Shown: piece after piece, positions 1 to 64,000 of the stretch | Position numbering within the stretch: the first letter of the stretch is position 1 | Layout: every line of letters starts with the position of its first letter | NCBI RefSeq assembly: GCF_023093535.1 | Contig: NZ_CP095757.1 | Coordinates: 558,001 to 622,000 of the forward strand | Reading direction: 5' to 3' | Length of the DNA stretch: 64,000 nt | DNA from: Halovivax limisalsi | GTDB taxonomy: Archaea > Halobacteriota > Halobacteria > Halobacteriales > Natrialbaceae | Program-made: the position numbers and the translations under genes | Notes under the pieces: model-generated | The model's database searches: none | Seen by the model: the letters and a program-made list of their open reading frames with translations, nothing else | What the model was told of the DNA's origin: nothing

Positions 1-3000
1 CGCTGAGCGTCCGGTTGCCGGTCCGGGCGTCGTAGGTCGCGTTGCCGCTTGCATCGGTTCGCGTCCCTTGGCCGTCGACGAGGACCGTCGCGTTCTCGAT
101 CGGCGCGCCCGTCTCGTCGGTGACGCTGACCGACACGGGCCCGCGCTCGGGCACGATCGGGCCGACCTCGTCCTCGTAGCCGATCGTCGATCGATCGGCC
201 TCGGTCACGTCCCCCTCGGCGACGAACTGGACGGGATACCCCTCGAGATCGCCGTCGAGCGTGAGCGCAACCGACTCGAAGGTGGACTCGTTCGCGGCCG
301 TGCCCGACAGATCGACGGTCGCACTGGCGTACTCGACGCTCTCGTTGCCGGTCGGGTTCGCTTCGAGCGCGCGGATCGTCGCCGTCGTCCCGATCGGTCC
401 GCGGTTCGAGACGTCGACCGTGGCGACGACGTCGTGCCCGTCCTCGACGTAGCGGACCGGCCCGTCGATCGCGAGATTCGCGTCGAAGAACTCGGTGCTG
501 TAGGTTCGCTCACCGAACGTCGCGTGCGCGAGTTCGCGGTCGGGATCGAGGACGACCGCGTCCGCGAGCGAGTGATTCAGTTCGGCGAGATCGACCACTG
601 CTTCGGTCGTGACCGACTCGTTGGCGGGGACGCGATCGACGGTCACGTTCGCGACTGGCCCGGTTCCGTCGTCGACGGTCAGGGGCACGTCCGTCGCCGC
701 GGCGGTGCCGGTGTTCTCGATCGTCACCGCGACCGTTCCGTTGGCGGCCGAACCGACCGCGCGTTCGGCGTGCCCGTCCGTTATCTCGGTCTCGCCGTCC
801 GCGACGCTCGCCGTCACGCCGGTGATCGAGAGGTTCGCGGTCCCAGTCGTCACGGAGTCGTTCGTCGAGAGCCACTCCTCGTCGGGTTCGGCGACCGCAG
901 CGGATTGCTGCCCGTCGCTCTCCAGTGAGATTTCGTACTGACCTCCTTGGTCGGCGACGGTTTCGAACGTGCCCGAGGCGGTCTCGTTGACGCCGAGCGG
1001 GCCGACGGCCTGCGTATCGAGGTCGGTCGTCGCGTTCGACAGGACGACCTGTAGCGGGTTTTCGCCGTCCGCAGCGCCCGCGTTGGTGACCGTGTAGTCG
1101 ATCTGGATCGATTCACCCGGCGGCGCATCGTCGGGCCCGTCGGCGGTCACGTCGTAGGTGGGGGCGAACGTACGATCGGCGACGAACACGTCGTCGCGAC
1201 TTTCGTTACCGAACTCCTTGGCCGCGTAGGCGAGCGAGAACCCGTCCGTTCCGAGCGCCGCATCGGTGTGCCAGAGCGTGAGATTGTTCTCGGCGCCGCC
1301 GGCGATGCGTTGATCGCTCGCCCACTCGCCGTCCTGGGCGACGCGGTAGACGAGATCGCGCCGGTCCTGGTGTTCCGGTCGGCCGCGGTAGGTGAGCAGT
1401 GTGGTTCCGTCGTCGACCGAGAGCGAGAGTTCGTCCACGTTGGAGATGTTGGCTGCGAAGGAGTCGACTCCCGGACCCGTTCCGTCGTCGTAGTGAAGCG
1501 TCGGATCGGTGGTGTTCCCCGTGACCCAGGCGACCTCGCCGGCGTCGGTCGCGTGATCCACGTAGGAGGTGAGACCGTGGCGCTCGTCCTCCTCGAACCC
1601 GTCACCCGCGACGGTTCCGTGGACGATCGCCTCCGGAGGCGACGATTCGGTGCTCGCGTTGCGTTCGACGTAGGCCAGGTCGAAGCCGCCCGGACCGGTG
1701 CCAACCGCGGGATCTGTCGCGTCTGCGATCTCGCCGCGTTCGACGATCGCGTCGCCGTCGGTGAGCGCGTACTCGACGGATCGATCCGCGACGGTACTCG
1801 TATTCGCGTCGGCGTCCGCCTCCCAGGCGACGAGCCACCGGTCGTCGCCCGACGGGCCCTCGCCACCGGCGACGACGGGTTCGAATCGCAAGGCGTCGCC
1901 GTCGGTCACCACGTCCAGGTCGGACCAGGATTCGCCGTCGTAGTGCGAGAAGGCGATCTCGTAGTGCGGGAACGTGTCTTCTGGCGAGGAGAAGCCTTCC
2001 TCGCTGACGTTTGCCGTCACTCGCTTCCAGGCCGCCAGCGATTCGGAGCCGTCAGTACTGCTGGCGACGGCGGGCGTTCCATCGTGACGCTGGTCGTCGG
2101 TGATCCGGGCGGGTTCGCTCCAGCTCGACCCGTCGTGGGTGCGGAACACGAGGTCGTTGCCGGCTTCGATCGACTTGTTCTCGTGGTGGGAGCTCCAGAC
2201 GACGACTTTGCCGTCGACGGTATTCGTGATCGACGGCTCCGTATCGTCGTACGGCCGATTCGTCAAGCGATCGAGATCGGTGGATGTGTCGGCGACCGTC
2301 GGGGTTCGTTCGTCGATGGCTCCCCCTCCCTCGTCGACGGTCGGAAGGTCGGGGACCGGCGCAGTTCCCATCGGCTCTTTGATTTTCCACCCGGTTTCGT
2401 CCGTGACGATTCCCCGCGGGGCGTTCACGTCGGCCGGATAGCTGTACGATTCCGAGAGCAGCGTGACGTCGACCCCCATTTCGAAGAACGGCCCGGCGAC
2501 CGTGCCACTGACGCCGAGGTCGATGTCGCCCGAAACGATCTCGTCGGGATCGCGATCGAAGATGTCCGGCGAGACCGTCCCGGTTCCGACCCCCGTGGCC
2601 GAAACCGTGACGACGCTGGCGTCGAACTCGATTTCGCCGTTGAGTTCGGCCCCAGCGTACAGATCCTGCAGGTCGAACTGCTCGCCGCGCTCCTTGCCGA
2701 CCTCGAGTCCGAAGAGACCGCCAGTGAACACCTCGATTCCCTGGTGGCCGACGACCGGGAAGTCGACTCCGAACTCGAACGTGCGACCGCCCTTGCCATC
2801 GATCGGGATCGACGCGGACTGGAATCGCAATCTGGGATCGGTGACGATTCGCGGGTTGGATTCGGCCATGATGGCGACCCCGCTGACTTCCGCGTCGGAT
2901 TCGAACGTTGGGCCGAGGGCCCATTCGTGGCTCGGGAAGCGGTACTCTGCGTTCGTCCTGATTTCGAGGTTCGCGCAGAACTCGCAGTTCCACGGCGTCA

Positions 3001-5341
3001 GCGACCCGAGCACGTTCGCGTGTTCGTCGAAATCGACGACAGTGACGTTGAATATATCGACGGTGACCCTGGCGTTGGGATCGGTAAAGACGTTCTCGTG
3101 ATCGCGCTCGACCAGGTCGCCGCCCGCGTTCAGCACCCAGGACAGCCACTGGGGCGACCCGTGCGATCGCAAATACAGCTGTTCGGTGACCGAATTGCCG
3201 CCGACGCTGGTCGCGGTGACGGTGACGGCGTGACTGGACCCCTGATTGGTGAGGTACGAGAGCGAGTGCGTGTCCGTCACCCAGCGATCGGGGTCGTCCG
3301 CGTCCTGCGATGCCTCGAACGTCCTGCCGCCGACCTCGACGGTGACCGATTCTACCTCCCCGGCCGACTGGGTGCGGATCTCCCAGGCGTTTTCGAGCCC
3401 GAAGCCGTCGACGTACGTGCCGTCGAACATGTCCTCGACGCTGACGATGGACAGCGTCGAATCCTCGACCGCGATGTCGATCTCGGACGATTCGCCGTCG
3501 ACGGTCGCCGTGACGGTGTACGTGCCGGGCTCCTCGTACGTGTGCGACACCGTCTCGCCGCTCGCCGCAGTGGAATCCCCGAAGTCCCAGGAGACGGTCT
3601 CGGCGCCGGAATCGGCACACGAGGTGAAGGTGATCGGCTCGAAAACCTCGTACTGGTCGGTCGTGGTCCGTATGGCCTCGCCGGAACAGGAGAACGTGTG
3701 GGTCGTCCGAGTGTCCGAGCCGTCGAAATCGACTACCCGAGAGCGGGTCCGGTCGCCGTATTCGGCACTTATTCGATAGCGGCCGGGATTCGGATCGGCG
3801 CTCCACCGGCCATCCTTGCCGGTAACTATCGACGCCCGTTCCGTGGTCCCCCGCGATTCGAGGGTAATTTCTGCGCCATCGAGCGGGTTGCCGGCCGCGT
3901 CGAAGACGGTCCCCTGGAGCGGATCGGACTGTGTGTCCCTGTCGTGATGTCCGAGCGTTCGTAGTGTTACGCGCGAACCATCGCTCGATCCCTCAGTATC
4001 GGCATCGAGCGCGTAGAGGGAGCCGTCATGACTTCCGACGTAGACGGTCCCGTCCGCGACCGTCGGCGACGAATATACGTCCCCGTCGGTCTGGTAGGCC
4101 CACTTCTGGGCCCCTGTCGTGGCATCGAGTGCGTAGAGGGAATGGTCATCACTTCCGACGTAGACGGTTCCACCTGCGACCGTCGGCGACGATTCCACGT
4201 TCCTATCGGTCTGGTAGGTCCACTTTTGGGCCCCAGTTGTGGCATCGAGCGCGTAGAGGGAGTTGTCATAACTTCCAACGTAGACGGTACCGTTTGCGAC
4301 CGTCGGCGACGATTCCACGTTCCTATCGGTCTGGTAGGTCCACTTTTGGTCCCCAGTTGTGGCATCGAGCGCGTAGAGGGAGTTGTCATGACTTCCAACG
4401 TAGACGGTACCGTTTGCGACCGTCGGCGACGATTCCACAGACCCGTCAGTCAGGTAGGCCCACTTCTGGGCCCCCGTTGTGGCGTCGAGTGCGTAGACGG
4501 ACCCGTCAAGTGAACCGACGAAGGTTGTGCCATCAACCACCGTCGGGGACGAGGTTACGCTCTGGTTGGTCTGGAAGGACCATTTCTGGGCCCCTGTCGT
4601 GGCGTCGAGTGCGTAGACGGACCCGTCGAGCGAACCGACGTAGACGGTGCCGTTTGCGATCGTCGGCGATGACAGCACAAAGCCGTCGGTCTGGTAGGTC
4701 CATTTCGGCGCCCCCGTTGTGGCATCGAGGGCGTAGATGTCGGGAAAATTTCCGACGTAGACAGTATCGTCTACAACCGTCGGCGACGAATATACGTCCC
4801 CGTCGGTCTGGTAGGCCCACTTCTGGGCTCCCGTTGTGGCATCAAGTGCGTAGATGTAGTTGTCATAACTTCCGATGTAGACGGTGCCGTCTACGATTGT
4901 GGGTGATGATTGGATCTTGTCACCCGTTTCGAATCGCCACAACTCTCGATCCTGTTCGGTGGAGCGCTCAAAACTCGAATCGTTCTCGCCGTTTCTGGCC
5001 CGCTCCACTGCGGTGGAGCTATCCAGCAGTCTGTGGTCGCTTCCACCAAACCGTGTCGACGGTGTCCTGGCTGGTTCGGAAGCCGTCTGCCGTCGGTCGG
5101 CTCGTACAGTGCGCTCAGTCGCGGCATTCTTGCGTTGTCGTTCTACTGACGACGCAACTGGCTCGGTGGATTCAGGCTGAGCAATCGCCGACGCCGGATG
5201 CTCGTCGGTGGACAATTCCACCGCCGTAGCGTCCGAATACGAACCCGTCCCAACGGCCAGACCACTGCTGCCGATCACGAGCCCGGAACAGAGGACTGCA
5301 ATGACTATTCCCCGCAACAAATGTTTGGATATTGAACTCAC
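1..5341 (-). CDS. Giant secreted PQQ-propeller / PKD / CARDB surface protein, 3' end outside window
   Basis: About 1,780 codons are visible; the C-terminus runs off the left edge. The reading frame is the same at the edge, at 2089 and across the repeats, so it is one gene. I chose GTG at 5341 because it gives a signal peptide (hydrophobic IVIAVLCSGLVIGSSGLAVG near residues 12-31) and the upstream frame stops at 5392-5390. Order: signal; disordered acidic linker; eight 40-residue PQQ blades (about 128-451, each with SSPT..GTVY.GS...YALDA); a carboxypeptidase-regulatory-like domain (471-538); a PKD domain (561-634, WDFGDS and HTYEEPGTYTVTATV); a long beta-rich centre with an LTNRPYDDTEPSIT segment near 1024; CARDB-like adhesion domains from about 1397; and the start of another regulatory-like domain at the edge. 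No catalytic site was seen. It probably acts in cell-surface adhesion or binding (inference). It is a paralogue of the protein at 11402-19123. Confidence 0.85.
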   Translation of the reverse strand, partial: MSSISKHLLRGIVIAVLCSGLVIGSSGLAVGTGSYSDATAVELSTDEHPASAIAQPESTEPVASSVERQRKNAATERTVRADRRQTASEPARTPSTRFGGSDHRLLDSSTAVERARNGENDSSFERSTEQDRELWRFETGDKIQSSPTIVDGTVYIGSYDNYIYALDATTGAQKWAYQTDGDVYSSPTVVDDTVYVGNFPDIYALDATTGAPKWTYQTDGFVLSSPTIANGTVYVGSLDGSVYALDATTGAQKWSFQTNQSVTSSPTVVDGTTFVGSLDGSVYALDATTGAQKWAYLTDGSVESSPTVANGTVYVGSHDNSLYALDATTGDQKWTYQTDRNVESSPTVANGTVYVGSYDNSLYALDATTGAQKWTYQTDRNVESSPTVAGGTVYVGSDDHSLYALDATTGAQKWAYQTDGDVYSSPTVADGTVYVGSHDGSLYALDADTEGSSDGSRVTLRTLGHHDRDTQSDPLQGTVFDAAGNPLDGAEITLESRGTTERASIVTGKDGRWSADPNPGRYRISAEYGDRTRSRVVDFDGSDTRTTHTFSCSGEAIRTTTDQYEVFEPITFTSCADSGAETVSWDFGDSTAASGETVSHTYEEPGTYTVTATVDGESSEIDIAVEDSTLSIVSVEDMFDGTYVDGFGLENAWEIRTQSAGEVESVTVEVGGRTFEASQDADDPDRWVTDTHSLSYLTNQGSSHAVTVTATSVGGNSVTEQLYLRSHGSPQWLSWVLNAGGDLVERDHENVFTDPNARVTVDIFNVTVVDFDEHANVLGSLTPWNCEFCANLEIRTNAEYRFPSHEWALGPTFESDAEVSGVAIMAESNPRIVTDPRLRFQSASIPIDGKGGRTFEFGVDFPVVGHQGIEVFTGGLFGLEVGKERGEQFDLQDLYAGAELNGEIEFDASVVTVSATGVGTGTVSPDIFDRDPDEIVSGDIDLGVSGTVAGPFFEMGVDVTLLSESYSYPADVNAPRGIVTDETGWKIKEPMGTAPVPDLPTVDEGGGAIDERTPTVADTSTDLDRLTNRPYDDTEPSITNTVDGKVVVWSSHHENKSIEAGNDLVFRTHDGSSWSEPARITDDQRHDGTPAVASSTDGSESLAAWKRVTANVSEEGFSSPEDTFPHYEIAFSHYDGESWSDLDVVTDGDALRFEPVVAGGEGPSGDDRWLVAWEADADANTSTVADRSVEYALTDGDAIVERGEIADATDPAVGTGPGGFDLAYVERNASTESSPPEAIVHGTVAGDGFEEDERHGLTSYVDHATDAGEVAWVTGNTTDPTLHYDDGTGPGVDSFAANISNVDELSLSVDDGTTLLTYRGRPEHQDRRDLVYRVAQDGEWASDQRIAGGAENNLTLWHTDAALGTDGFSLAYAAKEFGNESRDDVFVADRTFAPTYDVTADGPDDAPPGESIQIDYTVTNAGAADGENPLQVVLSNATTDLDTQAVGPLGVNETASGTFETVADQGGQYEISLESDGQQSAAVAEPDEEWLSTNDSVTTGTANLSITGVTASVADGETEITDGHAERAVGSAANGTVAVTIENTGTAAATDVPLTVDDGTGPVANVTVDRVPANESVTTEAVVDLAELNHSLADAVVLDPDRELAHATFGERTYSTEFFDANLAIDGPVRYVEDGHDVVATVDVSNRGPIGTTATIRALEANPTGNESVEYASATVDLSGTAANESTFESVALTLDGDLEGYPVQFVAEGDVTEADRSTIGYEDEVGPIVPERGPVSVSVTDETGAPIENATVLVDGQGTRTDASGNATYDARTGNRTLS
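3990..4960 (-). repeat. Eight in-phase 120-bp coding repeats (PQQ blades)
   Basis: The GCGTAGA-containing core recurs at about 4011, 4131, 4251, 4371, 4491, 4611, 4731 and 4851, a period of exactly 120 bp (40 codons). Units 4201-4320 and 4321-4440 differ at only about four of 120 positions, while the outer units have drifted. Eight blades would close one beta-propeller. Confidence 0.95.
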
Positions 5342-5497
5342 ACATATCGGAACATTATTCGCTCCCTTAATAGTTTGGATTTTGCTATTTCAGGACTTAT
5401 ATCACGTTACCCGTGGCCAGCAAATGGCCCGCCGGTGAGGAACGCAACGGTCTGAACGGCTACAAACAGTCTGACAGGAGGGGAGAATACGCCCGCA

Positions 5498-5519
5498 CCA
5501 GAAGCGCCGGCGCTTCTGG
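5498..5519. promoter_or_regulatory. Perfect 22-bp palindrome between divergent genes
   Basis: CCAGAAGCGC followed by its exact reverse complement partner (centre CGCCGGCG) lies between the start of the giant surface-protein gene (5341, minus) and the thermosome (5683, plus). It is about 130 bp upstream of the thermosome TATA box. It could be an operator or a hairpin; the sequence alone does not decide. Confidence 0.5.
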
Positions 5520-5647
5520 GTGGGTGGTGTTGATTCGACCGACCCGCGTTCGGGGCATCGACCGTTATAAACTCCGCTATGCCAACCGCTGACACATTCC
5601 GTGGGCGGGCCACCGGGTGTCGAATCGGCTCCGCCGCGATCATTAGA

Positions 5648-5655
5648 TTTATATA
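5648..5655 (+). promoter_or_regulatory. TATA box of thermosome gene
   Basis: TTTATATA is centred about 31 bp upstream of the ATG at 5683, which places the predicted transcription start within a few bases of the start codon, as in a leaderless haloarchaeal transcript. Confidence 0.75.
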
Positions 5656-5682
5656 GAATCACAATCAATCCTTCGAGTGACT

Positions 5683-7362
5683 ATGGCTCAACAGCAGATG
5701 GGCAACCAGCCCCTCATCGTACTTTCCGAGGACAGCCAGCGAACCTCTGGCAAGGACGCGCAGTCGATGAACATCCAGGCCGGGACGGCCGTCGCGGAGA
5801 CGGTCCGCACCACGCTCGGCCCGAAAGGGATGGACAAGATGCTCGTCGATTCGGGCGGCTCCGTCGTCGTCACGAACGACGGCGTCACGCTCCTGACGGA
5901 GATGGAGATCGACCACCCGGCCGCCGACATGATCGTCGACGTCGCCGAGACTCAGGAGGACGAGGTCGGCGACGGCACCACCTCCGCCGTCGTCGTCGCG
6001 GGTGAACTCCTCAAACGCGCCGAGGACCTCCTCGACCAGGACATCCACGCGACCACGGTCGCGCAGGGGTACCGCCAGGCCGCCCAGGAGGCCAACGAGG
6101 TCCTCGAGGACGTCGCCATCGACGTCGACGCCGACGACGAGGAGATCCTGAAGCAGATCGCCGCCACCGCGATGACCGGCAAGGGCGCGGAGAACTCCCG
6201 CGACCTGCTGGCCGAACTCGTCGTCCGCGCCGTCCGCACCGTCGCCGACGAGGACGGCATCGACACCGACAACGTCTCCGTCGAGAAGGTCGTCGGCGGC
6301 GCCATCGAGGACTCCGAGCTCGTCGAGGGCGTCCTCATCAGCAAGGACCGCGTCTCCGACAACATGCCGTACTTCGTCGAGGACGCCAACGTGGCCATCG
6401 TCGACGGCGCCCTCGAGGTCAAGGAGACCGAGATCGACGCCGAGGTCAACGTCACCGACCCCGACCAGCTCCAGCAGTTCATCGAGCAGGAGGAGGCCCA
6501 GCTCAAGGAGATGGTCGACGAGCTCGTCGACGTCGGCGCCGACGCCGTCTTCGTCGACAAGGGCATCGACGACATGGCCCAGCACTACCTCGCCCAGGAG
6601 GGCATCCTCGCGGTCCGCCGCGTGAAGGACTCCGACGCGAGTCGCATCGCCCGCGCGACGGGCGCCACGCCGGTCTCGAACGTCGAGGACATCACCCGGG
6701 ACCACCTCGGCTTCGCCGGTAACGTCGCCCAGCGCGACGTCGGCGGCGACGACCACATCTTCATCGAGGACGTCGACGACGCCAAGGCCGTCACCCTCAT
6801 CCTCCGCGGCGGCACCGAGCACGTCATCGACGAGGTCGACCGCGCCATCGAGGACTCCATCGGCGTGGTCCGCACGACGATCGAGGACGGCAAGGTCCTC
6901 CCCGGCGGCGGCGCGCCCGAAGTTACGCTCTCGCTCGCGCTGCGCGACTACGCTGACTCCGTCGGCGGCCGCGAGCAGCTCGCCGTCGAGGCCTTCGCCG
7001 ACGCGCTCGAGGTCATCCCGCGCACCCTCGCGGAGAACGCCGGCCTCGACCCCATCGACTCGCTGGTCGAACTCCGCAGCGACCACGACGCCGGCGAGAC
7101 CGGCGCCGGACTCGACGCTTTCACCGGCGACACCATCGACATGGAGGCCGAGGGCGTCTACGAACCGCTTCGCATCAAGACCCAGGCCATCGACTCCGCG
7201 ACCGAGGCGGCCGTCATGCTGCTGCGCATCGACGACGTCATCGCCGCGGGCGACCTCGCCGTCTCCGACGACGACGAGGGCGAGGACATGCCGGCCGGCG
7301 GCCCGGGCGGAATGGGCGGCGGCATGGGCGGCATGGGCGGCGGCATGGGCGGCATGATGTAA
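5683..7362 (+). CDS. thsA: Thermosome subunit (group II chaperonin)
   Basis: Cytosolic ATP-dependent chaperonin subunit that forms a double-ring folding chamber. Visible family features: N-terminal [12 protein letters not shown]; the ATP-site GDGTT (in [10 protein letters not shown]); [13 protein letters not shown] in the apical region; GGGAPEV near the third quarter; and a glycine/methionine-rich tail with repeated GGMGG, typical of haloarchaeal CCT/thermosome subunits. Length (559 aa) is normal. ATG at 5683 is preferred to GTG at 5677 because [11 protein letters not shown] resembles family N-termini; the TATA box at 5648 fits either. Codon use is strongly GC-biased, consistent with high expression. 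A structured 3' element (copy A) begins right after the stop. Heat regulation is expected from the family but not shown here. The paralogue number (thsA, B or C) is uncertain. Confidence 0.96.
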
Positions 7363-7363
7363 A

Positions 7364-7485
7364 CCGAACTTTTCCGCTGCGGGCGCGGCAAGCCGCGCCC
7401 TCGGGAAAACTTCGATGAAAAGCACTCCTCCTTCCGTTCCGGGCGCGTAGCGCCCGTCACATCGTCGTCGGCCCGCTCACTCGGC
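7364..7485 (+). terminator. Conserved multi-hairpin 3' element, copy A (after thermosome)
   Basis: The element starts 1 nt after the thermosome stop. Outer stem TTTTCC (7370-7375) pairs with GGAAAA (7404-7409). Inner stem GGGCGCGGC (7381-7389) pairs with GCCGCGCCC (7392-7400) around a two-base loop. A conserved linker GATGAAAAGCACTCCTCC follows. Second hairpin CGGGCGC (7440-7446) / GCGCCCG (7450-7456) has a GTA loop. It then continues into a conserved GTCGTCGGCCCGCTC block. Copies B and C follow infB and pan. The 401-bp interval to the next gene holds no convincing ORF. Confidence 0.7.
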
Positions 7486-7694
7486 CTTCGGCCTCGTTCA
7501 CGGAGAACGCAATCGCTCGGACTCGCGGTTTCACCGCTCGTTTACTCGCGGTTCTCGCTCACTTCGATCGCGTCGAACCGTGCCTTCTTGGAACCACTCG
7601 CTCGGCGATGCTTGCGACCTTGAATGTCAAGCAATGTTTCGTCAAATAACTTCCTCGCCGGACCCGTACTGCCTTTCAAACCGGCAAACTGTGG

Positions 7695-7703
7695 AATATA
7701 ATG
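7695..7703 (+). promoter_or_regulatory. Candidate TATA box of the sensor-kinase operon
   Basis: AATATAATG lies about 65 bp upstream of the ATG at 7764, giving a predicted 5' leader of about 38 nt. A second AT-rich stretch at 7744-7752 (CAATATAGA) is too close to the start codon for a leaderless transcript. Confidence 0.4.
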
Positions 7704-7763
7704 CTGTTTCGGGCCCCTAGCTACTAATGTCGTGACTGTCTTTCAATATAGAGATAGACCCCC

Positions 7764-9860
7764 ATGGCAAAATCTGCGGTCTTTCGAGCGCTCTTCGAGG
7801 AACTGGACGAGGCGATCGCGATACTCGACCCGGAGACGGGCCGGTACGAGCGCGTCAACTCTCGGTATGCGGACCTGGTACGGACCGAACCGACGCAGCT
7901 CGAGGGTGTGACGGTCGTCGAGCACGCGGTCGATGATCTCTCACTCGATCGGGAGCTGATTGTGGCGGGCCTCGATGCGGCCCGTCGTGGCGAATCGCGA
8001 ATCGTCGAGTTCGAACTGGCGTCCGGTGACGGGAGTGGCCGACCGGCCGAACTCGAACTCGCGCCGTTCGACTCGAGCGGGATCGATTCGATCCGGGCGA
8101 CGCTTCGGCCTCGGTCGGTCCAGTCGTCGGCGGATGAACCCGGTGACGAGGCGACCCAGCGCCTCGAAGTCGCGCTGGCGGGCACGAACACGGGCGTCTG
8201 GGAGTGGGACATGGAGACCGACGACGTGGTCTGGACCGAATCGATGGAGCGGCTGTTCGGCCTCGAACCGGGGACGTTCGAGGGAACGTTCGAGGCGTTC
8301 GCCGACCGCGTCAAGCCCGACGACTTGCCGAACGTGGAGGCGGCGATCGAGCGGGCCATCGAGCGCGACGAGATCTTCCAGATCGAGTATCGGATCCAGC
8401 GCGACGACGCTGAAGAGCGCTGGGTGTACGCCCGCGGCGAAATTCGCGAGAATCGATCGGGCGGAAAGCGGATCGTCGGCATCGTCACCGACATTTCGGA
8501 ACACAAAGCGAAGGAGGAGGCGCTGGCGCGCAAACAGCAGCAGTATCGCGAACTCGTCGATCGGCTCCCCGAGGCCTACTACACCTTCGATTCCGACTGG
8601 ACGTTCACGTACTGCAACGAGGTGCTGGCGGACCGATTCGACACCGCGCCCGAAGAGATCGTCGGCACGGGCGTCTGGGAGCAGTTTCCCGCGATCGAAG
8701 GGACGGCGCTCGAGGAGATGTTCCGCTCGGTCATGGAGGCGGGCGAACCGGCCTCGTGCGAGTACCACGCCGAGGAGTACGGCTTCTGGGCGGACGTGCA
8801 GGCCTACCCCTACGAGGACGGGATCGCGGCCATCTCCAGGGACATCACGGAGCGCAAGGAGAAACTGTCGATGGTCCTCGATACGATGCCGCTCGTCTAC
8901 TACGAGATCGATACCGACGGAATCTTCCTCCAGTGTCGGGGCAAGGGCCTGGAGACGCTCGACCTCCAGTCCGGGGACCTCGTCGGGCGCTCCGTCCTCG
9001 ATCTGTACGCCGACCAGCCGGAACTCACCAGGGCCGTCGAACGGGCGCTCGACGGCGAGGAACTGTCGCTCACGCTCGAGGTCGACGGGAATCACTTTCA
9101 AACCCAGTACCGGCCCGTCGTCGAAGACGGTGAGGTGACGAGCGTCATCGGCATCTCGATGGACGTCACGGAACTCGAACGCCAGCGCGAGCAGCTGGAG
9201 TTCTTCAACTCCATCCTGCGCCACGACGTGTTGAACGGCATGACCGTCATCGGCGCCCGCGGCGAGATCCTGGCCGCCGAGCTCGACGGAGAGCTGGGAC
9301 GCCACGCCCAGACGGTCGTCGACTGGTGTACGACGACGACCGAGGTCACGAAGCGAGTCCAGCGCGTTATCGAGACGCTCACCACGCCCGAAGAGCGCCT
9401 CGACCTCGACGAGGTCGACGTCTCCGCCATTCTCGATCGAAAACTGTCCGAACTCGAAACCGCACATCCGGAGATGACGTTCGCATCGGACGTCGCGCCC
9501 GGTCTCGAAGTCCGGGCCGACGAGCTGTTGTCGGAAGTGCTCGGCAACATCCTGCTCAATAGCATCGAACACAACGACACCGACGACCTCTCGATCGAGG
9601 TGACCGCGGAAGCCACAGGCGATCGAGTGCGCATCGAGATCACCGACGACGGACGCGGCGTCGACGACGGTCGCAAGGAATCGATCTTCCGGCGCGGCGA
9701 AACCTCCCACGCCAAGGAGACCGGCTCCGGCTTCGGCCTCTTCTTCGTCGACGTGATGGTCGAGAAGTACGGTGGCGACGTCTGGGTGGAAGACGCCGAC
9801 AGAGAGGGGGCCCGATTCGTCCTCGAACTCCCGCCCGCGACTGCGGAGGGACGTCCATGA
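7764..9860 (+). CDS. Multi-PAS sensor histidine kinase
   Basis: Soluble 698-aa kinase without membrane segments. An N-terminal PAS-like region (about 1-110) is followed by three clearer PAS/PAC modules (about 135-255 with a GVWEWDMETDDVVW core, 260-370 and 372-475), then a HisKA-type helix with FFNSILRHDVLN, where His487 is the likely phosphorylation site. The C-terminal HATPase has an N box (LGNILLNSIEHND), a G1 box (DDGRGVDD) and a G2 box (GSGFGLFFVDVMVEKYGG). The absence of a transmembrane input domain suggests an intracellular signal such as redox state or light. No cofactor-binding cysteine was recognised. A HalX-type regulator follows 141 bp downstream and a KaiC-like ATPase overlaps that, so the three probably form one signalling operon. 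Confidence 0.9.
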   Translation: MAKSAVFRALFEELDEAIAILDPETGRYERVNSRYADLVRTEPTQLEGVTVVEHAVDDLSLDRELIVAGLDAARRGESRIVEFELASGDGSGRPAELELAPFDSSGIDSIRATLRPRSVQSSADEPGDEATQRLEVALAGTNTGVWEWDMETDDVVWTESMERLFGLEPGTFEGTFEAFADRVKPDDLPNVEAAIERAIERDEIFQIEYRIQRDDAEERWVYARGEIRENRSGGKRIVGIVTDISEHKAKEEALARKQQQYRELVDRLPEAYYTFDSDWTFTYCNEVLADRFDTAPEEIVGTGVWEQFPAIEGTALEEMFRSVMEAGEPASCEYHAEEYGFWADVQAYPYEDGIAAISRDITERKEKLSMVLDTMPLVYYEIDTDGIFLQCRGKGLETLDLQSGDLVGRSVLDLYADQPELTRAVERALDGEELSLTLEVDGNHFQTQYRPVVEDGEVTSVIGISMDVTELERQREQLEFFNSILRHDVLNGMTVIGARGEILAAELDGELGRHAQTVVDWCTTTTEVTKRVQRVIETLTTPEERLDLDEVDVSAILDRKLSELETAHPEMTFASDVAPGLEVRADELLSEVLGNILLNSIEHNDTDDLSIEVTAEATGDRVRIEITDDGRGVDDGRKESIFRRGETSHAKETGSGFGLFFVDVMVEKYGGDVWVEDADREGARFVLELPPATAEGRP

Positions 9861-10001
9861 GGCACGGCCATCGCCGTTCGCACCGTCCGGAACGGAGCCG
9901 ACGATCCGTCGTCCGATCGGCCGGGCGACCCGGCGGCGGGCGTCGACTCGCGCGAACCAAACTTCCAAGGCGTCCCGGAACGGAGGATGTGAGGAATTAG
10001 C

Positions 10002-10661
10002 ATGACTGGCACGGACCCCCCGGTCGTCGCCATCGTCGAGGACGAGCCGGCCGTCGCGGAGAGCTACGAACTCTGGCTGGACGGCGAGTACGAGATCAGG
10101 CGCGCGCACGACGGGGCCGAGGCGCTCGAGGTGGTCGACGACGACGTCGACGTCGTCCTCCTCGATCGGATGATGCCGGAGTACTCCGGCGCGGAGGTCC
10201 TCCAGGAGCTCCGCGAACGCGGGATCGACTGTCGCGTCGCGATGGTGACGGCCGTCGAACCTGACTTCGACGTCGTCGAGATGGGCTTCGACGCCTACGT
10301 CACGAAACCGCCCACGCGGGAGGGCCTGCGCGAGACGGTCTCGAAGCTGCTCTCCCGGGCGTCGGCCAGCGACGAACTCCGGGAGTACCACTCGCTGATG
10401 GAACGTCGCAGCGCGCTCGAAGCGGAGAAAACGGCCGAAGCGCTCGACGAGAGCGAGGAGTACGCGGAGCTGCTCGAACGGATCGAATCAAAACGGGCGG
10501 ACGTGGACGACGGACTCGGCGACATGGACGACGAGGTCGACTTCGTCGGGGCCGTTCGCGAGATCGAATCGGGAGCAACCCCGCCGGATAGCGCAGACGG
10601 TGACGCCGCCGACCGACCGATTGACGACGCAGTACCCGACGACTCGGGGGCAGGGGAATGA
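10002..10661 (+). CDS. HalX-domain response regulator
   Basis: Receiver domain at residues 7-120: acidic pair E13/D14, phospho-acceptor Asp55 (VVLLDRMMP), Thr83 and Lys102 (VTKPP). A HalX-type helical region follows at about 120-190 (LREYHSLMERRSALEAEKTAE), then an acidic disordered tail. HalX regulators are common haloarchaeal partners of PAS kinases; the output mechanism is not established. The stop codon overlaps the next ATG (ATGA), indicating translational coupling with the ATPase at 10658. The likely cognate kinase is the gene at 7764. Confidence 0.9.
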   Translation: MTGTDPPVVAIVEDEPAVAESYELWLDGEYEIRRAHDGAEALEVVDDDVDVVLLDRMMPEYSGAEVLQELRERGIDCRVAMVTAVEPDFDVVEMGFDAYVTKPPTREGLRETVSKLLSRASASDELREYHSLMERRSALEAEKTAEALDESEEYAELLERIESKRADVDDGLGDMDDEVDFVGAVREIESGATPPDSADGDAADRPIDDAVPDDSGAGE

Positions 10662-11338
10662 CGGAGAAGTCTGACGGCCTCGTGACGGGCTACGCCGTCT
10701 CCGAGGTGTTGCCGGCGGAGACGATCGATACACTCGACCCGGGGACGAACGTGGTCGTAGTGGGGCCGTCGATGAGCGGGAAGCGCTCACTCGCGCTCGA
10801 ACTGCTTGCAGCGGGGTACGAGGACGGTGAAGGTATCCTCTGTATCACGACGACGCGAACGAAGCGGATCTACGACGACCTGAAGCGCTACGTCCCCTCG
10901 CTCGAAGAGGACCGAATCGGCGTCGTGGACTGCTCGGGATCGGAGAGCCGGTCCGCGATCGAGCAGATGACGGAATCCGTCCCCTCGCCGGGCGACCTGA
11001 CCGGCATCAGCATCGGAACGGCGAAGCTCTTCAAGCAGTTCAACCGCCAGGGCATCTCGGACATCCGCTACGGCCTCATCTCCGTCTCGACGCTCCTGCA
11101 GTACATCGACATCAACACGGTGTTCAAGTTCCTCCACATCTACACCAACCGCGTGAGCGAGACGGACGGGCTCGGTATCTACACCCTGAACGACGACACG
11201 CACGAGGAGCAAACCGTCAACACGATCAAGGGGCAGTTCGACGTCGCCGTCACCCTCCGCGAGACCGAGACCGGCGACCTCGAGTGCCAGGTTCGCGGCG
11301 CTGGATCGGGATCACGGGGCTGGCACCCGATCGACTAG
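10658..11338 (+). CDS. KaiC/RAD55-like P-loop ATPase (signalling type)
   Basis: 226 aa. Walker A GPSMSGKRS lies at about residues 36-44 and a hydrophobic strand in the Walker B position is YGLISVSTLLQY. The overall shape is that of the truncated RecA/KaiC-like proteins that accompany bacterio-opsin-activator-type and two-component genes in haloarchaea. The canonical Walker B acid is not obvious, so ATP binding is more certain than hydrolysis. It overlaps the response-regulator stop by 4 bp. It may act as a downstream effector or adaptor of the His-Asp pathway (inference from operon structure). Confidence 0.75.
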   Translation: MTEKSDGLVTGYAVSEVLPAETIDTLDPGTNVVVVGPSMSGKRSLALELLAAGYEDGEGILCITTTRTKRIYDDLKRYVPSLEEDRIGVVDCSGSESRSAIEQMTESVPSPGDLTGISIGTAKLFKQFNRQGISDIRYGLISVSTLLQYIDINTVFKFLHIYTNRVSETDGLGIYTLNDDTHEEQTVNTIKGQFDVAVTLRETETGDLECQVRGAGSGSRGWHPID

Positions 11339-11401
11339 GGCGGCCCGACCTGCCCGAGGACGATCGTGACGGCGGCTCGATTCGAACGGCCAACCCAGCG
11401 A

Positions 11402-14400
11402 TCACGATCGGTCGGTCCCGACGATCAACTGGTGGATCGCGGTGACGTCGGCGGGCGTGACGGTGCCGTCGTCGGTCAGGTCGGCGCACGCACCCTCGAA
11501 GGGATCGGGCTCGAACCCGGCGATGTGGCGCTGCGTGAGCGTCGCGTCGAGCGACGTCACCGCTCCGTCGCCGTCGACGTCACCCGGGCGGTCGCAGACG
11601 TCGGGGTCGACGATCTCGACGGTCGCCGAATTCGCGTCGTCGTCGCTGGCGACCGTGACGGTGCCCGTCCCGACGTCGGTCGCGTCGGTCTCCCAGCGGA
11701 GCTCGACCGTCGCCCAGCCACTGACCGCGAGCGTGATGTTCGTCGCGTCGACGACCGTTCCGTCGAACTTCGAGAGTTCGATCGGCTGGGTCCCGACGTC
11801 CCCGCCGACGTTCTCGACCGTCGCCGTCACCGCGAGGGACTCACCCGCCGCGACCGGCGCGTTCGTCGTCACGTCGGTCACTCGGAAGTGGGCACTCGAT
11901 GATGGCGAGACGGTGACGGTCCGCGTCGCGGAGTGGTTGGCAGTCGAAACGCGGGCCTGGTACGTCCCGGCATCTCCCGAGTCGGTCGGCCACCGAAGCG
12001 TCTCGGTTGTGGATTCGTTCGGCACGAGATCGACCGTCACCGCGTCGACCTCGTCGCCGTCGATCTCGAGCGTGACGGACTGGGTGGCGGCCGCGTCGCC
12101 GACGTTCTCGAGTTCGGCGACCACGTCGAGGTACTCGCCCTCGGTCACCGGCTCGTTCGTCGTCACGTTCGTCAGGCGGACGTCGGGCCCGTCCCCGGGC
12201 GCCTCGACGGTCACGTTCACCGCGGCGGACGACCCGTCGGTCGCGACGGAGAGGGCGTGCGTGCCGACGTCGCCGGGTTCGGTCTCCCAGGTGAGGGCGA
12301 CGGTCCCCGTCTCGTTCGGGGCGAGGGTGCGTTCGACGCTATCAACCCGTTCTCCGGCGACATCGAGCGTCACGTTCCGCGTCGCGTCGTCGGTGCCGAC
12401 GTTCGCGACCTCCGCGGCGACCGAGACCGCCTCGCCCGCGGTCACCGGCGTCTCGGCCTCGACCGCGACGAGTTCGAACTCGCCGGCCGGCGGCGGGGTG
12501 ACCGTCACCGGCCGCGTATCGACGGCCGAACTGGACGCGACGGTCGCCGTGTGATCGCCGTCGTCGCCCTCGTCGGTCTCCCACGCCAGCTCGATCCGGC
12601 GGGATTCGCCGGGTGAGAGGCCGAGTTCGGCGTCATCGCGCTGGACGCCGCCGACGGACAGCCCGACGCGGTCCGTTCCGGCTGCGGCCCCGACGTTCGC
12701 GACGTCGACGCCGACCGAGAGCGTCTCGCCGGCCTCGACCGGCGCGTTCGTCTCGGCTATCTCGACGTCGAAGGCCGGGTCCGGTTCGTCGGTGACGACG
12801 TGGCCCAGACTCTCCTGTTCGACCCGCGAGCCCTCGCTCGACCGATTTCCAGCGACGTTCATCGCGTAGAGCGAGCCGTCCATCGAGCCGACGTAGAGCG
12901 TACCGTCGTGGACCGTCGGCGAGGAGAACGTCGACGCGTTCGTCGGCGCTCGCCATCGCTCCGTCCCGCTCGCCGCGTCGAAGGCGTAGACGGCGGGCCG
13001 TTGCGTGCCGACGTAGACGATGCCGTCGGCGACGGTCGGCGAGGAGACGAACAGCTCGTCCTGTTTGCCGAAGCCCGTCGACCACGCCTGGGATCCGGTC
13101 GCCGCGTCGAGCGCGAAGACGGCACCCTGATCCCCGTCCTCGTACCCCGTCCCCACGTAGACCGTTCCGTCGGCCACCGTCGGCGACGAGTACACCGCCC
13201 CGCCCGTGTCGAACAGCCAGGCGCGTTCGCCGCTCGTCGCGTCCAGCGCGTAGAGGTGGCCGTCGTACGAACCGACGAACGCGGTCCCACCGACGACGGT
13301 CGGCGAGGCGGTGACCGGTGCACCCAGGTTCGAACGCCAGCGCTCGGTGCCGTCCGCGGCGTCGAACGCGTGGAGGTACCCTTCGCCCTCGTTCGTGCCG
13401 TAGGATCCCACGTAGACCGTGCCGTCGACCACGACCGGGGACGATTCCGTCCCGCCGTCGGGGTAGGCGCTCCAGACGACGTCGCCGGTGGCCGCGTCGA
13501 GCGCGTAGAGCACGCCCTGCGACGCCGCGTACACCGTTCCGTCCTCGACCGTCGGTGAGGACAGGACCGGCCACTCGGTCCCGTGGACCCACTCGACCTC
13601 GCCGGTCTCGGCGTCGAGCGCGTAGAGGCCGTCCGCGCCGCCGGCGTAGACGTGCCCCGACGCGGGAGCTGCGGCCGGCGAGGCGCTGACGGAGCCGCCG
13701 ACTTCGGTCCGCCACCGCCGTTCACCGGTCGCCTCGTCGATCGCGTAGAGGCCGCCGTCGTTCGAGCCGACGTAGACCGTCCCGGCATAGATCGTCGGCG
13801 ACGACCAGATCGCGTCGTCGGTCGCCGCCCGCCAGCGCCGCTCCCCCGCGCCCGTGAGCGGTCGATTCACCGCGACCGACTCGGTTCCGAGGTCGACGCG
13901 GATCTCGTATTCCCCGCCCGCGCTCGGCAGATCGACCGCGATCGGCACCGTCGCGTTCTCGCCGGGGTCGACGTCGACGACTGCCGCGCCGACCGGCCGG
14001 TCGACGACCGACTCGCCCGTCACGCGCACCACCGGGACGCCGACCGCCGGGTCCGCACCCGCGTTCGACGCCGTCACCTGGATCGTTCGCGCTTCGCCGA
14101 CGCCGAGCCCCTCCGGAATCGCGACCGATTCGATCGCGAGGTCGTCGGAGCCGACGCTGCCGTCAGTCGACGCTCCTCCGTCGTACCGTCCATCAACCCC
14201 GTTCGCCCCGACGCCGACGGCGGTCACCGCGCGAGCGCTCGAGCCGCCCGCGGCGACCTCGTAAAGCACCGCCGATCGGTTCTCGGGTGCCGCGACGTCG
14301 ATCGTCACCTCGCGCGTCTCGTTCGGCGCGAGGTCGATCGTTCGGCCGCCGTCGTCCGCCCCGTCGGCCCGGAGCTCGAGCCGAGTCCTCGTCGGAGTCG

Positions 14401-17400
14401 CCCCCTCGTTTTCGACCGTGGCCGTCACCGGCACGGTCTCGCCGAGTTCGACGCGTTCCGGCGCGACCGCGTCGGTGACCGCCACCGTCGGCGCGAGCGA
14501 CGCGTTCAGGGTCGCGCTCCCGGCGCTGGCGAATCGAACGGACCGCTCTACGGGCTCGTACCCCGGTTTCGAGAGCCACAGCACGTGCGGCCCGCCGGGG
14601 ACGTCGAGCGCGACCGTCCCGTTCGAATCGCTCCGGTGGGTCGGGTCGGGCGAGTGAGTGAGGACCTCGACGGTCGCGTTTTCGACCGCCTCGCCCGTGT
14701 GCTCGTTCCGGACCGTCACCGAGAGCGACGCGATCGCGGTCGTTTCGACGGCCGTGACTTCCTCGACCGCGACCGCCGCCGGCCGGCCGGTCGCGTCGTC
14801 GCGGACGACGAATTCGAGACGCTGGCCCTCGGAGACGTCCGCGAGGTCGACGGTGAGCCGATCGGACGTGATGGTTCCGCTCGCCGGCGCCGGCAGCGTG
14901 ATCGCCGCGGAGCCGAGGTCCTCGCCCGTCTCGAGATCGCGCACCTCGATCGTCGCGTCGGCGTCGATCGGCCCGCGATTGCTCGCGAGGACGCTCGCCG
15001 TCGCCGCGGTCGACCCGTTGTAGTGCTCGATCGCCTCGTACCGAATCGGTTCGTGAACGTCGAGTTCTGGAGCGAAAAATCGCGTCGCGACGTCGGCGCG
15101 GCGCGGCTGGCTCGCCGCCGGCCCGAGCGTCTCTTCGGGATCGATCCGGACCCGATCGACCGCCGACGTGTCGAACGAGTCGGTCGTGATCGCCACGTCG
15201 ACGGTCACTCGCTCGCCCGCCGGCACCGCGTCGATGCGCTCGTCGACGCTCCATTCGTCGCCGTCGCTAACGCGAACGGGCACGCCGGCGGCGTCGACGC
15301 CGCCGCGATTCTCGACGACGACCGAGACGGTCCCGTTCGTCACCGTGCCCGACTCCGGCGAGACGAGTCCGTCAACGCTGGCGACGGCCAGGTCGGGGGT
15401 ACCGAGGCGCAGCGAGGCGTTCCGGGCGTACCACTCCGACGCGGTCGATTCGTTCCCGCCGACGCTCACCGCGACGCGCCCCTCGTCGGGCACCGTGACC
15501 GCGAGCTGGAGGTCGCGGGACTCGTTCGCCGCGAGCGGATCGACCGGTTCGGTCACGAGCACGGTCTCGCCGTCTGTGATGACGAGCGACGTCGCCTCGC
15601 TCTCGACGGCGCCGGCGTTCCTGACGGTCGCCTCGACCGTGACCGCCTCGCCGGCCGAGGCGTTCGAGGGCCCGTCGACGTCAAGGTCGAGCGCCGGCGT
15701 GAACGCGACGGTCGACTGGAACAGGTCGGTGCGACCGTTCGCGTTGGGCTCTCGAAGGGTGTAGACGGACGCGAGTCCGTCGCCCGTCGAAATGGAGTCG
15801 GCGTGCAGGATCGAGGCGTTCTCGTCGAAGCCGGTCGTCACCCGGCGCTCGCCGCTCCAGCCGCCCTCGCTGGCGCGTCGGTAGAACACGTCGGTGGACG
15901 TCTGGCCCTCGGGCGTCCCGCGATAGGTGGCGACCGCGTCGGCACCGTCGCCGGTCACCGAGAGGTCCGCGATCGACGCCATTCGGACGTCGGTCGAGAG
16001 GCGATCGACCCCACTGGCGTTCGCCCGTTCGAGGACGTAACTCTCGTTGCCCCCGCGCGCCCAGAGGAGTTCGCCGCCGCCGACGTCGTGGGCGGCGTAC
16101 TCTTCGATCGCGTACTCGTGTGCGCCCTCGCTGTCGAACCCGTCGTCGTCGATCGTTCCGTACGTGATCGCACCCGCGTTCAGGCCGTCCTCGGCCGCGT
16201 AGGAGGCGAGTTCGACGGTGCCGTTCGAGTCCGCGCCGAGGGCCGGCAGGGAGGCGTTCTCGATCGCGCCTGCGGATTCGACGCTCCCGTTCGAATCGAG
16301 CACCCGGTACTCGATCAAGGCGTTTTCGAGGTCGAGGCGATCCGAGTTCGGGTGGTGCTGCCAGGCGACGACCCAGCCGTCGGCGGTCGCTTCGAGCACG
16401 GGTGCCCGGTCCAGCGCCCCGTTTTCGGTGAGGGGCTCGGGCTGGCTCCAGGCGTCCCCGTCGTACTGGCTCGCCACGATCTCGAATTCGGCGGCGGCAG
16501 CGTCCGGATCGACGAACGCGTCGACCGGTTCGTCGAGCCTGGTCCAGACGGCCAGCAGTTCGTCCGAGTCGGGGGCCGATCGGATCGTCGGCTCGATGTC
16601 GTGGCGGTCGTCGGCCGTGATCGCGACCGGCTCGGCCCAGCCTGACGCCTCGTCGTACACCCGGACGACGACGTCGTGTCCGTCGGCAGTCTCGGCGTCG
16701 TCGGACAGGCGACTCCACGCGACGGCGTGCCCATCGTGCGTTTCGGTGATCGAGGGTTCAGTGTCTGCGAACGGGCGATCGGTCAGCCGGATCACCTCCT
16801 CGCTCGCCGCGGTCGAAAGCGCCGTGTCGGTGGTGCTGGCTGACGCATCGCCGTCGGACGTCGACGACTCGGTGTCGATCGAACCCACGCCCGGCAGCAC
16901 CGTCGATCCGCGGGCGTCGCGAAGCGCGAGGCCCGACCCGCCGGTCGCGGTCGCGCTGTCCCAGGAGTGATCTCCCTCACAGTAGAACGGATCGTCGGTA
17001 CTGGTCGGAGCACGCCAGCCGGTCGAACCACTGCCGTCGAGCGCGGGTGCGGCCGCGTCGGGACCGACGTCCCACGTGTCGGCCCACTCGGCACCGCACT
17101 CGAACTCGCCCTCCCACAGTCCCCAGAACGTGATCGATCCCTCGACGCCCACCGCACCGTCGTGAGCGATCGTCTCGACGAACACCGGTTGCTCCTGGCT
17201 GGTCTCGACGCCGATGTCCAGGAACGCGCCCGCGTCTACCGATGCGCCCAACGCCGACAGTTCCGCGAGGCCACTCGCGTTCCCGGTCGCCGCCTCCGTC
17301 CGTTCGACCAGCCCGAAGTCGTCGTCGAGTACCTCGACCGCCGACAGCCCGAGCGAGCCGGTCACCTTCACCTCGAGGCCGCCGATCCCGGCCGCTTTGA

Positions 17401-19123
17401 ACCGCTCTCCGGTGCTGAGAAACGGCGGTGACCAGCTGACTGCTGCGCTCTCGTTGCGAGAGCCGCCGAGAAAGTCGATGCCGTCGAAGTCGAGCGACTC
17501 GCTCCCCGACGCGTCGATTCCCCGCCCGGCGACGGTGATGGTGGCACCCCGATCTCGTTGGCCCCGTACTCCGCCGTCCGGGACGGTGGTCTCGACGATC
17601 GTTCGATCGGTCAATCGGACCTCCAGCCCCTCCTCGATGCCCGGAACGCCCGGAATGCCGGCCCAGGTGAAGACGAATCCGTCCTCGTGGGGATGCCAGT
17701 CGAAGGCGTCTGCGTGGCGAAGTTCGCAGGTTTCGCCGTCGGGCCAGTCCCCCTCGAGCGGGCACCACTCGCCCGACCCGGGCTCGGCGTCGTACAGTTC
17801 GTCGAACCCCTCGATCCAGTCTGGTTCGCGCGAGATCGCCCCGTCGGTCGTCGTTTCGAACGTCTCGCCGTCTTCGTATTTGGCGACGATGTCCACGTTG
17901 GCGTCACCGTCGCCCGTGCCGAACGGGTCGATCGCGACGCGGAAGTCGTTCTCTCCGATGGACTCGGCTTCGACGCCGTCGACCGTGACGCCGTCGAGCG
18001 TCCGATCATCGTGGAGCGTCTTCACCTGATAGTACTCGTCGACCTCGTCGGTGAACCACGCGTCGGGGAGCGCGCGCGTGATCTCGAGGCCGCCGACGGT
18101 GACGTTCTCGCGGTGGACTTCGCCCTTCAGCGGGCCGACCTCGTAGACGCCGGCCTCGTCGAACGCGTGGACGATTTCCTCGCCTGCGAGTACTGTCCCG
18201 TCGTCGAGATCCCACTCGAGTTCGTGGTCCTCGAGCGCGACGAACGGATCGCAGCCCGAGATGGTCACCGGTTCGCCGACCTCCGGATTCTCGGGGGTGA
18301 TGGAGATACCCGGCTCCCAGACCGGGACGTTCGGGTCGTCCTCGCCGTGGTCCTCCTCCGGCGGTTCCGGCGGCGGGGGGAACAGCCCGTTCGGGCCCTG
18401 GTAGAACCGCCCGCATGGCATCCAGGTGTGCACCCAGGCCGGGGCCTTCGGCACGTCGTACCGATACACCCGGAGGTAGCCCGGTGAGTCGAAGTAGGGG
18501 TATCCCTCGAAGGACATGTACTGTATGTACTCGCCGTCAGCGACCGGCTGACTCTCCCAGACCCCGTCTTGACCGGAGATCCCCGTACCACCGTCGCCGT
18601 AGATTTCGACGCCCTCGATGGGCATCGTATCGGAGAACAGCAGGGGCGAGTCGGCGGAGGGGGGTGCTGGCTGGTAAAATACTGACGTCAACCGATCCGA
18701 CGCCCCGTCACCCGCCGGCACGGTGACGAAGCCGCCACCGGCCGGGATGTCCACTGAGCGTCCGTCGATTGCGTTAGCTGCCGCCTTCCCGACCCTCATC
18801 ACCGGCGGCTTCGTCGGCGTCTCGTTCGGAACGGCCGGTGCAGACGCGAGGGGCGGTGCCACGCTGACCGGCCCGGCCTCGACCCCGGCAGTCCGCTGTA
18901 CGGTGCGATCATCAGCCGTCTGGACGCTGTCGTACGAACCTGCGTCCGCGGTGGACGAGTCGCCGAGTCCCGCTCCGTGGTTCGACGAACCGGCCGCAGC
19001 GACGGCCAGTCCGAACGATCCGACGAGCAGGCAGACGACGCTGCAGAGGATCAGTCCCTCCAGGACGGTCGTGTCGCCGCGCTCACTCACGGTGACCACC
19101 GAGCACGCGTCGGTCGATCGCAC
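11402..19123 (-). CDS. Giant secreted multi-domain surface protein with C-terminal dockerin
   Basis: 2,573 aa from ATG at 19123. GTG at 19090 would give the tidier signal peptide MSERGDTTVLEG plus a hydrophobic core and may be the true start. Order: signal peptide; acidic linker; PKD domain (about 271-331); beta-rich centre; a segment with LTDRPFADTEPSITET at about 776 that matches the paralogue at 1-5341; several CARDB-like domains from about 1148; a carboxypeptidase-regulatory-like domain (1461-1541, SDSNGTVALDVPGG); an 8-blade PQQ propeller (1764-2091); four more CARDB-like domains; and a type I dockerin (about 2508-2573) with two calcium loops, DVDGDGAVTSLDA and DLTDDGTVTPADV. It is presumably extracellular and binds other surface proteins or polymers (inference). 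No enzyme motif was found. It converges on the KaiC-like gene with a 63-bp gap. Confidence 0.9.
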   Translation of the reverse strand: MRSTDACSVVTVSERGDTTVLEGLILCSVVCLLVGSFGLAVAAAGSSNHGAGLGDSSTADAGSYDSVQTADDRTVQRTAGVEAGPVSVAPPLASAPAVPNETPTKPPVMRVGKAAANAIDGRSVDIPAGGGFVTVPAGDGASDRLTSVFYQPAPPSADSPLLFSDTMPIEGVEIYGDGGTGISGQDGVWESQPVADGEYIQYMSFEGYPYFDSPGYLRVYRYDVPKAPAWVHTWMPCGRFYQGPNGLFPPPPEPPEEDHGEDDPNVPVWEPGISITPENPEVGEPVTISGCDPFVALEDHELEWDLDDGTVLAGEEIVHAFDEAGVYEVGPLKGEVHRENVTVGGLEITRALPDAWFTDEVDEYYQVKTLHDDRTLDGVTVDGVEAESIGENDFRVAIDPFGTGDGDANVDIVAKYEDGETFETTTDGAISREPDWIEGFDELYDAEPGSGEWCPLEGDWPDGETCELRHADAFDWHPHEDGFVFTWAGIPGVPGIEEGLEVRLTDRTIVETTVPDGGVRGQRDRGATITVAGRGIDASGSESLDFDGIDFLGGSRNESAAVSWSPPFLSTGERFKAAGIGGLEVKVTGSLGLSAVEVLDDDFGLVERTEAATGNASGLAELSALGASVDAGAFLDIGVETSQEQPVFVETIAHDGAVGVEGSITFWGLWEGEFECGAEWADTWDVGPDAAAPALDGSGSTGWRAPTSTDDPFYCEGDHSWDSATATGGSGLALRDARGSTVLPGVGSIDTESSTSDGDASASTTDTALSTAASEEVIRLTDRPFADTEPSITETHDGHAVAWSRLSDDAETADGHDVVVRVYDEASGWAEPVAITADDRHDIEPTIRSAPDSDELLAVWTRLDEPVDAFVDPDAAAAEFEIVASQYDGDAWSQPEPLTENGALDRAPVLEATADGWVVAWQHHPNSDRLDLENALIEYRVLDSNGSVESAGAIENASLPALGADSNGTVELASYAAEDGLNAGAITYGTIDDDGFDSEGAHEYAIEEYAAHDVGGGELLWARGGNESYVLERANASGVDRLSTDVRMASIADLSVTGDGADAVATYRGTPEGQTSTDVFYRRASEGGWSGERRVTTGFDENASILHADSISTGDGLASVYTLREPNANGRTDLFQSTVAFTPALDLDVDGPSNASAGEAVTVEATVRNAGAVESEATSLVITDGETVLVTEPVDPLAANESRDLQLAVTVPDEGRVAVSVGGNESTASEWYARNASLRLGTPDLAVASVDGLVSPESGTVTNGTVSVVVENRGGVDAAGVPVRVSDGDEWSVDERIDAVPAGERVTVDVAITTDSFDTSAVDRVRIDPEETLGPAASQPRRADVATRFFAPELDVHEPIRYEAIEHYNGSTAATASVLASNRGPIDADATIEVRDLETGEDLGSAAITLPAPASGTITSDRLTVDLADVSEGQRLEFVVRDDATGRPAAVAVEEVTAVETTAIASLSVTVRNEHTGEAVENATVEVLTHSPDPTHRSDSNGTVALDVPGGPHVLWLSKPGYEPVERSVRFASAGSATLNASLAPTVAVTDAVAPERVELGETVPVTATVENEGATPTRTRLELRADGADDGGRTIDLAPNETREVTIDVAAPENRSAVLYEVAAGGSSARAVTAVGVGANGVDGRYDGGASTDGSVGSDDLAIESVAIPEGLGVGEARTIQVTASNAGADPAVGVPVVRVTGESVVDRPVGAAVVDVDPGENATVPIAVDLPSAGGEYEIRVDLGTESVAVNRPLTGAGERRWRAATDDAIWSSPTIYAGTVYVGSNDGGLYAIDEATGERRWRTEVGGSVSASPAAAPASGHVYAGGADGLYALDAETGEVEWVHGTEWPVLSSPTVEDGTVYAASQGVLYALDAATGDVVWSAYPDGGTESSPVVVDGTVYVGSYGTNEGEGYLHAFDAADGTERWRSNLGAPVTASPTVVGGTAFVGSYDGHLYALDATSGERAWLFDTGGAVYSSPTVADGTVYVGTGYEDGDQGAVFALDAATGSQAWSTGFGKQDELFVSSPTVADGIVYVGTQRPAVYAFDAASGTERWRAPTNASTFSSPTVHDGTLYVGSMDGSLYAMNVAGNRSSEGSRVEQESLGHVVTDEPDPAFDVEIAETNAPVEAGETLSVGVDVANVGAAAGTDRVGLSVGGVQRDDAELGLSPGESRRIELAWETDEGDDGDHTATVASSSAVDTRPVTVTPPPAGEFELVAVEAETPVTAGEAVSVAAEVANVGTDDATRNVTLDVAGERVDSVERTLAPNETGTVALTWETEPGDVGTHALSVATDGSSAAVNVTVEAPGDGPDVRLTNVTTNEPVTEGEYLDVVAELENVGDAAATQSVTLEIDGDEVDAVTVDLVPNESTTETLRWPTDSGDAGTYQARVSTANHSATRTVTVSPSSSAHFRVTDVTTNAPVAAGESLAVTATVENVGGDVGTQPIELSKFDGTVVDATNITLAVSGWATVELRWETDATDVGTGTVTVASDDDANSATVEIVDPDVCDRPGDVDGDGAVTSLDATLTQRHIAGFEPDPFEGACADLTDDGTVTPADVTAIHQLIVGTDRS

Positions 19124-19416
19124 CCCGGCGACTGGCGTCGATGGCGACGACTCGATTCCCCCGGTACGTAGGCGACACCGACGAATCCCGGATGCTAATA
19201 CCCATGCGACCCGTGCGCTGGTCTCGGGTAAAACTTTATCTTAGTAATAAAGAGATTTAATTTTCTGCAGTTGATTGGGGCGGGGCTGCGACGTCGGGCG
19301 GTGCGGGAGCGTCTCGCCGCGGCGCAGTCGTTGCTCCGGCGATCGATCGGCGTGCGACGGGGGCGACCCGGTCCGATTCGGTACGTACTAAGTGCTGGCA
19401 CGCACGACTCTTCCGC
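19124..19416. other. Divergent intergenic region with an AT-rich core
   Basis: The region separates the giant surface-protein gene (minus) from the dehydrogenase gene (plus). A strongly AT-rich segment at about 19210-19263 (CTTTATCTTAGTAATAAAG) stands out from the GC-rich surroundings and probably holds promoter elements for the minus-strand gene with a leader of about 90 nt. A weak TACTAAG at 19386-19392 lies 28 bp upstream of the plus-strand ATG. No ORF is credible. Confidence 0.5.
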
Positions 19417-20409
19417 ATGCACACGCTGCTCCTCTCGGACGAGGACGTCGACACCTACGCCGACATGCCGAGCGTCATCGACGCGCTCGAAGCCGCGTTC
19501 GCGGCCTACCAACACGGTACCGCCCAGATGCCGGCCAAATCCTACGTCGACCTGCCCCAGTACAACGGCGACTTCCGGTCGATGCCGGCCTACCTCGCGA
19601 CCGACGAGTGGGACGCCGCGGGGCTCAAGTGGGTCAACGTTCACCCCGACAACCCTGACGATCACGATCTCCCGACGGTGATGGGGACCATGATCTACTC
19701 CGACCCGGAGACGGCCTACCCGCTGGCCATCATGGACGGGACCGAACTCACGATGAAGCGCACGGGTGCGGCGGCCGCCGTCGCGACCGACCACCTAGCG
19801 GTCGCGGACGCCACCTCGCTGGGGATCGTCGGGGCCGGCGTCCAGGCCTACACGCAACTCGAGGCCATCAGCGAGGTTCGCCCGATCGAGGAGGTCGTCG
19901 TCAGCGACCTCGACGACGAGCGCGTCGAGCGCTTCGTCGAGACCTTCGCCGACCGGTTCGACGTCCGCGGCGGTTCGATCTCGGAGGCCGGCCACTGCGA
20001 CGTGCTCTCGACGGTGACGCCCGTCGAGGAGCCCATCGTCGGTCCCGACGACGTCGGCGAGCGGACCCACGTCAACGCGATGGGCGCCGACGCCGAGGGC
20101 AAGCACGAACTCGCCGACGACCTCCTGCTCGGCGCGACGATCGTCATCGACGACCACGAACAGTGCACCCACTCCGGCGAGATCAACGTCCCCTACCACG
20201 CGGGGACGCTCACGGACGACGACATCTACGGCGAGATCGGCGAGATCGTCGTCGGCGACCGCGCGGGTCGGACCGCCGACACCGGCGTGACGGTCTTCGA
20301 CTCGACCGGGCTGGCCATCCAGGACGTCGCCGCCGCCCACGTCGTCTACGAGGAAGCTAGCGACCGCGAGGGCGGCAGCCCGTTCGACCTCGTCGGCGCC
20401 GGCAACTGA
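19417..20409 (+). CDS. Ornithine cyclodeaminase / archaeal alanine dehydrogenase family (mu-crystallin fold)
   Basis: 330 aa, normal length for the family. Visible features: the catalytic-lysine segment GLKWVNVHPDNP, a Rossmann NAD(P) motif GIVGAGVQAYTQ near residue 135, a VVVSDLDDERVERF strand/acidic segment consistent with NAD preference, and VFDSTGLAIQD near the C-terminus. Members reductively aminate or deaminate small 2-oxo/amino acids (alanine dehydrogenase) or cyclise ornithine to proline; sequence reading alone does not separate these. It is monocistronic and converges with the cupin gene, with a 52-bp gap. Cytosolic. Confidence 0.88.
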   Translation: MHTLLLSDEDVDTYADMPSVIDALEAAFAAYQHGTAQMPAKSYVDLPQYNGDFRSMPAYLATDEWDAAGLKWVNVHPDNPDDHDLPTVMGTMIYSDPETAYPLAIMDGTELTMKRTGAAAAVATDHLAVADATSLGIVGAGVQAYTQLEAISEVRPIEEVVVSDLDDERVERFVETFADRFDVRGGSISEAGHCDVLSTVTPVEEPIVGPDDVGERTHVNAMGADAEGKHELADDLLLGATIVIDDHEQCTHSGEINVPYHAGTLTDDDIYGEIGEIVVGDRAGRTADTGVTVFDSTGLAIQDVAAAHVVYEEASDREGGSPFDLVGAGN

Positions 20410-20461
20410 ACGCAGCGACCCGGCGTCGACGTAGCGGGGCCCGACGCAGACTGGGACTTCC

Positions 20462-20941
20462 TCACGAGGGTTCGACTTCGACCGCGACCTCGCCGCACTC
20501 GGTACAGACCCCCTCGAACACGGCGCGCTCGCGGTCGAACTCCAGATCCTGCAGCGTCTCTTCCTCGCAGGTCGGACACGCGCGCCGGTACTGGATCTCC
20601 CGGCTCCCGCGCGGGGCGCCGAGGGCCAGCAGCGTCGCCCGTTCGTCGTCCCGGTTGGTGGCGAGCTGGAACTCGTCGGGCCCGAAGCGGATCGCCTCGC
20701 CTTCGCCGACCCTGACGTCGCCGTCTTCGGTTTCGAACGTGACGGTCCCGCCCGTGACGACGAAGACCTCCTCCTGGTCGCGGTGGCGGTGGTAGTCGAA
20801 GCCGAGCTGGCCGTCGGGCTCGATCTCGGCGTAGTTGAGCGCCAGCTCCTCGGTTCCGAGGGGTTTCGAGAGCCGACGGTAGACGTCGGCCTCGGCGATC
20901 GACGGGCCCGCACCGTCCTCGCGAATGTCGACTCGCTCCAT
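20462..20941 (-). CDS. Cupin domain protein with C-terminal zinc ribbon
   Basis: 159 aa. The ATG at 20941 is supported by a TATA box 27 bp upstream. Cupin motif 1 appears as GFDYHRHRDQEEVFVVTGG and motif 2 as GEAIRFGPDEFQLATN, giving a small metal-binding beta-barrel (about 30-115). The C-terminal 45 residues carry CPTCEEETLQ ... CTECGEV, a four-cysteine zinc ribbon. The substrate is unknown. The first dozen codons and the upstream leader recur in decayed form at 21602, showing that this gene bordered a tandem duplication (see the chimeric remnant at 21504-21602). Confidence 0.85.
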   Translation of the reverse strand: MERVDIREDGAGPSIAEADVYRRLSKPLGTEELALNYAEIEPDGQLGFDYHRHRDQEEVFVVTGGTVTFETEDGDVRVGEGEAIRFGPDEFQLATNRDDERATLLALGAPRGSREIQYRRACPTCEEETLQDLEFDRERAVFEGVCTECGEVAVEVEPS

Positions 20942-20963
20942 GTCTCCCCGGTCGCAGGCCGGC

Positions 20964-20973
20964 GAAATAAAGT
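20964..20973 (-). promoter_or_regulatory. TATA box of cupin gene
   Basis: On the minus strand ACTTTATTTC is centred 27 bp upstream of the ATG, which indicates a leaderless transcript. A degenerate copy (CGTTATTCCG) sits at the same distance upstream of the remnant ATG at 21602. Confidence 0.7.
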
Positions 20974-21048
20974 TACGTCCGGGACGCGATCCTCGGACCG
21001 GTGACGTCGTTCGATCGCGTCGCGGTCCCTGGCTCCGGTGGACCCCGC

Positions 21049-21132
21049 TCAGTACGGTGCCCGCGCCCGCCGCGGGATCGAGGCGGTCATCGTGAGTTCC
21101 GGATAGTACTGGACGATCGGATCGTTGCCGGC
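21049..21132 (-). pseudogene. C-terminal remnant of a second DUF2071 gene
   Basis: The last 27 codons read PIVQYYPELTMTASIPRRA then RAPY, clearly matching the end of the intact DUF2071 gene at 21707 (PVAHYCPELAMTAAIPRRM then RVPY). The rest of the domain is missing or scrambled. The remnant stop lies 108 bp from the cupin ATG. The intact stop lies 105 bp from the remnant cupin ATG at 21602. The two therefore represent corresponding positions of a tandem duplication. Confidence 0.75.
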
Positions 21133-21274
21133 CCGGCACAGTGACGATCCGGAGCACCGGGCGTCGCTCACCCTGCCGTGTTCGGCTATCGAGTCTCGAT
21201 CTCGACCCCGAGACGTCTTCGTTGGATTCGGTCCGGCTACGGACCACCTGGTAATAGATACATCACGCCGAAAA

Positions 21275-21403
21275 ACGGGGCAACGGTACACAGTGGAACT
21301 CCAGATCGGTACGGAAGTTAGCACTGCGGCGAGCGCTGGCAGCGTGAACTTCTATACCGGAGGCAGGGGAGTCACACTGGAAGACGTAACTATCGAGCAG
21401 TAA
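21275..21403 (+). pseudogene. Isolated C-terminal fragment of an unrecognised beta-sandwich protein
   Basis: An open frame on the plus strand ends in AGSVNFYTGGRGVTLEDVTI then EQ and a stop. It has plausible protein character and lower GC than its surroundings, but no start, domain or promoter. It sits inside the decayed duplicated DUF2071 copy, so it looks like inserted or rearranged foreign DNA. It could also be chance. Confidence 0.3.
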
Positions 21404-21503
21404 CGATAGATCCGTCCCCGATGTGGCGCTGGTCAGTTATTGGATGCATCGATGGCGGGTTGAGTTGGGTTTCCGGGCTTCGGATTCCCGGGCACAGTGA
21501 CTC

Positions 21504-21602
21504 TCACTCGACGTGGATCGCCGGGCGGAACGGCTGCGCCCGGTCCGCGTTCTCGTCGTCCTGGCCGACCCCGTCGGTTTCCCGGAAGTCGACTCCCCCC
21601 AT
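21504..21602 (-). pseudogene. Chimeric 32-codon junction ORF: cupin head fused to leuS tail
   Basis: It starts MGGVDFRETDG, a degenerate copy of the cupin start MERVDIREDG, and ends RAQPFRPAIHVE-stop, matching the archaeal-type LeuRS end QAQPFRPAIRIE-stop at 22700. The frame is open from ATG to TGA and a degraded TATA box precedes it by about 25 bp. This is the expected junction if a block (leuS tail, DUF2071, cupin head) was tandemly duplicated. It probably has no function. Confidence 0.75.
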
Positions 21603-21706
21603 GCAGTGGCGATCGCAGGCCGACGGAATAACGCTCCGCCGCAGTCGGAACGATCGAACGGGATGACCGCAGACTCCGTCGCAGGCTGTGGCCCCGGGTC
21701 GTCCGC

Positions 21707-22522
21707 TTAGTACGGAACCCGCATCCGGCGCGGGATCGCGGCGGTCATGGCTAGCTCCGGACAGTAGTGAGCGACGGGCTCGGCGTCGGGTTCCGGCAGG
21801 TCGTTCGCCGCGAAGAGGCCGTTTTCGTGGAGCGTGATCGACGCGGACTGCAGCGGCCAGGGCGCGTGGGCGACTTCGCCGACGAGGACGGTCCCCCGGG
21901 GTCGGCTCCCGTCGCCCCACCCGTCGGGCGCGAAGAAGCGCCGCCGTTCGGTGAGCCAGGCGTCGCGGGTCCCCGGCTCCGCGAAGCTGATCTCGTCCTC
22001 GGGCTCGTAGGTCACGGTGAAGTGCGCGTCCGGCTCGCCGACCGATTCGCGCGCGCTCGCGAACGAAACCTGCGAGCCCTCGTCGGGCACGCTCCCCTCG
22101 CTCCGGGAGACGTGCATCCGCGCCCGCCGGACGGGAAGTCGAGTAGCCCGGCCTGCGAGCGTCGCGATGGCCGCGTTGCCCACGTCGACGCTGAAGAAGT
22201 ACAGGCCCGGGTCGCCCCGGATGGAGACGTAGGTTCGAACGTTGAGTTCGGCGAACGTCGGCCGGAGGATCCGCGGCGTCCCTCGAAGCCCCGCGTTCGC
22301 GGCGACGAACGGGACGATACTCACCCAGGCGCTGTCGTCGTACGTGTCGAGCGTGAGGGGGTCCGGAACGTGCGGCCGGAGGGCGTCGGGTTCGATCGGC
22401 CAGTGACAGAAGAGCCCGTCGCGCCAGGTGAGCCTGAAGGGGTGGGGCAGTCGATAGTCGCTCCCCGCGGTGTGCACCGGGGATCGGTCCGTCTCGCGCA
22501 GGGGTGTGTCACCGCGGCTCAT
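21707..22522 (-). CDS. DUF2071 (YqjF-like) family protein
   Basis: 271 aa of the acetoacetate-decarboxylase-like DUF2071 family. Recognisable stretches are RDGLFCHWPIEPDALRPHVP near residue 35, WVSIVPFVAANAGLRGTP near 68, and a C-terminal HAPWPLQSASITLHENGLF. Its biochemical role is not established for the family. It starts 177 bp downstream of the leuS stop on the same strand, possibly cotranscribed. A second copy survives only as a 27-codon remnant at 21049-21132. Confidence 0.85.
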   Translation of the reverse strand: MSRGDTPLRETDRSPVHTAGSDYRLPHPFRLTWRDGLFCHWPIEPDALRPHVPDPLTLDTYDDSAWVSIVPFVAANAGLRGTPRILRPTFAELNVRTYVSIRGDPGLYFFSVDVGNAAIATLAGRATRLPVRRARMHVSRSEGSVPDEGSQVSFASARESVGEPDAHFTVTYEPEDEISFAEPGTRDAWLTERRRFFAPDGWGDGSRPRGTVLVGEVAHAPWPLQSASITLHENGLFAANDLPEPDAEPVAHYCPELAMTAAIPRRMRVPY

Positions 22523-22699
22523 GTGATCCGTCCGACGGCGACGGCCAAAAAGGCCCGTGACGCGCTGCAGCGGCTGTAATCGTCACGAATCGGGGATCGT
22601 CATCGGCCGATCGATGTGGCCTCGAGGGGCCGCCTCGAGCGCCGGCTGCGGTAGTCGATCGGCCCCAGCGCGGACCGTCACCGTTCGCCGCCCGACCCC

Positions 22700-25600
22700 T
22701 CACTCGATGCGGATCGCCGGGCGGAAGGGCTGTGCCTGCGCCGCCTTCCCGTCGGCCTCGGCGGCCGCATCGCCCTCCGCGTACACCTCGACGGCGGCGT
22801 CGAACTCGACTTCGAGGAACGCCGCGGCGTCCGCGTAGACCGACCGCTCGTCGATGTCGGAGAGCGTCGCGAGCCTCTCGTCGTCGCGCTCGCGGACGAA
22901 CGCGATCAGGTCGCCGACGAGGTCGTTCACCGCGTCGCCCCGCTCGCGCAGTGTCTCGCTTTCCATGACCGCGCTCATGACCCGTCCCTGGTCCGGGCCG
23001 ACCTCGACGACGGTGTCGAACACCTCGCGTTTCCAGTCGGCGGCCGTGTAGACCCGGATCGTCTCGGGATCGGTTTCGGTCACGTCGACGATGTCGCGGA
23101 CGTCGTCGACGAGGTCGCGAATCAGGCCCTCCGCGGCGACGACCGCGTCGTCCTCGAACTGCGGGACGGGTTCCGGCCACGGGACGTCCTCGGCGGGGTC
23201 GCCGGCGAGACGCTCGTGGAGTTCGTTCGCCATGAATGGGACGAACGGCGCTAGCAGGCGAAGGCGCGTTTCCAGCACCGTCCGCAGGGTAACGCGTGCG
23301 CCAGGCCTGTCGAGAGCGGCCCGCCGCCGGTACCACGTCAGGTGCTCCTCGAAGCGGTAGAACGCGGCCTGGCTCGCCGTCCGCGTCTCGAAGTCCTCCA
23401 TCGCGTCGGTGACCTCGCGGACGGTCTCCTGGAGTTTCGCGAGGAGCCAGCGGTCGATCCGCTCTAGGTCGCGGTCGGTGGCGTGCGGGTGCGGCCCGCT
23501 CGCAGCGTCCGCGGGCCGTCGCTCCCCGCGTTCGCCGGAGTCCGCCGCGACCAGTTCTTCCGCGCGGGTCCAGAAGCGTTCGAGCTGGTCGCGCGTCGAA
23601 CCGACGGCCGCCGCGCGCCAGTCGAAGTCCTGCCACGGTTCCGCGCTGTTACACAGGAAGAAGCGGACGGTGTCGGCCCCGTAGCGCTCGATGGCCTCGT
23701 CGGGGAGGACGACGTGCCCGCGCGAGGAACTCATCGACTCACCTTCGAGCAGGCCCATCCCCATCACGGTGATGCCCTCGGGCCACTTCGCCGGCTCGAA
23801 CAGCTCGGCGTGGTGATAGAGGAAGAACGTGAGGTGATTCGAGATGAGGTCGTTGGCCGAACAGCGCACGGAGACCGGGTACCAGTACTCGAACTCCTCG
23901 CGCAACTCGAGCGCGGTATCGTCGGGGTCGTCCGCGGCCGCAGGTCCCAGCAGCAGCGTGTCGAAGAAGTCCCGATCGAGCGCTTCGACGGGGACGTCCT
24001 CGATCAGGTGGGCGATCGTGTAGTAGGCCGTGTAGATCGTCGAGTCCGAGAGGGGTTCGATGACGAACTCGTCGTCCCAGGGCAGCCGGGTGCCGAGGCC
24101 GTAGTTTCGGATGCAGGGCCACTCCTCGAGCCAGTCGACCGCGTGGTCGTACTGGGGCTTCGTGTTCTCGGGAACGGCCGCCAGGTTCTCGATCGCCCGG
24201 TGGGCCTTTTCCTGCCAGTCCGCGTCGTTGTAGCGCAGGAACCAGGTCTCCTGTTCGGCGACTTCGACGTCGCCGCCGCAGCGACAGATCACCGCCTCGG
24301 CGAAGTCGTACATCGAGTCGAACGCACCCCGTTCCTGGTAGTGTGCGTCGAGGTCGTCGCGGACGTCCGCGACGACCTCGCCAGCGAACTCGCCGTAGCC
24401 TTCGAGCAGTTCGCCCCGGTGGAACTCGCGGTTGTACAGCTCCTGGGTGGCGTCTTCGATCGCCGATTCGTCGCTCGGCTCGACGTCGCGTTCGTCGGTC
24501 GACCCGACGCCGTTTTCGTCGAGTTCCGGGTCCACGCCGTGGTCCTCGAGGGCCTCCTTCGCCGGGTACTCGCCGTAGCCCTCGACGGTGAGCACCGGTC
24601 GGGGCTCGATCGTCCGGATCTCGTCGGGATCGAGGCCGTACTCGGCGAGGTCGTCGGCGCGGTCTTTCGCCGCCTCCAGGGCGATCCAGTCGTCGGGCGA
24701 GTGGGCGGGGACGGACATCACGACGCCCGTCGCGCTGTCGGTGTCGACGAAGGACGCGGGGAGGATCGGAATCGCTTCGTCGGTGACCGGATTGCGGACG
24801 CGCCCGCCGACGAGGGCCGACCCGTCGAACGAGGCTACGACCTCGACGTCGCGCGCCTGGAGTTCGAGTTTCTCCGTCGCCTCGCGGGAGACGATCCAGG
24901 TCTCGCTCTCGGCCGATTCGGATACGCCGGCCGATTCGTCCGCTTCGTCGCTGCCCACCCGGGCCCGAACGTACTCGGCGTCGGGATCCACGAACGCGTT
25001 GGTCACCCCGCGGACCGTCTCCGGTCGCAGGGTGGCCATCGGGAAGACGACCCCGTCACCGGCTTCGCCAGGCGCGTCCCCCTCGAACTTGACGAGCGAG
25101 TACTCCTGGAACTCGGCCGTCTCGCCCTCGTAGATGTCGTGGGTGGTGACCGGCTGCGCCTCGTTCGTACAGTAGTTGACCGGGTGCAGGCCCTTCTCGA
25201 GGAGGCCGCGCTCCCGGAGCGTCTCGTACTGCCAGGCGATGAACTTCGAGTAGCGCTCGTCGCTGGTGGTGAACTCCCGGCGCCAGTCGATCGAGAGGCC
25301 CAGCTGGCGCATTCCCGCCTTGTAGTGGTTCTCGATGAAGTAGCGAGCGAAGCCCATCGGCGTCTCGAGCTCGGCCAGGTCCGCCTCCGGAACGCCGAAG
25401 GCGTTCTGCAGGCTGTCGATCTGGTGTGGGTCGCCCGCCTTCAATCGCTCGACGGCGCCGACGATGGGCGTGCCCGTCACGTGCCAGGCGATCGGAAAGA
25501 GCACGTTGTCGCCCCGCTGGCGCCGGTAGCGGGCGTAGACGTCCGGCACGGTGTAGGTGCGGGCGTGGCCGATGTGCATCCCGCCGTTGGGATAGGGATA

Positions 25601-25720
25601 CGGGACCGTGACGAACGTAACATCCTCGTCATCGCGCTCGTCGGGGTCGGCCTCGTACCGACCCGACTCGGCCCAGCGCTCGCGCCACCGGGCCTCCAGG
25701 GTCTGCGGATCGTAGCTCAT
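22700..25720 (-). CDS. leuS: Leucyl-tRNA synthetase, archaeal type (paralogue with altered KMSKS)
   Basis: 1,006-aa class I synthetase of archaeal/eukaryal architecture: HIGH motif HIGH in GGMHIGHARTY (about residues 47-57), HVTGTPIVGAVERLK, an editing (CP1) insert, an anticodon-binding domain and an archaeal C-terminal extension. The second signature is SMSSS (in EGESMSSSRGHVV) instead of KMSKS, so both catalytic lysines of that loop are absent. A second, bacterial-core leuS with an intact KMSKS lies 2.4 kb upstream at 28075. Fang et al. (NAR 2014) described two LeuRSs in Natrialba magadii with unequal activity, a useful precedent, although architecture differs in detail. This copy may be weakly active or regulatory (inference). 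ATG at 25720 has a TATA box 30 bp upstream. Confidence 0.9.
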   Translation of the reverse strand: MSYDPQTLEARWRERWAESGRYEADPDERDDEDVTFVTVPYPYPNGGMHIGHARTYTVPDVYARYRRQRGDNVLFPIAWHVTGTPIVGAVERLKAGDPHQIDSLQNAFGVPEADLAELETPMGFARYFIENHYKAGMRQLGLSIDWRREFTTSDERYSKFIAWQYETLRERGLLEKGLHPVNYCTNEAQPVTTHDIYEGETAEFQEYSLVKFEGDAPGEAGDGVVFPMATLRPETVRGVTNAFVDPDAEYVRARVGSDEADESAGVSESAESETWIVSREATEKLELQARDVEVVASFDGSALVGGRVRNPVTDEAIPILPASFVDTDSATGVVMSVPAHSPDDWIALEAAKDRADDLAEYGLDPDEIRTIEPRPVLTVEGYGEYPAKEALEDHGVDPELDENGVGSTDERDVEPSDESAIEDATQELYNREFHRGELLEGYGEFAGEVVADVRDDLDAHYQERGAFDSMYDFAEAVICRCGGDVEVAEQETWFLRYNDADWQEKAHRAIENLAAVPENTKPQYDHAVDWLEEWPCIRNYGLGTRLPWDDEFVIEPLSDSTIYTAYYTIAHLIEDVPVEALDRDFFDTLLLGPAAADDPDDTALELREEFEYWYPVSVRCSANDLISNHLTFFLYHHAELFEPAKWPEGITVMGMGLLEGESMSSSRGHVVLPDEAIERYGADTVRFFLCNSAEPWQDFDWRAAAVGSTRDQLERFWTRAEELVAADSGERGERRPADAASGPHPHATDRDLERIDRWLLAKLQETVREVTDAMEDFETRTASQAAFYRFEEHLTWYRRRAALDRPGARVTLRTVLETRLRLLAPFVPFMANELHERLAGDPAEDVPWPEPVPQFEDDAVVAAEGLIRDLVDDVRDIVDVTETDPETIRVYTAADWKREVFDTVVEVGPDQGRVMSAVMESETLRERGDAVNDLVGDLIAFVRERDDERLATLSDIDERSVYADAAAFLEVEFDAAVEVYAEGDAAAEADGKAAQAQPFRPAIRIE

Positions 25721-25745
25721 AGCTTCTCGTCACAGATTATTGCGG

Positions 25746-25755
25746 CTATTATAAG
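25746..25755 (-). promoter_or_regulatory. TATA box of archaeal-type leuS
   Basis: On the minus strand CTTATAATAG is centred 30 bp upstream of the ATG at 25720, giving a near-leaderless transcript. This indicates that the paralogue has its own promoter. Confidence 0.65.
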
Positions 25756-25829
25756 GCAGTTTGCACGATCGTCGACTCTGCGATTTTGGCTGCGCCGGTC
25801 GGCGGCTCCGATCGGGGGCTGGAGTTCCA

Positions 25830-26174
25830 CTACGGCAGTTCCGGATTATCCAGGTGGTACAGGAAGTCGAAGTCTCCGACGTCTTCACCGGTTTCGAGTA
25901 CGTCCATCATAACCTGTTTGTGTTCGACATCGATGGGGTGTGTGGATTCCTCGAACGCGTCGTAGACGCGCTGCATGTCCTCCGCCTTCATGTAATAGAC
26001 CAGGAACTCTCCATCGTCCGTGTGTTCGATAAAGGCCGTTTCCGCGTGCATTCCTTCGTTCTGTAACGTTTCGACCGCCTCTGAGTTGCGATTTCGGACT
26101 TCTCGTGCCCACGTCTCCAGACGACGAGTTTTCTCTGGTTCTATTTTCTGCTTCGTGAGGACTATCTCTGCCAT
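25830..26174 (-). CDS. DUF6176-like small protein
   Basis: 114 aa from ATG at 26174 (MAEIVLTKQKIEPEKTRRLE). The upstream in-frame ATG at 26195 would sit almost on the TATA box and is rejected. The sequence is mixed alpha/beta with WAREVRNRNSEAVETLQNEG, HTDDGEFLVYYMKAEDMQRV and a C-terminal LYHLDNPELP. It resembles the dimeric alpha-beta-barrel style DUF6176 family, whose function is unknown. It lies upstream of archaeal-type leuS on the same strand, but leuS has its own TATA box. Confidence 0.7.
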   Translation of the reverse strand: MAEIVLTKQKIEPEKTRRLETWAREVRNRNSEAVETLQNEGMHAETAFIEHTDDGEFLVYYMKAEDMQRVYDAFEESTHPIDVEHKQVMMDVLETGEDVGDFDFLYHLDNPELP

Positions 26175-26197
26175 ACATATCGTCCGATCCGACACTG

Positions 26198-26206
26198 TAT
26201 AAAAAT
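26198..26206 (-). promoter_or_regulatory. TATA box of the DUF6176-like gene
   Basis: TTTTTATAC on the minus strand lies about 28 bp upstream of ATG 26174. This decides the start in favour of the shorter protein and a leaderless transcript. Confidence 0.75.
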
Positions 26207-26521
26207 TAGGCGGGGCTCGAAACCCGCGTGTTGCGTGGAAGCGTCCGGACTACCGCATTCGCGTCCGGAGTGTGCGATCGAGACGGTAGCAGCCATTCGG
26301 CGCTGGTCTTGGACCCAGCGAGGGGCGGTTTCGCGCCGCAACTGGCACGACGAGTCGTGCAGTGCTCGTTGGCATGGGATGCGGGACGTAGCACCACGAA
26401 TTCCCGAATGAACTCGTCCCGACTGGTCGCCGTAATTTCGAGTCCGTCCGGATGTACGCCGGCTGGCAAATACGCTTAACTTACCAGATGCCCGTTCTCC
26501 ACTGTCTTCAGAGACCCAGAT
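26207..26521. other. Intergenic region, no convincing gene
   Basis: The region lies between divergent genes. The minus strand has an 87-codon open frame (26206-26469) with a protein-like beginning (PDGLEITATSRDEFIREFVV), but it has only a TTG start, no promoter and a degenerate second half. It may be a gene remnant. A GCTTAACTTA at 26474-26483 is the best promoter candidate for the stress-protein gene at 26522. Confidence 0.4.
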
Positions 26522-26989
26522 ATGGTGCTTCTCATTCCGTACGATGGCTCGGCGCTGTCCAAGACCGCGCTGTTGCACGCGGCGCGCTCGGCGACGCTCT
26601 ACGAGCAGACGCCGCTCGCGGTGACGGTCATTCCGGATTCCAACGCCGCCTACGCGCGGGAGAACGGCTGGATCGCCGAGCACGAGACCTTCGATAGAGC
26701 GACCATCGTCTCGCGGTTGCGCGAGCAGGTCGCGGAACTCGCCCCCGAAGCCGACTTCGAGTACATCTTCGTGGACCGCGCCGCACCGTCGGGAACGATC
26801 TCGAACCGAATCCGGGAGTTCGCTCGCGAGCGGGAGACGGCGGCCATCTTCATCGGGAGCGAGAACGCGGGCCACACCATGCTCGGGATGGACAGCGTCG
26901 GCGGTCGGGTGGCGTTCGAACACGCCGCCGATATCGCGATCATCCGCAATTCCCTTCCGGAAGTCGAGGGCGGTGGCGAAGACGGGTAG
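26522..26989 (+). CDS. Universal stress protein (UspA) family
   Basis: 155-aa single Usp domain: N-terminal strand VLLIPYDGSALSKTALLHAA, a central FEYIFVDRAAPSGTI segment, and a C-terminal GSENAGHTMLGMDSVGGRVAFEHA followed by IAIIRN. The family nucleotide loop is usually GxxGxxxxxxGS; here it is degenerate, so ATP binding is uncertain. Cytosolic, monocistronic. The physiological trigger cannot be read from the sequence. Confidence 0.8.
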   Translation: MVLLIPYDGSALSKTALLHAARSATLYEQTPLAVTVIPDSNAAYARENGWIAEHETFDRATIVSRLREQVAELAPEADFEYIFVDRAAPSGTISNRIREFARERETAAIFIGSENAGHTMLGMDSVGGRVAFEHAADIAIIRNSLPEVEGGGEDG

Positions 26990-27184
26990 CTCGCGTTCGG
27001 TTGTTCTCTCAACGGGCGGTTCGTCTCCCTGCCGTGGATGGTCGACCCGGCGATCTATCTCAACATGGACGGGTTCGCGATATCAGCATGCCCTCGCGGC
27101 CGCGTACCCACAGTTCCCACTGTGGTCTCCGCCGTCGGATTGCGTCGCGACGGCTGCTCCCGAATCGAATCGATCCATCGCGCC

Positions 27185-27586
27185 TCACTCGGAGGATCCG
27201 CGTTCCAGTGGTGTGCGCTCGAGGCCGACGGTGTCGTAGTCCTGTTCGGTCGAAAGCACGCGCTCTTCGCGGGTCGTGACAAGTCCAGCGTGAAGCGCGT
27301 CGAACGGGGTGAGATCGTACTCGTCGAGGAACGCCGCGGCGGCCAGAACCGCATCTTCGTGTTCGCTCGGCACGATTGGCACCAGTTCGAGCAAGTTGGC
27401 GATCGCCCTGGACGCATCGATGTCGTCCGCGGCGGCCTCGCGGTCGTAGAACAACACCAGCACTTCGGCGTACGCGAGTATCGAGGTGTGGATGTCGTCG
27501 CGCTCTTCGAGGGCGCGGAGGGCAGCCTCCTGAAGCCGGTCGTCGTCTTTCACCAGCGCCGTGAGAAAGTCGGTTTCGACGTACAC
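27185..27586 (-). CDS. vapC: PIN-domain toxin VapC
   Basis: 133-aa PIN-domain ribonuclease of a type II toxin-antitoxin pair. Conserved acids are at the expected places: Asp6 (YVETDFL), Glu near 41 (AYAEVLV), and an Asp in TPFDALHAGL with the adjacent TTREERVLSTEQDYD. It starts at GTG 27586, three bases after the vapB stop, so it is translationally linked to the antitoxin. The RNA target is unknown (tRNA or rRNA in characterised relatives). Confidence 0.9.
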   Translation of the reverse strand: MYVETDFLTALVKDDDRLQEAALRALEERDDIHTSILAYAEVLVLFYDREAAADDIDASRAIANLLELVPIVPSEHEDAVLAAAAFLDEYDLTPFDALHAGLVTTREERVLSTEQDYDTVGLERTPLERGSSE

Positions 27587-27589
27587 GCT

Positions 27590-27856
27590 TCACTCCTCGC
27601 CGTCATGCGACCGACTGTCCGCTTCCGCTCGAACCTCCCGAGCGATCGCTTCGCGTGCGTCCGCTTTCAACTCCTCAGTCTCCCCCTCCGCGAATGCATC
27701 GCCGACGGCGGCCCTGAGACCCTCCATCGGATCCTCGTCGACGGGGAAGAGCGCGACGTGGCTGGGGAGTTCGACGATGCGATACTGGTCACCGAATCGC
27801 TCGCGGACGTCCTTCGGGAGGTAGATTCGCCCCCGCTCGTCCGTCGATTTCGACAT
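27590..27856 (-). CDS. vapB: AbrB/SpoVT-type antitoxin VapB
   Basis: 88 aa. The N-terminal swapped-hairpin DNA-binding fold reads TDERGRIYLPKDVRERFGD and YRIVELPSHVALFPVDEDP; the C-terminal acidic helix (ELKADAREAIAREVRAEAD) would neutralise the VapC toxin. It is the first gene of the vapBC operon and is expected to autoregulate it. A TATA-like TATTTACG at 27876-27884 sits 24 bp upstream of the ATG. Confidence 0.9.
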   Translation of the reverse strand: MSKSTDERGRIYLPKDVRERFGDQYRIVELPSHVALFPVDEDPMEGLRAAVGDAFAEGETEELKADAREAIAREVRAEADSRSHDGEE

Positions 27857-27875
27857 GGCGTGCGAACCCCTCGTA

Positions 27876-27885
27876 CGTAAATAGA
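27876..27885 (-). promoter_or_regulatory. TATA box of vapBC
   Basis: TCTATTTACG on the minus strand, about 24 bp upstream of the vapB ATG, lies within a markedly AT-rich stretch (27876-27905). The rest of the stretch would suit an autoregulatory operator. Confidence 0.55.
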
Positions 27886-28074
27886 CAAAAATATTCCCGT
27901 ATTTTGGTCAGATTTCCCGTCCACCTCGTTCTGTCTAGCCGCGGTACCTCACACCATCTTCATGTCCTGGGTCGGACAGTTCACTCATCGCCCGCCGACA
28001 GAGTTCAAAGCCGACCATGGGCAACGAGCGAACAGAGTACAGGTCAGCAAGCCGAAAATTATAGCGGGTCCGGC

Positions 28075-30795
28075 CTACTCGACGATCTCGATGCCCGGTC
28101 GACCGGGTTCGGCGTCCCCGACCGCGCTCCCGTCGGCTTCGTCGGCGTCGAGCACTCGCACGGGCGCGTCGAACTCGCGCTCGACGAGCCACGCCGCGGC
28201 CTCGAGCGCCTCGCGCTCCGCGTCGGGACCGAGCGTCTCGCGCAGGGCCTCCCGTTCGGCCTGCAGGTCCTGGCCGTAGTCCGCGGCGGCGTCGCCCTGC
28301 TCGCGGATGTGGTCGTGGCCCATCAACTCGCCGATCAGGTTGTCGGCGTCGCTCTCGACGGCGATCTCGAGGGCGTCGTACTTCCAGTCGGGCGCGACGA
28401 CGACGTCGATGCGCTCGGGCTCGTCGATGCCGGCGACGTCGACGATGTCGCGGACGTCCTCGCGGGTGTTCTCGACCAGGCGTCGTCGTCGCTCGACGCC
28501 CTCGCGGTCGACGGTGGCGGTCGGCCAGTCGGCGTCGACGACGAAGCCGTCGCGGTCGAGTTCCTCCCACAGCTCCTCGGCGAGGTGGGGCGCGACGGGC
28601 GCAAGCAGGCGCAGCACCGCCGAGAGGCCGCGCTCGAAGGTGTCTGGGTGGGGATCGGTGTAGTCGGCGTACTGGCGCAGCGTCCTGACGAGGTCCTTGG
28701 CTTCCCGCAGTGCGCGGTTGAACTGCAGGGCCTCGTACTCCTCGCCGGCGATGGCGACCGCGGCGTCGATCTCGCCGTCGACGTAGCTCGCGACGGCGTT
28801 CGCGTCGCCCGACGGCGGCTCGGACACGAAGTCCGAGACCGTCTCCGTCAGGCGCGTCAGGAAGGCGTACGTCGAGCGGACGCCCTCCTCGCTCCAGTCG
28901 AAGTCCTTGTCGGGCTGGGCGGCCTGCATCATGAAGAGGCGGGCCGTGTCCGCGCCGTACTCCTCGACGATGCGCTGGGGCGAGACGACGTTGCCCTTCG
29001 ACTTGGACATCTTCGAGCCCTCGAGCTGGACCATCCCCTGGGCGAGCAGGTTCTCGAACGGTTCGCGGAACTCGAGGCCCTCGTGGTCGGCGAGCACCTT
29101 CGTGAAGAACCGGGAGTACAGCAGGTGCATCACGGCGTGTTCGATGCCGCCGACGTACTGATCGACGGGCAGCCAGTCGTTGGCGCGGTCGACGTCGAAC
29201 GGCGCGTCCTCGAGGTCGGGCGAGACGTAGCGGAGGAAGTACCACGAGGAGTCGACGAAGGTGTCCATCGTGTCCGTCTCGCGCTCGGCGGGGCCGCCGC
29301 AGTCGGGGCAGGTCGTCTCCTTCCACTCGGTCGCCGCGTCGAGCGGGTTGCCGGTCGTGTTGACGAACTCGGGCAGCTCGACGGGCAGGTCGTTCTCGGG
29401 GACGAGGACGGACCCGCAGTCCTCGCAGTGGACGACCGGGATCGGCGTCCCCCAGTAGCGCTGGCGGGAGATGCCCCAGTCGCGCAGCTGGTACTGCGCG
29501 CTGTGCTCGGCGCTCTCGATGTCGGCGGTCAGGCGCTCGCGGGCCGTCTCGCTGTCCAGGCCGGTGTACTCGCCCGAGTCGACCAGGACGCCGTCGTCGG
29601 TGAACGCCGACTCGGAGACGTCCGGCGCGTCGGGAGCGGATCCGTCGCCGGCCGATTCCGCGTCGTCCGCAGCCGGTTCCGGGGCGATAACGGGCCGAAT
29701 CTCGACGCCCATCTTCTCGGCGAAGGCGTGGTCGCGGTCGTCGTGGCCGGGGACGCCCATCAGCGCGCCCGTGCCGACGTCCGAGAGGACGAAGTCGGCG
29801 ACGAAGACGGGGATCTCCTCGCCCGTCGCGGGGTTCGTCGCCGTCATGTCCGTCGCGACGCCGTTGGGCTCGTCGCCTTCGGGATCGGCCTCGTGCTCGA
29901 CGAAGTGGCGGATCTCCTCGTCGTCCGCGGCCAGCTCCTCGCTGATCGGGTGGTCGGGTGCCAGCGCGAAGAACGTCGCCCCGTAGATGGTGTCGACGCG
30001 GGTGGTGAAGGCCTCGACGGGGCCGTACTCCCGCGGCTCGCTCCCCTCACCCCGTTCGTTCGAGGCGCGTGGCGCCTCGCGAACCTCAAACTCCAGTTCC
30101 GTCCCGTACTGGCGGCCGATCCAGTTCCGTTGCATCTGGCGGACCGAGTTGGGCCACCCTTCCAGGTCGTCGATCGCCTCCAGCAGTTCGTCGGCGTACT
30201 CGGTGATCTCGAGGAACCACTGCTCGAGTTCGCGGGTCTCGACGGGGGTATCACACCGCCAGCAGAGTTCGGCCTCGCCCTCGACCTGCTCGTCGGCCAG
30301 CACCGTCTCGCAGTGGGGACACCAGTTGACCTCGGCGGCCCGACGATCGACCAGTTCCTCCTCGTGGAACCGGGAGAAGAGCCACTGGTTCCACCGGTAG
30401 TACTCGGGCTCGCAGGTCGTGACCTCCCGGTCCCAGTCGAAGCCGAGGCCGATCGACTCCATCTGCTCGCGCATGCGCTCGATGCAGTCGAACGTCCAGT
30501 CCCGCGGGTTGGTATCGCGTTCCTTCGCGGCGTTCTCGGCGGGCAGTCCGAAGGCGTCCCACCCCATCGGGTGGAGGACGTCGTCGCCGCGCAGCCGGCG
30601 GTAGCGGGCGTAGGCGTCCGTGATCGTGTAGTTGCGGACGTGGCCCATGTGGAGTTCGCCCGAGGGATAGGGATACATCCCGAGGACGTACGTCGGCTCG
30701 TCGACGTCGTCCGGCGTCCGGTACACGGCCGCGTCGTCCCACGCGTCCTGCCACCTGGCCTCGACCGCCGCGTGGTCGTAACCCTCTGCGCTCAT
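28075..30795 (-). CDS. leuS: Leucyl-tRNA synthetase, bacterial-type core with archaeal-like C-terminus
   Basis: 906-aa class I synthetase. HIGH appears as HMGH (SGELHMGHVRNYT) and KMSKS is intact (GSKMSKSKGNVVSP). Bacterial-type markers are GWDAFGLPAENAA and the zinc module CPHC...CWRC (residues about 168-185). The CP1 editing domain begins after residue 225 with the TTRVDT motif. The last 150 residues (TREDVRDIVDVAGIDEPERI onward) align in character with the end of the archaeal-type paralogue at 22700, so this is a chimera of the kind reported for Natrialba magadii. With both signature motifs intact it is the more likely housekeeping LeuRS. A palindromic in-frame insert occupies residues 237-252. 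A weak TATA (GGTTAAGG) lies about 31 bp upstream. Confidence 0.95.
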   Translation of the reverse strand: MSAEGYDHAAVEARWQDAWDDAAVYRTPDDVDEPTYVLGMYPYPSGELHMGHVRNYTITDAYARYRRLRGDDVLHPMGWDAFGLPAENAAKERDTNPRDWTFDCIERMREQMESIGLGFDWDREVTTCEPEYYRWNQWLFSRFHEEELVDRRAAEVNWCPHCETVLADEQVEGEAELCWRCDTPVETRELEQWFLEITEYADELLEAIDDLEGWPNSVRQMQRNWIGRQYGTELEFEVREAPRASNERGEGSEPREYGPVEAFTTRVDTIYGATFFALAPDHPISEELAADDEEIRHFVEHEADPEGDEPNGVATDMTATNPATGEEIPVFVADFVLSDVGTGALMGVPGHDDRDHAFAEKMGVEIRPVIAPEPAADDAESAGDGSAPDAPDVSESAFTDDGVLVDSGEYTGLDSETARERLTADIESAEHSAQYQLRDWGISRQRYWGTPIPVVHCEDCGSVLVPENDLPVELPEFVNTTGNPLDAATEWKETTCPDCGGPAERETDTMDTFVDSSWYFLRYVSPDLEDAPFDVDRANDWLPVDQYVGGIEHAVMHLLYSRFFTKVLADHEGLEFREPFENLLAQGMVQLEGSKMSKSKGNVVSPQRIVEEYGADTARLFMMQAAQPDKDFDWSEEGVRSTYAFLTRLTETVSDFVSEPPSGDANAVASYVDGEIDAAVAIAGEEYEALQFNRALREAKDLVRTLRQYADYTDPHPDTFERGLSAVLRLLAPVAPHLAEELWEELDRDGFVVDADWPTATVDREGVERRRRLVENTREDVRDIVDVAGIDEPERIDVVVAPDWKYDALEIAVESDADNLIGELMGHDHIREQGDAAADYGQDLQAEREALRETLGPDAEREALEAAAWLVEREFDAPVRVLDADEADGSAVGDAEPGRPGIEIVE
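30054..30084. repeat. Palindromic in-frame insertion inside leuS
   Basis: GTTCG-TT-CGAGGCGC-GTG-GCGCCTCG-CGAAC forms a 13-bp stem with a 3-base loop and a two-base bulge. It is read in frame as EVREAPRASNER and sits just before the TTRVDT motif of the editing domain, where bacterial LeuRSs have only a short linker. It resembles palindromic elements inserted into coding sequence. Confidence 0.6.
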
Positions 30796-30949
30796 TACAC
30801 CAACCTGGGGGGATGGCGACCCTTAACCTTTCCATACCGCGAGAACGGTGAGCGTTCGACCGGCCGGCCAGACGGAAGGGTCGATTGCTGCTCGATCGCC
30901 GATCGACCGGGAGACCGGATCGCTCGCTCGAAAAGGAATCAGCGTTTCG

Positions 30950-31372
30950 TTACGAGATGTCGATCTGGTGGCCGCCGTCCTCGCCGGCGAGTTTGGGTAG
31001 CGTGACCGTCAGGACGCCGTTGTTGTACGTCGCCTCGACGCCCTCCTCGTCGACGGGCTCGGGCAGGCGAACCCGGCGGCTGACCGTCTCCTGGGTGCGC
31101 TCGCGGCGGATGAAGTCGCCCCCCTCGTCCGTCGCCTCGGTGTCGCGGCTGGCTTCGAGCTTCAGCGCGCCCTCGACCAGCCGGAGGTCGACGTCTTCGG
31201 TCTCGTAGCCCGGCAGGTCGGCGGTGACGACGTACTCCGATCCGGTATCCGCGACGTCGATGCCCGTCCCGCCGGGGAGGCCGAGCCCGGAGTCGCGGCC
31301 CATCCCCTCCTCGAACTGGCCGCCCAGTCGGTCGAGCAGGTCCTCGAGGTCGTCGAACGGATTTCGTCGCAT
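30950..31372 (-). CDS. Hsp20 / alpha-crystallin small heat-shock protein
   Basis: 140 aa. The short N-terminal arm MRRNPFDDLEDLLDRL is followed by the alpha-crystallin domain (about 38-128): VVTADLPGYETEDVDLRLVE, ERTQETVSRRVRLPEPVD, and the family hallmark A.YNNGVLTVTLPKL. The C-terminal IxI-type tail is DGGHQIDIS (IDI). It acts as an ATP-independent holdase against aggregation. A TATA box (GACTTATTTC at about 31394-31403) lies 27 bp upstream of ATG 31372, so the transcript is leaderless. It pairs functionally with the thermosome in this window. Confidence 0.95.
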   Translation of the reverse strand: MRRNPFDDLEDLLDRLGGQFEEGMGRDSGLGLPGGTGIDVADTGSEYVVTADLPGYETEDVDLRLVEGALKLEASRDTEATDEGGDFIRRERTQETVSRRVRLPEPVDEEGVEATYNNGVLTVTLPKLAGEDGGHQIDIS

Positions 31373-31504
31373 ACCGATTAGTTGGACGCGAGCGGAAATA
31401 AGTCCTCCCCCGACGCCCGGCCCCGGCCGCCCGGTCCGGGGCGTGCTCGTCGAGCCGCTCGCGGTGGCCGGGGCTCTCGAACGAGCCGATCCGGGGAGGT
31501 CCGG

Positions 31505-32308
31505 TCACTCGACGTCGGTCACGTCGTAGGCGCCGAGTCGTATCACGGCCGCCTCGCCGGCGACGTCCTCGACGGCGTCGAGCGCCTCGCGCGTCCGCGG
31601 TTCGTCGAGCCCGGCCTCGATGTCGAGGTGGAAGACGTACTCGCCGAGTTCGTTCCCGGTGGGTCGCGATTCGATCCGCGAGAGGTTCACTTCCCGTTCC
31701 GCGAAGGGTTCGAGCAGCTGGTAGAGCAGGCCGGGGTGGTTCGTCTCGGGGGCGATCACGAGCGTCGACTTCTCCCCGCTCGTCGAGCGTTCGGCATCCG
31801 GCGCGAGGACGAAGAATCGGGTTCGGTTCGAGGATCGATCCTGCACGTCGCTCGCGAGGACGCCCACGCCGTCGCCGGCGGCCGACGGGTGCGCGATGGC
31901 GGCGACGTCGGCGTCGCGTCTGGCGAGGTCGACGGCGGCGGCCGTGCTCGAGACAGCCTCCCGCGTCGCGTTCGGATACGCGTTCGAGAGGAAGTCCCGA
32001 CACTGCGCGAGCGCCTGGGCGTGGCTGGCGACGGTCTCGAACGACCCGGTCTGGGCGAGCAGGGCGTGGCGGATCGGCAGGACCCGCTCGCCGACGACGG
32101 CGACGTCCGCGTCGACCAGCGCGTCGAGGGTTTCCGTGACGCTGCCTTCGATGCTGTTCTCGATGGGGACGACGCCCCGGTCGGTCTCGCCGCGATCCAC
32201 GGCGGCGACGATCGCGCTCACCGACGGCTCGAACGAGACGTCGTCGTCCAGGGTTCGCGCCGCCCGGTGCGAGTAGGTCCCGGCCGGGCCGAGCGTACGT
32301 ACGGTCAC
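31505..32308 (-). CDS. pheA: Prephenate dehydratase
   Basis: 267 aa from GTG at 32308 (TVRTLGPAGTYSHRAAR). An upstream ATG would add 37 low-quality residues. The catalytic domain contains GVVPIENSIEGSV and the TRF motif (NRTRFFVLAP), and the C-terminal ACT domain carries NHPGLLYQLLEPFAEREVNLSRIESRP, the phenylalanine-binding regulatory signature. It converts prephenate to phenylpyruvate, the committed step of phenylalanine synthesis. It lies 2.6 kb from pheST, a functionally related neighbourhood but not the same transcript. It is downstream of MC1 on the same strand across a 325-bp gap. Confidence 0.95.
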   Translation of the reverse strand: MTVRTLGPAGTYSHRAARTLDDDVSFEPSVSAIVAAVDRGETDRGVVPIENSIEGSVTETLDALVDADVAVVGERVLPIRHALLAQTGSFETVASHAQALAQCRDFLSNAYPNATREAVSSTAAAVDLARRDADVAAIAHPSAAGDGVGVLASDVQDRSSNRTRFFVLAPDAERSTSGEKSTLVIAPETNHPGLLYQLLEPFAEREVNLSRIESRPTGNELGEYVFHLDIEAGLDEPRTREALDAVEDVAGEAAVIRLGAYDVTDVE

Positions 32309-32633
32309 AGTCGGGGTACGGTCGACGGGGGGAAAACACCGTCGCTCGGGCTCGCTGCCGACGCCGACCGGCCGGACCGTCCGACTCGGCCGGTGACCGA
32401 CGCTCGATCGTCCGTCCACATTGGGGCCGATCGGGCGGAACGTCCTGTCAGCTGGCTCGCCGAGTGGCCATCGGAGCCCGCAAATCTGGCCGACCGGAAC
32501 GCTATCGTGGACGTTCCCGGTCGACGAACGCGTCGCTCAATCGTCGCTCGATCGTCGCGCTACCGCGAGAAATCTCGTCCGGGAACGCGCGCCGGCGGTG
32601 GCCCGGCGACGCGCGGTCGATCGGGACGCCGGC
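32309..32633. other. Intergenic region without a recognisable gene
   Basis: GC-rich sequence between MC1 and pheA. It has repeated CGATCG/TCGCTCGATCG-type words and small open frames on both strands with no start signal or family character. No clear TATA box precedes pheA. Confidence 0.4.
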
Positions 32634-32942
32634 TCACTCGTCGAGGTGGTCGATCCCCTGCTTCGAGACGTTCGCTTCGGTGATCCGATCCGGCATCCAG
32701 TCCGGTTTGTCGTCGGGGGCGGTCTCCTCCCAGGCCCAGCCCTCGTAGATGTGGACTTTGTCGGTCCCTTTCTCCCGGAGCTGTAGTTCGACCCGGTCGG
32801 CGTCGGCCTCGCTCGACCCGGGTTCGAGTCGCCGGGCCGCTTTCAGTGCCGCCTGCCGCGGGGTGTTCCCCGAGAACACGCTCGATTCGTCGCCGCCGTC
32901 TTCGCGCAGCGCGAAGTTTCGTTTGCCGTCGTCACGTACCAT
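32634..32942 (-). CDS. Non-histone chromosomal protein MC1
   Basis: 102 aa matching the methanogen/haloarchaeal MC1 DNA-bending protein along its length: RNFALREDGG, VFSGNTPRQAALKAARRL, GTDKVHIYEGWAWEE, PDWMPDRITEANVSKQGI. MC1 binds DNA as a monomer and bends it sharply; Arg and Trp residues of the WAWEE/PDWMP region are the family's DNA-contact loop. ATG at 32942 is chosen because a perfect GGAGG lies 8 nt upstream; the ATG at 32957 would overlap it. A TATA-like TTTATG is near 32983. It is acidic compared with methanogen MC1, as expected for a salt-in cytoplasm. Confidence 0.93.
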   Translation of the reverse strand: MVRDDGKRNFALREDGGDESSVFSGNTPRQAALKAARRLEPGSSEADADRVELQLREKGTDKVHIYEGWAWEETAPDDKPDWMPDRITEANVSKQGIDHLDE

Positions 32943-32950
32943 GGTTCCAG

Positions 32951-32955
32951 CCTCC
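32951..32955 (-). promoter_or_regulatory. Shine-Dalgarno site of the MC1 gene
   Basis: GGAGG lies 8 nt before ATG 32942. It is unusual in this window, where most starts are leaderless, and it decides the start codon. Confidence 0.65.
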
Positions 32956-33195
32956 ATGCCAGACCAGCGCACAATGTGACATAAAGATATCCCCGACAAT
33001 CGGCCGACTGCGTCGGTATGTTTAAGTGAAATGCGGTTCACGTCGATGGGATTTCGATCGAACACCGCCGGACGGCGTGACGATCCCGGGTCGAGGGGGA
33101 TGGATCGTTGCGTATCGAATCCGACCCGTCGGATCGATCGTCCGTTCGAATCGCCGGACCGTCTCCGAAAATCATCGATCGTGTCGTAGAAAACA

Positions 33196-33206
33196 CTTAA
33201 GTATAT
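33196..33206 (+). promoter_or_regulatory. TATA box of the small AbrB-like gene
   Basis: CTTAAGTATAT lies about 37 bp upstream of ATG 33239 in otherwise GC-rich DNA, predicting a leader of about 10 nt. Confidence 0.65.
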
Positions 33207-33238
33207 CCTGCGGCGAACCTCTCAGTAAGAATCCCGCG

Positions 33239-33436
33239 ATGGTCCGGAAAAAGACGCTGAGTCCAAGCGGTGCGAAAGACGAGGAGGGAAATTATCACAA
33301 CGTACACCTCAATCTCCACGAGGACGAACTCGCGGTCGCCGGCATGCAGATCGGAGACGAGGTGTTCGTCCGCGTGCGAGACGGGAAAATCATCATCCAG
33401 AAGGCCGACGAGGACGAGCTCGACCACGAATTCTAG
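33239..33436 (+). CDS. Small AbrB/SpoVT-like protein
   Basis: 65 aa from ATG 33239. Reading further upstream gives arginine-rich noise. The fold character is two beta hairpins: NYHNVHLNLHEDELAVAG then GDEVFVRVRDGKIIIQKADE, ending in an acidic tail. The loop-hairpin GDEVxVRVxDGKIIIxxA is typical of AbrB-like swapped-hairpin DNA-binding proteins. No toxin gene adjoins it. It is probably a conserved haloarchaeal regulator or a chromatin-associated small protein (inference). It has its own strong TATA box. Confidence 0.75.
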   Translation: MVRKKTLSPSGAKDEEGNYHNVHLNLHEDELAVAGMQIGDEVFVRVRDGKIIIQKADEDELDHEF

Positions 33437-33648
33437 AGCCTGACGTATCGAGCGGGCCCATCCGTTGACCCCCGGTACGGGAACGACCGCCATCGCCGCT
33501 CGAACTGCGAACAAGTAGCGTTGGAGCCGGATCTCCGCGGGAGACGACCGCTCGCTGGGCCTCGAAACACTGTAACCACACCCTAGCCGGGCGGACGAGC
33601 CCCGTCCGAGCCGGATAACTACCATCGGTCCCCGTCCAGGATCGGACG

Positions 33649-34860
33649 ATGGAGCCCGACTGGACCGAGGCGGACGGATCGGCGGCCGTCGTCCCGGCGA
33701 TCGACGCGCCGAGCAGCGTCGCCTGCCTGCGTTCGCTCGCCGAGCGGGGCGTCGGGACGATCGTCGCCTCGGAGTCGCCGACGGCACCGGCGCTTGCCTC
33801 CGCGTTCTGCGACGAGGGGATCGCGGTCCCCGCGCCCGACGACGACCTGCTCGCCTACCGCGATAGCCTCCTCGCACTTGCCCGGCGGCCGGCCGTCCGG
33901 ACGATCGTTCCCGTTCGCGAGGCCGACGTCTACGTCCTCTCGCGGTACCGCGAGGCGTTCGCCCGGTCGATGCAGACGCCGTGGCCCGATATGGAGGCGC
34001 TCGCTGCGGTGCAGGACCGCCGCCGACTTTTCGACGCCGCGGACCGGGCCGGCGTGGGCGCGCCCGAAACCGGTCCGGTGAGCGACCTCGACGACCCCGC
34101 CCGCGAGTGGATCGTCAAGCCGCGCTACTCCATTCTCGCCGACGCCTACGTCGACTGCGAGCCCGACGAGTGTACCGCGCCGCCGTCGACCACGTACCTC
34201 CCGCCGGGAACCGAACCCGACGTCGAGGGCCTGACCGCCGAGATGGGCCACGAACCGATCTACCAGGCGTACGTCCGGACGCCCCACGAGTACGGCTTCT
34301 TCGCGCTCTACGACGAGGGCGAGCCGGTCGCCACCTTCCAGCACCGCCAACGGCGCGGCTACAGCTACGCCGGCGGGCCGAGCGCCTTCCGCGAATCCGT
34401 CGACATTCCGGACCTCGAAGCCGCCGGATTGGCCCTCCTCGACGAACTCGACTGGCACGGCCTGGCGATGGTGGAGTTCCTCCGCGACGAGGCGACCGGC
34501 GAGTTCAAACTCATGGAGATCAACCCCCGATTCTGGTCGTCGCTCCCGTTTTCCGTCCAGGCCGGCGCGGACTTCCCGTCGTACTACTGGGACCTCTCGA
34601 ACGGCGGCTGCGACCCCGTCGGCGCCGCCTACGACGTCGGCGTCGCCGGCCACCTCCTGCGCGGCGAACTGTGCTACCTCTACTCCATTCTCGCCGACGA
34701 CGTCGACCTCGTCGATCGACCCTCGTTCCCCGCCGAACTCGCGTCGGTGGCGCGCTCGCTCGTCGCCCAGCCCCGCTTCGACTACCTCCGGCGGGACGAC
34801 CCGCGCCCGTTCGTCCGCGACGTGCGGAACGCGATCGCGTCGATTCGACCGGGGCGGTGA
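33649..34860 (+). CDS. ATP-grasp carboxylate-amine ligase-like protein
   Basis: 403 aa. N-terminal Rossmann-like preATP-grasp region (about 1-110), then the ATP-grasp fold: REWIVKPRYSILAD (ATP-lysine strand), EPIYQAYVRTPHEYGFFALYDEGE, and the metal/ATP loop FKLMEINPRFW (Glu and Asn). Such enzymes ligate a carboxylate to an amine through an acyl-phosphate. The substrate is unknown; haloarchaeal relatives are annotated only as carboxylate-amine ligases. Its 3' end converges on pheT with a 40-bp gap. Confidence 0.85.
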   Translation: MEPDWTEADGSAAVVPAIDAPSSVACLRSLAERGVGTIVASESPTAPALASAFCDEGIAVPAPDDDLLAYRDSLLALARRPAVRTIVPVREADVYVLSRYREAFARSMQTPWPDMEALAAVQDRRRLFDAADRAGVGAPETGPVSDLDDPAREWIVKPRYSILADAYVDCEPDECTAPPSTTYLPPGTEPDVEGLTAEMGHEPIYQAYVRTPHEYGFFALYDEGEPVATFQHRQRRGYSYAGGPSAFRESVDIPDLEAAGLALLDELDWHGLAMVEFLRDEATGEFKLMEINPRFWSSLPFSVQAGADFPSYYWDLSNGGCDPVGAAYDVGVAGHLLRGELCYLYSILADDVDLVDRPSFPAELASVARSLVAQPRFDYLRRDDPRPFVRDVRNAIASIRPGR

Positions 34861-34900
34861 ACCGAATCGCCAGCTGCACCAGCGTCCGATCGCGCTGTTC

Positions 34901-36748
34901 CTAGTCGGCGTCGAGCCCCGCCAGATCGACCTCGAACGCCGCGACGGGCACTTCGAGGTCGCGCTCGACGAGCACGCGCGGGTGGAGTTCGCCGAGAACG
35001 CCCACCGCCTCGCCGTCGAGGACGACGCTCGCCGCCCGGCCGTCGACGAACGAGGGGTGGTCGGTCGGGGGCGTCTCCAGGTCGACGTCGAACGCGCGAC
35101 AGAGCGCCTGGAGGCGGGATTTGGCGTCCTCGTAGGCGGCGTCGTGGCGCGCGAGGACGCCGGCGACGCGGCGCGACTCGGCGACGCTCGTGTTCGCCGA
35201 CTCGTCGACCTCGGCGACGAAACCCACCTCGGCGAGGTCCTGGGGGTACGCGCGGTGGGTGTTGTTCTCGAGGACGGTCAGCAGCGAGGGCAGGGCCCAG
35301 GTTCGGACGATGGCGTAGTCCTCGCTGTAGGCGTTCTTGATGCGCGCGGGCTCGCCGCCGCCGAGGACGTCGGTTCCCGGCTCGACGGCCATCCGATCGT
35401 AGGTGTCCGATTCGCCGATGAGGTGGAAATTCAGCATGTCCTCGAACCCGAGGCCGACGAGCGTCTCGCGGACGGCTTCCTCGAGGCGGCTGCGCTCGTG
35501 GCGCCCGCCGACGGTACCGGCGTCGGGATAGCGCGGCTCGAGTTCGTTGAAGCCGTAGGCTCGCCCGAGGTCGTCGATCACGTCCAGCGGGTGGAGCACG
35601 TCGACGCGGTAGGGCGGGATGGTGACCTCGTAGGCGAGATCGCCGTCCGGCGATGCGGTATCCGACTCGCTGGCGACGCCGGCGCTCGCCGCCGTCTCGA
35701 CCTCGCCGCCCGACGGAACGTCCGCTTCCAGTCCGGAGCGCTCGGCGAGATCCCGCACCTCCTCGGGGTCGAGGTCGATGCCGAGGATCGACTCGATCCG
35801 GTCGTGGGCGACGGTCTTGGTCTTCGTCGAGAGTTCCGGCCGGACGAGCGCCCGGGCGTCGTCCTCGTTCGCGCCGGCCTCGGTGGCACCGCCGCTCGCC
35901 TCGATGGCCGACGCGGCGACCGACGCGTCGGCGTACTCGACGGTGACGTCCTCGACGGTCGCGCCGCGGGCGTCGAAGGCGTAGCAGACGATCGCGAGCA
36001 TCTTGTCGATCGTCCACTGGTCGGTGCCGGTCATCTCGACGAACAGCTCGCGCGAGTCCGTCGAGACCTCCGTCCGGCGACCGTTGATCACCGGCGGGAA
36101 CGAGAACAGCCCGATGTCGTCGTAGATCGCGGGCATCGCCTCGTAGTCGGCGACGACGGGCGCGTACTCGCGGCCAGTCGGGTGTTCCTCGAGCACCTCG
36201 CCGGGCGTCAGCTCCTGGTCGGAATCCAGCGGGACGAAGCGCTCGCCGTCGCGGGCGACGCCGGTGTAGCGGATCGTCGGGTTGCCCTCGGTCGCCGGCG
36301 CCCCTCTGAGCATCGCCAGGTCGTGGATCCCGATCGCGCCCTTCACGCGGTTTCGGCCCATCGTCGCGTGGAGCTTCTCCTGGAGCTGGATGACGGAGTC
36401 GAGCGAGTCTTCGTCCAGGTCGACGCCCCGGATCACCGCGCCGGTGACGTACGGGCGCTCGGCCGGGACGTCCTCGTCCACCCGGATGCTCCAGTCGGAC
36501 TCGGTCGTCGTCGGGACGTAGACGCCGCGATCCTCGCCGTAGTGGTAGCGCAGCGAGCGGGCGATCCCCTCGACGGAGAGCCGGTCGAGGCGGTCCGGCT
36601 CGAACTCGAGCTGGAAGTCGCCGTCCTCGCTCTCGCCCTCGTACTCGATCCCGAGGCTGAACAGGTCCTCGAGCAACTCGTCGTCGGAGATCTCCGTCGC
36701 ACCCGAGAGCCGGCGCAGCTCGTCGGGATCGATGTCGACGGTGGGCAT
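34901..36748 (-). CDS. pheT: Phenylalanyl-tRNA synthetase beta subunit
   Basis: 615 aa, archaeal/eukaryal size. N-terminal B-domain MPTVDIDPDELRRL, a long region with KLHATMGRNRVKGAIGIHDL, the B3/4 editing-type region, B5 domain (RVDVLHPLDVIDDLGRAYGFNEL), and a C-terminal catalytic-like core (VGLGFEDMLNFHLI). It forms the alpha2-beta2 PheRS that charges tRNA-Phe. ATG 36748 overlaps the last base of the pheS stop (TGATG), so it is translationally coupled. A disordered acidic insertion (about residues 350-370, rich in Ala/Ser/Asp/Glu) is likely a halophilic addition. Confidence 0.95.
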   Translation of the reverse strand: MPTVDIDPDELRRLSGATEISDDELLEDLFSLGIEYEGESEDGDFQLEFEPDRLDRLSVEGIARSLRYHYGEDRGVYVPTTTESDWSIRVDEDVPAERPYVTGAVIRGVDLDEDSLDSVIQLQEKLHATMGRNRVKGAIGIHDLAMLRGAPATEGNPTIRYTGVARDGERFVPLDSDQELTPGEVLEEHPTGREYAPVVADYEAMPAIYDDIGLFSFPPVINGRRTEVSTDSRELFVEMTGTDQWTIDKMLAIVCYAFDARGATVEDVTVEYADASVAASAIEASGGATEAGANEDDARALVRPELSTKTKTVAHDRIESILGIDLDPEEVRDLAERSGLEADVPSGGEVETAASAGVASESDTASPDGDLAYEVTIPPYRVDVLHPLDVIDDLGRAYGFNELEPRYPDAGTVGGRHERSRLEEAVRETLVGLGFEDMLNFHLIGESDTYDRMAVEPGTDVLGGGEPARIKNAYSEDYAIVRTWALPSLLTVLENNTHRAYPQDLAEVGFVAEVDESANTSVAESRRVAGVLARHDAAYEDAKSRLQALCRAFDVDLETPPTDHPSFVDGRAASVVLDGEAVGVLGELHPRVLVERDLEVPVAAFEVDLAGLDAD

Positions 36749-38295
36749 CAGTAGACCACCTCCGCGTTCCGCAGGAACGCCAGGTCCGCGAGCGACCCGT
36801 GGATGTCGCGGATGTCCTCGGCGCCCGTGATGAGCATGGCCAGCCGCTCCAGGGCGAGCCCCCACGCCATCACGTCGCAGTCGACGCCCAGCGGCTCCAG
36901 CATCTCCTCGCGGAAGATGCCCGAGTTGCCGATCTCGATGAGCTCGCCGGTCGTCGGGTGCTCGCCGAACAGCTCGAAGCTGGGCTCGGTGTAGGGGTTG
37001 TACGTTGGCTTGAACTCGATGTCCGTAATGTCGAAGTGGGCGTAAAACTCCTCGAAGGTGCCCATCAAGTCCCGGATCGAGAGGTCCTCGACCATCACCC
37101 AGCCCTCGATCTGGAAGAACTCGAGCAGGTGGGTCGCGTCCAGCTCGTCGTTCCGGTAGGCCTTCTCGACGCTGAAGAAGCGCTGGGGCGGCTCCAGTTC
37201 GCCCACCTGGTGGCCCGAGAGGTACCGCGCCGACAGCGAGGTGGTGTGGCCGCGAAGCGCGAGCGCGCGGGCGAAGTCCTCGTCCCAGGGGGAGTGATAG
37301 CCCTCGCTATCCTCGCCGACGCCCTCGCGGTGGGCGCGTTCGACCCGCTCGACCAGCTCCTCGGGGAGGTCGTCGATGTGACTGGGCTCCTCGAGAGCGA
37401 AGCGATCCCAGTGGGTTCGCGCCGGGTGGTCCTGGGGCATGAACAGGCAGTCGTTGATCCAGAAGTCCGCGTCGACGTGCGGCCCGTCCATCTCCTGAAA
37501 CCCCATCCCGACGAGGACTTCCTTCACTCGCTCCGCGGTCCGCCGGAGCACGTGCATTCGACCGCCGTGCAGTTCCGCGGCGTCGGCCTCGACGTTGTAC
37601 TCGGCGAACTCGGCGTCGCGCCAGTCGCCGCTGGTGAGCAGGTCGGGCGTGACCTGGCCGACGGTCTCGGCCGTCTCGACGCCGGCCATCAGCTCCGTGA
37701 CGCCGGCGTCGGTCAGCGTCGCCGAGCGGACGGTCGTCTCGCGGCGCTCGATCAACTCGCGGCGTTCGAGCTGATCCAGCGTGCCGGCGTCGACGTCGAG
37801 ATCGTCGACGGGGACGCCGGATCCGTCGGAATCGCCGGCCGCTTCGTTCGCGATCGCCGCCAGCGCGGCCGCCTCCGGGTCGGCGTCGGGGTCGGCGTCC
37901 GGATCGGCCCGCAACTCGCCGCTCTCGATCGTCCCGTATCCCTTCCGGGCGAAGTTCGAGAGGGCGATGTCCACCTGCGGCCCCTCGAGTCCGGACGCGC
38001 CGATGACCTGCCCCATCTGGACGGGCGCCTCGTCGGCGCCGGCTTCGAGCCCCGCCTCGTAGAGGCGAACCTCCGGCAACCCCTCGGCCGCGTACGCGGC
38101 GCCCTCGTCCGTGAGGGCGATCGATTCCTCGGCGGCCTCGGTGACGGCGACCAGCCCGTCCTCCTCGAGCGCGAAGAGCGCGCCCGTGACGGTTTCCGGG
38201 GGCAGGTCGGTCGCCGCCGCGAGGGCGTCGACGGTCTGTGCCTCGTCTGCGCTCGCGGCCTCCAAGACCGCGACCTGTGCCTGTGGCAATTGCAT
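36748..38295 (-). CDS. pheS: Phenylalanyl-tRNA synthetase alpha subunit
   Basis: 515-aa class II synthetase subunit. The N-terminal winged-helix DNA-like domains (about 1-200) carry a low-complexity DPDADPDADPE stretch near 132-142. The catalytic domain has motif 1 (GFQEMDGPHVDADFWINDCL), motif 2 (FFSVEKAYRNDELDATHL then FFQIEGWV), and motif 3 (VMAWGLALERLAMLITG). It binds ATP and phenylalanine. It is first gene of the pheST operon. The 286 bp upstream hold no gene and only a weak CTAACTG promoter candidate. Confidence 0.96.
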   Translation of the reverse strand: MQLPQAQVAVLEAASADEAQTVDALAAATDLPPETVTGALFALEEDGLVAVTEAAEESIALTDEGAAYAAEGLPEVRLYEAGLEAGADEAPVQMGQVIGASGLEGPQVDIALSNFARKGYGTIESGELRADPDADPDADPEAAALAAIANEAAGDSDGSGVPVDDLDVDAGTLDQLERRELIERRETTVRSATLTDAGVTELMAGVETAETVGQVTPDLLTSGDWRDAEFAEYNVEADAAELHGGRMHVLRRTAERVKEVLVGMGFQEMDGPHVDADFWINDCLFMPQDHPARTHWDRFALEEPSHIDDLPEELVERVERAHREGVGEDSEGYHSPWDEDFARALALRGHTTSLSARYLSGHQVGELEPPQRFFSVEKAYRNDELDATHLLEFFQIEGWVMVEDLSIRDLMGTFEEFYAHFDITDIEFKPTYNPYTEPSFELFGEHPTTGELIEIGNSGIFREEMLEPLGVDCDVMAWGLALERLAMLITGAEDIRDIHGSLADLAFLRNAEVVY

Positions 38296-38581
38296 TCGCT
38301 TGTGTAGTAGCGCGCGTGTCGGTCAGTTAGCGCTTCCGACTCCCGGCCGCAGCCCGATACCGGGAGCACGCCGGCTCCGGCCGGCAGCTCGACAGTGTGG
38401 ACGGTTTCGCCCCGATCGCCCGGTGTGGGCGGCCCGGGATCCACCGCGCCCGTCACCGGGCGAGGAAGAAGCCGAATCCCGTCCGCGATCGCGGCTGCTG
38501 GCGAACTGCACACCGACGGCGGGATTCGCTCGTCATACGCGTCACACCGGCGAGCATCGAGAAAAACCTTGCGACCCCCTC

Positions 38582-39253
38582 TCACTCCGGGCGACCGCGG
38601 TCGGGCGTCTCGAGCAGGTGCGAGAACACCGTCGACTCCGCGATCCGCAGGTGTTTGCCGACGGTCCCGGCCTCGATCCCGAGCGCCGCGGCGATGGCGT
38701 CGTGGGTCGTCCCGCGGGGGTTCTCGTAGTAGCCCATCGCGGCGGCCGTGTCGACGACCTCGCGCTGCCGGTCGGTCAGCGCGGCGAGCGGGCCGTCGAC
38801 GCTGGGTCGGTACGGCCCGGTCGCGACGAGTTCGACGTCGAGCTCGTCGGGGACGCTCCCGGCCGCGGCCTGGAGGTCGCGCTCCCGACCGACGAGCGTG
38901 AGGAGCTGGTCGCCCTGGTGCGTGTACTCGATCGGCGGGACGACGATCACGGGACTCGCCCGCTCTCGACGGACGAGCCGCGAGGCGAGCGGCGTGGGCT
39001 CGACGCGGCTGTAGCAGATGCCGGAGCCGTCGTCGGCGACGGCGAACTCGTGGACGGCCTCGGCGTCGGCGAGTAGCTCGCGGTGGCGCTCGGCGTCGCC
39101 GTCGATCTCGGCCAGCAGGACGAGCGTCCCGTCATCGAGTACCTCGAAGGCGTGGATCGCCCGGCGCCGGACGTTCGGCTCGGTCGACAGCTCGTGCTCG
39201 ATCGGGTGGTAGGCCGGTTCGTCCGTCGAGATGGCGACCGTCACGTAGCGCAT
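38582..39253 (-). CDS. HTH-10 (bacterio-opsin activator type) transcriptional regulator
   Basis: 223 aa from ATG 39253, supported by a TATA box 33 bp upstream. The N-terminal Bat-like sensory region (about 1-155) has MRYVTVAISTDEPAYHPIEHEL. The C-terminal HTH-10 domain reads LTDRQREVVDTAAAMGYYEN then PRGTTHDAIAAALGIEAGTVGKHLR and LLETP. Such regulators control neighbouring metabolic genes in haloarchaea. It is divergent from a P450 gene whose ATG is 91 bp away, so the shared intergenic region makes the P450 an obvious candidate target. Confidence 0.88.
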   Translation of the reverse strand: MRYVTVAISTDEPAYHPIEHELSTEPNVRRRAIHAFEVLDDGTLVLLAEIDGDAERHRELLADAEAVHEFAVADDGSGICYSRVEPTPLASRLVRRERASPVIVVPPIEYTHQGDQLLTLVGRERDLQAAAGSVPDELDVELVATGPYRPSVDGPLAALTDRQREVVDTAAAMGYYENPRGTTHDAIAAALGIEAGTVGKHLRIAESTVFSHLLETPDRGRPE

Positions 39254-39280
39254 CGTGCGGTACGCTACCGTTCGGCCCGG

Positions 39281-39290
39281 CGATATAAAC
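39281..39290 (-). promoter_or_regulatory. TATA box in the HTH-10 / P450 divergent promoter
   Basis: GTTTATATCG on the minus strand is 33 bp upstream of the HTH-10 ATG. The same AT-rich core reads TATAAAC on the plus strand, about 58 bp upstream of the P450 ATG, so one element could serve both directions. Confidence 0.65.
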
Positions 39291-39344
39291 CCGGTTCGGA
39301 TGCGTCGGCCCAGGGCTATCGTCGTGGCGCTCCGACGATCGGAC

Positions 39345-40895
39345 ATGAGCGATCCGAAATCGCCGCCGAGCCCGGACGGCCTTCCCGTCCTCGGTACCGG
39401 ACTCACCTACGCTCGCGATCCGCTGGGGGCGTACGAACGGTGGGCCAACCAGGGCGACGTCGTCTCACTTCGCCTGCCCGGCCAGCAGCTGTACCTGGTG
39501 AGCGAGCCCGAGCTGATCGAGACGGTGCTGCTCGATCGCGACCGGTTCGTCCTGAGCGAGGCCCAGCGCGAGGTGTTCGCGGGCCTCGAAGACCACGCCG
39601 TCACCGCGACGCGCGGCGACGAGTGGCGCCGCCTGCGGAACGCGATCGGGCCGGCGTTCTCCCGCGAGGCGATCGATCGCTACGCCGACGGCGTGGTGGC
39701 GGCGGTCGCCTCGCGCGTCGACGCGTGGGACGACGGCGAGCGGGTCGACCTCCACCGCGAGATGCGCCTGCTGAGCCTGACCGTCCTGACGACCACGCTG
39801 CTGGACGTCGAGATCGACGGGTACGAGGACGTGATCCTCGACGCCGCCGACGCGACCATCGCCCGCGCGGACCTCCGCCGGCCGGGCCAGCTCCTGCCGG
39901 ACTGGGTGCCGACGCCGACGGAGCGACGCTTTCGGCGGGCCGTTCGCGAACTCGACGCGTTCGTCGCGAGCGTGATCGAGGACCGCCGGGACTCGCTCGC
40001 CGAATCGGCGGACGGCGGATCGGCCGCCGCCGACTCCGCCGGGGCCGTCGCTGCCGCCCGTTCAGAAGCGCACGGGGGCGATCGGGCAGCCGCCGCTACC
40101 GAACCGACAGCCGACGGCTCCGACCCGTCGACCGCCGACACCGATTCCCGGACGAACGGGTCCGACGTGGCGTCCGCGCTCTTTGCGGCCCGCGACCGCG
40201 GCGATCTCACGACGGCGGAACTCCGCGACAACCTCGTCGCGATGCTGCTCGGCGGGCACGACAGCGCGGCCGTCGCGTTCACTTACGCCTGGTATCTCCT
40301 GAGTCAGCATCCCGACGAGCGCGATCGGCTCGTCGACGAGTACGAGGCGGCGGTCGAGCGCGCGGGGCCGGCCGCCGCGGAGGCGGCGGATCGATCGTCG
40401 ACGGATCGACCGTCGAGCAGGCCACTCGACGCCGGTGCGCTCGATCTCGACGACCTGTCCCACGCGCGCCGGATCGTCGACGAGACCCTTCGCCTCTTCC
40501 CGCCCGCGCCGGTCACGGCCCGCCAGACCACGAGGTCGGTCACCCTCGGCGGCTATCGCCTCCCGGCCGGCGCGCAGGTGCTGTGCCCCCAGTGGGTCTG
40601 CCACCGCGACGAGCGGTGGTGGGACGACCCCGAGACGTTCGATCCCTCCCGGTGGGACGGCGAGGCGGATCGACCCGACTACGCGTACTTCCCGTTCGGC
40701 GGCGGACCGCGCTACTGCATCGGCGCGGCGTTCGCCCGCCAGGAACTCACGCTCGGCCTGGCGACGATGGCCGGCCGCTGTGCGCTGGACGTCGACGCCG
40801 ACGAACCCCTGTCGCTGGCCCCGTCGATCACGCTCCGGCCCGAGACGGACCTGCCCGCGACCGTCCGCAAGCGGGCCGTTCGGGCGGAGTCGTGA
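39345..40895 (+). CDS. Cytochrome P450
   Basis: 516 aa, cytosolic, without membrane anchor. ATG 39345 begins MSDPKSPPSPDGLPVLGTGL, typical of P450 N-termini. I-helix GGHDSA at about 303-308 (the usual Thr is replaced by Ser-Ala), ExxR at Glu380/Arg383 (DETLRLFPPAP), and heme loop FPFGGGPRYCIG with Cys458. Two long low-complexity Ala/Asp/Ser insertions (about 223-278 and 344-366) interrupt an otherwise normal core and account for the extra length. The substrate is unknown; haloarchaeal relatives are associated with lipid or carotenoid oxidation only by inference. Likely regulated by the divergent HTH-10 protein. Confidence 0.95.
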   Translation: MSDPKSPPSPDGLPVLGTGLTYARDPLGAYERWANQGDVVSLRLPGQQLYLVSEPELIETVLLDRDRFVLSEAQREVFAGLEDHAVTATRGDEWRRLRNAIGPAFSREAIDRYADGVVAAVASRVDAWDDGERVDLHREMRLLSLTVLTTTLLDVEIDGYEDVILDAADATIARADLRRPGQLLPDWVPTPTERRFRRAVRELDAFVASVIEDRRDSLAESADGGSAAADSAGAVAAARSEAHGGDRAAAATEPTADGSDPSTADTDSRTNGSDVASALFAARDRGDLTTAELRDNLVAMLLGGHDSAAVAFTYAWYLLSQHPDERDRLVDEYEAAVERAGPAAAEAADRSSTDRPSSRPLDAGALDLDDLSHARRIVDETLRLFPPAPVTARQTTRSVTLGGYRLPAGAQVLCPQWVCHRDERWWDDPETFDPSRWDGEADRPDYAYFPFGGGPRYCIGAAFARQELTLGLATMAGRCALDVDADEPLSLAPSITLRPETDLPATVRKRAVRAES

Positions 40896-41010
40896 CCCGG
40901 ACGACGCGGATCCCAAACCGGCCGACACCGATCGCACATTGGGTCCGGATCGAGCGGGCGCCGGCCCCGGTCGAGCGCGAATCGACTGTCGGTCGACCGC
41001 GACCGAGACC

Positions 41011-41018
41011 AATATATT
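41011..41018 (+). promoter_or_regulatory. TATA box of the methyltransferase gene
   Basis: AATATATT is centred about 30 bp upstream of ATG 41044, indicating a leaderless transcript and fixing the start. Confidence 0.75.
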
Positions 41019-41043
41019 TCACCATCCCGCGCGACGGGCCGAT

Positions 41044-41694
41044 ATGAGTCGGGGCTGGGATCGGGTCTACGACGACGCCGACTACGACCGCCGCGCGTAC
41101 CTGGGCGGCGAGGAGATGATCGACTATCTCGAGCGCTTTTGCGACCGGTTCGGCCCGTTCGAGGACGTCGTCTCGGTGGGCTGCGGCCCCGCGGTCGTCC
41201 CCTTCGCGCTGGCCGAGCGCCGTCCCGAGCTCTCGATCACCGGCCTCGACGCCGCCGAGCGCGTCGTCGCGGACAACCGCGAGTTGGCGGCCGAGCGCGA
41301 CCTCGCGAACCTCTCGTTCGCCGTCGACTCGCTCCCCGACCTCGACGTCGACCGCCGGTTCGACCTGGTTTACTGCGCGGCGACGCTGTACTTCGTCGCC
41401 GACGCCGAACGGGCCCTCTCCAGCCTTTACGAATTGGTTCGGCCCGGCGGCACACTCGTGGTGAACTACCCGAACGAGCGCACCCGCGAGTGGGCCAGGG
41501 ACCACGACGACGAGAAACGGGTGGACTTCTCGCTGGTCGCCGCGGGGGACAACCTGCTCTCGCGCGAGCGGATCGGCGAGCGACTCGACGCCGAGGTGCG
41601 CGACTACTGGACGGCGGTCGACGCGGCCGACGCCGACTTCGTCTCGCCGGAGACGCCGATGGTCTACGTCGAGCGCCCGGCGGGAAGCGAGTAG
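41044..41694 (+). CDS. SAM-dependent class I methyltransferase
   Basis: 216 aa. Rossmann SAM site: motif I VVSVGCGPAVVPFALAE near residue 42, acidic motif II ITGLDAAERVV, and post-motif FDLVYCAATLYFVAD plus LVRPGGTLVVNYP. Together these are characteristic of methyltransferase type 11/25 enzymes. The substrate cannot be assigned. It is transcribed separately from the P450 (own TATA box) but on the same strand. Confidence 0.85.
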   Translation: MSRGWDRVYDDADYDRRAYLGGEEMIDYLERFCDRFGPFEDVVSVGCGPAVVPFALAERRPELSITGLDAAERVVADNRELAAERDLANLSFAVDSLPDLDVDRRFDLVYCAATLYFVADAERALSSLYELVRPGGTLVVNYPNERTREWARDHDDEKRVDFSLVAAGDNLLSRERIGERLDAEVRDYWTAVDAADADFVSPETPMVYVERPAGSE

Positions 41695-41777
41695 CCGACG
41701 CTGCCGGTCGGATCGAGCGGCTGGCCGTCTGCTGCAAGGCGGCGGCCTTTGTCCCGGCCCGGCGTTCGTGGCCACGC

Positions 41778-41963
41778 ATGGGAGACGACTCCACACCGGT
41801 CGACGACTCCGAGCCGGGCGACGATTCCGCGCCGGACGAGGAACCCCGGAAAGCCGAGCAGGGACAGTACGGCGGGACCGAGGACGCGCAGCCGGACCCG
41901 GAACTGGACGAGGGGGACCAGAAACCGGAGGGCCGAGAACCGGAGGAGGACGCGGGGTCCTGA
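41778..41963 (+). CDS. Small, highly acidic disordered protein
   Basis: 61 aa, more than one third Asp/Glu and rich in Pro and Gly (MGDDSTPVDDSEPGDD..., QYGGTEDAQPDPELDEGDQK). It has no hydrophobic core and no known domain. It may be a real haloarchaeal small protein or a non-coding stretch with biased composition. Its stop lies 69 bp before the RimI start. Confidence 0.4.
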   Translation: MGDDSTPVDDSEPGDDSAPDEEPRKAEQGQYGGTEDAQPDPELDEGDQKPEGREPEEDAGS

Positions 41964-42031
41964 CCGCCGAGCAGATCGCCCGGACCGCGGGAGCAACGGC
42001 TTTCTTGTATCCGTGGAACGAACGCGCATTC

Positions 42032-42532
42032 GTGACGATCACCCGGCCGGACCCGGACGGCGTGGCCATCCGCCCCGCGGAACGAGCGGACCTGCTCGCG
42101 GTCGTCCGCATCGAATCCGCGTCCTTCCCGGAGCCCTGGCCGATGAGCGCGTTCGAGCACTTCCTCGGTCAGCCGGGCTTCCTCGTCGCCGTCGATCCCG
42201 CCGACGCGGTCGCGGGCTACGCCGTCGCCGACGTGACGCCGACCCACGGCGGCCTGCTCGGCCACCTCAAGGACATCGCCGTCCACCCCGAGCGGCGCGG
42301 CGAGGGCGTCGCGACCGCGCTGCTCGAGCGCGTCTTCGCCGTCCTCCGTGAGCACGGCGCCGACAGCGTCAAACTCGAAGTGCGCGAGTCGAACGATCCG
42401 GCCCGCGAACTCTACCGGTCGGCCGGCTTCGAACCGCTCCGTCGCGTCGAGGGCTACTACGGAAACGGCGAGGACGCCCTCGTGCTGCTGCGCGAGATCG
42501 ACGGCGGGTCCGACCCGCTCGACGCCTTTTGA
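42032..42532 (+). CDS. rimI: Ribosomal protein alanine N-acetyltransferase RimI-like (GNAT)
   Basis: 166-aa GNAT. GTG 42032 is preferred because the family begins near VAIRPAERADLLAVVRIE and a TTTCTTGTATC promoter-like sequence lies about 26 bp upstream. Acetyl-CoA motif A reads LKDIAVHPERRGEGVATALL; motif B is DSVKLEVRESNDPARELYRSAGF followed by YYGNGEDALVL, the RimI signature. It probably acetylates N-termini of proteins, as the archaeal homologue (NAT) does, working on nascent chains. Confidence 0.85.
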   Translation: MTITRPDPDGVAIRPAERADLLAVVRIESASFPEPWPMSAFEHFLGQPGFLVAVDPADAVAGYAVADVTPTHGGLLGHLKDIAVHPERRGEGVATALLERVFAVLREHGADSVKLEVRESNDPARELYRSAGFEPLRRVEGYYGNGEDALVLLREIDGGSDPLDAF

Positions 42533-42650
42533 CCGCCCAACCCGCCGAATCGGCCGGGCGCGGGGTCGTCGGAGAGGCCCGGCTGGGCCGCTGAACTGGC
42601 GCGCCGTCCCGAGCGTGGCCGTTTTCACCCTCGCGGCGCTACCGTCGGCC

Positions 42651-43112
42651 ATGGGATACGCGTGTCCGGTCTGCGGCGCCGAACAGGCCGACGGGGTTCA
42701 CCTCGCGAATCACCTCGCCGTCACCGCCTCGCTCGACCGCCCTGACCACCGCGAGTGGCTCGACGAACACGCCCCGGACTGGGTCGACGACGCGCCCGCC
42801 GACCTCGCCGACCGCGTCACCGCCCACGCCCCCGAGATCGAGACGCCCGAGTTCGCGTCGGCGGGCGGCGAGCGCCCGGGCGTCGGGTTCGAGGCCCACC
42901 TCGCCCGGCACGGACGGGGGCCGGGACGGACCGCTCCCGCGGGACCCGGCGGCGCTGATATCGACCGGGACCAGCCCCGGTCCGACGACGTCGAGGCCGT
43001 GCTCGAAGAAGCCCGGGACCTGACCGAGCGGATGACCCGGGGCAGTGCGGACGATCGCGACGGTGGCGACGATGAACCAGGAGCTGACGAGGGAAACGAC
43101 GACGAGCGCTGA
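42651..43112 (+). CDS. DUF5810 family protein with N-terminal zinc finger
   Basis: 153 aa from ATG 42651. The N-terminus YACPVCGAEQADGVHLANHL is a compact Cys2-His2-like zinc site. The middle is WLDEHAPDWVDDAPADLADRV, and the C-terminal half is disordered and acidic. It matches the haloarchaeal DUF5810 family, function unknown. It is followed 68 bp later by a DUF5809 gene on the same strand, a pairing consistent with a small operon. Confidence 0.8.
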   Translation: MGYACPVCGAEQADGVHLANHLAVTASLDRPDHREWLDEHAPDWVDDAPADLADRVTAHAPEIETPEFASAGGERPGVGFEAHLARHGRGPGRTAPAGPGGADIDRDQPRSDDVEAVLEEARDLTERMTRGSADDRDGGDDEPGADEGNDDER

Positions 43113-43180
43113 TCGGTTCCTCTCGGATCGGAGCGGCCGAAGCCGAAACCCCCTAACCGCGAGCCGTTCTACCGCGAGGT

Positions 43181-43603
43181 ATGGAGACGGAGGGATTTTT
43201 CGACCCGTCGACCGTCGAGGAGGCCCGCGAGTACTACGAGGGGGTCGGTCCGACGGCCCGAACGACCGTCCGCGAGGTGGCGCGCGCGATGGACTTCGAC
43301 CGCGATGAGTACGACGACCGGGTGACGAGCGAGGTGGTCGCGACCGCCCGCGACGCCACCTTCGCCGGCCTGCTCGCCGTTACCGTCGGCTCGCGCGACG
43401 CCTACGACGAGTGGCGCGACGCCTACGACGGCGAGGTCCACGAGATCGGCCACGAGGCCGTCGACCGCGTCGCCTGGCACGCCGGCCCCGCGGGCGAGGC
43501 CGTCGCCGCCACCTTCCAGGACGAACCCGAGGCTGCCGTCGCCACGCTGCGCCGACAGGCATTCGGGCGCATCTATCGGCCGCTGTTCGAGACCGAGGAC
43601 TGA
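43181..43603 (+). CDS. DUF5809 family protein
   Basis: 140 aa, helical: METEGFFDPSTVEEAREYYE then VGPTARTTVREVARAMDFDR, and a C-terminal LRRQAFGRIYRPLFET. It matches the haloarchaeal DUF5809 family of unknown function and follows the DUF5810 gene. No transmembrane segment or catalytic motif was seen. Confidence 0.8.
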   Translation: METEGFFDPSTVEEAREYYEGVGPTARTTVREVARAMDFDRDEYDDRVTSEVVATARDATFAGLLAVTVGSRDAYDEWRDAYDGEVHEIGHEAVDRVAWHAGPAGEAVAATFQDEPEAAVATLRRQAFGRIYRPLFETED

Positions 43604-43675
43604 GCGGGTCGGTTGCACACCGCCACGATCGACAGCGACGGAACGTTTTCCACCGACGCCGTCGTACCGAGTGCC

Positions 43676-43939
43676 ATGCGATTCGAGGCGGAGCGGCGAA
43701 TCGACGAGAACGGACGAGTCACCCTTCCGGAATCCGTACGCGACCAGCTAGATCTCGAGGCGGGTGATCGCGTTCGAATCACCGTCGAAGACGATCGCGT
43801 CGTCCTTCGACCGTGCAGTTCGCGGATCGAGTTCGCCGAGTCGATGGCGGGCGTGATCGACGACGAAACGAGGCGGGAGGGTGCGCCATCGCTCACGCCC
43901 GCCGACCTGAAAGCCGACTGGACCAGCGACTGGCCGTGA
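43676..43939 (+). CDS. Orphan AbrB/SpoVT-type (VapB-like) antitoxin
   Basis: 87 aa from ATG 43676. DNA-binding hairpin FEAERRIDENGRVTLPESVR then DQLDLEAGDRVRITVEDDRV, followed by a C-terminal toxin-binding-like tail (TPADLKADWTSDW). No PIN-domain gene follows; the next gene is a Nudix hydrolase 64 bp downstream. It is either a solitary regulator or an antitoxin that lost its toxin. Confidence 0.8.
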   Translation: MRFEAERRIDENGRVTLPESVRDQLDLEAGDRVRITVEDDRVVLRPCSSRIEFAESMAGVIDDETRREGAPSLTPADLKADWTSDWP

Positions 43940-44003
43940 TCGAGGCGCGATATCGCTTCCCGAATCGCCACCTTCTATCCGTCAGCCCGCCTCGAACTCG
44001 ATA

Positions 44004-44570
44004 ATGCCGAACCCTGACGAGCCGACCGATGCCGACGATGACGCCCACGAGTGGCCGATACTCGACTCGCAAACCGAGTACGAGACCGGCTGGTACGACG
44101 GCGGCTACGATCTCGTCGAACAGCCAGACGGCAGCGAGAAGCGCTACTACTGGGCCGACCTGCCGGCCGCGGTCGTGATCGTCGCCGTCGTCGAGGGGAA
44201 GGTCCTCTTCGTCGAGCAGTATCGCCCGACGACGCGCGAGACGCACCTCGAACTCCCCGCGGGGATCGTCGAGGACGGCGAGACCTACACGGAGGCGGCG
44301 ATCCGCGAGCTGGAGGAGGAGACCGGTTTCCGCCCGTCGAGCGCGGCCGTGATTCAGGAGTACGCCGTCGCGACGGGCGTCCTGCGCCACGACCGCGCGA
44401 TCGTCTACGCCGACGGCCTCGAACCAGGCGAGCGCGAACTCGACTCGAACGAGTTCCTCGAGGTCACCACGGTCCCCGTCGACGAGGCGCTCGACCGCGC
44501 CCGCGAGCAGCCGGCCAACGACGCGTCGATCAGCGCGCTCTGCCTCGCGACGATCGACGGCTTCCTCTAA
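44004..44570 (+). CDS. Nudix hydrolase, ADP-ribose pyrophosphatase-like
   Basis: 188 aa. An intact Nudix box (GIVEDGETYTEAAIRELEEE then TGF) lies near residues 92-114, preceded by EQYRPTTRETHLELPAG, the hallmark of ADP-ribose pyrophosphatases (YRxxxxxxxxExPAG). It likely hydrolyses ADP-ribose or a similar nucleotide sugar to AMP plus a sugar phosphate, with Mg held by the REUxEE glutamates. Cytosolic housekeeping enzyme. Confidence 0.88.
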   Translation: MPNPDEPTDADDDAHEWPILDSQTEYETGWYDGGYDLVEQPDGSEKRYYWADLPAAVVIVAVVEGKVLFVEQYRPTTRETHLELPAGIVEDGETYTEAAIRELEEETGFRPSSAAVIQEYAVATGVLRHDRAIVYADGLEPGERELDSNEFLEVTTVPVDEALDRAREQPANDASISALCLATIDGFL

Positions 44571-44685
44571 GCGGCGTCGATAGCGACGGCGCCGGGACGG
44601 GCGCGGCCGATCCGGCCGGCCGATCCGGGATCCGTACGGGGGACTCGTCGGCCTTTTCCCGTTGGGCCACCTCGTTCCGGCATCG

Positions 44686-45042
44686 ATGGACGGAGAAACG
44701 ACTCCCGACGAACTTGCCGACCGCCTCGATCGCGACGACCCGGTTCGTATCGTCGACATCCGGGACCCGGGCAGCTTCGCCAGCGGTCACATCCCCGGGA
44801 GCGAGAACGTCCCGTTCCAGGAGCTCCCCCGGCGCGTCGAGGGACTGGCCGACGCCGACCACATCGTGACGGTCTGTCCGCACGGGAAGGCGAGCGTCCA
44901 GGCGGCCCGCCTCGTCGCCTCGTACGAGGGCTGTACGGACGCCCGCGTCGAGAGCCTGGCCGGCGGGCTCGAGGCCTGGCGCGAGCGATACGAGCTCGTC
45001 TCCGACGAGGGGTCGCCGGAGGATGCCGCCTCGCCGTTCTGA
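44686..45042 (+). CDS. Rhodanese-like sulfurtransferase domain protein
   Basis: 118-aa single rhodanese domain: VRIVDIRDPGSFASGHIPGS near residue 20-39, active-site loop CPHGKAS with Cys64, and SLAGGLEAWRERYELV at the end. The Cys persulfide transfers sulfur in thiosulfate or tRNA/cofactor thiolation pathways; no partner gene adjoins it. Start ATG 44686 is chosen over 44662 because the fold begins soon after MDGETTPDELADRL. Confidence 0.9.
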   Translation: MDGETTPDELADRLDRDDPVRIVDIRDPGSFASGHIPGSENVPFQELPRRVEGLADADHIVTVCPHGKASVQAARLVASYEGCTDARVESLAGGLEAWRERYELVSDEGSPEDAASPF

Positions 45043-45111
45043 GGCCAGCCGTCGCTGGTGACGGGGTGGATCGCCGGCGAGAAGGAAAGCAGGTACTCAG
45101 ATCATCGGGGC

Positions 45112-45405
45112 TCAGGCGACGTTGAAGCCGCGATCGCGGAGGAAGTCCTCGATGCGGCCGGTGTGGTTGCCCTGGAGTTCGATGTGGGAGTCCTCGACGG
45201 TCCCGCCACAGGCGAACTTCGACTTGAGGTCCGAAGAGAGACTGTCGAGGTCGACGTCCTTCGGATCGAACCCTTCGATGATCGTTACCTCTTTGCCGTA
45301 CCTGCGCTCGTCAATGCGGATTGTGAGTTGCTGCTGGCCCTTCGCGACGTCCTCGCAGACGCAGAGCTCGTCGGGCAACCCGCACGTCGAGCAGACTTCC
45401 GACAT
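45112..45405 (-). CDS. Translation initiation factor aIF1 (SUI1)
   Basis: 97 aa. The N-terminal zinc-knuckle-like [13 protein letters not shown] has Cys5, Cys8, Cys15 and Cys17, followed by the SUI1 fold: [20 protein letters not shown] then [20 protein letters not shown] and [20 protein letters not shown]. It monitors start-codon selection on the small ribosomal subunit. A clear TATA box is 27 bp upstream (leaderless). The length is normal for haloarchaeal aIF1. Confidence 0.95.
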
Positions 45406-45427
45406 TACGTTAGGGGCTACGAAATGC

Positions 45428-45437
45428 GCATATTAAA
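45428..45437 (-). promoter_or_regulatory. TATA box of the aIF1 gene
   Basis: TTTAATATGC on the minus strand is centred 27 bp upstream of ATG 45405. Confidence 0.75.
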
Positions 45438-45672
45438 CACTATCGGGACCCGCCGCCCGTCGGTCGATTCTTTTTGAGTGCGGGGCCCGACTCGCTGGAC
45501 GAATCCCCGCGATCGCGAACGGGGTGTGGACGAATCGTCGATCGCGTGCCCGGTCCGCTCGGGCGGGTTCGATCCGTATCGGTCGACGACGGTTCGAACG
45601 GACGGCGCGGATCGAACGGGGGAGAAGTCGATGACGGCTCGAGTCGGCCCGGCTACCCGCCCGCGTCGTCGA

Positions 45673-47862
45673 TCACCGTTTGCCGACGCCGCGGATCGGC
45701 CGGCGCTCGGCGACCAGCTCGTCGACCGCCCGGATCGCCTCGTCCGCCGCGGCACGATCGACGCCAGGACCGAACGTCGCCCGTTCGCGGATCTCGGCGA
45801 CCCGGTGGACGCGCTCGTCGAGGTCCGCCGACTCCGAGAGCGCCTCGAGGTACGCCCGGTAGGATTCGGCGGGCGCCCGCGGTCGGTGGGTGGCTGCGAG
45901 GAAGTACTCGAGACGTTCGTAGGCGCGCTCGGCGTCGGCCGCCGGCGACTCCCCGGGCCGCTGCCGGTAGAGCCGATAGAGCCGACCCAGCCGCGCGAAC
46001 GCGCCGACGTGGCGCATGCCCGCGAGGGCGCCGAGCAGCCCGATCCCGGTTACGGCGAGCTGTTCGCGCGTCGGGAGCGGGATCGAGAACCCCTCGTCCG
46101 AGTCGTCGTCGGGCGGGGCGTCGTCACCGTCGCCCGGATCGGCCTCCGGGGCGGTCTCGTTCTCCTCGGGTGGGTCGGGCTGTTCCGGCACCGCGACGTC
46201 CTCGCTCTCGTTGGTGTCGACGTTGGACTCGTCGTCTTCCCGGGCGTCCGCGAGTCGGTCGGCGTGGGCGGCGTCCCGGTCGTCCATCGGCGTCGGTTCG
46301 AACGCGACCCAGCCGTGATCGGGGAAGTACACCTCCGGCCAGGCGTGGGCGTCGAGACCGCGGACCACCCACGTGTCGTCTCCGACCTGCTGACCCTCGG
46401 TGTAGCCCGTCGCGTAGCGGGCGGGGATCCCCTCGCTGCGCAGCATCTGGACCATCGTCGTCGCCGCGTAGACGCAGTAGCCCTCGTCCATCTCGAGGAG
46501 GTAGGCGGACGCGACGTCGCCGTCCGGTCGCTCCACGTCGAGCGAGTAGTTCTTCGACCCGCGGAGGTGTCGTTCGATCGCCCGGGCCGCGTCGTACGGC
46601 GTCGCCGCGTCGCCGACGATCTCGGCCGTTCGCGCCTCGAACTCGCCCGAGACGTCCTCCGGCTGTTGGAGATACCGGGTCTCGATGTGATCGGGATAGT
46701 CCGTCCCGGCCGCTCGCATCGCGTCGGGCGACGGGTCGATGACCGCGCTCGTGACGGTGTACTGATCGTCCTCGTACAGCGTGATCGACGGGCGAACCTG
46801 GCCGTGGTCGGTCACTTCCAGGTACTCGCTGACCGACCCCTCGACTGCGAGGGGCGACGCCGCCGCTGGCGTCATCCGGACGGGCGTCTCGACGGTGACC
46901 TGCTGGGTAATCGTCTCGTAGTCGCCCGGCGGCGGATCGAGCCGGCCGTCGTACGGCCGCGTCTCGCCGGTTCGAACCCAGCTGTCGCCGGCGTAGCGAT
47001 CGTAGACCGCGCCGCGCCAGTAGGCGGGCCGGTCGCTCTCGATCGTAAAGCGCACCTCCGGCGAGAGGTCGACGCTGCCCGTGATGGTCGAGCGCTCGGG
47101 CGTGGTGGCGGTGCTCCCTTCGAGGGTCCCGGCGCCCGCGCCGGGGACGCCGCCGGCGTTCGCGGCGTCGCCGGGGACGAGCGAGACGGACAGCGAGAGC
47201 ACGATCATCACGGCGACCAGGACCACCAGCAGGTCGGCCTGCCCGACGGTTCCGCCGTGGCGTTCGAGCTCCCCGAAGGCGACCGTTCCGAGCCCGGCCA
47301 GGACGCCGACCAGGGTCAGCCACGTGCTCGCGTCGCCGGTGAGAACCAGGAATCCGAGGGCGAGCCCCGCGGGGACCGTCGCCAGGGCGTAGCGCCGCCT
47401 GAGCGCCAGGTACCAGGTGAGAAACGTCGGCACGGGAACGTACGCGAGCGCCCAGGTGCGCGCCTCGACGATCCGGATCAGTTCGACGCCGGTCGCGAGC
47501 CCGAGGGCGTCAGACAGCGCGAGTTCCAGCGCCGCCATCGCCGTCGCGGCCGGCACGCCGGCGGCCTCCATGTAATAGGCGAAGCCGAGGACCGCGGCGC
47601 CGACGCCGAGACCGACGGCCAGGCGCTCGCCGATCGTGAGCGCGGCGACGGTCCCGACCAGCACGGAGCCGACCGCGACGGCCCAGAGCGTCCGGGTTCC
47701 GCCGACGAACCGCGTGATCTCCATGAGGACCCGGACGACCGTCCCCGCGAACGCGAGCGAGCAGCAAAGCGCCGCGACCCTGAGCGCGACCGATCCGTCG
47801 GTGGCGTCGAGGGCGAGTTCGCGCCTGGCCCGCCCGGTCCAGGTTCCGGGCGCGCTACTCAT
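45673..47862 (-). CDS. Membrane-anchored transglutaminase-like protein (DUF3488/TgpA type)
   Basis: 729 aa from ATG 47862, overlapping the DUF58 stop by 8 bp. About seven N-terminal membrane helices (to about residue 230) are followed by an extracellular domain with the papain-like transglutaminase core: Cys in DEGYCVYAATTMVQMLRSEG, ARYATGYTEG, His in LDAHAWPEVYF, and the GWVAFEPTP acidic region. A further helix (about 610-630) precedes a short C-terminal DUF4129-like helical region (ERAYERLEYFLAATHRP). It belongs to the moxR-DUF58-transglutaminase operons whose function is unresolved; they are suspected of assembling or maturing surface proteins. Confidence 0.92.
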   Translation of the reverse strand: MSSAPGTWTGRARRELALDATDGSVALRVAALCCSLAFAGTVVRVLMEITRFVGGTRTLWAVAVGSVLVGTVAALTIGERLAVGLGVGAAVLGFAYYMEAAGVPAATAMAALELALSDALGLATGVELIRIVEARTWALAYVPVPTFLTWYLALRRRYALATVPAGLALGFLVLTGDASTWLTLVGVLAGLGTVAFGELERHGGTVGQADLLVVLVAVMIVLSLSVSLVPGDAANAGGVPGAGAGTLEGSTATTPERSTITGSVDLSPEVRFTIESDRPAYWRGAVYDRYAGDSWVRTGETRPYDGRLDPPPGDYETITQQVTVETPVRMTPAAASPLAVEGSVSEYLEVTDHGQVRPSITLYEDDQYTVTSAVIDPSPDAMRAAGTDYPDHIETRYLQQPEDVSGEFEARTAEIVGDAATPYDAARAIERHLRGSKNYSLDVERPDGDVASAYLLEMDEGYCVYAATTMVQMLRSEGIPARYATGYTEGQQVGDDTWVVRGLDAHAWPEVYFPDHGWVAFEPTPMDDRDAAHADRLADAREDDESNVDTNESEDVAVPEQPDPPEENETAPEADPGDGDDAPPDDDSDEGFSIPLPTREQLAVTGIGLLGALAGMRHVGAFARLGRLYRLYRQRPGESPAADAERAYERLEYFLAATHRPRAPAESYRAYLEALSESADLDERVHRVAEIRERATFGPGVDRAAADEAIRAVDELVAERRPIRGVGKR

Positions 47863-48919
47863 GCGACACCCCCGTCGACGGCCGTGCCCGGCCGCGGCGC
47901 GAATCGGTCGCCCGATCGGTTGCCGGCGGCGACTCGCCGCCCTCCGTCGCGTACTGACAGAGCCGCTCGAACGCGACCGACTCTCCGTCGAAGTCGACGA
48001 CGATTCCGTCCGGACCCGCCTCGACGACGATGTCGCCGGCGGCAACCCGGTCCGGATCGGTCGATCCCGCCTCGAACAGGGCGAGCGCCCGGAACGCCTC
48101 GTCGCGGCGATCCGGCGTCACCGTCAGTTCGACCCCCGGCAGGACCAGCACGACCCCGACGTCGTGATCGAGCAGGTGGTCCACCAGCGTCGCGGTCGCC
48201 GCCGCCAGGTCGTCCCCGTCGCCGGCTGCCCCGGCGGCGACGAGCGTGACGCGGTCGAGCCCGTCGTCGGCGACGAACTCCTTGACGACGAGCTCGCCGT
48301 CCGGTCGCTTCGCCGCCGACTTCCAGTGGACGTCCCGGAGCGTATCGCCGCGCTGGTACTCGCGCAACCGGTCGAAGACGGCGCGGTCGAACTCGCGGGC
48401 GGTGTTGGCGTACTCGCTCAGGCGTCGCCGGGCCGCCGGCGTCAGCTCGTAGACGGGCGGGTAGACGAGAATGGACCCCCGACCGTCGACGGTATACTCC
48501 CGGCTGAACAGCCCGAAGAGGTCCGTGACGGAAATCGACAGGGGTCCGACCGACCGCTCGCCGCGCGCGAGCAGGCGAACCGAGTACGTGATCGTCGTTT
48601 CGCCGTCCAGCACGCGCTCGAAGCGGTTCGTCGACGCGTCGAGCCCCGCCCCGATCTCGTCGCTCAGCGTCGCCGTGACGCCCCGATCACTCTCGACGTC
48701 GACCGTCACCGGCCGCGTCTCGCCGACGTAGCCCGCGCCGACGGGTCGACGGCGGACGGTCGGTCGATCTACGAGCGCGACGCTCCCGGCGCCGGCGACG
48801 GTGACGACGACGAGCGGGGCGACGACCGCGTTCAGCGATCGCGGACCCCACTGGGCGGACAGCGCGAGGACCGCGCCGATCGTGACGAGCACCGCGAGTC
48901 CGCGTCGGGTCGGTCTCAT
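47855..48919 (-). CDS. DUF58 domain protein
   Basis: 354 aa. Two N-terminal membrane helices (GLAVLVTIGAVLALSA and VVAPLVVVTVAGAGSVALV), a beta-rich middle, then the DUF58 signature RLREYQRGDTLRDVHWKSAA near residue 185. The remaining C-terminus has a vWA-like pattern (DRVTLVAAGAAGDG). It overlaps moxR upstream by 4 bp and the transglutaminase gene downstream by 8 bp, so the three are cotranscribed. Confidence 0.92.
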   Translation of the reverse strand: MRPTRRGLAVLVTIGAVLALSAQWGPRSLNAVVAPLVVVTVAGAGSVALVDRPTVRRRPVGAGYVGETRPVTVDVESDRGVTATLSDEIGAGLDASTNRFERVLDGETTITYSVRLLARGERSVGPLSISVTDLFGLFSREYTVDGRGSILVYPPVYELTPAARRRLSEYANTAREFDRAVFDRLREYQRGDTLRDVHWKSAAKRPDGELVVKEFVADDGLDRVTLVAAGAAGDGDDLAAATATLVDHLLDHDVGVVLVLPGVELTVTPDRRDEAFRALALFEAGSTDPDRVAAGDIVVEAGPDGIVVDFDGESVAFERLCQYATEGGESPPATDRATDSRRGRARPSTGVSHE

Positions 48920-49899
48920 TCGACCGGGACGTCCGACAGCGCCGCGTCGACGATCGATGCGCCGTCCTCGGACTGACTGCCGGTCGGCGCCCGGACGCGG
49001 TGGGCGAGCGTCTCGGGTGCGACCGTCTGGACGTCGGCCGGGACGACGTACGACCGGCCTTCGGCGACGGCGTGGGCCTGGGCCGCCCGGACGAGCGCGA
49101 TCGACCCGCGGGGACTGACGCCGATCTCGGCCCGGTCGCGGGTGTAGGCCGCCAGGCGGGCGGCGTACTCGCGGATCGATTCCTCGACCGTCACGGACGC
49201 AACCGTCTCCCTGGCGCGGAGGATCGCCGTTCGGTCCACGACCGGATCGAGCGACTCGATGGGGTGGTGGGCGGCGGTCCGGTCGAGCATCTCGGACTCG
49301 GCCTCGACGGAGGGATAGCCCAGCGAGAGCTTCTTCATGAAGCGATCGACCTCAGCGAGGGGAAGTTCGTACGTCTGGTTGGGCTCGACGGCGTTCTGCG
49401 TCGCGATGACCGTAAACGGTCGCGGGAGCGTCCGGGTCTCGCCGTCGACGGTCACCTGGCCCTCCTCCATCGCCTCGAGCAGGGCGCTCTGGGTCTTCGG
49501 CGGCGCGCGGTTGATCTCGTCGCCGAGGACGACGTTGCCGAAGACGGGGCCGGGCTTGAACTCGAACGCCTGGCTCCCCTGGTCGTAGACGTTCGCGCCC
49601 GTGATGTCCGCGGGCAGGAGGTCGGGCGTAAACTGCACCCGACTGAACTCGCAATCGATCGATCGCGCCAGCGCGCGCGTCAGCATCGTTTTGCCGACGC
49701 CGGGGACGTCTTCGACGAGGACGTGCCCGCGTGCGAGGACGGCCGTGACGATGGCCCGGATCGCCTCGTCGTTGCCCACGATGACCGATCGGACGTTTCG
49801 CTCGACCGATTCGACGAGCGACGCCGCCTCGTCGACGGTGAGGGCCTCTGCGGGTGCGTCTCGCGTCTCGTTCAATCCGGTGGTGTCAGATCGCGTCAT
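48916..49899 (-). CDS. moxR: MoxR-type AAA+ ATPase
   Basis: 327 aa. Walker A DVPGVGKTMLTRALA near residue 60, Walker B VVLGDEINRAPPKTQSALLE with the AAA_3 signature, arginine-finger/sensor region DRFMKKLSLGYPS, and the C-terminal lid SPRGSIALVRAAQAHAVAEG. MoxR ATPases act as chaperones for vWA/DUF58 partners, and a DUF58 gene follows with a 4-bp overlap. It is first gene of the operon. The 220 bp upstream hold only a weak GGGTATTCG promoter candidate. Confidence 0.95.
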   Translation of the reverse strand: MTRSDTTGLNETRDAPAEALTVDEAASLVESVERNVRSVIVGNDEAIRAIVTAVLARGHVLVEDVPGVGKTMLTRALARSIDCEFSRVQFTPDLLPADITGANVYDQGSQAFEFKPGPVFGNVVLGDEINRAPPKTQSALLEAMEEGQVTVDGETRTLPRPFTVIATQNAVEPNQTYELPLAEVDRFMKKLSLGYPSVEAESEMLDRTAAHHPIESLDPVVDRTAILRARETVASVTVEESIREYAARLAAYTRDRAEIGVSPRGSIALVRAAQAHAVAEGRSYVVPADVQTVAPETLAHRVRAPTGSQSEDGASIVDAALSDVPVE

Positions 49900-50120
49900 G
49901 GAGGTGTATCACACTCGAATACCCGATATGCAGAGGGTAGCGGGTTCGTTGGTACCACCCTCGCGTCGCGTCCAAATAACCTTTGGGTTACCGAAAGTGG
50001 CCGTTTGAGCCGCGAGAACGTCCCGTCCGGTTCCGCCGACCGTCGTCGAGGGCGGGCCCCGACCGGAGCCGCCGCTCGACGCGCGAGTGTCCGGAAAACG
50101 ATGCCTCCACCGGATCCGGC

Positions 50121-50315
50121 CTACAGGCGCTCGACGTTGGACGCGCGCGGGCCCTTCTCGGCCTCGACGATGTCGAACTCCAGTTCCTGACCCTCCTCGA
50201 GGTCAGGACCGCCGATGTCCTCCATGTGGAAGAACACGTCCTCGTCCGCGTCGTCACTCTCGATGAATCCGTAACCGCCCGTATCGTTGAAGAACGCAAC
50301 CGTACCTTTCGCCAT
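50121..50315 (-). CDS. cspA: Cold-shock domain protein
   Basis: 64 aa from ATG 50315. RNP1-like GGYGFIESD and RNP2-like EDVFFHMEDI are both present, along with the C-terminal EKGPRASNVERL. It binds single-stranded RNA/DNA as a chaperone. A TATA box lies 31 bp upstream, so the longer frame from 50345 is rejected. Confidence 0.95.
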   Translation of the reverse strand: MAKGTVAFFNDTGGYGFIESDDADEDVFFHMEDIGGPDLEEGQELEFDIVEAEKGPRASNVERL

Positions 50316-50341
50316 TGCACCTACACGTGGACGCGACGAAC

Positions 50342-50350
50342 GCATAAATG
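50342..50350 (-). promoter_or_regulatory. TATA box of the cold-shock gene
   Basis: ACATTTATG on the minus strand is about 31 bp upstream of ATG 50315. It overlaps the ATG of the longer open frame, which is further reason to reject that start. Confidence 0.7.
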
Positions 50351-50435
50351 TTCTGTCGGCGAATTGACCGGTCAGGCTATGCGCGAGCGGAGTCCGCCGC
50401 GTCCCCTCCCTCGTCTGGCTGCACCCCCGCGGCCG

Positions 50436-50777
50436 TCACCACTCGATACAGTCGGGGCAGACGAACCCGTCGTCCGTCCGCCACTGTCGGTCGCTCTCGC
50501 GATCGCAGCGGGCGCACGGGCGATCCTGTCCCACTGCGAAGGTGACCGCGGGCCGATCGGCGCTCCTCGACGGTGCGCAGTCCGCATCGCCGGGTGCGGA
50601 TACTGGCTCGCCTTCCGCACCCGTTGTACGGGTTGAATTCTCGTCCCCGTCGGGTTCCGGATCCGGAGTTGCCGGATCCGATTCGGCGGCTGCGGTGTCC
50701 GATTCGACCGCCGATCCGTTTCGGTCCGCCTGGGGTTCCGTCGCGCCGGCGAAGTCCGAGAGCGTCGACCGTTCCAC
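50436..50777 (-). CDS. Small acidic protein with C-terminal zinc ribbon
   Basis: 113 aa if started at GTG 50777, where a TATA box (GAATTTATGT, 50801-50810) is 28 bp upstream. The frame is open to ATG 50906 but that extension contains the TATA box itself. A short N-terminal motif STLSDFAG precedes a disordered acidic middle. The C-terminus CARCDRESDRQWRTDDGFVC then PDCIEW is a four-cysteine zinc ribbon. It resembles uncharacterised haloarchaeal zinc-ribbon proteins; no function is assigned. Confidence 0.65.
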   Translation of the reverse strand: MERSTLSDFAGATEPQADRNGSAVESDTAAAESDPATPDPEPDGDENSTRTTGAEGEPVSAPGDADCAPSRSADRPAVTFAVGQDRPCARCDRESDRQWRTDDGFVCPDCIEW

Positions 50778-50800
50778 GCGTGAGGGGTCGTGCCCGATCG

Positions 50801-50810
50801 ACATAAATTC
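50801..50810 (-). promoter_or_regulatory. TATA box deciding the start of the zinc-ribbon gene
   Basis: GAATTTATGT on the minus strand, 28 bp upstream of GTG 50777. Its ATG would be mistaken for a start codon by a naive caller. Confidence 0.6.
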
Positions 50811-50904
50811 GTCCGCTCGACCGACCGGACCGACGGCGGTCGCTCGCCGCCAGACCGTGGCTGCAACCGGCATCGCCAAGTACCGCCGCGCGAAATCGTC
50901 GTCC

Positions 50905-51099
50905 ATGACAGACGTCCCGCCACCGACGGACCTCGTCGGACAGCTCAGACAGGCGAACGAACTGTTCGTGGAGATCGCCAGCGGCCAGGGCGCCGCCGTG
51001 CTCCTCCTGGCGTGTGGGACGCTGCTGATTGCCGGATCGGTCGCGTTCCTCGGCTACCTGTCGCTGGGCGCCGCCGTCGACGCCGTGACGCCGAACTGA
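50905..51099 (+). CDS. Small single-helix membrane protein
   Basis: 64 aa. A polar N-terminal helix (DLVGQLRQANELFVEIASG) is followed by one strong membrane helix (AAVLLLACGTLLIAGSVAFL). It diverges from the zinc-ribbon gene and converges on mer with a 16-bp gap. No family was recognised. The hydrophobic segment and clean start make it likely real. Confidence 0.6.
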   Translation: MTDVPPPTDLVGQLRQANELFVEIASGQGAAVLLLACGTLLIAGSVAFLGYLSLGAAVDAVTPN

Positions 51100-51115
51100 C
51101 CGCACTGCCGGCCCC

Positions 51116-52228
51116 TCAGTCGCCCCCGTTTTCCGCACCAGCCGCCGTCTCGAGCGCCGCGGCGGCCGCGTCGATCGCCCCCTCGAGGTCGGGCCCGAGC
51201 GGCGACCCGACGACGATGCCGTCGACGTACTCCAGTGCCCGCGCGTAGCGCTCGGCGACCGTCTCGACCGTCCCAGCCACGCAGAAGGCGTCGATCATCG
51301 CGGGCGTGACGTGCTCGAAGGCGTCGCCGAGGTCGCCGCGTTCGAGCGCCTCGCTCACCGCCCGCGCGGCGTCGCGGTCGACGTCGTGGCGGTCGAGAAC
51401 GGGCTCGGCCGCGCCGCCGGCGATGAACGCGACCGGGGGCCGGGCCGCCTCGCGGGCCGCCGCCTCGGTGTCGGCGACGCTCGTGCTCGCGAACGCGAGC
51501 GTCCGGAGGGGATCGCGATCGTCGTCCCGCTTCGCGAGCCCCGCTTCGAGCTGCTCGCTCGCCCAGGCGAGATCGCGCGGGTGGGCGGCGTTGATCAGCA
51601 CGCCGTCGCCGTGGGCCGCGCTCATCCCGAGCATGCCCGGTCCCTGCGCGCCGACGAAGACGGGGACGTCGGCGGGCTCGAGGTTGAGCGAGGCGTCCGC
51701 GACGGTCACGGCCCCGTCGTGGGTGACCGTCTCGCCGGCCCAGAGCCGGCGGGCCACCCGCATCGTCTCGAGGACCCGGCGTAGCGGCCGATCGCGCTCG
51801 ATCCCGAGCGCGGCCAGCGTCGAGCGATCGCCGGCGCCGAGGCCGCAGACGGCCCGCCCGTCGCTCGCCTCGTCGAGCGTCGCCACGGCGGCGGCGAGCG
51901 TGGCCGGGTGGGTCTCGTAGGGGTTGACGACGCCCGGGCCAAGCGCGATGTCGTCGGTCGCGTCGGCCATCCGGGCGAGGGCGATCCACGGGTTGCGATT
52001 GAAGTAGTGCGAACTGCAGAACGCGGCGTCGAAGCCCGCCGACTCGGCGCGGGCGGCCAGCGACGCGAGCCGCTCGACCGGGTGCTCCGGCGTGAGTTCG
52101 ATCCCCCACGAGATCCCGTCCGTGGTGGTCGACTCGGTCGTCCGGTCCGATTCGCCCGACCGATCCGTCGCGTTCGAGGACCCCGGTCCAGATTCCTCGT
52201 CCGGCGCCCCCGGTTCCTCGCCCGTCAT
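51116..52228 (-). CDS. mer: F420-dependent luciferase-like oxidoreductase, probable Mer
   Basis: 370 aa from ATG 52228. The first 35 residues are an acidic disordered leader; the LLM barrel then begins ISWGIELTPEHPVERLASLA. Family features: FCSSHYFNRNPW, VVNPYETHPATLAAAVATLD, VCGLGAGDRSTLAALG, and VPVFVGAQGPGMLGMSAAHG. It is most similar in character to methylenetetrahydromethanopterin reductase (Mer), which in haloarchaea would act on a tetrahydrofolate or pterin C1 carrier. It overlaps the cofE stop by 4 bp; cofE finishes its likely cofactor, F420. Confidence 0.82.
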   Translation of the reverse strand: MTGEEPGAPDEESGPGSSNATDRSGESDRTTESTTTDGISWGIELTPEHPVERLASLAARAESAGFDAAFCSSHYFNRNPWIALARMADATDDIALGPGVVNPYETHPATLAAAVATLDEASDGRAVCGLGAGDRSTLAALGIERDRPLRRVLETMRVARRLWAGETVTHDGAVTVADASLNLEPADVPVFVGAQGPGMLGMSAAHGDGVLINAAHPRDLAWASEQLEAGLAKRDDDRDPLRTLAFASTSVADTEAAAREAARPPVAFIAGGAAEPVLDRHDVDRDAARAVSEALERGDLGDAFEHVTPAMIDAFCVAGTVETVAERYARALEYVDGIVVGSPLGPDLEGAIDAAAAALETAAGAENGGD

Positions 52229-53064
52229 TCGTACGACCACTCCCGCAGCGCCCGTCTGACCTGATCCTTTTCGATCGACCGGAAGAGGGCGTTTCCACCG
52301 GTGTGCTCGCCGAATTCGAAGCCGCGGATGACGACGGCCGGGGTGCCGCCGTCGCCCTCGCCGGTGACGAGGTTGGCCGCCGCCGCGAGTTCGTCGACGA
52401 TCGACTGGACGGTGACGCCGAGTTCGCGCCCGTCGCGGTCGGTCTCGCCCCGCCAGTCGCGACTCGCCGGCAGCCCGGCCCAGCCCAGCGCGACGCCGCG
52501 CTGGCCGAGGCGGAACGGCCGCCCGCAGGTGTCCGTGACGACGACGCCGACCTCGTCGACGCCGTCCGGCGGGTCGTCGTCGCCGTGTGCAACACCGTTC
52601 GACCGGTCCGCCGCTGCCGGATCCAGCCCGTCGGCGCGTTCGAGCAGTCCCGCCCGGATCGCGGCTGCGCGCTCGCTCGGCCGCTTCGGGAGCAACAGCA
52701 GGTCGTGTCCGGGCACGTTCGAGCGGTCGATCCCCGCGTTGACGCAGGTGTGGCCGAAGCGCGTCTCAGTGAGCAGGAACGGCGCCTCGACGATGACTTC
52801 CGTGGCCTCCTCGAGAACGGCCTGGGCGAACCGCGGATCCTTCTCCTCGCCCGTAATCCGCTCGAATCGCTCGGCGAGTTCGACGGCCCGCGGGCCGGCC
52901 GGGAAGTCTTCGAGATCGGCCGTCCGGCCCCGCGCCTTCGAGACGACCGTGCTCGCGACGGTGACGACGTCGCCGGATTCGAGGGCGGTTCGCTCGGCGA
53001 TCATCGCGGCGAGGTCGTCGCCCGACCGGATCTCCGGCAAGTCCGGGACCGGGTCTACGTTCAT
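52225..53064 (-). CDS. cofE: Coenzyme F420-0:L-glutamate ligase
   Basis: 279 aa from ATG 53064 (MNVDPVPDLPEIRSGDDLAA). The frame is open 64 codons further upstream, but a TATA box 26 bp before this ATG and the family N-terminus settle it. Motifs: VVTVASTVVSKARGR, LLTETRFGHTCVNAGIDRSN, DTCGRPFRLGQRGVALG. A disordered DDDPPDG insertion precedes the last. It adds gamma-linked glutamates to F420-0 using GTP. It is translationally coupled to mer, coupling cofactor tailing with an F420 enzyme. Confidence 0.93.
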   Translation of the reverse strand: MNVDPVPDLPEIRSGDDLAAMIAERTALESGDVVTVASTVVSKARGRTADLEDFPAGPRAVELAERFERITGEEKDPRFAQAVLEEATEVIVEAPFLLTETRFGHTCVNAGIDRSNVPGHDLLLLPKRPSERAAAIRAGLLERADGLDPAAADRSNGVAHGDDDPPDGVDEVGVVVTDTCGRPFRLGQRGVALGWAGLPASRDWRGETDRDGRELGVTVQSIVDELAAAANLVTGEGDGGTPAVVIRGFEFGEHTGGNALFRSIEKDQVRRALREWSYE

Positions 53065-53084
53065 GCCTGAGTCGAGGGGAAGGC

Positions 53085-53094
53085 GCGTAAAAAG
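53085..53094 (-). promoter_or_regulatory. TATA box of cofE-mer
   Basis: CTTTTTACGC on the minus strand, centred 26 bp upstream of ATG 53064, gives a leaderless transcript. Confidence 0.7.
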
Positions 53095-53360
53095 CCCACC
53101 GTCACCGGCGACGTGCTGTTCAGAGTAGAGTTGAAGGAGTGCGGCGGTGGCGGTTTCGGTGTCCATGCCGCGAACCACCAGCGGTCCGTACCCCGTGACG
53201 AGGTGGTTCGACATCGTCTGCCAGTCGCCCATCTGACGACGGCACGCAGAGACCACGACTGCCGCATCGCCTCTCAGCCGATTCGGTCACTCACCTCTAT
53301 TTACCCCACGAAAGCGAGGAGAGCCCCTCAAACAGCGGACTCCGTGTCGGGTTGTCTCGG

Positions 53361-53916
53361 TCAGGTTTCTTCGACCTCGAACGCGACGGCGAGCGGTGTC
53401 CGGTCGGCTGCTTGCCCCCAATAGACGAACCGGTACGTCCCGGGGACGAATGCGGTGCAGCGCTCTTAGGGGGCCGGGAAGCCACCTCGTTCGAGTCTGA
53501 ATTGCCACTCGCGCGTTTTTCCCGACCTCGAGGGACGTCGTTGCGTCATTCCAACTGTAGTCCTCGGAGACTCCGAGTACGGTCGTCCACTCCTCGCTCG
53601 AGTTGCGCCACTGGACGGCGAGCCTGTCGGTGTCGTAAATCTCGACTGATGTGTCGGCAGTGTTCTCGAGGGTAGCCGTGACAGGTTCGGGTGGCGTGAC
53701 GTCGCTTGGGGAGAGGCGTAGTAACAATCCGCTCGGCGCTTGCGATAGAATGGTGCTCGGGAGAGCGTGGTCGATCTCTCGATACTCCGGCGCGCAACCA
53801 CTGCCGGCGGACTCGGACGATTGGCCGAGTAGTTCCATACACCCAGCGGTGAATACGCCAAGGAGGGCCGCAGTCGATGCTGATGTGAGCAGGGATCGAC
53901 GCTGCATGCTGTCCAT
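53361..53916 (-). pseudogene. Broken Tat-lipoprotein gene (one frameshift, one in-frame stop)
   Basis: The intact N-terminal part has MDSMQRRSLLTSASTAALLG and a lipobox TAGC, then a domain with VTATLENTADTSVEIYDTDR. After LEVGK the frame is lost at a five-A run (plus strand 53516-53520). Removing one base restores TREWQFRLERGGFPAP, then a TAA (53466-53468), then ERCTAFVPGTYRFVYWGQAA and AVAFEVEET to the proper stop at 53361. Both lesions fall within 55 bp. It is either a recent pseudogene or, for the frameshift alone, a sequencing error. No function is known for the parent. Confidence 0.85.
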
Positions 53917-54287
53917 TCTTCGGGCTACCCTTTTATTTTTCCGAACACCCAACTTACAAATGCAACTATCCGGTTCAGGCGTTTATTCGCTCGAAATCGC
54001 TGGAGAACTCGAGAAACCCGCAAGCTCTTCGGGTAGCGAGAGACCCCGACACAAGAGGTCACGTGGGATAAAAAGCTAACGTTGAACAGAAGCGGAACTC
54101 TCTCGAACCACGCGATTGAGTCTCGGATGTCGAGAGCGCCAGGGCTGTTACCGTAGTGTCGCAAGCCAGACCGCTCAAAGTAGTATCTGAACAGCACCTC
54201 GGTGACGCGGGAGAGACGACAAACTGACGAGGCTGGTTCGAATCAGGCGGCAAAACTGGTAAGCAATCACAGATCCCACGTCTGTGT
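53917..54287. other. Lower-GC intergenic region, unexplained
   Basis: 371 bp with clearly lower GC than the flanks. A 90-codon open frame on the minus strand (53925-54197, with SGLRHYGNSPGALDIRDSIA) has protein-like wording but no promoter or family. It may be a remnant of transferred DNA next to the broken lipoprotein gene. Confidence 0.4.
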
Positions 54288-54533
54288 ATGTGCGAGCCGG
54301 AGCATCGGACCGTCACGCTCACGGAAGACGCGTATCGGCGACTCGAAGACCGCAGACGGCCGGGCGAGTCGCTCTCGGAGACGGTCGAACGAATCGCCGG
54401 TGGGCGTTCGCTCCTCGAACTGGCCGGACTCGTCACCGACGAGGAAGCGAGCGCCATGCGTGGTGAGATCCGGAATCGGGACCGGAAATTTCGAGCCCGT
54501 CTAGACGCGTTCGTCGAGGAAATCGACCGGTGA
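54288..54533 (+). CDS. VapB-family antitoxin (UPF0330 type), no adjacent toxin
   Basis: 81 aa: TVTLTEDAYRRLEDRRRPGE then SLSETVERIAGGRSLLELAG, a ribbon-helix-helix-like archaeal VapB pattern, followed by a charged helix (MRGEIRNRDRKFRARLDAFV). Archaeal relatives usually precede a PIN-domain gene, but here a Nudix/eIF2B-like gene follows 100 bp later and no PIN frame is present. It is a solitary or orphaned antitoxin. Confidence 0.8.
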   Translation: MCEPEHRTVTLTEDAYRRLEDRRRPGESLSETVERIAGGRSLLELAGLVTDEEASAMRGEIRNRDRKFRARLDAFVEEIDR

Positions 54534-54633
54534 ACGCCGGGTCGATCCCCACGATTCGTCCGCCATCCGGAATTCCAGGGATCCGACCGTCCTCCGCAAT
54601 TTCCAAGCATCCCGGCGACTGACGCCTCAACCG

Positions 54634-56082
54634 ATGACCGACGAGAACCGTGCTAACGGTGGTAATTCTGATTCGGACTCGCCGAATCGGGACCACGTCG
54701 TCACCGCCTTCCTCCGCAACCGGGGCGAGATCCTGGTCTGCCGGCGTAGCGACGCCGTCGGCACCTACCCCGGTGCCTGGGGCGGCGTCTCCGGCTTCGC
54801 CGAGGCCGACCCCGACGCGCAGGTCCGGGTCGAGATCCGCGAGGAGACCGGAATGCCGGACGAGACGGTTTCGTTCGTCCGATCCGGCCGTCAGTTGCCG
54901 GTATCGGATCCCGACATCGACCGCGAGTGGGTCGTCCACCCCTACCTGTTCGACGTCGACACCCGCGAGATCGAACTGAGCGAGGAACACACCGAGGCGG
55001 CCTGGATCCCGCCGACCGACCTCGCCGTCGGCGATCGCGAGACCGTCCCGAAGCTCTGGGAGACCTACGAGCGCGTCGCGCCGACGGTTCGATCGATCGC
55101 CGCGGACGACGAACACGGCGCAGCTTGGTTGTCGATCCGGGCGCTGGCGGTCCTTCGCGACCGGGCGGGCCTGCTCGTCCGCGAGCGTGAATCGGGCCCG
55201 GAATCCGTGACCGACACCGAGTCCCACGTCCCCGATACGACCCTGGCCGACGAGCGCGCGGAACTCGCCGACCTCGCCGAGCGGTTGCTCGAAGCCCGGC
55301 CGAGCATGGCCGTCCTCCGGAACCGGGTCAATCGGGCGATGGCGGAGGCGGCGGGGACGTCCGGGAACGGGGCGGACGGGTCGGACGCACCGGGCGGGTC
55401 GGACGGTGCCGACTGGGGAGCCGAGGCGGTGCTGGAATCGACGATCGCGGGCATCGAGCGCGCCGTCGACGCCGACGCGACCGCGGCCGAGCGGGCGAGC
55501 GAGTTCGCGACGGGTCGCGTCCTCACCCTCTCGCGGTCGGGAACCGTCCGCGAGGCGCTGCGGGCCGGCGAGCCCGACCGGTTGTTCGTCGCCGAATCCC
55601 GACCTGGTGGCGAGGGCGTCACCGTCGCCGAGGCACTCGCCGACGAAACGTCGGTCACCCTGTGTACGGACGCGGCGGTCGCGCACGTCCTCGCGACGGA
55701 GTCGATCGACGCCGTCCTCGCGGGCGCCGATACGATCCTCCCCGACGGGCGCGTGGTCAACAAGACGGGGACGCGGGCCGCGGCGCTCGCGGCGGCGAAC
55801 GAAGGCGTCCCGGTCTACGCGGTCGCCGCCAGCGAGAAGGTCTCGACGCGGGAGGCGGTCAACCTCGAGTCGGGCGATCGCGAGGCGGTCTACGACGGCG
55901 ACGCCCCGATCGACGTCGTCAATCCCACGTTCGACGTGACGCCGGCCGCGGCCGTGACGGGGATCGTCACCGAGGACGGCGTGCTCGAGCCGGCTAAGGT
56001 GGGTGCTGTCGCGACCCGGCTACGCGAATACGAATCGTGGGAGGGAGATGCGAACGGAGTCGGCCCCGACCCATCTGCGTAA
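54634..56082 (+). CDS. Nudix / eIF2B-like fusion protein
   Basis: 482 aa with two domains. Residues about 20-145 form a Nudix fold (VVTAFLRNRGEILVCRRSDA, AWGGVSGFAEADPDAQVRVE then IREETGM). Its box has Val where the first Arg of REUxEE is usual, so activity may be altered. Residues about 190-470 are an eIF2B-alpha / ribose-1,5-bisphosphate isomerase-like Rossmann domain: VLTLSRSGTVREAL, LCTDAAVAHVL, and DAVLAGADTILPDGRVVNKT with NKTGT and YAVAASEK. Haloarchaea encode such fusions; a role in nucleotide or ribose-phosphate salvage is an inference, and a role in translation initiation is not supported. Confidence 0.88.
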   Translation: MTDENRANGGNSDSDSPNRDHVVTAFLRNRGEILVCRRSDAVGTYPGAWGGVSGFAEADPDAQVRVEIREETGMPDETVSFVRSGRQLPVSDPDIDREWVVHPYLFDVDTREIELSEEHTEAAWIPPTDLAVGDRETVPKLWETYERVAPTVRSIAADDEHGAAWLSIRALAVLRDRAGLLVRERESGPESVTDTESHVPDTTLADERAELADLAERLLEARPSMAVLRNRVNRAMAEAAGTSGNGADGSDAPGGSDGADWGAEAVLESTIAGIERAVDADATAAERASEFATGRVLTLSRSGTVREALRAGEPDRLFVAESRPGGEGVTVAEALADETSVTLCTDAAVAHVLATESIDAVLAGADTILPDGRVVNKTGTRAAALAAANEGVPVYAVAASEKVSTREAVNLESGDREAVYDGDAPIDVVNPTFDVTPAAAVTGIVTEDGVLEPAKVGAVATRLREYESWEGDANGVGPDPSA

Positions 56083-56281
56083 CGCCAGTCACCTCGGGCG
56101 AAGCGACACACCGAAAGCGATCCGCACCCTACGACCCGTCGGGCGGCGGTGACGAAGCGTTACCCCCACCGAGCCCCGTGTGACGAGGGACTTCACCCGA
56201 GCCGCCCGCACTCTCGGGTCGCGCGACGACGGAGGATCCCGTGTCGATTCGCTGAACTCGTGTGGCGACCCGGTGACGATG

Positions 56282-56291
56282 GGTTTAACTG
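56282..56291 (+). promoter_or_regulatory. Candidate TATA box of infB
   Basis: GGTTTAACTG is centred about 49 bp before ATG 56335, predicting a leader of about 23 nt that contains GGTGG at 56325-56329, five bases before the ATG. infB would thus be one of the few leadered genes here. Confidence 0.5.
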
Positions 56292-56334
56292 TCGGCCCGC
56301 GGACCTTCGACCAAGAGCTTCTCTGGTGGTTCGC

Positions 56335-58140
56335 ATGTCGGATACAGATACTAACGCCCCCGAAACCGCCTCGCTCCGGACGCCGATCGTCGCCGTGCTC
56401 GGCCACGTCGATCACGGCAAGACGAGCCTGCTCGATCAGATTCGCGGCTCCGCCGTCATCGAGGGCGAGGCGGGCGCCATCACCCAGCACATCGGGGCGA
56501 CGGCCGTCCCGCTCGACGTCATCTCGGGCATCGCGGGCGACCTCGTCGACCCCGCCGACTTCGACCTGCCGGGCCTGTTGTTCATCGACACGCCGGGCCA
56601 CCACTCCTTCACCACGCTGCGCTCGCGCGGGGGCAACCTCGCCGACATCGCGATCCTGGTCGTCGACGTCAACGACGGCTTCCAGCCCCAGACGATCGAG
56701 GCGCTGGACATCCTCCAGCGCTCGGAGACGCCGTTCATCGTCGCCGCGAACAAGATCGACACCGTCCCCGGCTGGAACCCGACCGACGACGCCCCGATCA
56801 AACCCACCTACGAGAACCAGTCCGACCGCGTCCGGGGCGATCTCGACGAACGGCTCTACGAGATCATCGGCGAACTCTCCGATCACGGCTTCTCCGCCGA
56901 CCTCTACTGGCGGGTGCAGCACTTCCAGCGCAACGTCGGCGTCGTCCCCGTCTCCGCCATGACCGGCGAGGGCGTCCCCGACCTCCTGACCGTCATGATG
57001 GGCCTCTCCCAGCGCTACATGCGCGAGGAGATGGAGATCGACGTCGCCGGCCCAGGCGTCGGGACCGTCCTCGAGGTCAAAGAGGAGAAGGGCTTCGGGA
57101 CGACGATCGACATCGTCCTCTACGACGGCACCATCCGCACCGACGATCAACTCGTCGTCGGCGGGACCGCCGACCCGATCGTCACCGACGTCCGCGCGCT
57201 CCTCCAGCCCCGCCCGCTCGCGGAGATCCGCACGGAGAGCCGCTTCGAGCAGGTCGACCAGGTCGACGCAGCCGCCGGGATCAAGGTCGCCGCGCCCGAT
57301 CTCGCCGAGGCGATGGCCGGCGCGCCCGTCCGCGTCGTCCGCGATCGCGACCTCGAGGACGTCATCGACGAGGTCCGGGCCGAACTCGCCGAGATCGCCG
57401 TCGACACCGAAGAACAGGGCGTCGTCGTCAAGGCCGACACCCTCGGCAGCCTCGAGGCGATGGCCGACGCCCTCGGCGACGCCGAGATCCCGATCGTCCG
57501 CGCGGAGGTCGGCGACGTCGCCCCGCGGGACGTCTCGGTGGCCTCCACCGCCGAGGATCCGAAACGGCAGGTCATCCTCGGGTTCAACGTCGACGTCCTC
57601 GACGACGCCGAGCGCCGCGCCGAGATCGACGACGTCCGCATCTTCACCGACGACGTCATCTACCAGCTCGTCGAGGGCTACGAGGAGTTCGTCGCGGACC
57701 TCGAACGCGCCCAGCAGGACACCGTCCTCGAGAACATCACTCGCCCCGCCAGGTTCCGCGTCCTTCCCGATCACGTCTTCCGCCAGAGCGACCCCGCCGT
57801 CGTCGGCGTCGAGGTCAACGCCGGCACCCTGCAGAACAACGAGTCCGTCGTCCGCTTTACGGGCAACGACACCGAACGCGTCGGCCAGATCAAGGGTATC
57901 CAGGAGCAAGGCGAGGACGTCGACGAGGCCCGCGCCGGCACCCGCGTCTCCGTCGCCATCGACGGCCCCACCGTCGGCCGCCAGCTCCACGAGGACGAAG
58001 AGCTGTGGATCGAACTCCCCGAGAAACACGCCAAGATCTTAGAACAGGAACTCGCCGAGGAGATCCCCGCCGACGAGCGCGAAGCGCTGAACATGTACCT
58101 CGACAACCACCGCAAGCGCGACCCGTTCTGGGGGAAATAA
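56335..58140 (+). CDS. infB: Translation initiation factor aIF5B (IF-2)
   Basis: 601-aa translational GTPase. G1 GHVDHGKT, G2 region ITQHIGAT, G3 DTPGHHSF, G4 NKID and G5 SAMTGEGV are all intact. It continues through domain II (VGTVLEVKEEKGFGTTIDIV), domain III and the C-terminal domain ending YLDNHRKRDPFWGK. It promotes ribosomal subunit joining and initiator tRNA positioning. ATG 56335 starts MSDTDTNAPE directly before the G domain. A structured 3' element (copy B) follows the stop. Confidence 0.97.
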   Translation: MSDTDTNAPETASLRTPIVAVLGHVDHGKTSLLDQIRGSAVIEGEAGAITQHIGATAVPLDVISGIAGDLVDPADFDLPGLLFIDTPGHHSFTTLRSRGGNLADIAILVVDVNDGFQPQTIEALDILQRSETPFIVAANKIDTVPGWNPTDDAPIKPTYENQSDRVRGDLDERLYEIIGELSDHGFSADLYWRVQHFQRNVGVVPVSAMTGEGVPDLLTVMMGLSQRYMREEMEIDVAGPGVGTVLEVKEEKGFGTTIDIVLYDGTIRTDDQLVVGGTADPIVTDVRALLQPRPLAEIRTESRFEQVDQVDAAAGIKVAAPDLAEAMAGAPVRVVRDRDLEDVIDEVRAELAEIAVDTEEQGVVVKADTLGSLEAMADALGDAEIPIVRAEVGDVAPRDVSVASTAEDPKRQVILGFNVDVLDDAERRAEIDDVRIFTDDVIYQLVEGYEEFVADLERAQQDTVLENITRPARFRVLPDHVFRQSDPAVVGVEVNAGTLQNNESVVRFTGNDTERVGQIKGIQEQGEDVDEARAGTRVSVAIDGPTVGRQLHEDEELWIELPEKHAKILEQELAEEIPADEREALNMYLDNHRKRDPFWGK

Positions 58141-58149
58141 CACCACCAA

Positions 58150-58350
58150 CCTTTTGCGCTGCGTGCGGTCGCTACGCGACCGCACTCGGCAAAACGTTGA
58201 TGAAAAGCGCTCCTCCCTCCGTTTCGTGACGCTACGCGTCACTCCACATCGGTCGTCGGCCCGCTCGCTCACTTCGTTCGCTCACGGAACTAGAACTAGT
58301 CTACCCCAGCCTTTCCCCGTTGGCAGGCGGTTCGGCCAGAACCGCCTGCC
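58150..58350 (+). terminator. Conserved multi-hairpin 3' element, copy B (after infB)
   Basis: Outer stem TTTTGC (58152-58157) / GCAAAA (58189-58194). Inner stem GTGCGGTCGC (58163-58172) / GCGACCGCAC (58176-58185) with a TAC loop. Linker GATGAAAAGCGCTCCTCC. Second stem GTGACGC (58226-58232) / GCGTCAC (58236-58242), loop TAC. Then the CACATCGGTCGTCGGCCC block, CCAGCCTTTCCCCGT, and a perfect 12-bp terminal hairpin GGCAGGCGGTTC (58322-58333) / GAACCGCCTGCC (58339-58350). The rest of the 327-bp interval to the next gene holds no ORF. Confidence 0.75.
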
Positions 58351-58467
58351 AGGCCATCGGGTTAACCGATTGGACGTTCGATTTCACGTTCGGTTCGAAA
58401 CCGGGTGACGGCGACGTGCCGTGCGAAACCCGAACGCCTAAATCGGCAGTAGTGTTAGATAGTAAAT

Positions 58468-59907
58468 ATGAACGTGGTCGAACGTCGATCGCTTTTTCGG
58501 ACCGTTGCGGCGGGTACAATTGCGGGCCTGGCCGGGTGTGTCACCGGATCCGATGGAAGCGACGGAGCCGGCGACGAGCCGAACGAAACCGACGGTGATG
58601 GTGGGACGGACGGCGACTCGAACGAATCCGACGGCGACTCGGCTGTCGACGAGGGGGTCGAACCGAGCACGCTTGAGCGCAGGGCCAGGGAGTTCGTCGA
58701 ACGGCTCGATGCGGGCGAGACGGATGCGGCCTACGAGTTAGTGACGGAGTCGTTCGCATCTCAGTTGCCGCCGGGGGAGATGGAATCGTTCTGGGAGACC
58801 CAGATTCGGCCGGCCGGTGATCTGGAGGGGTTCGCTGCGGTGGAGTTTCGGGGCCACCGGGACGACGGACTGGCTGTCGTCGTCGCTCGCGGGCAGTTCA
58901 GCGAAGCGGCGATTCGGTTCGAGTACGCGTTCGCGGAGGGCGACATCGCCGAGTTCGTCGCGCGGCCGGGCGGCGAGTGGACGCCGCCGTCGTACGCGGA
59001 CGAATCGGCGCTGTCCGAACGCGACCTGACGCTCGAGGCCCCCGACGACTGTTCGATCGGCGCGACGCTCACTCGTCCCGCGTCGGACGCTGGCGGACCG
59101 GGAATCGTGCTGGTCCACGGCAGTGGCGATCAGGATCGCGACGAGACCGCCGGCGCGAATCGGACCTTCAAAGAACTCGCGTGGGGCCTCGCTACGCAGG
59201 GGATCACCAGCCTCCGGTACGACAAACGGACCGTCGCCTGCGACGTCGACCGGACGGCGGCCACCGTCGACGACATCATCGTCGACGACGCCGTCGCGGC
59301 CGTCGAGCGACTCCGCGGAACGGACGGCGTCGACGACGTGTTCGTCGCCGGCCACAGCCTCGGCGGGAAATTCGCGCCGCTGATCGCCGAGCGGAGCGAC
59401 GCGGCGGGCGTGATCATGCTCGCCCCGTCCGGCGTCCCGGTCCACGAGGCGATCGTCCGCCAGCAACGCCACGTTCTAACGCTCGACGGCAACCTGTCGG
59501 AGGCGGACGAAGACGCACTCGCCGACGTCGCGGCGCTCGCCGAGCGCATCCGGACGCTCGACATCGGCGACGACGAAGTCATCGACATCGCCGGCGGGCG
59601 CGGCCGCCCCTTCTGGCGGACGCTGCAGGCATACGACCACACCGCGACCGCCGCCGAGCTGGACGTCCCGATCCTCCTCGTCCAGGGTGGCCGGGACTAC
59701 CTCGTGACCGTCGAGGACGACCTCGCCGTCTGGGAGGACGCCATCGGCGACGAACCCAACGTCCGGATCGAGGTGTTCGACGACCTGAACCACCGATTCC
59801 AGCCCGGAACCGGGCAGTCGAGCCCTGCGGAGTGGACGGCCCCCGAGAACCCCGTCGACGAACGCGTCGTCGAGGCGGTAGCCGACTTCGTCAGAGACAG
59901 TCGGTAA
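58468..59907 (+). CDS. Tat-exported lipoprotein alpha/beta hydrolase with DUF3887-like domain
   Basis: 479 aa. Signal MNVVERRSLFRTVAAGTIAG then LAGC: twin arginine plus lipobox, so it is likely lipid-anchored outside the membrane. A disordered acidic spacer (about 25-60) precedes a DUF3887-like domain (about 65-170, FVERLDAGETDAAYELVTES). The alpha/beta hydrolase follows: oxyanion region VLVHGSGDQDRDE, nucleophile elbow GHSLGGK, acid in VQGGRDYLV, and catalytic His in DDLNHRFQPG. The substrate is unknown (esterase or peptidase type). Extracellular by its signal. Confidence 0.9.
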   Translation: MNVVERRSLFRTVAAGTIAGLAGCVTGSDGSDGAGDEPNETDGDGGTDGDSNESDGDSAVDEGVEPSTLERRAREFVERLDAGETDAAYELVTESFASQLPPGEMESFWETQIRPAGDLEGFAAVEFRGHRDDGLAVVVARGQFSEAAIRFEYAFAEGDIAEFVARPGGEWTPPSYADESALSERDLTLEAPDDCSIGATLTRPASDAGGPGIVLVHGSGDQDRDETAGANRTFKELAWGLATQGITSLRYDKRTVACDVDRTAATVDDIIVDDAVAAVERLRGTDGVDDVFVAGHSLGGKFAPLIAERSDAAGVIMLAPSGVPVHEAIVRQQRHVLTLDGNLSEADEDALADVAALAERIRTLDIGDDEVIDIAGGRGRPFWRTLQAYDHTATAAELDVPILLVQGGRDYLVTVEDDLAVWEDAIGDEPNVRIEVFDDLNHRFQPGTGQSSPAEWTAPENPVDERVVEAVADFVRDSR

Positions 59908-59982
59908 TCCGACCGATGGGTACGTCCCGTCGAGCGGGATCTGCCAGAATCGTTTTGTCGGTCGCGTCGCATCTCCGCTGGT

Positions 59983-60192
59983 ATGCAAACGGTACTGGAA
60001 CGGTTCGACAGCCGGCGTGGCATCGTCGGGTTACTCGTCGTCGCGAGTCTCCTCGCCGGCTTCATCGTGGCGACGAACGCGGTCTCCGGCGGCGAGAGCG
60101 AGGCCCTGGTCTACTTCATCGGCTTCGTGGTCGTCATGGTCGCCGCGTTCGTCGGCGGGACGATCGGCTGGAACCGCGTTCGGGACGAGTGA
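59983..60192 (+). CDS. Small two-helix membrane protein
   Basis: 69 aa. Two hydrophobic segments, GIVGLLVVASLLAGFIVATN and ALVYFIGFVVVMVAAFVGGT, with a short charged N-terminus (MQTVLERFDSRR) and C-terminus (WNRVRDE). No known family. It lies 75 bp after the hydrolase gene, possibly cotranscribed. The predicted hairpin topology leaves both ends in the cytoplasm. Confidence 0.7.
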   Translation: MQTVLERFDSRRGIVGLLVVASLLAGFIVATNAVSGGESEALVYFIGFVVVMVAAFVGGTIGWNRVRDE

Positions 60193-60246
60193 GTCAGTGA
60201 CGGAGTGGTCGCTCGACGTGCGGTCGGCCGATCGGGCCGGCCGCGA

Positions 60247-60645
60247 TCAGCGCGCGGTCGGGGTGAACTCGTTGCCCATCGCCTGCTTGACCTGGAGCGC
60301 GGCGCTCGCGGCGAGGCCGCGGGCGACTTCGTCGCACTCGTCGTCGTCGATGACGGAGCCGGTCTCCTCGACGGGCTCGATGTCGGGCGTGAAGCCGGCG
60401 CTGACGGGGTGACCGATCGGCGGCTGGACGGCCACGGTCACCTGCGGCCCGCCGACGCCCGCCGTGATATCGCTGTCGACGACGTACTCGTCGGGGAGAA
60501 ACTCCCGGGTTCGGGCGGCGACGCGCGAGACGTCCCGGCGGAGGAGGCGTCGCTGTCCCGGCGTCACCTCGTCGAGGTCGTCCGCGGCGCGGTGGCCGGC
60601 CTGCGTGATTCCCGGGCGGCCCGCGTATGGAGTATTGCCGTTCAT
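60247..60645 (-). CDS. DUF5811 family protein
   Basis: 132 aa matching the haloarchaeal DUF5811 family: MNGNTPYAGRPGITQAGHRA, LRRDVSRVAARTREFLPDEY, VAVQPPIGHPVSAGFTPDIE. The function is unknown. The conserved family start supports ATG 60645. It lies downstream of pdaD on the same strand with a 144-bp gap. Confidence 0.85.
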   Translation of the reverse strand: MNGNTPYAGRPGITQAGHRAADDLDEVTPGQRRLLRRDVSRVAARTREFLPDEYVVDSDITAGVGGPQVTVAVQPPIGHPVSAGFTPDIEPVEETGSVIDDDECDEVARGLAASAALQVKQAMGNEFTPTAR

Positions 60646-60789
60646 GAGAAAGTCGGTACCGACCCAACGAGACGCCCGGCCAAAAACGTTTGGCTCAGTT
60701 CAGTGCGGTGGCGATGCTGATCGGCGGCTCGCGTGTCGCTTCGCTCCCGCTCGCATTTTCGAGGCCTCGCTGGCGCTCGGCCTCGCAAC

Positions 60790-61269
60790 TCACACGATCG
60801 GTTCGCTCTCGCCGTAGACGGCGACGGCGACGGCCGCCGCGTACTCGCCGGCGTCCGCGCTGGCGCGCTCGACGATCACCTGCGGTTCGCCCAGATTCCA
60901 GTCCCGGAGGTCGCTCCCGGCGGCCAGCCCCTCGCGAATCCGCCGTTCGACGTCCGCCGGTTCGACCTCGCCAGCCGCTTCGTAGAACAATCCCGGCCCG
61001 TCGTCGACCGACTCGACCCAGCCGAGGCCGGCGCTCACGCTCGTCGGCCCGGCCGCCCTCGCCCGGCCTTCCACGACGGTCAGGCGCTCGCCCGCCGGGC
61101 CGAGATCCGGCGCCGTCCCGACTCCCTCGACGGGGACGCCGGCCGGGATCACCGACGAGACCGTGACGAGGTTGTAGTTCTCGACGCCCGCGTCCGCGAG
61201 CGCCGCGTCGTAGGCCGCCATCGCCGTCGGGCCTGTCGCCGATCCCTGGACGACCTGGATGGTACTCAT
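60790..61269 (-). CDS. pdaD: Pyruvoyl-dependent arginine decarboxylase
   Basis: 159 aa. The self-cleavage site is the Ser38-Ser39 pair in VTVSSVIPAGVP; Ser39 would become the pyruvoyl group. Other family features: GSATGPTAMAAYDAAL, ENYNLVTVSSV, AGERLTVVEGRA and VSAGLGWVE. It converts arginine to agmatine for polyamine synthesis and for agmatidine of tRNA-Ile2. Its ATG overlaps the stop of the upstream lipoprotein gene by one base (TAATG). Confidence 0.93.
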   Translation of the reverse strand: MSTIQVVQGSATGPTAMAAYDAALADAGVENYNLVTVSSVIPAGVPVEGVGTAPDLGPAGERLTVVEGRARAAGPTSVSAGLGWVESVDDGPGLFYEAAGEVEPADVERRIREGLAAGSDLRDWNLGEPQVIVERASADAGEYAAAVAVAVYGESEPIV

Positions 61270-61820
61270 TACCCGATTTCGGGCCTCGGCGGCGTAAGGC
61301 GTTGCGATTCGTCGCCCTCCTTACCGCGCCGATGATACGCGTCCGCCAGCGAGTCGTGGTGCTGGAGGAACGCGGCACCGATCGAGTCGTCGTTCGTCAC
61401 GTACTGGACGCCGAGGTAGCGACTCCTGGCTTCTTCCGTCACGTCCACCGTCGCCCACTCGCCGCCGTCGATTCGCGCGCGAGTTACGTAGTCTGCCGGT
61501 TCTCGCGACCAGCCCTCGTCGATGATCACTTGTGTGGGAATCGATCCTCCTTCCGAGCTATCGGGTGACGAAGTTCCGTTTCTTGAAGATGGACCGGCGA
61601 AATCGACTATCGATGCGACGCCCAACTCGACTACCGTTTCGTATGCCACATCTCCATCCTCTAGCACCTGGGATTCGATCGTGTACCCGCTTGTTGTATC
61701 TATGTTCTCGACCAGGAGGAAATCGAGCGTGGGTTTTCGGTCGGATTCTGTGAGGCACCCCGGAGTGATCGCGAGTCCTGACGCGAGACCGGCGATAGCC
61801 CATCTCCGAGAGCATTTCAT
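61269..61820 (-). CDS. Secreted lipoprotein of unknown function
   Basis: 183 aa from ATG 61820. Signal MKCSRRWAIAGLASGLAITP then GC: basic n-region, hydrophobic core and lipobox. The mature part is beta-rich, with TLDFLLVENIDTTSGYTIES, VELGVASIVDFAG and RIDGGEWATVDVTEEARSRY. No known domain. A TATA box lies about 30 bp upstream. One-base overlap with pdaD implies cotranscription, though a functional link to a cytosolic decarboxylase is not obvious. Confidence 0.75.
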   Translation of the reverse strand: MKCSRRWAIAGLASGLAITPGCLTESDRKPTLDFLLVENIDTTSGYTIESQVLEDGDVAYETVVELGVASIVDFAGPSSRNGTSSPDSSEGGSIPTQVIIDEGWSREPADYVTRARIDGGEWATVDVTEEARSRYLGVQYVTNDDSIGAAFLQHHDSLADAYHRRGKEGDESQRLTPPRPEIG

Positions 61821-61843
61821 GATCTGATTTCCTTCGAAGAGAA

Positions 61844-61856
61844 CATAATTATAACC
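61844..61856 (-). promoter_or_regulatory. TATA box of the lipoprotein-pdaD operon
   Basis: GGTTATAATTATG on the minus strand, about 30 bp upstream of ATG 61820. The stretch from here to 62050 holds no convincing gene. Confidence 0.65.
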
Positions 61857-62050
61857 AATTGCCCGCGGGGTCCGGCGCTTCACTTGGAGAGCGCTGGACC
61901 GAATCCCTCCGAATACAACTCTGGTGGGGTCATGGTAGCAGATTTTTCTGGCTCGTGAGGGGCCACGCCGAACGCGTCGACGTCCGGCAGTAGTAACTGA
62001 GCAATGTTCGAATCGGACTGATCACCGGAACAACGGTGCGGCGGCCGTGA

Positions 62051-62256
62051 GCGTGCCCGTTTGGGCACGCGAGCACGGGGAAAGGCTGGTTCGCGCTAGT
62101 CCACTCACCGCGAGCGAGTCCGCGGAGCGGACGAGCGAGCGGGCCGACGACCGATGTGGAGTGACGCGAAGCGTCACGGAACGGAGGGAGGAGCGCTTTT
62201 CATCGAAGTTTTGCCGAGTGCGGTTGCGTAGCGACCGCACGCAGCGCAAAAGTTCG
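62051..62256 (-). terminator. Conserved multi-hairpin 3' element, copy C (after pan)
   Basis: Begins 3 nt after the pan stop (minus strand). Outer stem TTTTGC/GCAAAA (plus-strand 62246-62251 and 62209-62214). Inner 10-bp stem with one mismatch (62231-62240 / 62218-62227). Linker GATGAAAAGCGCTCCTCC. Second stem GTGACGC/GCGTCAC (62171-62177 / 62161-62167) with loop TTC. Then the CACATCGGTCGTCGGCCC block, a GTCCGC/GCGGAC hairpin, CCAGCCTTTCCCCGT (62075-62089), and a terminal 8-bp hairpin GCGTGCCC/GGGCACGC (62051-62070). Very close to copy B over its full length. Confidence 0.75.
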
Positions 62257-62259
62257 GTA

Positions 62260-63489
<1,230 letters not shown>

Positions 63490-63625
63490 TCTGACGAGCG
63501 ATGGATAAACGGCGGATGTAAATGTGCCTTTGGGTCGCGGTGGCCGACCGTCGGCCGGTTCGATGGCGTCAAGCGGTCGCCAGCAGCCCGGTCGCCGATC
63601 CGGGCGTCGGGTAGCGGGCGGCGGT

Positions 63626-64000
63626 TCAGACGACGAGGTCTTCTAGTTCGTCGAGGCGGTCGTCGTAGCGCGCGATCGCGCGCTCGATCGGGCCCGCCGA
63701 GCGCACGTCGACGCCGGCGATCTCGAGCAGGTCGAGCGGGTACTCGCGCGAGCCGAGCGAGAGGAACTCGCGGTAGTCCGCCGCGGCGTCCTCGCCCTCC
63801 CTGAGGATGGTGTCGGCGAGCGCGAGCGCGGCGGAGATGCCCGTCGCGTACTGGTAGACGTAGAACGCGCGGTAGAAGTGCGGGATGCGCATCCACTCGC
63901 GGGCGATGTGCTCGTCGAGGACCGCGGGCTGGTAGTACCGGTCCTTGCGCTCGCGGAAGAGCTCGTCGAGCCGGTCGGCGGTGAGGGGTTCGCCGGCCTC
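63626..64000 (-). CDS. pepF: Oligoendopeptidase F (M3 family), C-terminal part only
   Basis: The last 124 codons of a gene that enters from the right edge. LTADRLDELFRERKDRYYQP, EHIAREWMRIPHFYRAFYVY and QYATGISAALALADTILREG match the C-terminal helices of PepF-type M3 oligopeptidases. The catalytic HExxH lies outside the window, so activity cannot be judged. It is upstream of pan on the same strand with a 136-bp gap, fitting a protein-turnover neighbourhood. Confidence 0.88.
   Translation of the reverse strand, partial: EAGEPLTADRLDELFRERKDRYYQPAVLDEHIAREWMRIPHFYRAFYVYQYATGISAALALADTILREGEDAAADYREFLSLGSREYPLDLLEIAGVDVRSAGPIERAIARYDDRLDELEDLVV

Follow-up and report, generated by a model that had tools for sequence, protein, structure and literature searches.

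The window analyzed here, 64,000 nucleotides of the Halovivax limisalsi genome (NZ_CP095757.1, positions 558,001 to 622,000), contains three copies of one structured element. As noted in a preliminary description, they share the same architecture and lie directly behind the genes for a thermosome, translation initiation factor IF-2 and a PAN-like proteasome-activating ATPase (Table 1). The first base pair forms 2 nt past the stop codon of the thermosome gene, 6 nt past that of infB and 3 nt past that of pan. The linker pattern of the element matches the window three times, with 0.05 matches expected in shuffled sequence, and the copies reach 136 to 142 bits (E of 1e−32 to 1e−33) with a covariance model (CM), scores that are not independent of the model because copies A to C belong to its training set. 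The interval 7364-7485 first given for copy A marks the right site and is too short: a third hairpin extends the element to 7504, and about two-thirds of all copies carry a fourth hairpin, hp4.

Table 1. Element copies, their parts and host genes. Positions refer to the window, except for the short class, whose approximate positions refer to the whole genome.
Feature	Position	Strand	Basis or remark
Thermosome/TCP-1 chaperonin, host of copy A	5677..7362	+	Pfam PF00118, E 1e-179
Copy A, after thermosome gene	7364..7504	+ (sense); better-folding strand −	CM R1, 136.4 bits; aligned in A1
Copy A, stem P1: CGAA/TTCG, X.Z, TTTTCC/GGAAAA, with variable inner hairpin hp1	7365..7414		Sequence and pair counts
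Copy A, unpaired tract AT-G-AAAA (opposite strand UUUU-C-AU)	7415..7421		
Copy A, helix P2 with TC/TC mismatches (opposite strand GA/GA), capped by variable hairpin hp2	7422..7472		
Copy A, hairpin hp3 (opposite strand: tandem GA and GNA triloop)	7473..7503		
Translation initiation factor IF-2 (infB), host of copy B	56149..58140	+	NCBIfam NF003078, C-terminal 479 aa
Copy B, after infB	58146..58288	+	CM R1, 141.6 bits
Copy B, conserved hp4 block CCAGCCTTTCCCCG..hairpin..GGCC	58306..58356	+	Sequence
Proteasome-activating AAA ATPase (PAN-like), host of copy C	62260..63489	−	Pfam AAA, AAA_lid_3, Prot_ATP_ID_OB_C
Copy C, after pan	62107..62257	−	CM R1, 140.5 bits
Copy C, hp4 block	62044..62089	−	Sequence
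Short class, same genome	L195 1313200; L199 510209; L201 511177; L202 120267; L204 3720129; L206 121013		

The CM was built from an alignment of 26 simple copies and comprises 39 base pairs. Covariation was counted over 102 distinct copies, which had been collected with the CM and not with the linker pattern. Their paired cells amount to 94.1%, and two-sided changes number 604, versus 158 (sd 11) in shuffles and 27 to 85 when the partner was slid; since the 102-copy alignment was fitted to the CM, these counts are biased towards it, and the changes are also visible by eye in a MAFFT alignment. The compensating stem changes previously read from the three window copies are real, and with the larger set they extend to 30 of the 39 pairs. 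The outer pairs of P1, for example, vary between CGAA/TTCG, CAAC/GTTG and CCAA/TTGG, and the inner ones follow TTTTnC/GnAAAA with G, A, C or T at n.

Throughout the 3.89-Mb genome the linker pattern matches 15 sites with at most 2 mismatches, a reversed control pattern matches none, and the CM finds 17 copies at an E-value of 1e−6 or below. The preliminary description had suggested a CM scan of haloarchaeal genomes, which returned matches in 112 of 194 genomes of Halobacteria. Within the Natrialbaceae, 52 of the 61 sampled genomes contain 1 to 23 copies each, and several other families have 15 to 25 copies per genome. The architecture of the element is class-wide, and its exact linker is largely specific to the Natrialbaceae. 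A search of Rfam 15 with both strands of the window and the element gave no family at the gathering threshold and only chance-level matches at a permissive E-value (best sub-threshold E of 0.12), in line with the earlier remark that the element is not known to belong to a named family. Nor did we find it described in open-licence papers.

The element is a composite of several helices, with a fold of about 110 to 400 nt and a unit of 110 to 200 nt, and in 68 of the 102 copies hp4 follows at a near-fixed spacing, 13 to 19 nt past the third hairpin. Its linkers had been taken for conserved primary sequence. For the most part they instead pair with each other as a helix, P2, and the unpaired remainder is only the AAAA tract with its neighbors. 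On the opposite strand, RNAalifold pairs the two linkers with each other (GCC-GA-C-GA-CY-GA with GGA-R-GGA-G-GA-G-Y-GC), and outside the Natrialbaceae joint changes affect the pairs that separate the invariant TC/TC (GA/GA) steps, from C-G to G-C at 63-119, 68-115 and 71-112 and from C-G to U-A at 65-118. In these families 160 of 174 P2 cells are Watson-Crick pairs, compared with a mean of 108 and a maximum of 122 after shuffling.

P1 is the best conserved stem. Its TTTT/AAAA pairs and the linker AAAA, which abuts P2 and has a length of four in 94 of 101 copies, are near-invariant, and the adjoining positions covary. The third position of the tract, linker base Y, tracks the P1 pair X.Z (C.C/G, A-T/C, C-G/C and G.A/T as X.Z/Y) across 203 distinct elements. 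Tract and stem also vary together in length (4/4/4 versus 5/5/5): where P1 has five T/A pairs, the tract has at least five positions in 4 of 5 copies, compared with 11 of 197 otherwise, a relation that comes from few cases. On the opposite strand the U tract and the A strand of P1 would run in parallel, as in a U.A-U triple, which we regard as suggestive only.

Which strand folds? Several tests agree in favoring the strand opposite the adjacent gene as the one on which the element mainly folds. The RNAalifold energies for the opposite and the gene strand are −40.2 versus −23.2 in alignment A1, −37.8 versus −21.3 in A2 and −35.9 versus −28.7 in the other families, and in 112 of 116 single copies the strand opposite the host gene is the more stable one. 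Read on the opposite strand, the conserved internal loops TC/TC turn into tandem G.A, and the hp3 loops, with TNC to GNA counts of 22:0 and 10:0 in the sense direction, become GNA. Departures from pairing on the sense strand of the Natrialbaceae copies are A.C in 121 cases and G.U in 17, that is, G.U on the opposite strand; two A.C-rich columns are perhaps misaligned, and leaving out these and column 126-230 reduces the bias to 48:15. This bias is absent in the other families (G.U 21 versus A.C 13), and generic hairpin arms give no strand signal (G.U 26 versus A.C 21); both counts limit the strand claim, and G.U pairs are few throughout.

These results bear on one of the original readings of the element, the RNA of a sense-strand 3′ untranslated region, such as a stability structure against 3′-to-5′ mRNA decay. 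That reading agrees with the sense orientation immediately past stop codons; the A-rich tract could fit into the groove of P1, and X, Z and Y and, to some extent, the lengths vary jointly. The strand tests, however, favor the opposite strand, some copies lie at promoter edges and have no sense gene upstream, and tRNA and RNase P RNA are also among the hosts; we now consider a sense-strand 3′ structure distinctly unlikely. Alternatively, the opposite strand could give rise to an antisense or stand-alone structured noncoding RNA, stable or processed, which exerts its effect on the mRNA next to it or in trans. Its complex conserved fold with invariant motifs and the stand-alone copies in Natrialba-type genomes point in this direction, but some 20 copies with divergent hairpins per genome do not, and the sequence that lies upstream of the fold, beyond hp4, showed no conserved AT signal resembling a promoter. 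We consider a noncoding RNA very improbable, and its variant as an independent sRNA gene with a promoter beyond hp4 was rejected for want of an AT-rich signal. Of the earlier claim of a selected RNA structure, the selected secondary structure stands; RNA and single-stranded DNA as the folding molecule are indistinguishable by sequence.

The placement of the element is strict. Its first base pair lies 0 to 5 nt past the stop codon of the upstream open reading frame (ORF) in 85 of the 102 copies. When ORFs are required to have 100 codons or more, the association holds for 79 of 102 copies; displaced positions would give 1.5, and the other end of the element gives 5 on the other strand. The association with gene 3′ ends noted at the outset is borne out. 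Outside the Natrialbaceae, the TTTT begins 2 to 8 nt past a stop codon in 48 of 70 cases. Genes for stable RNAs are flanked in the same way: copies begin 4 to 9 nt after tRNAs, RNase P RNA and SRP RNA, with SRP RNA genes among the hosts in the Natrialbaceae and, in other families, copies 4 to 6 nt after tRNA-Ala, tRNA-Ser and tRNA-Met and one directly downstream of RNase P RNA. In a third class, represented by one copy in the H. limisalsi genome, the TTTT of P1 lies 45 to 50 nt before the ATG of S6e, S8e, NAC or DUF5779 genes and faces the promoter; for some of these copies, no sense-oriented gene lies upstream. At ORF ends, RNA gene ends and promoter edges alike, P1 is thus turned towards the gene unit, and the stand-alone copies fall outside these three classes.

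The hosts are diverse. According to Pfam and NCBIfam, with which host proteins were identified, they further include L10e, TFS, eIF1A, TbsP, EngB, acyl-CoA dehydrogenase, glutamate dehydrogenase and TrkH. The suggestion that the element follows genes for abundant NTP-driven machines does not hold for a list that contains L10e, TrkH, tRNAs, SRP RNA and RNase P RNA. The presence of copies at the ends of tRNA, SRP RNA and RNase P RNA genes and at promoter edges also excludes a purely ribosome-linked role, and a general function that depends on ribosomes or stop codons, such as REP-like stalling, was rejected because of the same RNA genes. One host, the large subunit of DNA polymerase II (L010:3-1445), contains the N-terminal splicing region of an intein (TIGR01445). 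In several genera (L007, L033, L039, L041, L053, L057, L106) the element sits at the junction of gyrB and a gyrA-like gene, both judged from their C- and N-terminal sequences. At this position, perhaps inside an operon, the element need not terminate gene-sense transcription completely.

Stand-alone copies away from ORFs share the upstream sequence ..ACTACxxxTGCxxxACCGAAC (L112, L122, L144, L120, L111, L141, L059, L093, L113, L026, L051). Some lie about 75 nt past the stop codon of a convergent gene, for example, for an Obg-like or HflX GTPase. A 3′ untranslated region of the convergent right-hand gene was discarded as a general rule because the distance on that side is not fixed.

Copies of the element come and go. 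Among 30 orthologous rpl10e sites, the element is present at about a dozen, decayed pieces remain at two and the rest have none; several full copies are preceded by an 11- to 17-nt remnant of the 5′ strand of an older P1, as in TAACAACGACCTTTTGCGCTG before CAAACTTTTGCGCTGC; and extra hairpin cassettes have been inserted. We therefore conclude that copies are gained, replaced and lost. Full copies with such a remnant, as if one copy had entered another or taken its place, are L299, L249, L253, L315, L322, L033, L124 and L075. The cassettes occupy fixed positions in P1 or a linker and are common to several loci (AAAAGAGC..GCTCTTTT; GTGATGACGA..CGAACCACGG; CTCGCGGGA..TCCCGCTTAGC), among them L007, L028, L032, L042, L058, L092 and L158.

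This history is the basis of the strongest rival to an insulator function, namely, that the element is a dispersed, nonautonomous mobile or repetitive element of the REP/BIME kind, which needs its hairpins to spread, perhaps in the form of single-stranded DNA, and persists only at sites where gene units stay intact. Gain, loss and decay at the rpl10e site, nested 5′ remnants, modular extra hairpins and 1 to 25 copies per genome are all compatible with it. In addition, copies at the same host are barely more similar to each other than to others (0.79 versus 0.76), wobble pairs are rare overall, and GNA triloops and tandem GA are compatible with DNA, too. However, hugging gene ends within 0 to 5 nt in a fixed orientation is unlike random insertion, the same genes serve as hosts in different genera, and no mobility gene adjoins the stand-alone copies scanned. 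On balance, we rate a mobile repeat as unlikely. Among nine genes in the neighborhood of stand-alone copies, Pfam identified no Y1/RAYT transposase and a single TnpB about 2 kb away, and a TnpB/omega RNA system was dismissed on this ground; spread by viruses was dismissed as well, as seven linker matches in IMG/VR come without the remainder of the element.

A shorter related class occurs in the same genome, mostly with T5/A5 tracts, and its opposite strand reads as a GC hairpin followed by TTTTT(TT)C. One of its members, L202, follows a gene with a RadA-looking C-terminal sequence.

What, then, could the element do? Archaeal genomes are dense and rich in antisense transcription, and little is known about how they separate the ends of genes. 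We hypothesize, with nearly even confidence, that the element marks gene boundaries in haloarchaea and acts there as a two-faced transcription terminator with an insulating role; a specialised terminator was also among the possibilities first listed. RNA polymerase would arrive from outside, as antisense transcription, readthrough from a convergent neighbor or transcription towards a promoter. Transcription towards the gene would yield hp4, hp3 and P2, which closes directly onto UUUU, and then P1. From the observed anatomy, covariation, strand preference and placement, we infer that a strong helix closed onto a U4 or U5 tract would make the polymerase stop at the boundary. In addition, base triples probably align the A/U tract with P1, a tentative detail, and the U4/U5 located 5 to 11 nt past the gene perhaps aids the end of the gene's own transcript. 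Two published observations provide the setting for this proposal: in Haloferax, the intergenic termination signal is a T stretch ending at C, and T5C gave 95% termination in reporters (PMC7237163); antisense RNAs occur at at least 21% of Halobacterium genes (PMC6523106).

An intrinsic terminator has a GC-rich stem with a U tract right behind it. On the opposite strand of our element P2 closes straight onto UUUU, and the short class reads as a hairpin followed by UUUUU. The U tract has only four residues in most copies, and a standard terminator scan, which required 5 T of 8, called neither copy A nor the long-class copies. A weak point of the insulator proposal is P1, which in the antisense direction lies past the U tract and is nevertheless best conserved, while a simple terminator would have no need for it. 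Also against the proposal are the missing G.U/A.C asymmetry in other families and in generic hairpin arms, the lack of a promoter-like AT signal beyond hp4 and the many orthologous genes that do not carry the element. A bolder form of the proposal, possible but doubtful to us, is that Halobacteria as a class use folded, directional elements to shield the ends of mRNA, tRNA, RNase P RNA and SRP RNA genes and promoter edges from outside transcription, by means of tandem-GA helices on the antisense strand and a U tract that may be triple-helical on P1. Such elements would form an undescribed class of insulators.

A boundary element that can be computed across Halobacteria, at genes for housekeeping functions, for tRNAs and for RNase P RNA and SRP RNA, would open the separation of gene ends to direct tests in Haloferax or Natrinema, and it would supply haloarchaeal genetics with a terminator part. 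If it is a mobile repeat instead, it represents a structured repeat family with unusually strict placement at gene ends.

Among known systems, REPs are palindromes of 20 to 40 bp that belong to one REP superfamily and are often linked to a RAYT (Y1) transposase. The element resembles REP/BIME sequences in being multicopy, palindromic and intergenic, often just past stop codons, in its modular hairpins and in its patchy occurrence, and enterobacterial REPs are found within 15 nt of stop codons (PMC12306157). Unlike them, it is one composite, covarying fold with a partly invariant architecture and not a 20- to 40-bp palindrome, and it also occurs after tRNA, SRP RNA and RNase P RNA and at promoter edges. 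Bacterial bidirectional intrinsic terminators combine hairpins, A tracts and U tracts between gene ends, and the hairpins and A/U tracts of the element could likewise serve both directions; the contrast is that the strong fold of the element is one-stranded and its placement relates to one gene. With archaeal T-stretch terminators such as the Haloferax T5C signal it shares U4/U5 at gene ends, and the opposite strand of the short class is a hairpin followed by TTTTTC, but the T-stretch motif needs no conserved hairpin (PMC7237163), whereas the element has three or four, with tandem GA and a defined orientation. Where ENE-like RNAs have U.A-U triples between a U/A helix and a third tract, the element has near-invariant TTTT/AAAA pairs, a linker AAAA and a base Y that follows X.Z, which are no more than suggestive of such a structure. 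With the structured RNAs in Rfam it shares a conserved secondary structure with covariation.
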